Positions 1-23,043 of a stretch of DNA of 23,043 nt are shown piece by piece. The stretch is from a virus. The position numbers were made by a program, and so were the translations under genes. The stretch lies in IMG/VR virus record IMGVR_UViG_3300023116_005074, positions 1 through 23,043 of that record; one strand, written 5' to 3'. The notes below the pieces were generated by a model. The model had not been told where the DNA came from. It made no database searches and saw only the letters and a program-made list of their open reading frames with translations. Numbering within the stretch: position 1 is the stretch's first letter; each line of letters starts with the position of its first letter.

Positions 1-280
1 TCATGTTCACAAGTACTTCTTGTACTTCTCCTGGCCATTCATTAAACTGATCTCCGTATAGAGCAACACACTCACTAATTGCGGTGTCAAGGTCACGTTC
101 AAAGACTTCTGCCACTCGCTGTTCAGATACGGGAGTTCCAACTGGTTCACCGTGTTCTGGATCCCCTTCAATGACCAAATGTCCAACTCCGAATGTTGGT
201 AGTCCGAGGTGGTCGAGGTAAACTTCATTTACTACTCCTTCATCAATTTTTAATTGCTCAAATACTGCTTTACGATCCAT
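1..280 (-). CDS. T4-type lysozyme (GH24), 3' part beyond left edge
   Basis: This is an endolysin that cleaves the peptidoglycan glycan strand at the end of infection. It starts at an ATG (280-278) and runs open for 93 codons to the window edge, so the C-terminus is missing. Residues 10-36 carry the T4 lysozyme signature, with IDEG, YLDHLG and PTFGVGH. The catalytic triad falls at E14, D23 and T29, with the same spacing as T4 lysozyme E11/D20/T26. The start is supported by AAAGGA about 8 nt upstream and by a T4-late-type promoter (320-312). Because the fold begins about 3 residues later than in T4 lysozyme, this looks like a free endolysin rather than the lysozyme domain of a baseplate gp5, although a C-terminal fusion outside the window cannot be excluded. 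A 73-aa ORF in another frame over the same bases is a shadow. Confidence 0.9.
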   Translation of the reverse strand, partial: MDRKAVFEQLKIDEGVVNEVYLDHLGLPTFGVGHLVIEGDPEHGEPVGTPVSEQRVAEVFERDLDTAISECVALYGDQFNEWPGEVQEVLVNM

Positions 281-311
281 TTTGTTATCCTTTCTAAAAA
301 ACATATTACTT

Positions 312-320
312 GTATTTATC
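312..320 (-). promoter_or_regulatory. Late-type promoter of lysozyme gene
   Basis: The minus strand reads GATAAATAC, matching the T4 late -10 element TATAAATA. If the last A of TAAATA is -6, as in T4, transcription would start near 307 and give a leader of about 27 nt containing the AAAGGA ribosome binding site. Confidence 0.65.
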
Positions 321-328
321 ACAACCAC

Positions 329-354
329 AAAAAAAGGGCGAATCAAAGTCGCCC
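329..354 (-). terminator. Intrinsic terminator after the small membrane protein gene
   Basis: GGGCGA (336-341) pairs with TCGCCC (349-354) around a 7-nt loop. Read on the minus strand, the stem is followed by seven T's (335-329). It lies between the stop of the 604-377 gene and the lysozyme promoter, so it should separate the two transcripts. Confidence 0.8.
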
Positions 355-376
355 TATTTTTGACTATCAGCAATAA

Positions 377-604
377 TTACTTATTGTCTGACAATAAACC
401 AATTACAATAATTGCAACAATTAAACCTACTAATCCACTGTTACCTAAAGTAGTAACTAGGTTAGTAATATTTGCAACTACGTCACCGATTATAAAAGTG
501 GAACCAAACACTAATTGTGCTACGATTCCCAATCCTAGTAAACCTACTAAGATTGCTGATACGCCCTTAACAAAGTCTTGGGCTAATGTAAATATACTAT
601 TCAT
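377..604 (-). CDS. Small two-helix membrane protein, holin-like candidate
   Basis: A 75-aa protein with two strongly hydrophobic stretches, about residues 15-37 and 56-71, separated by a polar-amphipathic segment, and ending in the short polar tail SDNK. The size, topology and position next to a lysozyme suggest a class II-like holin, but there is no sequence motif for this. The start is well set by TAGGAGGT six bases before the ATG. It has its own near-perfect host-type promoter and is closed by a terminator. An early-type promoter is odd for a holin, which is normally late. It could instead be an antiholin, a superinfection-exclusion protein or another membrane protein. Confidence 0.75.
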   Translation of the reverse strand: MNSIFTLAQDFVKGVSAILVGLLGLGIVAQLVFGSTFIIGDVVANITNLVTTLGNSGLVGLIVAIIVIGLLSDNK

Positions 605-639
605 GAAAATACCTCCTATGATTTGTATATCAATCTTAT

Positions 640-668
640 ATTATAGCAAAATCAATAGGTTATGTCAA
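640..668 (-). promoter_or_regulatory. Host sigma70-type promoter
   Basis: Minus strand TTGACA (668-663), a 17-nt spacer, and TATAAT (645-640): perfect consensus hexamers. It sits directly behind the terminator of the upstream gene and drives the small membrane protein gene. Confidence 0.85.
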
Positions 669-672
669 CCAT

Positions 673-697
673 AAAAAAACCCCCTTACGGGGGTTTT
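673..697 (-). terminator. Intrinsic terminator of the 1308-721 gene
   Basis: CCCCC (680-684) pairs with GGGGG (689-693) around a 4-nt loop, extended by A/T pairs. On the minus strand the stem is followed by seven T's (679-673). It lies 24 bases past the stop of the preceding minus-strand gene. Confidence 0.85.
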
Positions 698-720
698 AAA
701 TTTTAACACTTTTCTAGTTG

Positions 721-1308
721 TTACACACTACCTAAATCAGCAATTGAACCGTAATCTTTAACAGTTAGGTTCTCAGTTACAACTAATACTGTTACTGTTG
801 CTGAACCAGCAGAAGCACTACCTGCATCTACAGTACATACTATGTTAGCATTAGAACTGTAAATTTCTTGATAATTGCTGTGGAATTGGAAAGTTTGAGT
901 CATGTCAGCATCGTCCGCTGTGAACAATCTGTCATCATCACTGCCGTCCCCAACTTTAATAGATGTGCTAGAATTAGCACTTACCCAAGGGCTTGCAACA
1001 TCAACAGTTACACTATACACTAATGAATTTCCAGGAATTTCAAACAGTGTAGTTGTACCTGTATTGTATTGAACTTCTGTACTGACATATTGTGCTACAG
1101 CATTTGTTGCCGCATCAAATTGACCTTTGGTCATGAATGCACTTGCCACTGTAGCATTAGCACCACGTACTTCAACTAGAGTTGTTCCATCATTGTCAGT
1201 AAAACTGAAATAATCGTCTGTAGTGTCCGTTAAAATTTTAAGGCCACGTTTGCCAAATTGTACAAGATTGGCTAGGCCTTTTAACGCAAAGTTGTTCATT
1301 TCTGCCAT
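721..1308 (-). CDS. Probable virion structural protein, beta-rich
   Basis: A 195-aa protein without a recognised domain. After a short N-terminal helix-like part, composition is dominated by T, S, V, A, D and G in alternating patterns typical of beta-rich phage virion proteins such as fibre, decoration or head-tail proteins. There is no signal peptide and there are no membrane helices. The chosen start (MAEMNN) has GGAG eight bases upstream; an internal ATG three codons later is possible. It is a single-gene transcription unit with a late-type promoter (1360-1351) and a strong terminator (673-697), which fits an abundant late structural product. The structural role is inferred from composition and promoter class only. 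Confidence 0.6.
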   Translation of the reverse strand: MAEMNNFALKGLANLVQFGKRGLKILTDTTDDYFSFTDNDGTTLVEVRGANATVASAFMTKGQFDAATNAVAQYVSTEVQYNTGTTTLFEIPGNSLVYSVTVDVASPWVSANSSTSIKVGDGSDDDRLFTADDADMTQTFQFHSNYQEIYSSNANIVCTVDAGSASAGSATVTVLVVTENLTVKDYGSIADLGSV

Positions 1309-1350
1309 GTTGGTTACTCCATTATCGATAATGTAGATTTAACTACAACA

Positions 1351-1360
1351 TTATTTATCA
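1351..1360 (-). promoter_or_regulatory. Late-type promoter of the putative structural gene
   Basis: The minus strand reads TGATAAATAA, overlapping the TAA stop of the upstream SGNH gene. The predicted start near 1346 gives a leader of about 38 nt with GGAG before the ATG. Confidence 0.65.
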
Positions 1361-2145
1361 TATTCTTGTGTAATAATATCTTTAAAAAAATTTTTGTACA
1401 CTTCTATTCCTTTTTGATTAGGATGACAATCTTCGGATGATACCCAATGTGTTGAATCAAACGATAAAGATTGTAAAGGTTTATTGTCTATGAATCTGTT
1501 AAAACATGTGTCCCAATGAGGCCATTTTATTTTATATTTGGTATTAGTACGAACACAATGTCTAAGTGTTACATCACCTGTAGCATTGTATGCATGTATA
1601 AATCCCCATAAAACAGTTGCACCTTTAAAAATGTTTGCATAGTTATTGGCAATTTTAATTGCATTATATGTTTGCATCATAAAACCGTCTAGATCTGGGT
1701 CTTTACTCTTGTTATCTATTTTTTCAATATTCATTTTTTGATTAAAACATTCATCAGTATCGGATCCTGATTTCATATCAATTAAAAGTCTTTCTTTTAG
1801 TATAGGAGATACTACTGTTTCTTCGATCAACTCTGGAAGTATTGTGTAAAAACTTTTTACCATTCCTTCTTCGTAATCAAAATATGGAATTCTATCATCT
1901 ATTGTGAATCCAAAAATCAGCAAAGGTTTTTCACCTGGATTTTGTGTACACCATTCATGTATTTTCTGTACAGGTTGAATTGCTATATCGAAATTACTTG
2001 CACCTCCTTTGGCTAAGTTAGCCCATGGTATATTAAGTTCTTTTCCTAGTAAGCCCGGCCATGTTTGTGATTGGTGTATACCCAAAGTTGTTTTAGAGCC
2101 TTCTGTGAAACTATCACCTGATGCAATAATATAATCAAAATTCAT
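1351..2145 (-). CDS. SGNH/GDSL hydrolase-like protein
   Basis: A 264-aa protein from the ATG at 2145 (MNFDYIIASGDSF). SGNH blocks are visible: IIASGDSFTEG near the N-terminus with the nucleophile serine, NLAKGGASNFD as a block II-like glycine, LLIFGF as a block III-like strand, and DCHPNQKG near the C-terminus carrying the Asp/His pair. This fits an esterase/lipase or carbohydrate deacetylase fold; the substrate is unknown. Longer in-frame starts exist at 2163 and 2232. I prefer 2145 because homology begins there and because the late-type motif at 2151-2160 would start transcription exactly at this ATG. No Shine-Dalgarno sequence is seen. The upstream region overlaps the divergent uvdE promoter. 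Confidence 0.75.
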   Translation of the reverse strand: MNFDYIIASGDSFTEGSKTTLGIHQSQTWPGLLGKELNIPWANLAKGGASNFDIAIQPVQKIHEWCTQNPGEKPLLIFGFTIDDRIPYFDYEEGMVKSFYTILPELIEETVVSPILKERLLIDMKSGSDTDECFNQKMNIEKIDNKSKDPDLDGFMMQTYNAIKIANNYANIFKGATVLWGFIHAYNATGDVTLRHCVRTNTKYKIKWPHWDTCFNRFIDNKPLQSLSFDSTHWVSSEDCHPNQKGIEVYKNFFKDIITQEYDK

Positions 2146-2150
2146 ACAAT

Positions 2151-2160
2151 TATTTATTGA
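2151..2160 (-). promoter_or_regulatory. Late-type promoter giving a possibly leaderless SGNH mRNA
   Basis: The minus strand reads TCAATAAATA. TAAATA occupies 2156-2151 and is followed by exactly five bases and then the ATG at 2145, so a T4-style start would be the A of the start codon. The site overlaps the -35 hexamer of the divergent uvdE promoter by four bases. Confidence 0.55.
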
Positions 2161-2185
2161 CATTGGTATCCAACTAGTATATAAT
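2157..2185 (+). promoter_or_regulatory. Host sigma70-type promoter of uvdE, leaderless start
   Basis: TTGACA (2157-2162), a 17-nt spacer, TATAAT (2180-2185). With the -10 hexamer at -12 to -7, +1 is base 2192, which is the A of the uvdE ATG. Confidence 0.85.
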
Positions 2186-2191
2186 ACTCGT

Positions 2192-3250
2192 ATGTTTGAT
2201 AACACTATACAACGTATTGGCTTTTGTTGCAAGTATCTAGATCCTGATCAAACGCAGAAGCCTAAAATACTAAAAGAAATTCAGCAGAACTTCACGGAGA
2301 AGCAGACCACTGTGGCCTGGATGAATAGGCAAGACAAGGCTGTGGCTGAACAACGCATGTTAGATATAGTTACACATAATATGCAAAGTGCGTACAATTT
2401 GGTTAAATATGTAGGTAGCCTTCCCGAAAACAGGAGAATGGTTCGATTGGGTAGTAATCAAATCCCAATGGCTACAGAACCAACATGGCGTTATGTGTGG
2501 GAAGATCCTACTGTGGTTAAAGAACTTGAAAAGGGTTTTGGCAAAGTTGGAGAACTGGCCAAGTCTCTTGATGTTAGGCTTTCTTTTCATCCCGGGCAGT
2601 TTTGTGTTCTTGCTTCTGCTACTCCAGACATTGTGGAACGCAGTATTGACGAATTTGAGTATCATGTAAACATGGCCCGTTGGATGGGCTATGGTAAGCA
2701 ATTCCAAGACTTTAAGATCAATGTACACATATCAGGCAAGCAAGGTGCAGAAGGTATTATCAAAGTATTGCCTAAATTGTCGCCCGAAGCACTAAATACT
2801 ATTACCATTGAGAACGACGAAATGTGCTGGGGACTCGACGAAAGTCTCAAACTCAAAGATCACTTAGCACTGGTTCTCGACATACACCATCATTGGATCA
2901 GAGATGAAGAATACATACAACCCGAGGATGACAGAGTTAAAGCGGTTATCGACAGTTGGCGTGGAGTTCGCCCTGCTATGCATTACAGTTACAGTCGCGA
3001 CGAGCATCTACCTGCTGGTGACAATACCCATGTTGGTTTGCATGATATCGTGGGACTTCTTGAAGCGGGTCATAAGAAACAAAAACTAAGAGCACATTCA
3101 GACTACTATCCTAATGAAGATGCAAATCTATGGGCATTAAGTTTTATAGATAAGTTTGACATACAATGCGAGGCCAAAGCAAAAAATTTAGCCAGCGGTC
3201 AATTATACGAATTGTACAAACAAACAAAAACTCCGGAGTTTGTAAGTTGA
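2192..3250 (+). CDS. uvdE: UV-damage endonuclease UvdE/UvsE
   Basis: A 352-aa protein that should incise DNA 5' to UV photoproducts in the alternative excision repair pathway. The start MFDNTIQRIGFCCKYL matches the family N-terminus. TIM-barrel metal-site motifs follow in order: HPGQF, NVHISGK, TIENDE, LVLDIHHHWI, MHYSYSR and RAHSDYY, supplying the His/Glu/Asp metal ligands. The length is within the usual family range. The only in-frame ATG compatible with homology lies exactly at the predicted transcription start, without a Shine-Dalgarno sequence. Phage UvdE homologues are known in marine myoviruses and would protect phage DNA in sunlit water. It is transcribed away from the late SGNH gene from an early-type promoter. 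Confidence 0.93.
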   Translation: MFDNTIQRIGFCCKYLDPDQTQKPKILKEIQQNFTEKQTTVAWMNRQDKAVAEQRMLDIVTHNMQSAYNLVKYVGSLPENRRMVRLGSNQIPMATEPTWRYVWEDPTVVKELEKGFGKVGELAKSLDVRLSFHPGQFCVLASATPDIVERSIDEFEYHVNMARWMGYGKQFQDFKINVHISGKQGAEGIIKVLPKLSPEALNTITIENDEMCWGLDESLKLKDHLALVLDIHHHWIRDEEYIQPEDDRVKAVIDSWRGVRPAMHYSYSRDEHLPAGDNTHVGLHDIVGLLEAGHKKQKLRAHSDYYPNEDANLWALSFIDKFDIQCEAKAKNLASGQLYELYKQTKTPEFVS

Positions 3251-3394
3251 CTGATTGGGGAACGCCGAGTTCCTGATCTATCTATCACATCTTAATGAGC
3301 GGTGAAATACTATTTTTGTCAACTGGTTCTATAACCAATCAGTTGCTAATATTTAATTGAATACGAAAAAAACAGGCTAAAAAGGTGCTTTTTT
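3251..3394 (+). other. Intergenic region with two small hairpins
   Basis: No gene is seen. GGAAC (3259-3263) pairs with GTTCC (3269-3273) just after the uvdE stop. AACTG (3321-3325) pairs with CAGTT (3340-3344), with GTT/AAC inside. Neither is followed by a T-run, so they are not clear terminators. Confidence 0.4.
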
Positions 3395-3403
3395 AGTAAA
3401 TAA
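3395..3403 (+). promoter_or_regulatory. Late-type promoter of the ferredoxin gene
   Basis: AGTAAATAA; the predicted start near 3408 gives a leader of about 17 nt that contains the AGGGAGA ribosome binding site before the TTG start at 3425. Confidence 0.55.
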
Positions 3404-3424
3404 TAGGTCTTAGGGAGAAATGAT

Positions 3425-3772
3425 TTGACATATGTAGTAAAAAGCGAATGCGTAGATTGTAAACACACCACATGTGTCAAAGTATGCCCTGTAGACTGTT
3501 TTTATGAGGGCGAAAACACATTAGTTATAGATCCAGATGTGTGCATTGACTGTGCAATATGTGAACCGGAATGTCCTGTAAATGCTATTGTCAGCGATAG
3601 AAAACTCAAACCAGAAGATCACCATTGGTTAGATTTTAACAAAGAAATGAGCAAAGTTTGGCCTAACATACGCAAAGTAAAAGATCCTATGCCAGGCTAT
3701 GAGGATGTGAATTATACACCCGATGAAGCATGGGAAAAAGTTTCAAGAATCCCATTTAAAGATATAACGTGA
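3425..3772 (+). CDS. fdxA: 7Fe ferredoxin (FdxA type)
   Basis: A 115-aa electron carrier. The cysteine pattern equals the [3Fe-4S][4Fe-4S] ferredoxins: C9, C17 and C50 for the 3Fe cluster and C21, C40, C43 and C46 for the 4Fe cluster. The extra C12 and C25 match the free cysteines of Azotobacter FdI, and the long C-terminal tail is typical of FdxA. The start is TTG (3425), chosen because MTYVVKSEC aligns with the family N-terminus and AGGGAG lies about 8 bases upstream; a nearby ATG is out of frame. It has a late-type promoter, and its TGA overlaps the GTG of the next gene. A phage ferredoxin beside phage-encoded Fe-S assembly genes elsewhere in the window is notable; its redox partner is unknown. 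Confidence 0.92.
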
Positions 3773-4503
3773 CCCAAAGTAGAATCTTTACTTTTGGTTG
3801 CAGTTTCACTCAGTATTTTTGGCCTACTTGGGCAGACATGATTTGCTATAAAAATGACGGATATAACTTTGGTCAAAAGGGTGGTAGTACAACTCAAATT
3901 TTGCACAAAGTTGCTAACGCAAATCGAAAATATAATTTTACTGAACTAGATAAAATTATTATCATGTTACCTTCTTTGTTTAGGCATGATAAAATTGATA
4001 TTCACAATGGAAAAACTGTTTGGGTATGCAACGGTTCCCAATACGAAAATCCAGAAATTTCTAATGACTGGATGTTTACGCAAAGTTTAAATGATATTAT
4101 ATTCTTAAAAGAATACTTAGAAGCAAATGAATTGTTTTATTGGTTCACAGCAATGCATGATATTTTTAATTCAGACTTTGTAGAATATCAAGATCTAAGT
4201 GAACAGCAATTAGAACATTTAAATTATGTGTCAGAACATATTGATTTTAAATATCCAACCATGCTTGAAAGCCTGGTAAGTATTCCTAACGAATGGGGTA
4301 GTAGAAACCCACTTTATACCCATGGCGGATCACCAGATCTTCACCCTACAATTTTAGAACATTATGAATATGCAAACAAAATAGAAAAAGTAAATATCCG
4401 TAGAGAAGACATACTTATAGCACATCACATGATGTTACAATTAAATAATGTAAGCGAAATGAATGCTTGGTGCAATAAAAACTTTAATATATTTTCTTCC
4501 TAA
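3769..4503 (+). CDS. SGNH hydrolase-like protein (second copy)
   Basis: A 244-aa protein starting at a GTG that overlaps the ferredoxin stop by 4 bases, implying translational coupling. [10 protein letters not shown] near the N-terminus matches the nucleophile block (GxSF), [11 protein letters not shown] matches block II, and SPDLHPT around residue 190 gives the Asp-x-His pair. It is only distantly similar to the SGNH-like gene at 2145-1351. A role in surface polysaccharide modification is possible, but the substrate cannot be read from the sequence. The leader of the next gene begins immediately downstream. Confidence 0.65.
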
Positions 4504-4516
4504 AGATCAAATATTT

Positions 4517-4525
4517 ACTAAATAA
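4517..4525 (+). promoter_or_regulatory. Possible late-type promoter upstream of cell wall hydrolase gene
   Basis: ACTAAATAA lies 14 bases after the stop of the SGNH-like gene and ahead of the host-type promoter. The motif is weaker (CTAAATA rather than TATAAATA). If used, the SleB-like gene would have both early and late transcripts. Confidence 0.35.
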
Positions 4526-4539
4526 CTTTACACAAATAC

Positions 4540-4568
4540 TTGACAAACACACTGATTTTTATTATAAT
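4540..4568 (+). promoter_or_regulatory. Host sigma70-type promoter
   Basis: TTGACA (4540-4545), a 17-nt spacer, TATAAT (4563-4568): perfect consensus. The predicted start near 4575 gives a leader of about 18 nt with AGGG before the ATG at 4593. Confidence 0.85.
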
Positions 4569-4592
4569 ATAACAATAATAGGGATTCAGGGT

Positions 4593-5147
4593 ATGGAACT
4601 AATGACTATTAAAACAGTATTGTTGAGTATGATGGTAAGTTATGCTCCTTACAATGTAAACGGTATAGACATTGATGTTGAGCAAGCATTGTGTTTAGCA
4701 ACTAATGTATACCACGAAGCAAAAGGTGAAACAATAGCAGGCAAAAGTGCTGTTGCTCATGTCACACTAAATCGTGTTAGACACGAAAAATATCCAAGCA
4801 ACATTTGTGATGTTGTCAAACAAGCAAAATACTACACTAACTGGAAAGGTAATCAATTACCTATTATTGGCATGTGTCAGTTTAGTTGGTATTGTGATGG
4901 CAAAAGTGATGACATTCAAATAGTGTATCATGAGGGTTCTCGAAAAGGCAAACCAATAGGGCCTAACATGGAAGCCTGGAAACAGAGTGTTCAAGTTGCA
5001 CTGCTGTCAATGAAAGGCATTACCATAGATCCTACAAGTGGTGCCACACATTATTTCAATCACAACATCAGTCAACCCAATTGGGGGTCGGTGTATCCGC
5101 AAACTGCTGTACTGCATAATCACACATTCTTAAAACGCAACGATTAA
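4593..5147 (+). CDS. SleB/CwlJ-type cell wall hydrolase
   Basis: A 184-aa protein of the Hydrolase_2 family, peptidoglycan hydrolases related to spore-cortex SleB/CwlJ. Visible motifs are LATNVYHEAKGE with the catalytic Glu, AVAHVTLNRV, YPSNICDVVKQ, CQFSWYCDG, GATHYFN and the C-terminal NHTFLK. An N-terminal hydrophobic stretch (residues 5-18) could act as a signal or anchor segment. Two in-frame starts exist (4593 and 4602); 4593 has AGGG nine bases upstream. Control by a perfect host-type promoter is surprising for a lytic enzyme next to a T4-type lysozyme elsewhere. It may act in cell-wall remodelling or be held inactive by lack of export until late. Confidence 0.85.
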   Translation: MELMTIKTVLLSMMVSYAPYNVNGIDIDVEQALCLATNVYHEAKGETIAGKSAVAHVTLNRVRHEKYPSNICDVVKQAKYYTNWKGNQLPIIGMCQFSWYCDGKSDDIQIVYHEGSRKGKPIGPNMEAWKQSVQVALLSMKGITIDPTSGATHYFNHNISQPNWGSVYPQTAVLHNHTFLKRND

Positions 5148-5156
5148 GATAAATAC
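5148..5156 (+). promoter_or_regulatory. Late-type promoter of the nuclease gene
   Basis: GATAAATAC overlaps the end of the upstream gene. The start near 5161 gives a leader of about 32 nt with AGGAG 6 bases before the ATG. Confidence 0.65.
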
Positions 5157-5192
5157 TCTTATAATTCCGTAGGAGGAATATAGGAGTAACAC

Positions 5193-5666
5193 ATGTACGA
5201 ATACAGATGCAAAGTCTTGAAAATCGTTGATGGCGATACAGTGGACGTAGACATTGATTTAGGTTTTGGGATAATTCTCAAAGACGAAAGAGTTCGCATG
5301 ATGGGTATAGACACACCAGAAAGCAGAACAAGAGACAAAGTAGAAAAACAATTTGGTTTAGCCGCAAAGGCAAGACTAAAAGAAATGCTCGATAATAAAT
5401 CAGGACCAATCCTCAAAACTCAAATCAACAAAGATGGCGAAGACATGAGAGGTAAGTTTGGTAGAGTTCTTGGTGACTTTACTGTGTATTGTGGTAAAAC
5501 TGATTCTTGGAGACCAGCAACAGACATCCTCATAGAAGAAGGACATGCTGTAGCATATTTTGGTGGTAGCAAAGAAGAAGTACAAGCAAAACACATGGCT
5601 AACAGAAGCAAACTTATCAGAGAAGGTGTTGTGAAGATGACACTTAAAGAAGCCGGTTTAGAATAA
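5193..5666 (+). CDS. Staphylococcal nuclease-like (thermonuclease) protein
   Basis: A 157-aa protein with a single SNase (OB-fold) domain. Active-site residues are in place: VDGDTVDVDID for the Ca-binding acids, then R35, D40, T41 and E43 in VRMMGIDTPE, and R91 in KFGRVLGDF, equivalent to R87 of staphylococcal nuclease. Unlike the secreted enzyme there is no signal peptide, so it probably acts in the cytoplasm, for example in host DNA breakdown or nucleotide salvage. AGGAG precedes the ATG by 6 bases, and a late-type promoter lies upstream. Confidence 0.88.
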   Translation: MYEYRCKVLKIVDGDTVDVDIDLGFGIILKDERVRMMGIDTPESRTRDKVEKQFGLAAKARLKEMLDNKSGPILKTQINKDGEDMRGKFGRVLGDFTVYCGKTDSWRPATDILIEEGHAVAYFGGSKEEVQAKHMANRSKLIREGVVKMTLKEAGLE

Positions 5667-5699
5667 CCAAAAAATATTAAAATTTTTGTTTGGTTTTTG
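5664..5699 (+). terminator. Weak AT-rich hairpin, possible terminator
   Basis: AACCAAA and TTTGGTT pair around an A/T-rich inner stem and are followed by a run of T. Stability is low, so this is only a candidate stop for the nuclease transcript. Confidence 0.3.
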
Positions 5700-5706
5700 T
5701 AAATAG
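5698..5706 (+). promoter_or_regulatory. Late-type promoter of Sm-like gene
   Basis: TTGTAAATAG-type site; TAAATA at 5700-5705. The predicted start near 5711 gives a 15-nt leader carrying AAGGA before the ATG at 5726. Confidence 0.55.
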
Positions 5707-5725
5707 AGTTCACAAAGGAAATTTT

Positions 5726-6013
5726 ATGTTATTACAAAAACCAATCAAAAAAGGTGAAGTTGTTAGTATTCGCTTAATAACTGGTGAAGAAGTCATAGGA
5801 ACCCTTGAAGAAGAAAAAGACACAGGTGTAAAGGTTTCTAAGCCAATGACTGTTTCTATGAATCAGCAAGGTTACGGTCTTATGCCTTTTATGCTCACAG
5901 TTGATCCAGATCAGTCTCATTTCATTCAGTCATCGCATGTAATGAGTATGGTTAAAACTAATGAAGGCACAGAAAAAGCATATGTGCAATCTACAACTAA
6001 TTTAATTGTTTAA
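5726..6013 (+). CDS. Sm-like (Hfq-like) conserved phage protein
   Basis: A 95-aa protein starting MLLQKPIKKGEVVS, with AAGGA five to six bases before the ATG. An upstream in-frame TTG (5690) lies in the promoter region and is rejected. The pattern of short beta strands, VSIRLITGEEVIGTL followed by a conserved LMPFMLTVDPD block, resembles the Sm/Hfq-like small proteins that I recall as widely conserved in T4-like cyanophages and pelagiphages. If truly Sm-like it could bind phage or host RNA. The RNA-binding role is inferred from fold resemblance only. Confidence 0.7.
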   Translation: MLLQKPIKKGEVVSIRLITGEEVIGTLEEEKDTGVKVSKPMTVSMNQQGYGLMPFMLTVDPDQSHFIQSSHVMSMVKTNEGTEKAYVQSTTNLIV

Positions 6014-6019
6014 AAAAAC

Positions 6020-6048
6020 TTGACTTTCAAACTATTATTTTATATAAT
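6020..6048 (+). promoter_or_regulatory. Host sigma70-type promoter of the PTPS-like gene
   Basis: TTGACT (6020-6025), a 17-nt spacer, TATAAT (6043-6048). Start near 6055; the leader contains GAGG, set about 12 bases before the ATG, which is longer than usual. Confidence 0.8.
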
Positions 6049-6075
6049 GTATATCTAACAGAGGTACACATACAC

Positions 6076-6564
6076 ATGACAAAAAGATTTTATTCAGGTA
6101 AAACATATACACACGCAACTGGTCACAGTTGTGCATTTAGGCAGTGGAGAGCAGACAGTCATTGTAACCTAATACATGGTTACGCATTACAGTTTGAATT
6201 CACATTTGGTGGCGAGTCTTTAGATGAACGCAACTGGATTGTAGACTTTGGTGGCCTCAAACCTTTGAAGCAATGGTTGGCTGACACGTTTGATCACACA
6301 TACTTAGCGGCAGAAGATGACCCTGAAATGGAAACATTTATAATGTTACGAAACTTAAATCTAATTGATTTGAGAATTGTATCAGCAACAGGTTGTGAAC
6401 GTTTTGCTGAAATGGCATTTGACAAAGCACAAGAGATTGTAAGTGAACTTACAGACGGAAGGTGTTGGGTACAAAAAGTTACAGTAAGAGAGCATGAAGC
6501 AAACAGTGCTACAGTTGAACTTGCTGACCATCAAAAACTGCGTTTTTTAGAAGACGTTCAGTAA
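6076..6564 (+). CDS. 6-pyruvoyl-tetrahydropterin synthase / QueD-like protein
   Basis: A 162-aa member of the PTPS/QueD superfamily, which acts on dihydroneopterin triphosphate in pterin or 7-deazaguanine (queuosine/PreQ0) synthesis. Aligning by eye with E. coli QueD gives catalytic C30 (SHCNLIHG), zinc-ligand candidates H17 and H34, the D73-H74 pair in FDHTYL, VDFGGLK, and a Glu in VREHE. The third zinc ligand, the second His of HGH, is replaced by Tyr (HGY, Y36). The FRQWRA and VDFGGLK blocks match a subfamily I recall from marine phages and alphaproteobacteria, so the change is probably a subfamily trait and not decay. The 3' end overlaps the convergent gene by 18 bases. Confidence 0.85.
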   Translation: MTKRFYSGKTYTHATGHSCAFRQWRADSHCNLIHGYALQFEFTFGGESLDERNWIVDFGGLKPLKQWLADTFDHTYLAAEDDPEMETFIMLRNLNLIDLRIVSATGCERFAEMAFDKAQEIVSELTDGRCWVQKVTVREHEANSATVELADHQKLRFLEDVQ

Positions 6565-7104
6565 TTCTTCCGCTTCTTCTTTTGACAGTGGTGTAAGGCC
6601 AGGATTATCTGGAAATACACAACAAGGTTGAACATTGTAAAAAGTATTTAATTCTTCACACCACTCTCTTTTAAAATAATTATTATCAGCGTCTTTTTCT
6701 ATACACAGTTTGTTTTCTAAATCAAACTTTACAGTAGTATAAAGTAATGCACCGGTTTGAACTTCTGAAGGTCTTTGCAATCTATCTAAGTATGTTCCAG
6801 TTTGAGAAATACCAAACATTGGAAATGCTTCTTTCCAGTCGTGTTCTTCAATCCAATCATCTTGCTGACTATCATCTAAATAAAATGGTTCGTAAGTCCC
6901 TACAACATTAGAAAAATTATCACTTAACCATTTTTTCTCATCCTCCCATGGATCATATTCCGGAGAATGATCTAACACCGTGTGTTCAGCCATGTAAAAT
7001 TTATGTATACTTTTTCCGCCTTGATAGGCAATATACACTAAATCTTCAGTTATAACACACTTTAATGTGCCGTAATCTTTGTCGTGGGTCCAATTAAGTT
7101 GCAT
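6547..7104 (-). CDS. Unknown protein, late-type promoter, apparently leaderless
   Basis: A 185-aa acidic protein with many W, Y, D and E residues and no recognised motif, signal or membrane helix. A CC pair occurs near the C-terminus (VQPCCVF). It is convergent with the PTPS-like gene, with an 18-bp 3' overlap and no visible terminator between them. The start ATG (7104) is exactly five bases after TAAATA of a GGTAAATAC late-type site on the minus strand, and there is no Shine-Dalgarno sequence. I do not recognise the family. Confidence 0.7.
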   Translation of the reverse strand: MQLNWTHDKDYGTLKCVITEDLVYIAYQGGKSIHKFYMAEHTVLDHSPEYDPWEDEKKWLSDNFSNVVGTYEPFYLDDSQQDDWIEEHDWKEAFPMFGISQTGTYLDRLQRPSEVQTGALLYTTVKFDLENKLCIEKDADNNYFKREWCEELNTFYNVQPCCVFPDNPGLTPLSKEEAEELLNVF

Positions 7105-7109
7105 AACTG

Positions 7110-7117
7110 TATTTACC
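7110..7117 (-). promoter_or_regulatory. Late-type promoter, leaderless start
   Basis: The minus strand reads GGTAAATA, then CAGTT, then ATG (7104). A T4-style start 6 nt past the motif would be the A of the start codon. It is divergent from the late-type promoter at 7122-7129, with four bases between the two motifs. Confidence 0.6.
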
Positions 7118-7121
7118 GTAA

Positions 7122-7129
7122 GATAAATA
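7122..7129 (+). promoter_or_regulatory. Late-type promoter of the clpX-bS21 operon
   Basis: GATAAATA followed by eight bases and ATG (7138). The predicted start near 7135 leaves a leader of only about 3 nt. No Shine-Dalgarno sequence is present. It probably drives all genes to 13388, since they overlap or abut. Confidence 0.6.
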
Positions 7130-7137
7130 TATTTACT

Positions 7138-8730
7138 ATGTGGTTTGGATTACTTACACTCTTTACCGCTTTAGCCATTGCTGGCGTAGCGGCTTGGTTC
7201 AGCATCGCTGGTCTTATGGCTATATTCAGTGCGGCCGCACTGCCGATTGCTGTAATGGCTGGTACATTAGAAGTAGGCAAACTGCTTACAGCAAGTTGGT
7301 TATACAGATATTGGAAAGATACTACTTTTGCTTTAAAAGCATATTTAAGTACCGCAGTCCTTGTGCTCATGATTATAACCAGTATGGGAATCTTTGGTTA
7401 TCTGTCTAAAGCTCACTTGGACCAGGCCGGTGTAAGTGGAGATGCCATTGCGGCAGTAGAACGCATAGACGGACAAATTGCTCGTGAAGAAAATCGTATT
7501 ACTATCATAGAGGATCGTATTGCCAGCATAGGCAATGGTGGTTTTGATGTACAAGACAGTATTGATGCACAAATACAAATTCGTGATACAGCATGGCAAC
7601 AAGTGCAAGGTGATATAGATTATAACCAAGGTCAGATAGAAAGTGTAAGATCGCAACTTACTGTAGACTTAGCATCACTTGATACAAGATTAGCGGCACT
7701 AGATAAAGCGGTAAATGATCTCAGAGCAAAAGGCACAGAAGTAATTGAAACTGATGCTGGCGGCGTGTTTAGAGCCGCAGAAACAGAAACTATTGATTAC
7801 GGTGCTCAAGCAGATGCGTTGCGAGCCACGCAACAAACAGAGCGTGATCAAATAGCAGACCAGCAACAAAGTTTAAGAGCACAATCAACTGCTGACATAA
7901 AAGTATTTCAGGATGCTATTGACCGATACAGAAGTCAAGCACAAGAAACAATACAAGGTGCTAATGCAGAAATAAACAGATTGCGAAACCAAAGCACAAG
8001 TTCACAGGATGATGCTTTGGATCAGATAGACACTTTTAATAGCGAAATAGACACAATTTACGATAGAATAGCAACACTTAGGGACGAAAAGTTTGAAGCA
8101 GAAAGTGCTGTTAGAGAATTAGAAAAAGAGGTAGGGCCAATCAAATATGTAGCACAATTATTATTTGGTGGCGATGGGGAGGATCTGTTGGACAAAGCAG
8201 TCCAAGTATTCATACTGATGTTAGTTTTTGTCTTTGACCCACTAGCAGTTATGCTAGTTATTGCGGCTAACCAAACATTGTTAAGGTATGGAATAAACTT
8301 AGAGAAAGCAGGACCGGATAATGGAAATAAAACCAACAGTAAACATTCCGCCGGAGATAAAGCGATTTATGGGGGAGCCGCAGATAGATCGTCAACAGAA
8401 GAGGACAATAATAAAGATCTTACCGAAGGACCAAATACAGCAGACGAAAGTGTACCTTTACAACAAGTGGGGACAACTGGAACTAGCGGTAGTGTTCGAC
8501 CAGTCGATCGACCTTCAAGTGTAGACGATGCGGCTACTGCAATAATGGAAAGCGCCGCCGAAAAAAAAAGAATCGCAGAACTGGAAAAAGAACTTAAGAA
8601 GAAAGAAAGAGAGTTAGCAAAAAAACCTAAGGAAATTGTAATTGAGAAAGAAGTAGATTTTAAACTTAAGACTCCTAGAGCAATAGAAAAGTTAGAGAAA
8701 AAATTACAGGAGAAATTAGATGGCAAGTAA
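7138..8730 (+). CDS. Large membrane coiled-coil protein
   Basis: A 530-aa protein from the ATG at 7138; an upstream in-frame ATG at 7084 lies inside the divergent gene and before the promoter. Predicted layout: three N-terminal membrane helices (about 4-22, 24-46 and 70-90), a long heptad-rich region rich in A, E, D, Q and R (about 95-335), a further hydrophobic segment (about 350-380), a disordered polar linker (about 395-460), and a charged C-terminal coil with KKKERELAKKPKE. The tail DFKLKTPRAIEKLEKKL recurs in the next small protein. It has no enzymatic motif. It may form a membrane-anchored scaffold in the infected cell, or an inner-membrane component of the virion entry machinery; neither can be decided here. 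It is the first gene of the clpX operon. Confidence 0.75.
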   Translation: MWFGLLTLFTALAIAGVAAWFSIAGLMAIFSAAALPIAVMAGTLEVGKLLTASWLYRYWKDTTFALKAYLSTAVLVLMIITSMGIFGYLSKAHLDQAGVSGDAIAAVERIDGQIAREENRITIIEDRIASIGNGGFDVQDSIDAQIQIRDTAWQQVQGDIDYNQGQIESVRSQLTVDLASLDTRLAALDKAVNDLRAKGTEVIETDAGGVFRAAETETIDYGAQADALRATQQTERDQIADQQQSLRAQSTADIKVFQDAIDRYRSQAQETIQGANAEINRLRNQSTSSQDDALDQIDTFNSEIDTIYDRIATLRDEKFEAESAVRELEKEVGPIKYVAQLLFGGDGEDLLDKAVQVFILMLVFVFDPLAVMLVIAANQTLLRYGINLEKAGPDNGNKTNSKHSAGDKAIYGGAADRSSTEEDNNKDLTEGPNTADESVPLQQVGTTGTSGSVRPVDRPSSVDDAATAIMESAAEKKRIAELEKELKKKERELAKKPKEIVIEKEVDFKLKTPRAIEKLEKKLQEKLDGK

Positions 8731-8950
8731 AGAACAAGTGCAGGCGGCTTTAGACGAGTTGTGGACAAAGTACGGTAACACATTAAACTTACTTTCTGAT
8801 TCGTTAGAAAAAATTGAATCGCAAGAAAAAAGAATTAAACAATTAGAAAGTGAATTAAATGTTGAGCCTGATTTTGATCTTGACTTATCTACACCACAGT
8901 CTATAGCTCAACTCGAGCAAACAGTGTTAAATAGACATGAAGAAAAATGA
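8720..8950 (+). CDS. Small coiled-coil protein, tail shared with upstream gene
   Basis: A 76-aa acidic protein overlapping the preceding gene by 11 bases. Its N-terminal part (EQVQAALDELWTKYGNTL) resembles the N-terminus of the next protein (NEIQKAFDELNAKYLYVL). Its C-terminal part (DLDLSTPQSIAQLEQ) resembles the C-terminus of the upstream membrane protein. The middle is a heptad-like KIESQEKRIKQLESEL. It looks like a modular partner protein of the two neighbours. No known family was recognised. Confidence 0.7.
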   Translation: MASKEQVQAALDELWTKYGNTLNLLSDSLEKIESQEKRIKQLESELNVEPDFDLDLSTPQSIAQLEQTVLNRHEEK

Positions 8951-9272
8951 GATTCAGAAAGCATTTGATGAATTAAATGCTAAGTACTTATATGTTTTGA
9001 AGCGATTGCAAAAAGCATACAAGTTACTAGATGAGAAACCAGAGACAGTTACAGTAGAAAAAGCGGCAACAGGAGATTTACGAGAAGCGGCTAGGCTTTT
9101 GGCAACTTCCGAATTTAATAAGGAAGATTTAAGCGAAGACGAAATTTATCAGATGCTTAAATCACAATCTGAGGAAGAAGTAAAAAGAAAGATAGGTTTT
9201 TGGGCAATGCCACTACCCAAAGACGAAGAAACAAAAACAAACACAAGCACAGTTTATATAGGTAAAAAATGA
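8937..9272 (+). CDS. Small coiled-coil protein, paralogue of its neighbour
   Basis: A 111-aa protein overlapping the preceding gene by 14 bases and clpX by 4. The N-terminal 30 residues form a helix similar to the start of the 8720 protein (a shared IQxAxDELxxKY-like pattern). The rest is charged, with DLSEDEIYQML and a C-terminal GFWAMPLPKDE. No enzymatic motif is seen. Its position directly before clpX allows a role as adaptor or substrate, but that is a guess. Confidence 0.7.
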   Translation: MKKNEIQKAFDELNAKYLYVLKRLQKAYKLLDEKPETVTVEKAATGDLREAARLLATSEFNKEDLSEDEIYQMLKSQSEEEVKRKIGFWAMPLPKDEETKTNTSTVYIGKK

Positions 9273-10528
9273 CAGATGACAAATCGCTACACTGCAACTT
9301 TTGCGGGAAAAGTAGAGACCAAGTAGAAAAACTAATTGCAGGACCTAATGTTTATATTTGTGACGAATGCATTTCTATCAGTTATAATATTGTACAAAAA
9401 GATCAAGATGATGTAACATCGTTCAATAGAGATGACATCCCGACTCCAACAGAAATACATCATTTTTTAAATGAACATGTCATAGGAAATGATGATGCTA
9501 AAAGTATTCTTAGCACTTGTGCATACAATCATTATAAAAGAATATTATCTAGCACCGAAGTAGAAATAGAAAAATCTAATGTATTATTAGTAGGCCCAAC
9601 TGGTTCTGGTAAAACACTTATGGCTAAAACTTTAGCAAAAAAATTAAATGTGCCTTTTGCTATTGCAGATGCTACTACATTAACTGAAGCAGGTTATGTA
9701 GGCGAAGATGTAGAAACTGTACTAGAAAGATTACTTGCACTTGCTGACTATGATGTTGAACTTGCTCAAAATGGTATTGTTTATATAGATGAAATAGATA
9801 AGAAAGCCCGTAGGAGTGAATCTAACACTGCTACACGCGATGTTAGTGGTGAGGGTGTTCAACAAGCACTACTAAGATTAATAGAAGGTACTACTGCAAA
9901 AGTTAGAATATCAAACGGTAAAAAAATGAATGACGATTATGTAGAGTTTGATACTACAAATACTTTGTTTATTTTAGGTGGCGCATTTGTTGGATTAGAT
10001 AAGGATGTCACAAAAAGAGTAAAGAAAAAATCTGCTATAGGATTTAAATCAAATATAGATAATATTGCAAAAGATAAATCATATTTAAAATATATAACAT
10101 CAGACGATATTGTATCTTTTGGACTGTTACCTGAACTAGTAGGTAGATTACCTATTATAGCAACACTTGAAAATCTTGGTAAAGATGACCTTAAAAAGGT
10201 GTTGACAAATGTTAAAAATAGTATTATAATACAAATAAGTGAAATATTAAAGTTTGATAATATTGAACTTGTATTAGGCGATGACTTTATTGATACTGTA
10301 GCAGATAAAGCATCAAAAATTGATTTAGGTGCTAGAGCACTTAAAACAATAATAGAAACTGCATTGTTTTATATTATGTATAATGCACCAGAACTTAGTA
10401 AGAAAGGCGTGGTAAAAATAATATATAATTCTTACCCTACAACAGAAAACTTCCCTGAAGTAGTGTACAATGACGGCAAGACGGAGGTACTAAAACAATT
10501 TAAATTTTACAGAGGTGAAAATGAATAA
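9269..10528 (+). CDS. clpX: ClpX ATP-dependent unfoldase
   Basis: A 419-aa full-length ClpX, the AAA+ unfoldase that feeds substrates to ClpP. The zinc-binding domain has C9, C12, C31 and C34. The AAA+ core has Walker A GPTGSGKT (109-116), the pore-1 loop GYVGED (142-147), Walker B IVYIDE (170-175), an arginine-finger region GRLP (292-295) and sensor-2 GAR (354-356). The ClpP-docking IGF tripeptide is kept (257-259), so it should bind host ClpP; no clpP is seen in this window. It is about as long as bacterial ClpX (E. coli 424), with a diverged, strongly AT-biased sequence. It overlaps the gene before it and bS21 after it. It probably redirects host ClpP to phage-chosen substrates. Confidence 0.96.
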   Translation: MTDDKSLHCNFCGKSRDQVEKLIAGPNVYICDECISISYNIVQKDQDDVTSFNRDDIPTPTEIHHFLNEHVIGNDDAKSILSTCAYNHYKRILSSTEVEIEKSNVLLVGPTGSGKTLMAKTLAKKLNVPFAIADATTLTEAGYVGEDVETVLERLLALADYDVELAQNGIVYIDEIDKKARRSESNTATRDVSGEGVQQALLRLIEGTTAKVRISNGKKMNDDYVEFDTTNTLFILGGAFVGLDKDVTKRVKKKSAIGFKSNIDNIAKDKSYLKYITSDDIVSFGLLPELVGRLPIIATLENLGKDDLKKVLTNVKNSIIIQISEILKFDNIELVLGDDFIDTVADKASKIDLGARALKTIIETALFYIMYNAPELSKKGVVKIIYNSYPTTENFPEVVYNDGKTEVLKQFKFYRGENE

Positions 10529-10916
10529 AGGCAAATGGCAAGGCAATAGGAATACTAAAAATTCCTTTAACAGGAAAAAACAATTTGATAAGGATCAACC
10601 TAGAGATTCAGGTTGTAAAATTGTTGTTCGTAATGGTGATGTAAACGGAGCGATCCGTAGACTTAAAAAAGTTCTAGAACGAGACAACAGGCAAAAAGAA
10701 CTTGCTAAAAGAGAATACTATGAAAAACCTTCTGTAAAAAGAAAAAGAATGAAAGCCGCCGCAGTCAAACGAACACAAAAGAAAACGGACGATATGATAG
10801 CAAAAGGCGAATGGATGCCTTTGCCGCCCGTTGGACAAAAGCATCTCAAAGGCAAAAGATCAAAACGCAAAGTTGAGATGATGAAAGAGAAAGTAAATCG
10901 CTTACGAGGCAAGTAA
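10521..10916 (+). CDS. rpsU: Ribosomal protein bS21 homologue with N- and C-terminal extensions
   Basis: A 131-aa protein whose residues 33-88 match bS21: an IVVRNGDVNGAIRRLKK start, then the REYYEKPSVKRKR block and AAAVKR. bS21 sits on the 30S platform beside the anti-Shine-Dalgarno end of 16S rRNA and affects initiation. Bacterial bS21 is around 60-75 residues. This one adds about 32 basic residues in front and about 43 behind, including GEWMPLPPVGQKHLKGK. The start is taken as the ATG at 10521, with GAGG six to seven bases upstream; a GTG at 10515 is possible. It overlaps the clpX stop. Phage bS21 is known, for example in pelagiphage HTVC008M, and is thought to exchange into host ribosomes. 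Confidence 0.9.
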   Translation: MNKGKWQGNRNTKNSFNRKKQFDKDQPRDSGCKIVVRNGDVNGAIRRLKKVLERDNRQKELAKREYYEKPSVKRKRMKAAAVKRTQKKTDDMIAKGEWMPLPPVGQKHLKGKRSKRKVEMMKEKVNRLRGK

Positions 10917-11689
10917 TGAAAATTGCAGTAGTAAGTGGAGGATTTGACCCACTTCACTCAGGTCATATTAATCTATTAGAATCAGCCGCCGCTTATGGCG
11001 ACAAACTTGTAGTGCTACTCAACAGTGATGAATGGCTTACAAGTAAGAAAGGCAGACCATTTATGCCTTTTGAAGAAAGAGCAACCATCTTAGAAAGAAT
11101 GCACATGGTGTCAAACCTATATGGTGTAGATGATAAAGATGGTACAGTAACAGCAGGACTTAAACAAGTTCGCGATGCATTCGGACATGATCATGATTAT
11201 GTATTCTGTAACGGAGGTGATAGAGGAAAAGATAACATACCCGAAATGCAAGTAGAAGGATACGAGTTTGTATTCTCAGTTGGCGGAGACCACAAAGCCA
11301 ACAGCAGTAGTTGGATATTAAAGGAATGGAAATATCCTACAGAACGCAGAGTTTGGGGCGAGTTTAGTGACCTGTTTCAAGACGATGTAGTTCGTGTCAA
11401 AGAACTGATAATTGAACCTGGAAAAGGTATCAGTTATCAAAGACATTTTAAAAGAAGTGAAATGTGGTTTGTAAGCAAGGGCATGATAAACATCAAGCAC
11501 AGTTTTAGTTCGCCGGAGCAACATCAAATACACACTATACAGAAAGATGGATTCTTTCATGTAAAGCAAGGAGACTGGCATCAAGCATTTAATCCTTTTG
11601 ATGAACCATGTCATATTATAGAAATACAGTATGGTGAAGAAACCAACGAACAAGACATAGAGCGTCTTGAATATTACGACGGAGAATAA
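10916..11689 (+). CDS. Nucleotidyltransferase-cupin fusion
   Basis: A 257-aa two-domain protein. Residues 1-145 form a cytidylyltransferase-like Rossmann domain: GGFDPLHSGHINLL with the HxGH nucleotide-binding motif (14-17), FEERATIL, and SVGGDHKANSSSWIL near its end. This resembles glycerol-3-phosphate cytidylyltransferase or the HldE/RfaE adenylyltransferase domain. Residues about 155-245 are a cupin with the ManC/type II phosphomannose isomerase-like pattern: IEPGKGISYQRHFKRSEMWFV, then GDWHQAFNPFDEPCHIIEIQYG. The fusion suggests making and tailoring an activated sugar or polyol, perhaps for surface glycans. It joins its neighbours by 1-bp overlaps (TAATG), so it is translationally coupled. 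Confidence 0.8.
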   Translation: MKIAVVSGGFDPLHSGHINLLESAAAYGDKLVVLLNSDEWLTSKKGRPFMPFEERATILERMHMVSNLYGVDDKDGTVTAGLKQVRDAFGHDHDYVFCNGGDRGKDNIPEMQVEGYEFVFSVGGDHKANSSSWILKEWKYPTERRVWGEFSDLFQDDVVRVKELIIEPGKGISYQRHFKRSEMWFVSKGMINIKHSFSSPEQHQIHTIQKDGFFHVKQGDWHQAFNPFDEPCHIIEIQYGEETNEQDIERLEYYDGE

Positions 11690-12135
11690 TGGAGTTGCGA
11701 GAACTTAATACAAAAAAAGTATGCGAAATTTTAAATAAGATCGTAGAAATGGAAATGGCTGGAGTAGTTAGATATGCCCATAGTTCACTTATGGTCAGTG
11801 GACCTAACAGAATACCTATTGTAGCATTTTTACAAGAACAAGCAAACGAAAGTTTAGTACATGCACTACAAGCAGGCGAATACATCACAGGATTTGATGG
11901 CCACCCAAGCCAAAAGATTACACCTATTGAAGAAAATCATAATCACAGTGTTAAACAAATTTTAGAGGAAAGTCTAGAGCATGAAATGAAGGCCGTTGCC
12001 GCATATAAAGAATTACTAATGGAAGTTGCTGATGCAAGTATTATGCTTGAAGAATATGCCAGAGGTCAAATTGGCATGGAAGAACAACATGCTATTGAAA
12101 TTCGTAAAATGCTCAAAGACTATGCAGAGTGTTAA
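11689..12135 (+). CDS. Ferritin-like diiron protein (bacterioferritin/Dps-like)
   Basis: A 148-aa four-helix-bundle protein. Candidate diiron ligands are spaced as in a ferritin-like family I recall from proteobacteria: E20/E22 in helix 1, E54 and H58 (NESLVHALQAGEYIT), E97/E99 (LEESLEHEMKAV), and E131/E132 with H134 (GMEEQHAIEI). GFDGHPS between helices 2 and 3 matches bacterioferritin-type turns. It would oxidise and store iron or protect DNA from Fenton chemistry. The ATG overlaps the previous stop by 1 base. Together with ferredoxin, SUF and peroxiredoxin genes in the window, it points to control of iron during infection. Whether it forms a 24-mer or 12-mer shell is not visible. Confidence 0.82.
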   Translation: MELRELNTKKVCEILNKIVEMEMAGVVRYAHSSLMVSGPNRIPIVAFLQEQANESLVHALQAGEYITGFDGHPSQKITPIEENHNHSVKQILEESLEHEMKAVAAYKELLMEVADASIMLEEYARGQIGMEEQHAIEIRKMLKDYAEC

Positions 12136-13388
12136 ATCTTTATTATCACAAAGATGTAAAATTACATAGTGATTTCAATAGAGATCTATTTGAATCATTT
12201 AGAGACTTCTGGCCAACACAAACTGAGTTAATAAAAGACCAAAAACAAAAACACATATCCAATTCACAAACTTATCAAAAAGAGTGCGAAGTAGACAACG
12301 ACTTTCAGAGAGGAGTTCTAGTAGAACCTCCTATTATGAGATTTTTGCCTTTTTACATACCAGAGCAATGCATACCAGTAGACGACCTAAATGTTAATGA
12401 TGGTGTACTGATTATCAGTTGGCTAAGTCTTTTTAATTTATCAAAAGAAGACTATGATACAATTTTTCAAAAATTCTCTGGGCATGTTTTTATAGATGAC
12501 ACATTTGAAACGCATGTTGTTCGAACATTAGTTTTTAAGAATTTTCTAGAACATCTAGGGTACGATACATCTAATGTTAGTTTTTGGACAAATGGTGCAT
12601 CTAGAACTAATTCATTAGATTTTGAAAACAATTACTTTAGAAATAATTGGTTGCACCTCACAGAGTATGGAAATTACTTAAATGTTAATAAGAGAAATAG
12701 AATAAAAGAAATTGAGGATAAGAGTTCATTAACTGCACACAGTAACAAAAAATATAAAGCATTATATATGAATGGGCACAGCACAGCACAAAGAGAATTT
12801 GTGTTAGGATTATTTGCTGAAAATGGTTATCTAGATAATTTTCTATATAGTTTTAGAAACCCTCATGATGCATATAAGGACTTTTGGAATATGGCTACTA
12901 GTAGAGATAGAGATTCATATATACCTAAAAGTTTACCTAATGACCATGAAGATCAAACTGTAAGAGATCGATATAAACAAGATGTATGGTGGGCAGAATC
13001 ATTTTTTAATATAAACTTAGAAACTAATTATGAATGGATAAACACTGATGTAACTATGTTAACAGAAAAATGGATGAAGGGAATTTTGTACTTAACTCCA
13101 AGTTTTAATCTAGGTGATTATCACGGATTAGAAGAATATCAAAAAAATCTAGGGTTTGAAATATACGAAGATTTTCTAAATAAAGAATATGACAAATTTG
13201 CTGACTGGGAGACTAGAAATAGAGAATTTGTTAAATCAGTTATAGAAACTCCTAGACCTACAGAAGCAGAATGGAGCAAAATGATGGAAATAGCTCAACA
13301 TAATTACCATCATTTACACGAAAAATATATCCCCAATCTAGCCAATTTGCTCATTTCTGCCCTCGAAAAAGTTGTAAAAAACACTTGA
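12129..13388 (+). CDS. Glycosyltransferase-like protein, diverged
   Basis: A 419-aa protein with a GTG start overlapping the previous gene by 7 bases. Most of it is unfamiliar. Near residues 315-360 it has MLTEKWMKGILYLTPSFNLG followed by LGFEIYEDFLNKEYDK, which resembles the C-terminal 'TEKTxKP...LRxxGFxxFxDxxDxxYD' region I know from glycosyltransferase-like proteins in marine phages. No DxD motif stands out. It ends at the -35 of the next early promoter: its TGA lies within TTGACA. The function assignment is weak. It could glycosylate virion proteins or host lipopolysaccharide. It is the last gene of the 7138 operon. Confidence 0.6.
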   Translation: MLNLYYHKDVKLHSDFNRDLFESFRDFWPTQTELIKDQKQKHISNSQTYQKECEVDNDFQRGVLVEPPIMRFLPFYIPEQCIPVDDLNVNDGVLIISWLSLFNLSKEDYDTIFQKFSGHVFIDDTFETHVVRTLVFKNFLEHLGYDTSNVSFWTNGASRTNSLDFENNYFRNNWLHLTEYGNYLNVNKRNRIKEIEDKSSLTAHSNKKYKALYMNGHSTAQREFVLGLFAENGYLDNFLYSFRNPHDAYKDFWNMATSRDRDSYIPKSLPNDHEDQTVRDRYKQDVWWAESFFNINLETNYEWINTDVTMLTEKWMKGILYLTPSFNLGDYHGLEEYQKNLGFEIYEDFLNKEYDKFADWETRNREFVKSVIETPRPTEAEWSKMMEIAQHNYHHLHEKYIPNLANLLISALEKVVKNT

Positions 13389-13412
13389 CAAAACTCAAAT
13401 ATTTGTTATAAT
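13385..13412 (+). promoter_or_regulatory. Host sigma70-type promoter
   Basis: TTGACA (13385-13390), a 16-nt spacer, TATAAT (13407-13412). The -35 contains the TGA stop of the upstream gene. It drives the seven-gene small-protein operon. Confidence 0.82.
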
Positions 13413-13443
13413 TGTACAATATATTAACAATCTAGGTACTATT

Positions 13444-13896
13444 ATGACTATGCATTTAGCACAGGGTTTAAGCACAATCAATACCCGTAAACGCAAGACT
13501 AAAATTACCAAGGCTAAAATGGCTGAGTTGCAAGATAACTGGCGCAAGCATAACAAGAACATGAAGCAGAAAGGCCTGCATGAAATGCGATATGAGAAGT
13601 TTGAAGATTATCTTGATTACTGTTTTGGTCGTGTTAAACAGCCCAAAGTATCAGACTTTAAACATTTTAAGACTAACAAGCCTGAAACAAATTGGCGAAC
13701 AGAGCAGGATAGATTACACAGAGAAAAATATCCAAGTTTACCTATGAGCAATATTGACCACGGTAGTTGTCGAAAAGTGGAGCCTCAGAAATACACAGGT
13801 ACACTAATTAAAGGTATTGCTACTATGCATAAGAGCAATGCTGTACCTGTTATTGATGATCAACATGCAATAGACATTGCAAGGATGAGACGATGA
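13444..13896 (+). CDS. Conserved basic phage protein, unknown function
   Basis: A 150-aa, strongly basic protein. The N-terminus STINTRKRKTKITKAKM and the C-terminal block YTGTLIKGIATMHKSNAVPV ending IARMRR match a hypothetical protein I recall from T4-like marine phages; no function is known to me. There are no cysteines suggesting a zinc site and no membrane helix. The ATG at 13444 has only a weak TAGG about 8 bases upstream; a second ATG follows two codons later. It is the first gene of an early operon and its TGA overlaps the next ATG. Confidence 0.75.
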   Translation: MTMHLAQGLSTINTRKRKTKITKAKMAELQDNWRKHNKNMKQKGLHEMRYEKFEDYLDYCFGRVKQPKVSDFKHFKTNKPETNWRTEQDRLHREKYPSLPMSNIDHGSCRKVEPQKYTGTLIKGIATMHKSNAVPVIDDQHAIDIARMRR

Positions 13897-14066
13897 GTTT
13901 TAGACCACAGATGGTTAAGTGCTGGGTATGCCGAGAAGAGATAGCAGTCGAAGATGTCAAGTACCATACAGCAATTACAGAGGGCTCGCCAGCAAAACCT
14001 TTTTGTGGTGCTGAATGTAGTTTGAAATATTACCAAGAGAATAAAAGCAATGAAGAATCCAATTGA
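13893..14066 (+). CDS. Small zinc-finger-like protein
   Basis: A 57-aa ORF beginning MSFRPQMVKCWVC. Four cysteines, C10, C13, C38 and C42 (CWVC and CGAEC), form a likely zinc-ribbon or treble-clef site. It overlaps the stop of the preceding gene by 4 bases (ATGA) and the start of the next gene by 17, so it sits in a fully coupled chain. A DNA-, RNA- or protein-binding role is plausible but not shown. It is short and easily missed by automatic annotation. Confidence 0.75.
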   Translation: MSFRPQMVKCWVCREEIAVEDVKYHTAITEGSPAKPFCGAECSLKYYQENKSNEESN

Positions 14067-14205
14067 TATGTTTGTGTTGTTTTTTGTTATAGCAATTATG
14101 TTAGTAGGCCTAGTGGTTACTCTAGATAGCCAAGCACAGTTAAGAGAGTTTCAGAAATATCATGACGCTCCAGCACTGCCAACAGAAACATCAAACATAG
14201 CATGA
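14050..14205 (+). CDS. Small single-pass membrane protein
   Basis: A 51-aa ORF (start MKNPIDMFVLFFVIAIMLVG) with one membrane helix at about residues 7-24 and a short polar C-terminus. There is no lipobox cysteine, so it does not look like an o-spanin; an i-spanin would normally be longer. It overlaps the zinc-finger-like gene by 17 bases and the next gene by 4 (ATGA). Function unknown. Confidence 0.65.
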   Translation: MKNPIDMFVLFFVIAIMLVGLVVTLDSQAQLREFQKYHDAPALPTETSNIA

Positions 14206-14441
14206 CAAAAGAAGAACTGATTGAATTAATCAACAACTTACACCCAGAAGATACTAAAGGAGAAATGACCGGTGTCTTTATTGGCAGACATGGTGAAGTA
14301 ATAACAACTGACAGTATTCGTATTGACATGGACGGAGGTCGTGTTATACTAGCACAAAGAGGAAGTGGTGAAGCAGAACAGAATAAAAAGAATTGGCAAC
14401 AGGAATTGGAGTTTGTGAGAAATGGCAGACAAAGAAAATAA
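14202..14441 (+). CDS. Small hypothetical protein
   Basis: A 79-aa soluble protein with MTKEELIELINNLHPEDTKG, a central beta-like segment GVFIGRHGEVITTDSIRIDM, and a polar C-terminus. I recognise no domain. It overlaps both neighbours (4 bases upstream, 20 bases downstream), which supports expression as part of the early operon. Confidence 0.65.
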   Translation: MTKEELIELINNLHPEDTKGEMTGVFIGRHGEVITTDSIRIDMDGGRVILAQRGSGEAEQNKKNWQQELEFVRNGRQRK

Positions 14442-14598
14442 GTCGACTAATACCGACAGCACTAAATCCAGTAAGGGTAAGTGGCATGGCGGTAAAGGAT
14501 CATTACCTAGAAAAGGCGATAACAAAACAGCCTATGATGAAGGCTGGGAGCGAATTTTTGGAAAAGGAAAAAAAGATAAGAGCAACAATAACAGTTGA
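14422..14598 (+). CDS. Small conserved phage protein (KGxxPRxxD / WxRIFGK type)
   Basis: A 58-aa ORF in a frame different from the longest open frame here. The sequence KGSLPRKGDNKTAYDEGW followed by ERIFGKGKK matches a short protein family I recall in many phages, with a 'GKGDxxRP...' start and a '...W(D/E)RIFGK' end; its function is unknown to me. The N-terminus is a disordered S/T/K-rich stretch. It overlaps the previous gene by 20 bases. The longer open frame across 14393-14536 is read as a shadow of this gene. Confidence 0.7.
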   Translation: MADKENKSTNTDSTKSSKGKWHGGKGSLPRKGDNKTAYDEGWERIFGKGKKDKSNNNS

Positions 14599-14740
14599 GT
14601 TGCCGTGGGATAACGAGCTACTCAACTATGGATATAAATTAGATAAGGCTATACGAGCAGTGATAGATAAAACTGATCATATAAGTTGCAGTGTTGTATC
14701 AGGTAACTTAGAGCCAAGCAAAGAACCTGTAATCAAATGA
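14537..14740 (+). CDS. Small hypothetical protein, start uncertain
   Basis: About 67 aa if started at the ATG at 14537. The downstream part, IRATITVELPWDNELLNYGYKL then AIRAVIDKTDHISCSVVSG, looks like a real alternating alpha-beta domain. The ATG lies inside the preceding gene (62-bp overlap); a TTG at 14558 with a shorter overlap is an alternative. It ends in an ATGA overlap with the next gene. Function unknown. Confidence 0.55.
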   Translation: MKAGSEFLEKEKKIRATITVELPWDNELLNYGYKLDKAIRAVIDKTDHISCSVVSGNLEPSKEPVIK

Positions 14741-15045
14741 CATACAAGTACAGGGTAGTAGAGTGTCCGATTAACGACAGTGCAGACTACGATTACATTT
14801 GGGAAAGTGCTATACACAATACCCTAGGGCCATTTTGGAAGTTTGCTGATAATAGCAACGGAACAGTATCTTTTGAAAAGAGTTTTGATGACGGTCCTGA
14901 CGCATATGGCGGGGTAGTTTTAATAGTTGATGCAGTTTTTGATGACCCAAGTGACCTTGCTTATTTTAAACTAAATTTCGACTTACCTTATAATACTATA
15001 GAAATGAATGACAAATTAGAAAGTTTTTTTGCAAAAAAAGGTTGA
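14737..15045 (+). CDS. Hypothetical protein
   Basis: A 102-aa acidic protein (MTYKYRVVECPINDSADYDY). It has repeated aromatic and Asp-rich stretches such as SFEKSFDDGPDAYGG. No recognised domain, no membrane helix and no signal peptide. It overlaps the preceding gene by 4 bases and is the last gene before the structured non-coding region, so it closes the early small-protein operon. Confidence 0.65.
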   Translation: MTYKYRVVECPINDSADYDYIWESAIHNTLGPFWKFADNSNGTVSFEKSFDDGPDAYGGVVLIVDAVFDDPSDLAYFKLNFDLPYNTIEMNDKLESFFAKKG

Positions 15046-15081
15046 AATTTGCCAAAAAGTACATATATATTATATGTAAAA

Positions 15082-15090
15082 GGATAAATA
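15082..15090 (+). promoter_or_regulatory. Late-type promoter of hsp20
   Basis: GGATAAATA; with the last A at -6 the start is base 15096, giving a 263-nt leader that begins with a hairpin. Confidence 0.6.
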
Positions 15091-15095
15091 AATTT

Positions 15096-15133
15096 GCATT
15101 TTAAAACAATGCTATGCATTGAAATTAAAATGT
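15096..15133 (+). promoter_or_regulatory. 5'-terminal stem-loop of the hsp20 leader
   Basis: CATTTTAA (15097-15104) pairs with TTAAAATG (15125-15132), and CAATGC (15107-15112) pairs with GCATTG (15116-15121) around a 3-nt loop. G15096 can pair with T15133. It sits at the predicted 5' end of the mRNA, where such stems commonly protect against RNase E and RppH. Confidence 0.6.
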
Positions 15134-15202
15134 AAAAACTAGAGGGTTATGTCTTAGGATAAAATCGACTAGTTTTTAAGGTTACCCAACAAAGGACCTG
15201 AG

Positions 15203-15298
15203 ATGGCAACATCAAAGGAAACCAAGAAGTGTAACAAGTGTGTGAGGAGATACAGATACACACTAACAGAAACGACCTCACCCGCGATTTGTTTATAG
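15203..15298 (+). CDS. 31-codon micro-ORF in the hsp20 leader
   Basis: ATG at 15203 with AAGGA six bases upstream. The 31-residue product is basic and contains CNKC (residues 10-13). Its TAG stop lies in a hairpin (15291-15315). It could be a real small zinc-knuckle-like peptide or a leader ORF whose translation alters downstream folding. There is no homology support. Confidence 0.4.
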   Translation: MATSKETKKCNKCVRRYRYTLTETTSPAICL

Positions 15299-15334
15299 GC
15301 CGAACGGGTATAAACATCTTAGGAAATAGAATAA

Positions 15335-15358
15335 ACTTGCTTAACTAAGGAGATTATT
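15335..15358 (+). promoter_or_regulatory. Putative ROSE-like RNA thermometer over the hsp20 ribosome binding site
   Basis: TTGCT (15337-15341), a 6-nt loop, then AGGAG (15348-15352), six bases before the ATG. This pairing, U-G, U-A, G.G, C-G, U-A, is the hallmark of the ROSE element (UYGCU opposite the Shine-Dalgarno), known from alpha- and gammaproteobacterial small heat-shock genes. Flanking A/U pairs are few, so the stem would be weak and heat-labile. Confidence 0.5.
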
Positions 15359-15799
15359 ATGGTAACAAAGCAACAATATCGTATCACGACCGATACACTT
15401 TCCCCACTTTTTAAAGCCTCAATTGGCTTCGACAACTTAGTAAATGAGTTCTTTAACGAACCTTCATTTGTTAATACATCTGGATATCCTCCATACAACA
15501 TTAGTAAGGCCGAAGACGATGTCTACGAAATTACTCTTGCAGTAGCAGGATTTAAAAAGACTGACATTGAAGTAGAAATGGAAGATGGTAATCTTAAAAT
15601 TTCTGGTAAGTCAGATGTTATTGACGAAGGTAGAGAATATCTTTATAAAGGAATTGCAGAGAGAAACTTTGTAAGAACTTTTAAACTTGCCGAATATGTG
15701 GAAGTTAAAGATGCTAAACTTGAAGACGGCATCTTGAGAGTTTCATTGTTTAGGAATGTTCCTGAAGCACTGAAGCCACAAAAAATTACTATTAAGTAA
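15359..15799 (+). CDS. Small heat-shock protein Hsp20 (IbpA-like)
   Basis: A 146-aa class A small heat-shock protein that holds unfolded proteins in a refoldable state. The N-terminal region has the IbpA-like GFDNLVNEFF, then YPPYNISKAEDDVYEIT begins the alpha-crystallin domain (about 43-135). LAVAGFKKTDIEVEMEDGNL, the YLYKGIAERNF block and LEDGILRVSLFR follow, and the C-terminal anchoring I-x-I motif is ITIK. AAGGAG six bases before the ATG is a strong site that may be masked by the leader hairpin. Phage Hsp20 is known from T4-like cyanophages and marine phages, where it is thought to help virion assembly. A strong terminator follows the gene. Confidence 0.93.
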   Translation: MVTKQQYRITTDTLSPLFKASIGFDNLVNEFFNEPSFVNTSGYPPYNISKAEDDVYEITLAVAGFKKTDIEVEMEDGNLKISGKSDVIDEGREYLYKGIAERNFVRTFKLAEYVEVKDAKLEDGILRVSLFRNVPEALKPQKITIK

Positions 15800-15806
15800 A
15801 GTAGTC

Positions 15807-15814
15807 GGTAAATA
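15807..15814 (+). promoter_or_regulatory. Possible late-type promoter upstream of bL33
   Basis: GGTAAATA lies between the hsp20 stop and its terminator. A start near 15820 would place the terminator stem at the 5' end of the bL33 mRNA. The motif could be chance. Confidence 0.4.
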
Positions 15815-15817
15815 AGT

Positions 15818-15846
15818 GGGAGGGGACAAAACCCCCTCCCTTTTTT
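15818..15846 (+). terminator. Strong intrinsic terminator after hsp20
   Basis: GGGAGGGG (15818-15825) pairs perfectly with CCCCTCCC (15833-15840) around a 7-nt loop, followed by six T's (15841-15846). The bL33 ATG starts two bases after the T-run. Confidence 0.92.
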
Positions 15847-15848
15847 AT

Positions 15849-16055
15849 ATGGCAAGCAAAACTACAAAGAAAAGAACTAAAGTATATTTAATACCTGAGA
15901 GCGAAACCAGAGATAGTCACACCTATCACTACACCGCTGAAAAAACTAAGACTATGATTACTGAAAACAGGAAATTGAGATTTAAAAAATATAATCCTGT
16001 TAAAAGAAAACATGAATGGTTTATTGAAGCAAAACTTCCGCCTCACAGCAAGTAA
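15849..16055 (+). CDS. rpmG: Ribosomal protein bL33 homologue
   Basis: A 68-aa basic protein. After an N-terminal MASKTTKKRTKVYLIPESE it has HTYHYTAEKTKTMITENRKL and then FKKYNPVKRKHEWFIEAKLP. The latter matches the bL33 pattern 'KLExKKYDPVxRxHVxYxEAK', and the earlier part corresponds to 'KIxLVSSAxTGxFYxTxKN'. bL33 lies near the E site of the 50S subunit. It has no zinc cysteines, as in the C- form of bL33. The start at 15849 has no Shine-Dalgarno sequence and comes directly after a terminator. An upstream in-frame GTG (15816) would run through the terminator and is rejected. I know of bS21 in phages as common; bL33 appears much rarer. Confidence 0.8.
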   Translation: MASKTTKKRTKVYLIPESETRDSHTYHYTAEKTKTMITENRKLRFKKYNPVKRKHEWFIEAKLPPHSK

Positions 16056-16058
16056 TAC

Positions 16059-16087
16059 TTGACATACTTAAAGTTTGGCAATATAAT
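16059..16087 (+). promoter_or_regulatory. Host sigma70-type promoter of the clpS-suf operon
   Basis: TTGACA (16059-16064), a 17-nt spacer, TATAAT (16082-16087): perfect consensus. A start near 16094 gives a short leader with AGGAAGGA before the clpS ATG. Confidence 0.87.
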
Positions 16088-16116
16088 ATAGATAATATAT
16101 TATTTTAGGAAGGAAC

Positions 16117-16422
16117 ATGGCCAGAGAGCAAACTAGAACAAAGTCCAAGACCAAATCGGAAATCTTGTTTCCTAACAGATACAATGTCGTTGTGCTGAAT
16201 GATGATTTTACACCTATGGAATTTGTTATTCAATTACTAGTCGAAATCTTCAACAGGACTTTAGAAGAAGCAAAAAATATCACGATCGAAATACATGAAG
16301 ACGGTCGAGGTATTGCAGGCACATACAGTCACGAAATAGCAGAACAAAAAACATCTGAATCGGTGATGATATCAAGGCACAATGGCCATCCTCTTAAAAT
16401 CATTACTGAGAAGATGCAGTGA
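16117..16422 (+). CDS. clpS: ClpS, N-end-rule adaptor
   Basis: A 101-aa adaptor that hands N-degron substrates to Clp unfoldases. [20 protein letters not shown] matches the ClpS core, with N28, D29 and D30 lining the pocket, the T32-P33-M34 gate region, and H60 (IEIH) corresponding to H66 of E. coli ClpS. The C-terminal HPLKIITEK matches the HPL block. The N-terminal extension ([15 protein letters not shown]) that would enter the ClpA pore is present. The ribosome binding site is good and the gene heads the early operon; its TGA overlaps the GTG of sufB by 4 bases. Classical ClpS partners ClpA, while this phage carries ClpX; host ClpA may be the partner. Confidence 0.93.
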
Positions 16423-17867
16423 CCGAATACAGAGAGTTAGACAACAAATATACAGCAGGTTTTAGCACACAGGTCGAAAGTGAAGATTTTGAACCTGGAC
16501 TTAATGCTGATGTTGTTAAACGACTCAGTGCCCTCAAAAATGAACCTGGATGGGTTACAGAATTTAGACTTAATGCATTTGAACATTTACAAAAAATCAA
16601 AGAACCCGATTGGGCTAATGTAGATTATGCACCAATTGACTACCAAGCATTAAGTTATTACTCAGCACCCAAGTTTAGAAACAAAGAAGATATACCACAA
16701 GAAATATTAGACACCTTTGATAAACTTGGTGTACCTCTACATGAGCGAGATGCACTATTGGGTGTCGAAGAACAAGACACAAAAATTATTCCCACAGTAG
16801 CAGTTGACGCAGTATTTGATAGTGTTAGTATTGCTACAACATTTCAAGACGAATTACAAAAGCATGGCATCATATTTTGCAGTATAAGTGAAGCCATACA
16901 AGATCATCCAGAACTCGTAAAAGAGTATTTAGGTAGTGTTGTTCCTTCCAAAGACAACTACTTTGCTTGCCTAAATAGTGCTGTCTTTACTGACGGCACA
17001 TTCTGTTATATTCCACCGGGTGTTAAATGCCCAATGGAATTAAACACATACTTCCGCATCAATGCTAGAAACACTGGGCAATTTGAACGCACTTTGATTA
17101 TAGCAGATGCGGATAGTTATGTCAGTTACTTGGAAGGTTGTACTGCACCAGCATATGATGAAAACACATTGCATGCCGCTGTTGTAGAACTTGTAGCACA
17201 TGATAGAGCAGAGATCAAATATTCAACAGTACAAAACTGGTACCCAGGAGATGAGAATGGTGTAGGTGGTGTACTAAACTTTGTTACAAAGAGAGGTATA
17301 TGTAAAGGTGAAAGTTCAAAGATTAGTTGGACCCAAGTTGAGACAGGCAGTGCTGTTACTTGGAAATATCCCTCCTGTATATTACGAGGCGACAATAGTG
17401 TTGGTGAGTTTTACAGTGTTGCGGTAACCAAAGGAAAACAACAAGCAGACACAGGAACAAAAATGTTCCATGTAGGCAAGAATACCAAAAGCACCATCAT
17501 AAGCAAAGGTATTAGTTTTGGTGATAGCTCAAACACATACAGAGGTATGGTTAGAATTAATAGTGGTGCTAGTAATAGTAGAAACTTTACACAATGTGAT
17601 AGTTTAATGCTTGATAACAGCAGAGCAATTACCATACCTGTAATTTCACAACTTAACGATAATAGTATAGTAGAGCACGAAGCAACAACAGGTAAACTAT
17701 CAGAAGAAGCAATGTACTATTTGCAAAGCAGAGGATTAGACGAAGAGAACGCAGTAAATTGTGTTGTGAATGGTTTTTGTAAAGATGTATTTCAAAAGTT
17801 ACCACTTGAATTTGCCGCAGAAGCAAACAAATTATTAAGTGTTACACTTGAAGGAGCAGTAGGATAA
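16419..17867 (+). CDS. sufB: SufB, Fe-S scaffold subunit
   Basis: A 482-aa subunit of the SufBC2D complex on which Fe-S clusters are built. It is full length compared with bacterial SufB (about 480-495). Hallmark blocks are [62 protein letters not shown]-like [16 protein letters not shown] (the conserved cysteine), [18 protein letters not shown] and [16 protein letters not shown]. The GTG start overlaps clpS by 4 bases, and the stop overlaps the sufC ATG by 1 base. All expected conserved cysteines that I can identify are kept, suggesting an active protein. Confidence 0.97.
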
Positions 17868-18592
17868 TGTTAGTTACACAAGAGTTCACAGTAAAAGCAG
17901 AAGGCAAAACAATCTTAAATGATTTGCATTTAGATTTTGGTCCTGGCATTCATATTATAATGGGTCCTAATGGCATTGGTAAAAGTACACTAGCTCATGC
18001 GTTAATGGGTAATCCCAAGTACACAGTATCAGGAGCCGCACAGTTAGACGGTAAAGATATACTTGCATTAGAGCCGCACGAAAGAGCTCGAGCAGGATTG
18101 TTTGTAAGTTTTCAAAATCCTACTCCTATTGCAGGCATAAGCAATTTTCAATTTGTTAAAGAATCTTTAATACAGCAAGAAAAAATGACTAACTCAATGT
18201 CCGACATTACTCAAGTACTTAATGATTATAAAGACTACAGTGATGTATTTGGTTTACCATCAGACTTTCACAAAAAACAATTAAATGTAGAAGCAAGTGG
18301 CGGTGAGAAAAAGAAAAACGAAATTATACAGATGCTGTTATCTAAACCTAAGGTTTCTATTTTAGATGAACCGGATAGTGGACTGGACATTGATTCTATC
18401 AATCAGTTAAGCAAACAACTAAAAACATTTGCATTAGAAAATGATAACAGAACAGTAATTATTATAACACACTATGAAAAATTAATTGACTCGTTATCAC
18501 CGGATACTGTTACAATATTAAGAAAAGATAAAGTAGAAAAAGGCGATGTAGAGTTGGCATACAAAGTATTTGAGGATGGCTTTGGTGAATAG
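17867..18592 (+). CDS. sufC: SufC, ABC-type ATPase of the SUF complex
   Basis: A 241-aa ATPase that drives conformational change in SufBC2D. Walker A is GPNGIGKST (33-41), the Q-loop Q83 lies in SFQNPTP, the signature ASGGEKKKNE (143-152) is the SufC variant, and Walker B is VSILDEPDSGLDID (163-176). THYEKLI holds the switch histidine. The length is close to E. coli SufC (248). The start overlaps the sufB stop (TAATG); the 3' end overlaps sufD by 17 bases or less. Confidence 0.97.
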   Translation: MLVTQEFTVKAEGKTILNDLHLDFGPGIHIIMGPNGIGKSTLAHALMGNPKYTVSGAAQLDGKDILALEPHERARAGLFVSFQNPTPIAGISNFQFVKESLIQQEKMTNSMSDITQVLNDYKDYSDVFGLPSDFHKKQLNVEASGGEKKKNEIIQMLLSKPKVSILDEPDSGLDIDSINQLSKQLKTFALENDNRTVIIITHYEKLIDSLSPDTVTILRKDKVEKGDVELAYKVFEDGFGE

Positions 18593-19748
18593 TGCAAAAT
18601 TCAAAATAGGAGATTTACCTAAAATACTTAAACATGGCTTTAGAAATAATCTAATGACTCACAGATTTAAAAAAGAAACCATGGCATTGTCTGTGGCTGA
18701 ATACTTACCTAGTTTAAATATTGCTTTTGAAAAGTTACACAAATATAAAAATACTAACATTAATAGTTTTCTAAACAAAGAAGTGATAACTCCTAACAAC
18801 AATAGAACACAGTTTCATGATCATGTCTCTGAAGCTCAACCTATAGATTTTCATATTAGAGACGGAGCAGTAATACAAGGCTTTAATGCAAAAATAAAAC
18901 ATGCTTTTAAAGTTCATGATTTATATAGCAGTGTTAGTACAATGCAAAAATATCAAAGTTTTTTTGAACCGAATAATGATATATCAGATTTAGGTTTTTT
19001 AAATACTATAATGCCTCTGGCAATTAAAATGTCTAATTATAAAAGAGAAAACTTAGTTTTAAAGTATGATGTAGAGGCTAACGATTTACATTGTGACACT
19101 ATTGTTATAGATGTTGGTAAAAATAGTAAATTAGATTTAACAGAGTTAATTGGTGATAGCGGAAGTCATATATTAAATGTTTTTTATATACTTAGAGAAA
19201 ATTCTAGCCTTACACTAAACAGAAACATCACTAATAGTAATACATATATAAATTCAAAAGTTATACAAGAACCTGGTAGTAGATTTGCTATGTCATGTAC
19301 GACAGGAGATATCGATTTTAGTTATCAAAATATAGATGTTGACTCGTACCACAATTGCCATACTTACATTGACAATAGGAATGCGTTAACCGGAGATAGA
19401 ATAAACAATTTTGTTGTAAACATTAATCACCTAGGCAGAGAAAGTTTTAGTAATATAGATTCAAAGACTATAGTAGACGACAACTCAATAAATTATTTTA
19501 AAGGTAACATTTTTATTGATAAAGAAGCAGAAAATATCAATGCTCACATGTTAAATAAAAATTTGCAAATTAGTAAAAAAGCAAAAGTATATACAGAGCC
19601 TACATTAGATATATTGAACAAAGAGGTGGTATGTTCACATGGATGTACTATAAGTAACATAGATGAGAATGAATTATATTATTTACAAACTAAAGGATTA
19701 GACAAAACTCAATCTATTAATATACTTAAGGATGCATTTTTAAAATGA
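18576..19748 (+). CDS. sufD: SufD-like scaffold subunit, diverged
   Basis: About 390 aa. The C-terminal part is clearly SufD: TEPTLDILNKEVVCSHGCTI (written here only to 20 residues) with the Cys and His (CSHG, about residues 353-356) that match the conserved SufD sites, then IDENELYYLQTKGLD. The N-terminal two thirds are poorly recognisable and rich in N, K and I, and the gene appears more AT-rich than sufB and sufC. The start is uncertain: ATG 18576, or GTG 18585, which has GAGG nine bases upstream; TTG 18570 is less likely. Its stop overlaps sufS by 4 bases. It is placed as SufD by C-terminal motif and gene order. Confidence 0.9.
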   Translation: MALVNSAKFKIGDLPKILKHGFRNNLMTHRFKKETMALSVAEYLPSLNIAFEKLHKYKNTNINSFLNKEVITPNNNRTQFHDHVSEAQPIDFHIRDGAVIQGFNAKIKHAFKVHDLYSSVSTMQKYQSFFEPNNDISDLGFLNTIMPLAIKMSNYKRENLVLKYDVEANDLHCDTIVIDVGKNSKLDLTELIGDSGSHILNVFYILRENSSLTLNRNITNSNTYINSKVIQEPGSRFAMSCTTGDIDFSYQNIDVDSYHNCHTYIDNRNALTGDRINNFVVNINHLGRESFSNIDSKTIVDDNSINYFKGNIFIDKEAENINAHMLNKNLQISKKAKVYTEPTLDILNKEVVCSHGCTISNIDENELYYLQTKGLDKTQSINILKDAFLK

Positions 19749-20923
19749 AGGATTATTTTAAAACATTAATAAACAACCCGGAACTGGCATACTTTGATAG
19801 TGCGGCAAGCACACAAACATTTCAAGGTGTGGTTAACCGTATAACACAATATTATGAAAACGAAAGATGTAATATACATCGAGGTGACTTTCCTCAAAGT
19901 ATCAAAGTAACAGACGAATGTGAAGAAGCAAGAGAAAGTGTTGCAAAATTAATAAATGCTAATGCTGAACAAATTATGTTTACCTCCGGAGCCACAGATG
20001 GATTAAACATGGTTGCTAAGTGGTGTGAAAATGCCAAAGTTGTAATTATCAGTGAGGCCGAACACAGTGCAAACATACTACCTTGGATAGCACAAGGTAG
20101 AACAATAGACAATGGCAGATTGGTTGTGTTGCCGTTGTCAAGTAGAGGAGTAGTAGATCCAGATGTTGCTAATGAAACATTTAAAAAACATCCTGATGCT
20201 GTTCTAAGTTTAATATCAACTAGCAATGTAAACGGACTTACTAACGATTTAAAAACAATCATAGGCATGGCCCATGAGCATGGCATACCGGTGTGTATAG
20301 ATGCATGTCAAACATTAAGCAGTCACAAGATTGATGTGGAAGATCTTAAACCAGACTGGTTAGTTGCTAGTGGCCATAAAATGTTTGGTCCTACTGGTAT
20401 AGGATTTTTATATAGTAGATCAAGTTACAATGACTTTAGACCAATTAGATATGGTGGCGGTACTGTAACCAGTTACAACTTTCATGGTTCAATCGATTTT
20501 TATAATGGTCCCGTTAAACATGAGGCAGGAACTCCTAACATAGCAGGTATACTAGGACTAGGTGTTGCGGCAGAATGGATTAATTATATTGGCTATGATG
20601 AAATAAAATCTAGACTAGTTACTGTTCAGAGTTGGCTTGACGGTTATGGTTTATTTAACATAAGTGGCATGCAGTTAGTTCATCCGGGTGACGAAGTAAG
20701 AAATGTGTTCAGTTTTACAACTGATGTACACCCTACAGACATTAGTACATACTTAGGGTTAGACAATATTGCAACTAGAGTCGGTAAAGTATGTGCTCAC
20801 CCAATAGTAAACAAATACGGTAACGGTGCTATACTTAGAATAAGCACACACATATATAACGACGAACAGGATTGTAAAAAGTTAGTAAATTCATTATGTC
20901 AAACGATACAGAAATTAAGTTAG
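19745..20923 (+). CDS. sufS: SufS, class II cysteine desulfurase
   Basis: A 392-aa PLP enzyme that takes sulfur from cysteine. Motifs are LAYFDSAASTQ at the N-terminus, H107 in EAEHSAN above the PLP ring, D186/Q189 in CIDACQT, the PLP lysine K212 in SGHKMFGPTG, HEAGTPNIAGI, the catalytic C350 in RVGKVCAHP and R365 in LRIS. The length is close to SufS (E. coli 406). Class II desulfurases usually need SufE or SufU for sulfur transfer; none is seen in this window, so a host partner may serve. It overlaps sufD by 4 and sufT by 28 bases. Confidence 0.96.
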   Translation: MKDYFKTLINNPELAYFDSAASTQTFQGVVNRITQYYENERCNIHRGDFPQSIKVTDECEEARESVAKLINANAEQIMFTSGATDGLNMVAKWCENAKVVIISEAEHSANILPWIAQGRTIDNGRLVVLPLSSRGVVDPDVANETFKKHPDAVLSLISTSNVNGLTNDLKTIIGMAHEHGIPVCIDACQTLSSHKIDVEDLKPDWLVASGHKMFGPTGIGFLYSRSSYNDFRPIRYGGGTVTSYNFHGSIDFYNGPVKHEAGTPNIAGILGLGVAAEWINYIGYDEIKSRLVTVQSWLDGYGLFNISGMQLVHPGDEVRNVFSFTTDVHPTDISTYLGLDNIATRVGKVCAHPIVNKYGNGAILRISTHIYNDEQDCKKLVNSLCQTIQKLS

Positions 20924-21219
20924 AAGATAAGGTACGCAGTAATTTGCGTAGAGTTATTGATCCTGAAATAGGAATCAACATTGTTGACCTCGGCTTGATA
21001 TATGATATTAATGTAAACGAAGAAAATGATGTACAAGTTTTAATGACATTAACTGCACCAAATTGCCCTTACGGTGATATGATTATTATGGAAACCGAGT
21101 TTGCAGTACGCAGTGTTAAAGATGTAAATTTAGTAAAAATAAATTTAACATTTGATCCTCCGTGGAATCCGGATCAACATGTAACTGATGAAGCCAAATA
21201 TCAAATGGGTATATTATAA
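20896..21219 (+). CDS. sufT: SufT / DUF59 (MIP18-like) Fe-S maturation protein
   Basis: A 107-aa DUF59 protein. RRVIDPEIGINIVDLGLIYD and the VLMTLTAPNCPYGDMI block with its single conserved Cys (C56), followed by LTFDPPWNP, are diagnostic. SufT proteins help Fe-S cluster transfer to targets and are often encoded last in alphaproteobacterial suf operons before an A-type carrier. The ATG lies inside sufS (28-bp overlap). Paralogues such as PaaD share the fold, but the operon context favours SufT. Confidence 0.92.
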   Translation: MSNDTEIKLEDKVRSNLRRVIDPEIGINIVDLGLIYDINVNEENDVQVLMTLTAPNCPYGDMIIMETEFAVRSVKDVNLVKINLTFDPPWNPDQHVTDEAKYQMGIL

Positions 21220-21224
21220 ACCCC

Positions 21225-21232
21225 TATAAATA
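21225..21232 (+). promoter_or_regulatory. Late promoter with T4 consensus TATAAATA
   Basis: An exact TATAAATA six bases after the sufT stop. A start near 21238 gives a leader of about 23 nt with AGGAG nine bases before the peroxiredoxin ATG. Confidence 0.75.
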
Positions 21233-21260
21233 TGCAACAACAACTTAGGAGTAAAAACTA

Positions 21261-21779
21261 ATGGAAAGAAAAATTCCAACTGTAACTTTCAAAACTAGAG
21301 TACAGAAAGATATCTCACCTGGATATGAGTGGGCAGACTTAACCACAGACAGTATGTTTTCTGGCAAGAGGGTAGTATTATTTGCATTACCAGGTGCATA
21401 TACTCCTACCTGTAGTAGCACACACTTACCAGGCTTTGAAGCAAACTTTGAGGACTTAAAAGAAAAAGGAATCGATGATGTTTATTGTTTAAGTGTTAAC
21501 GATACCTTTGTAATGAACTCATGGTTTAAAAGTCAAAGCATATCCAAAGTAAAACCTGTGCCGGATGGCAGTGGAGAGTTTACTCGTAAAATGGGTATGT
21601 TAGTTAACAAAGATAACCTAGGCTTTGGCTTTAGGTCTTGGCGTTATGCAATGATAGTTAATGATGGTGTAATTGAACAAATGTTTGTTGAAAAAGGATT
21701 TAGTGATAATGCAAGTGACGATCCTTTTGAAGTATCTGATGTTTACACTGTCCTTAAATATCTAAAAGACAATGCCTAA
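21261..21779 (+). CDS. Peroxiredoxin, Prx5 type
   Basis: A 172-aa thiol peroxidase that reduces H2O2 and organic peroxides. The active site LPGAYTPTCSSTHLPGFE holds the peroxidatic C51; VNDTFVMNSW and the SWRYAM Arg match the Prx5 family. C76 is the only other cysteine in the part I checked, so it may be a 1-Cys or atypical enzyme using host glutathione or glutaredoxin. It has its own late promoter directly after the suf operon and overlaps the next gene by 8 bases. It probably protects Fe-S enzymes and DNA during late infection. Confidence 0.92.
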   Translation: MERKIPTVTFKTRVQKDISPGYEWADLTTDSMFSGKRVVLFALPGAYTPTCSSTHLPGFEANFEDLKEKGIDDVYCLSVNDTFVMNSWFKSQSISKVKPVPDGSGEFTRKMGMLVNKDNLGFGFRSWRYAMIVNDGVIEQMFVEKGFSDNASDDPFEVSDVYTVLKYLKDNA

Positions 21780-22422
21780 TGAAAAACTAGAGATCATATC
21801 GTGGAGCGAATATCAAGAAGGTATCGCTCCATTATGGAAAATAGAAGATCCTAGTACTATCCCAATATGGAATAACCCTTACTATATTGTACAGTATCCG
21901 CAACACATGTGGCATACTGATGTTATACTATTCCCTGTAAAATATGTTGTAGACGGCGTTACAGTAGCTCACAGTTGCGTTTATAACATAGACGACATGT
22001 TTATACGCACACGCGGAATATATGTTGAACCTGAACATCGTGGAAAGGGATACGGCCATAAAATACAAAATGGGCAGATGGACTTATTTCCAAAAGCATT
22101 TCATAGGCTGTTTGGCTTTTGGCGAGATGGTCCAGCACAAAGATTCTTAAAATATAGCGAAATGAAACAAGTGCCCGGAACAGATTGGATATGGAGCGAT
22201 TACAGTAAAATTAATATGAAGTGCCTCTATATTGAACGAGGACCTAAACCAAGCGATGCTGAAATTGTAGAAAACAAACAATTTATAGAAGAACACAGAG
22301 AACAATACAGTTTAGGCGGAACTAACAATCTAAATGTAGATTGGGACTTTTTAACATGGGAAAATTATTTTGAAACCCATAAAGGCAACTACGAAGATCT
22401 TCAAATTAAATTAGATTTCTAA
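21772..22422 (+). CDS. GNAT-family acetyltransferase
   Basis: A 216-aa protein with a GNAT motif A: MFIRTRGIYVEPEHRGKGYG (about residues 76-95), the acetyl-CoA pyrophosphate loop being RGKGYG. The N- and C-terminal regions are unlike common GNATs, and the substrate is unknown. It is coupled to the peroxiredoxin gene by an 8-bp overlap and shares its late promoter. The sequence RLFGFWRDGPAQRFLKYSEM follows the usual motif B position. Confidence 0.82.
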   Translation: MPNEKLEIISWSEYQEGIAPLWKIEDPSTIPIWNNPYYIVQYPQHMWHTDVILFPVKYVVDGVTVAHSCVYNIDDMFIRTRGIYVEPEHRGKGYGHKIQNGQMDLFPKAFHRLFGFWRDGPAQRFLKYSEMKQVPGTDWIWSDYSKINMKCLYIERGPKPSDAEIVENKQFIEEHREQYSLGGTNNLNVDWDFLTWENYFETHKGNYEDLQIKLDF

Positions 22423-22425
22423 ATA
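22419..22425 (+). promoter_or_regulatory. Upstream late-type promoter of the oxygenase gene
   Basis: CTAAATA overlaps the stop of the GNAT gene. A start near 22431 would give a 14-nt leader. It is weaker than the TATAAATA site 13 bases downstream. Confidence 0.4.
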
Positions 22426-22431
22426 CTGCAT

Positions 22432-22439
22432 TATAAATA
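22432..22439 (+). promoter_or_regulatory. Late promoter, exact TATAAATA, leaderless start
   Basis: TATAAATA, five bases (TATGC), then ATG at 22445: the predicted start is the A of the start codon. No Shine-Dalgarno sequence is present. Confidence 0.7.
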
Positions 22440-22444
22440 TATGC

Positions 22445-23043
22445 ATGAAACACAACACACTAGATCCTAGATGGGACAATCAAATAGTCAACTACGACTT
22501 AAATAAATATAATTGGACTGAGTATTTTTTACAAGCAGTAAAAGAAAAATATCCACAAGTATATTCATTAGAAACCGTCCATGAAGTTATAGCACCTAAA
22601 GACATAAACGATTTTGTTTGGAATGTACAACGCATTTGCAAAACAGAAGAGTTTGCTAGAATGCTTGATAACTTTGTAGGTGATAACTTTGCACACCTAT
22701 TAGACAACGAAGAATTTATGATTCAAGATGTTGTAGGCATGCGAGTTGTTATACCTAATCAAAGTAAGCATGGTAGAACACTTAACTTCCATCAAGGTAT
22801 CTGGTACGGACACGGTCCTGGCATGTACAGCATATGGACACCTCTTACAAAAGCATGGGATAGCAATACTATGCAAATCTTACCCTGGGATGCGAGTAGA
22901 GAAATAACACAAAAAACTTATGACCATAAATGGAACTATAAGAAGATACAGGAAGAGTGTTTGAAACATGCTATCCCATGCAACACTAATCCAGGACAGA
23001 GTTGGTTATTTCAACAAGGACACATACACGGTAATATTAACAA
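22445..23043 (+). CDS. 2OG-Fe(II) oxygenase-like (PhyH-type), 3' end beyond window
   Basis: 199 codons to the edge. LNFHQGIWYGHGPGMYSIW (residues 113-131) aligns with the 'HxD...GPG(M/L)YxVWxPL' part of phytanoyl-CoA dioxygenase-like enzymes, and NPGQSWLFQQGHIHGN (about 182-197) aligns with the distal His region 'GD...FxxxxxHGS'. Candidate iron ligands are H116 and H195 (or H193). The position normally held by the Asp of HxD is G118 (HQG). Phage members of this fold often hydroxylate proteins or small molecules; the substrate is unknown. The start is set by the late promoter and by the only long open frame here. Confidence 0.7.
   Translation, partial: MKHNTLDPRWDNQIVNYDLNKYNWTEYFLQAVKEKYPQVYSLETVHEVIAPKDINDFVWNVQRICKTEEFARMLDNFVGDNFAHLLDNEEFMIQDVVGMRVVIPNQSKHGRTLNFHQGIWYGHGPGMYSIWTPLTKAWDSNTMQILPWDASREITQKTYDHKWNYKKIQEECLKHAIPCNTNPGQSWLFQQGHIHGNIN

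Follow-up and report, generated by a model that had tools for sequence, protein, structure and literature searches.

The 46-bp gap across which the ATG at 2145 (minus strand) and the ATG at 2192 (plus strand) diverge very probably constitutes a divergent cassette for two leaderless mRNAs, and comparison with related sequences suggests that it is one instance of a genome-wide mode of expression in a marine T4-related phage group. The gap lies in the virus fragment IMGVR_UViG_3300023116_005074 of IMG/VR, the whole of which (23,043 bp) is referred to here as the window, and it separates uvdE, encoding a UV damage endonuclease, from an SGNH/GDSL-hydrolase-like gene (Table 1). In the mechanism we propose, host sigma-70 polymerase would act early on TTGACA-N17-TATAAT and begin the uvdE mRNA on the first letter of its AUG; a late-type phage polymerase would later use the TAAATA box to begin the SGNH mRNA at the corresponding A, and 70S ribosomes would bind each message directly at its 5'-terminal AUG, unaided by a Shine-Dalgarno sequence. 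The rule seen in the group is a promoter fused to the start codon at a fixed offset, with six nucleotides between a sigma-70 -10 hexamer and the ATG (N6) and five between a late box and the ATG (N5).

Table 1. Coordinates of genes and promoter elements in the window
Feature	Position	Strand	Remarks
uvdE (UV damage endonuclease) CDS	2192..3250	+	Pfam PF03851 UvdE E=4e-38; phrog_8420 E=5e-75
uvdE -35 hexamer TTGACA	2157..2162	+	6/6 to consensus; conserved in relatives
uvdE -10 hexamer TATAAT	2180..2185	+	17 nt from -35, 6 nt from ATG
SGNH/GDSL-hydrolase-like gene	1351..2145	-	ATG 2145 is also the predicted +1
Late-type box AATAAATA	2151..2158	-	TAAATA core 2156-2151; 5 nt from SGNH ATG; same N5 box in divergent relatives
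Alternative in-frame SGNH ATG	2161..2163	-	not conserved; 18 nt upstream of 2145
Late box TAAATA	7110..7115	-	5 nt upstream of ATG 7104(-)
Hypothetical gene	6547..7104	-	predicted leaderless late start
Late box TAAATA	7124..7129	+	8 nt upstream of ATG 7138; predicted 3-nt leader
Perfect late box TATAAATA	22432..22439	+	8/8; 5 nt before ATG 22445, last gene; predicted leaderless late start
Consensus promoter of gene starting 604(-), for contrast	640..668	-	predicted 29-nt leader, AGGAGGT Shine-Dalgarno

The uvdE/SGNH gap and its counterparts in relatives

The promoter elements of both genes were found exactly where the original prediction had placed them. Upstream of uvdE, the promoter scores 12/12 against TTGACA/TATAAT with a spacing of 17, which fits the sigma-70 criterion (16-18 nt), and the six nucleotides ACTCGT lie between the -10 hexamer and the ATG. 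With this hexamer taken as -12 to -7, the predicted +1 is 2192. On the opposite strand, TAAATA is separated from the SGNH ATG by ATTGT, and the entire box AATAAATA matches the T4-type late octamer TATAAATA, a promoter type that requires no -35 hexamer, at 7/8 positions. The TA of the T4 late octamer is numbered as "positions -13/-12" (PMC2988020), and taking the octamer as -13 to -6 gives a predicted +1 of 2145. Neither start had been credited with a Shine-Dalgarno sequence, and the sequence agrees on this point, with a duplex energy upstream of the uvdE start of +0.7 kcal/mol. The comparative data strongly support the further proposal that both +1 positions coincide with the A of ATG, although the positions themselves stay predictions derived from box geometry and offsets.

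The original identification of the minus-strand gene as SGNH was likewise right. Pfam and PHROG searches with its product gave no match; the label is supported because the GDS, GG/N and DxHP blocks are kept in 16 homologues, with G10-D11-S12 and D239/H241 invariant, and because the AlphaFold model of the protein (pLDDT 83) resembles TesA and GDSL esterases, the best Foldseek matches (E 2e-6). Its start deserves scrutiny, as an in-frame ATG at 2163 could instead be the true one, read under other promoters, in which case the late box would be incidental. This ATG is preceded a few nucleotides upstream by a weak GGA in the window and is in frame in 8/21 non-redundant loci (the window and seven others), but 13/21 lack it or have it out of frame and nonetheless retain N5, which makes 2145 the conserved start. 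Furthermore, the predicted first beta-strand comprises residues 5-9 counted from 2145, so that the modeled fold would be complete without the extension. Initiation at 2163 is consequently very unlikely. With its start at 2145, the SGNH gene stands at TAAATA-N5-ATG in 20 of the 21 non-redundant divergent loci, the exception being L046. On the SGNH side of L046-L049, TAAATA-N5-ATG opens a 4-codon ORF (MEEQ*), the TAA of which overlaps the next ATG (TAATG), the apparent SGNH start, yielding a leaderless mini-ORF with a stop-start overlap.

The uvdE side was compared over 81 loci, comprising the window and 80 relatives, and the first methionine is aligned in nearly all of the latter. The gap between the -10 hexamer and the ATG is 6 nt in 24/81 loci, 27-53 nt in 29/81 and 7-26 nt in none, while 28/81 are without a promoter of their own. 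Leadered loci mostly carry an AGG-type Shine-Dalgarno sequence before the ATG (AAAGG, TAGGT or AGGTAGG), whereas leaderless loci do not. Conservation inside one gene family is partly shared ancestry; on the uvdE tree, the leaderless state changes 10 times, with at least 6 changes forced by well-supported branches, and leaderless uvdE sits in several upstream contexts, opposite a divergent SGNH gene as well as in others (L054, L061, L062, L068, L073). Upstream of uvdE in L038, L041 and L056-L058, an 8-codon ORF (MFTHLHNS*, MFTTVHNL*) is found exactly at the TATAAT-N6 position. The stop codon of this ORF, TAG, shares bases with a Shine-Dalgarno-like TAGGT ahead of the real uvdE ATG, an arrangement in which a leaderless mini-uORF may couple translation.

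Distances between boxes and start codons across genomes

Each ATG opening at least 60 codons was scored for its distance from TAAATA and TATAAT. In the pooled loci, TAAATA-N5-ATG accounts for 63 starts (N4, 0; N6, 2) and TATAAT-N6-ATG for 21 (N5, 1; N7, 1), such that both peaks are a single base wide. The N5 peak recurs in each of five long contigs from this phage group (8, 13, 14, 25 and 9 starts, with other short offsets averaging 0.1-0.7; P 4e-10 to 4e-39) and in the pelagiphage HTVC008M (12 starts, P=8e-10), and weakly in Mosig (6 starts, P=6e-4), these P values being indicative because they are Poisson values against neighboring offsets and homologous genes recur between contigs. Elsewhere, the N5 counts are 3 in T4, 0 in KVP40, 0 in Syn9, 1 in S-PM2 and 4 in P-SSM2. 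In T4 itself, the distance for late starts peaks at ~28 nt, and the late genes of this phage are textbook examples of messages with Shine-Dalgarno leaders. HTVC008M has nine N5 ATGs in its first 50 kb, and every one is an annotated start, many of them of structural genes. The five contigs share 15-105 proteins pairwise at a mean identity of 51-61% and are distant from T4 (6-13 shared proteins), their terminase being nearest those of PA5oct and Phosso.

These distributions bear on the simplest alternative, namely that A+T-rich intergenic DNA yields promoter-like strings beside start codons by chance. TAAATA does occur in the window at chance level (41 vs. 41.3 expected), and of the window's five 12/12 promoters with a 17-nt spacing one is inside a gene. 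The sharp peaks, however, are found only at ATGs that start ORFs, both in the five contigs and in HTVC008M; ATGs opening fewer than 20 codons in the five contigs yield a flat background with no N5 peak, and T4, KVP40, Syn9 and S-PM2 are flat at similar G+C (0.35-0.42). A chance origin was thereby ruled out. It is thus the position of the boxes, and not their frequency, that is non-random, a distinction that the window could not provide by itself, but its relatives do.

As a control for the gap, IMG/VR was scanned for TATTTAGTTGACA-N17-TATAAT with 5 or 7 nt, rather than 6, separating it from an ATG. This returned 23 stretches with 5 nt and 9 with 7 nt, nearly all from one phrog_12791 late-sigma family. 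Most of these genes have their own GGAG Shine-Dalgarno sequence as well as a second ATG ~20 nt downstream, and the matches were excluded as leaderless genes on these grounds. The N6 scans returned 51 + 23 stretches from about a dozen gene families; since they also catch the phrog_12791 sigma family, raw stretch counts are unclean as evidence and the offset histograms are preferred. The promoter that drives the phrog_12791 late-sigma genes in L209-L214, L216 and L218-L240 is of the consensus sigma-70 type and directly abuts TATTTA; in several loci an ATG close to the 5' end, sometimes as an ATG-TAA start-stop, lies just ahead of the GGAG-led start.

Several further features are those expected of leaderless genes. 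Firstly, the N5 and N6 offsets differ by one base, which matches the established geometries of late boxes and sigma-70 -10 hexamers: transcription starting on the A of ATG would give N6 for a -10 hexamer ending at -7 and N5 for a late octamer ending at -6 (PMC2988020). Secondly, the median Shine-Dalgarno energy is 0.0 at N5 starts and 0.1 at N6 starts, vs. -4.45 for leadered late promoters. Thirdly, N5 start codons comprise 91 ATG, 4 GTG and 3 TTG, a near-exclusive use of ATG that would be accounted for by the demand of 5'-terminal initiation for AUG. The consensus of 73 N5 starts is GATAAATA-C-T-A/T-G-T/C|ATG, and leadered late promoters display T at -1 in 51% and A at +1 in 52%, at the same offset as N5.

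The same data can be set against a near-leaderless alternative, in which RNA polymerase would start 1-3 nt before the A and leave a tiny leader too short for a Shine-Dalgarno sequence. Such a leader is conceivable because sigma-70 transcription starts normally wobble by a few bases, and a conserved N8 subclass (the gene at 7138 with its homologues, and a lysozyme-like gene near 281) predicts one of 3 nt. Against this, neither the N5 nor the N6 peak is wider than one base and the leadered late promoters favor A exactly at the N5 position, which makes the near-leaderless alternative unlikely compared with initiation on the A itself.

Leaderless expression also appears feasible with alphaproteobacterial hosts, since in Caulobacter, an alphaproteobacterium, leaderless and leadered messages are translated equally well (PMC4117421). 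Hosts of this class are known for HTVC008M and Mosig; the sufB of the window has a mixed proteobacterial affinity, Pelagibacteraceae included. The idea that any alphaproteobacterial phage would exhibit the pattern was unsupported: phiM12, phiM9, Phosso (Sinorhizobium), Atu_ph07 (Agrobacterium) and PA5oct lack a clear excess of TAAATA-N5-ATG over a reversed-pattern control, although these five phages may use other boxes. Translation initiation factor 3 affects leaderless initiation; no phage-encoded copy was found in the uvdE group, HTVC008M or Mosig. The first kb of MF403008 (the Agrobacterium jumbo phage Atu_ph07) contains an annotated translation initiation factor 3.

Gene classes and the abutting promoters

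The early and late assignment of the two boxes fits the gene classes that carry each, as the tested N5 genes encode terminase, virion and connector proteins and the tested N6 genes are those for primase, exonuclease and UvdE. It could be argued instead that TAAATA is a variant host -10 hexamer and that both genes are read by host sigma-70, with no phage-specific late promoter involved. TAAATA does resemble a -10 hexamer, and no late sigma of either the gp55 or the phrog_12791 type was found in ten uvdE-group contigs, all of them possibly fragments; a weak phrog_19643 match in G007 was judged spurious. Yet a -10 hexamer would give a +1 one base further (N6), whereas the TAAATA peak is at N5, the N5 genes are of the terminase, virion and connector kind, and the nearest isolates by terminase (PA5oct, Phosso and Atu_ph07) carry the phrog_12791 late sigma. 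A host-only origin of the SGNH transcript is therefore improbable. The gp55-family late sigma is present in HTVC008M, Syn9 and T4.

The late box and the uvdE promoter are immediate neighbors. The original prediction had the late element sharing four bases with the uvdE -35 hexamer; this was an overestimate, as the octamer AATAAATA (2158-2151) shares 2 bp and the TAAATA hexamer none. Polymerases starting at 2192 and 2145 would nonetheless cover overlapping DNA, given the size of their footprints, and mutual exclusion would consequently be likely if both acted at once. Exclusion between early and late promoters is thus plausible and a reasonable expectation. Whether the abutment reflects genome compaction only, or also a regulatory exclusion of one transcription by the other, is an evenly balanced question. 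Where starts are leaderless, the DNA between genes can contract, to 26-57 bp in several unrelated cassettes, and timing alone could keep early and late transcription apart. On the other hand, TAAATA and TTGAC lie 0-1 nt apart in those non-redundant loci that retain both elements intact, and this spacing is kept even where uvdE has a leader of 20-30 nt that would leave its promoter free to drift, as well as over SGNH proteins mostly 30-50% identical to that of the window.

Known leaderless systems and further cassettes

Leaderless starts are known for single phage genes, and their use at genome scale in T4-like phages, here with two promoter classes, appears, as far as we found, to be undescribed. 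Phage lambda is named as the first leaderless case (PMC3160421), its cI mRNA being leaderless (PMC9031893). As proposed here, cI is a phage gene read from the A of AUG and translated without a Shine-Dalgarno sequence; unlike the present case, it is a single lysogeny gene with one sigma-70 promoter, whereas here there are many genes of T4-related phages, with early and late promoters, and divergent pairs. The T4 late promoter (gp55/gp33/gp45), a lone A+T-rich octamer placed roughly one helical turn before the start (PMC2988020), is comparable in its form and in serving packaging and virion genes, but the group consensus GATAAATA lies exactly 5 nt from the ATG in many genes, as opposed to a peak near 28 nt for T4 late starts. 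In bacteria, a fixed short distance between the -10 hexamer and the start codon is a signature of leaderless genes, as in TA-led bacterial genes and in Deinococcus-Thermus (PMC3160421, PMC12340547); these, like those of Caulobacter, are cellular, whereas the present ones are viral, with two promoter classes and two offsets. Lastly, 5'-terminal AUG mini-ORFs upstream of Shine-Dalgarno-led genes have been described (PMC4965119). The short ORFs of L038, L056 and L046 resemble them in standing exactly at the leaderless position ahead of the real start, but differ in that they look derived from a leaderless start that moved downstream. No report of leaderless transcription in T4-like phages was found in the open literature on cyanophages, pelagiphages, late promoters and phage transcriptomics.

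A broader reading, which we advance tentatively and regard as somewhat less probable than not, is that leaderless late (and some early) transcription is genome-wide in at least two distant marine T4-related groups, namely the uvdE group and SAR11 myophages such as HTVC008M, and was adopted independently of T4, KVP40 and the cyanophages. It would define a separate class of 5'-AUG-dependent virion and packaging mRNAs, with divergent cassettes shrinking to the point of promoter exclusion. If true, the virion and packaging output of abundant marine T4-related phages would hinge upon how host ribosomes handle 5'-terminal AUGs, which would also bear on the competition between phage and host messages. 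In practical terms, TAAATA-N5-ATG and TATAAT-N6-ATG provide a sequence-only rule for calling starts and promoters across the thousands of contigs from uncultivated phages, and the leaderless offsets can correct gene-start annotation. HTVC008M on Pelagibacter is a cultured system in which leaderless late starts would be directly testable.

The window has several cassettes of this kind besides the uvdE/SGNH pair; the original prediction had missed both this and the genome-wide extent of the pattern. The genes at 7104(-), with N5, and 7138(+), with N8, form another divergent cassette, in which each strand has a late box and the ATGs are 33 bp apart. It is conserved in L099, L103, L104 and L154, and homologues of the 7138(+) gene have N5 in L061, G002, G003 and G007. 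Beyond the window, an unrelated divergent pair encoding proteins of 414 and 687 aa has the early-N6/late-N5 design in L087, L089, L095, L097, L098 and L100. In HTVC008M (L083), gp2 (DNA end protector; 18916, minus strand) and gp4 (head completion; 18943, plus strand) are separated by 26 bp between ATGs and both stand at TAAATA-N5; a gp2-like gene of Mosig (L194:16970-) is likewise at N5.

Other genes of the window present different arrangements. For the lysozyme-like gene at 281-318 (minus strand), TGATAAATA-N8-ATG is conserved in 13 loci, and a second in-frame start (MDRK/MNRE) lies downstream, with a Shine-Dalgarno-like AAAGGA in the window, giving two possible starts. Within 16117-21219, a clpS-like gene precedes a suf operon (sufB, C, D and S and a sufT-like gene), here in a phage; the consensus promoter ahead of these genes has a predicted leader of 23 nt and AGGAAGG.

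Follow-up and report, generated by a model that had tools for sequence, protein, structure and literature searches.

A ribosomal protein bL33 subfamily common to marine T4-type phages and one part of SAR86

The locus

The window analyzed here is a 23,043-nucleotide stretch of viral DNA (IMG/VR record IMGVR_UViG_3300023116_005074). Between the genes for a small heat-shock protein and a ClpS adaptor, it holds a short open reading frame whose translation is MASKTTKKRTKVYLIPESETRDSHTYHYTAEKTKTMITENRKLRFKKYNPVKRKHEWFIEAKLPPHSK, and this is the only reading frame of the window to match the bL33 family PF00471. The features considered below are the following:

9269-10528: ClpX-like protein with a cysteine-rich N-terminus
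10515..10916, + strand: bS21 homologue of 133 aa with extended ends, the second ribosomal protein of the phage (PF01165 2e-14, phrog_21469)
15359..15799, + strand: Hsp20 small heat-shock protein, upstream of bL33 (PF00011 2.3e-18)
15809..15814, + strand: TAAATA, resembling the T4-type late promoter core TATAAATA, 40 nt before the bL33 ATG (consensus match only)
15818..15840, + strand: G+C-rich hairpin followed by TTTTTT, terminator-like, ending 8 nt before the bL33 ATG
15849..16055, + strand: bL33 homologue of the SAR86/phage type, 68 aa from ATG to TAA, no cysteines
16059..16087, + strand: TTGACA-17-TATAAT, a perfect sigma-70 consensus directly behind bL33 and before clpS-suf (consensus match only)
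16117..16422, + strand: ClpS adaptor, downstream of bL33 (PF02617 1.5e-26)
16419-21219: complete-looking SUF set (SufB, SufC, SufD, SufS and a SufT-like protein)

A secure but divergent bL33 homologue

Taken as a single sequence, the protein stays below every curated bL33 cut-off (PF00471: E = 3.6e-4, 21.3 bits for a cut-off of 25; TIGR01023: 20.2 bits for 23.95; NF001860: 21.9 bits for 50), although such cut-offs are annotation filters and not biological definitions, and SAR86 members of the same subfamily fall some above and others below them. The family profile search proposed in the preliminary description was thus sub-threshold for the single sequence, but a profile of 17 viral relatives matched bL33 chains of solved ribosomes in the PDB with E-values down to 4e-6. 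In addition, every one of the 38 sequences in a wider alignment matched PF00471 (best 6e-7), and the window protein scored 29.0 bits against a profile of 30 canonical gammaproteobacterial bL33s, for which the best of ~20,000 shuffled versions of the protein reached 14.9 bits. On these three grounds the open reading frame is a secure bL33 homologue, as the preliminary description had proposed.

Several finer points of that description need adjustment. The match to bL33 is real but covers residues 11/22-62, a somewhat longer stretch than the C-terminal two thirds first suggested. Zinc cysteines are indeed missing, which is unremarkable since canonical gammaproteobacterial bL33s, like those of SAR86, also lack cysteine. 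Finally, the N-terminus does differ from canonical bL33, but the same segment is found in the sole bL33 of many SAR86 genomes and is hence no phage specialization; a longer loop is likewise common to the window protein and the sole bL33 of these SAR86 genomes, as is a PPH tail.

Structure prediction, also proposed at the outset, points the same way. The AlphaFold2 model built from the wider alignment (mean pLDDT 73, compared with 59 for an earlier model) has strands at residues 10-16, 28-32, 44-49 and 54-61, and its top 50 Foldseek matches are all chains of ribosome structures, many of them bL33 chains also found by sequence. Its best PDB matches are bL33 of bacterial and mitochondrial ribosomes (target TM ~0.7, E-values of 2e-3 to 1e-2, modest because the protein is small). 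The protein is thus predicted to have the bL33 fold, a small antiparallel beta-sheet domain. A fold search of BFVD with the same model returned nothing useful.

Viral relatives and phage type

Relatives of the window bL33 were recovered from 30 viral contigs in a first scan and 111 in a second, the best 80 of the 111 being kept for further analysis; INPHARED phages gave no tblastn match to the protein at E <= 1, and megablast with the window returned no match. Across these relatives, the segment IPE.E.R..HTYHY and an LP.H.K tail are strongly conserved (columns invariant or near-invariant in alignment A2), and the window protein carries both the segment and the P.H tail. The ratio of non-synonymous to synonymous changes is low (median dN/dS of 0.11 among the viral pairs where it was measurable), which corresponds to purifying selection and indicates that the viral protein is used.

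The window itself includes no T4-type hallmark gene, and a search for the gp23 capsid family (PF07068), run without a positive control, gave no match. Two long contigs with a bL33 relative (G022 and G032, 110 and 130 kb) are more informative: one encodes sheath, tube, terminase, DnaB and NrdA, the other a clamp loader, and both share with the window the gene order UvdE, membrane protein, ClpX, nucleotidyltransferase, SufBCDS. The phage lineage is a T4-type myovirus, its hallmark genes being known from these two relatives. The immediate neighbors of bL33 vary by phage group, with Hsp20 and ClpS in the group of the window and terminase, glycosyltransferase, nuclease or PTPS elsewhere. The co-occurrence of bS21 and bL33 in one phage, highlighted in the preliminary description, is confirmed by a clear PF01165 match and recurs in several relatives: bS21 is present in 4 of the 30 viral records with bL33, three of which come from one close group.

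The phage-type bL33 in SAR86

A pattern scan of cellular genomes, with each of 84,980 species represented once, yielded 99 relatives. The best 80 of these 99 are all SAR86 or lie in SAR86 gene contexts, under record titles that read SAR86 or unspecific gammaproteobacterial or proteobacterial bins, plus two odd ones. Bins labeled "Rickettsiales" and "Euryarchaeota" (L164, L173) hold a phage-type bL33 in SAR86 gene contexts and are probably misbinned. Within a 274-genome sample of the class to which SAR86 belongs, the type occurs in two genomes only, both of the SAR86 order; after these two, E-values fall from 1e-36 to 1e-8. Marine T4-type phages and a subset of SAR86 share this distinct bL33 subfamily. 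Since the cellular relatives found for so unusual a type are confined to SAR86, a component of the ribosome has been exchanged between phages and bacteria. The SAR86 chromosomal proteins (e.g., CP097973, CP097968) are about 70-79% identical to the phage protein, with the same N-terminal segment and PPH tail, but differ in being cellular, single-copy, placed in other gene contexts and grouped in a clade of their own.

The cellular-looking genes present here (suf, clpX, hsp20, peroxiredoxin) could also be read as a sign that a SAR86 chromosomal fragment was mistaken for viral DNA. This reading is refuted, and we give it next to no weight: the same gene order stands on contigs of 110-130 kb that also encode sheath, terminase, tube and DnaB, viral and SAR86 loci have no flanking gene family in common except bL33, and a search of 31 SAR86 genomes with the phage SufB gave no match.

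The SAR86 order was represented by 61 genomes. The phage-type bL33 (called at A1 E < 1e-35) is the only type in 21 of them and the canonical bL33 the only type in 30; none carries both, and 10 carry neither. Eight of these last 10 could be placed on an RpoB tree and all fall among phage-type genomes, so that missing data are the likely cause. In the eight SAR86 genomes checked for it, the phage-type protein is the sole intact PF00471 match. Gene position tells a similar story: canonical bL33 adjoins the bL28 gene rpmB wherever its locus was read, in SAR86 (30 of 30) as in other Gammaproteobacteria, whereas rpmB has no adjoining bL33 in the three phage-type SAR86 genomes whose rpmB locus was read, and on a complete phage-type chromosome a different gene abuts rpmB at the position of rpmG. 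The phage-type gene does not follow rpmB, as bL33 does elsewhere, but lies away from it in two main contexts. Because it is the sole bL33 in 21 of the 61 genomes and never accompanies the canonical one, the phage-type protein is, judged by gene content, the ribosomal bL33 of these living cells. On the RpoB tree, one branch (95/94) separates phage-type from canonical genomes, which suggests that one SAR86 lineage swapped its canonical bL33 for the type shared with phages; the simplest history, with this split read without a SAR86 root, is one replacement in the ancestor of part of SAR86.

These counts also bear on whether the phage protein works in ribosomes at all. Its diverged N-terminus and tail and its Pfam score under the cut-off would fit an RNA-binding bL33 derivative with another role, or a decoy that inactivates ribosomes. 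We consider this unlikely, as 21 SAR86 genomes have a bL33 with these very features and no other, and the viral protein is under purifying selection.

Direction of transfer

In an unrooted tree, viral and SAR86 bL33s lie on the two sides of one branch (94/94). When the tree is rooted on canonical bL33, the SAR86 clade (97/93) lies inside the viral sequences, and these are monophyletic in 1% of bootstrap replicates, but the approximately unbiased (AU) test does not reject viral monophyly (p = 0.325), and the alignment of this short protein comprises 67 columns with a root branch of about 2.5 changes per site. Viral pairs are also more diverse than SAR86 pairs (median pN of 0.16 vs. 0.06). No phage gene flanks bL33 at the SAR86 loci, and the absence of flanking families in common with viral loci other than bL33 itself speaks against prophage-borne copies.

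The rooted nesting, the greater viral diversity and the ectopic SAR86 locus together make a phage-to-host direction only somewhat favored. The subfamily would then have arisen in phages and reached SAR86 in a single capture, made by the ancestor of one part of the group, the canonical rpmG beside rpmB being lost afterwards, a history to which we give an even chance and which concerns origin, being compatible with the function proposed below. It accounts for an rpmB without rpmG, and no other cellular source was found among the best 80 of 99 relatives or in the 274-genome class sample; against it stand the AU result, the length of the root branch and the lack of phage genes around the SAR86 copies. 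That a marine-phage bL33 was captured by this ancestor and ousted the native gene, such that the ribosomes of this part of SAR86 now use a phage-derived protein, may be so, at odds slightly short of even.

In the opposite history, an ancestral SAR86 relocated and rapidly diverged its own bL33, which phages acquired later, once or a few times. Auxiliary genes usually move this way, and transfer in this direction has been proposed for the cyanophage PhiMa05 (PMC13157829); the history needs one change on the unrooted SAR86-viral split, and the AU test does not reject it. However, the host must first have relocated and extremely diverged an otherwise conservative protein, and the rooted tree prefers the reverse nesting. 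We regard it as a tentative but serious alternative.

Sequence signals and proposed role in infection

The T4-type late promoter is TATAAATA. When the 70 nt upstream of the gene were compared across viral relatives (46 distinct regions), 20 contained TAAATA, against a mean of 3.8 and a maximum of 11 in mononucleotide shuffles. The motif is often followed by a hairpin: folding z-scores are <= -3 in 20 of the 46 regions, and a similarly placed hairpin is found in about 20 relatives. The sequence of the hairpin varies while its structure recurs among the 46 viral relatives, and the Shine-Dalgarno signal before the bL33 ATG is slight. Downstream, the sigma-70 consensus ahead of clpS-suf is possibly an early promoter.

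bL33 is a loosely bound, exchangeable ribosomal protein that contacts the E-site tRNA, and viral bS21 and bL12 enter E. coli 70S ribosomes (Mizuno et al., 2019; PMC6375957); phage bS21 has been linked to late replication and expression (PMC9723584). Our main reading, to which we assign a probability of roughly two in three, is that the bL33 shared by T4-type phages and part of SAR86 is made during infection, probably late, and most likely substitutes for bL33 in the large ribosomal subunit (50S) of the host. There it would occupy the usual bL33 position close to the E-site tRNA, either together with the host copy or instead of it, while phage bS21 would act in parallel on the 30S; new or remodeled ribosomes would thereby be kept working for phage protein synthesis during host gene shut-off. 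We infer late expression and incorporation from the exchangeability of bL33, the late role of phage bS21 and the TAAATA leaders, and a selective benefit is presumed likewise. The strongest support for a ribosomal function comes from the gene content of SAR86 cells that have this type and no other bL33, and so concerns the SAR86 copy. We count against this explanation that the TAAATA signal is a match to a consensus, that the hairpin looks like a terminator too, that the single protein lies below the curated family cut-offs, and that the SAR86 host comes from bL33 alone.

Comparison with known phage ribosomal proteins

The preliminary impression that few if any phage bL33s had been well described did not hold. 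Mizuno et al. (2019; PMC6375957) reported bL33 in more than 10 aquatic viral contigs from metaviromes, and it is also known from the Microcystis jumbo cyanophage PhiMa05 (2026; PMC13157829). As in our data, the former study found bL33 on viral contigs that are almost only aquatic and proposed virus-host transfers, and its set probably overlaps ours; the parts of that paper drawn on here describe neither a SAR86 subfamily or replacement of a canonical host gene, nor a phage combining bL33, bS21 and a SUF cluster. PhiMa05 likewise carries bL33 together with other ribosomal proteins, and related prophages hold the sole copies of some host translation genes, a related precedent. It differs in having six ribosomal proteins of Vampirovibrio type in a prophage context, whereas in the present case the protein is of SAR86 type, the phages are of T4 type, and the host gene stands by itself on the chromosome, not in a prophage. 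The bS21 of Bacteroidetes phages (Chen et al., 2022; PMC9723584) matches the presumed host and is tied to late replication, and bS21 is encoded here too, but it is a small-subunit, initiation-linked protein, unlike bL33 at the 50S E site. Phage bL33 as such was thus already known, and a subfamily shared with SAR86 together with rpmG loss was not found described in the open literature.

Ribosomal proteins are usually held to be vertically inherited core genes, with viral copies as one-way loans from hosts. A SAR86 branch that shares a phage bL33 subfamily and has lost the canonical gene contrasts with this view, and offers a natural setting in which to ask whether ribosomal proteins of a host can be replaced by those of phages.

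Host and accessory genes

SAR86 is an abundant ocean bacterial group from which, as of a 2017 study (PMC5332604), no viruses had been isolated, and bL33 may provide a clue to its phages. From this protein alone, SAR86 is a probable host. Neither SufB nor bS21 added support: phage SufB, without a match in the 31 SAR86 genomes, has matches in 133 of 229 gammaproteobacterial genomes (58-68% identity), and the phage bS21 resembles that of other Gammaproteobacteria slightly more than SAR86 bS21. Either SAR86 is the host and receives from the phage a SUF system of which it has none, or the host is another gammaproteobacterium.

Other genes of the window include a cytidylyltransferase-like domain fused to a cupin/mannose-6-phosphate isomerase C-terminal domain (10916-11689), which is kept in relatives, and a ferritin-like domain protein (11689-12135) in the same phage as SUF, ferredoxin and peroxiredoxin genes. 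The joint presence of a ClpX-like protein and ClpS hints at redirected host proteolysis. No tRNA gene was found in the window, while related phage contigs encode tRNA-Thr (tgt; L192, 12283-12438) and tRNA-Glu (ttc; L200, 4936-5010).
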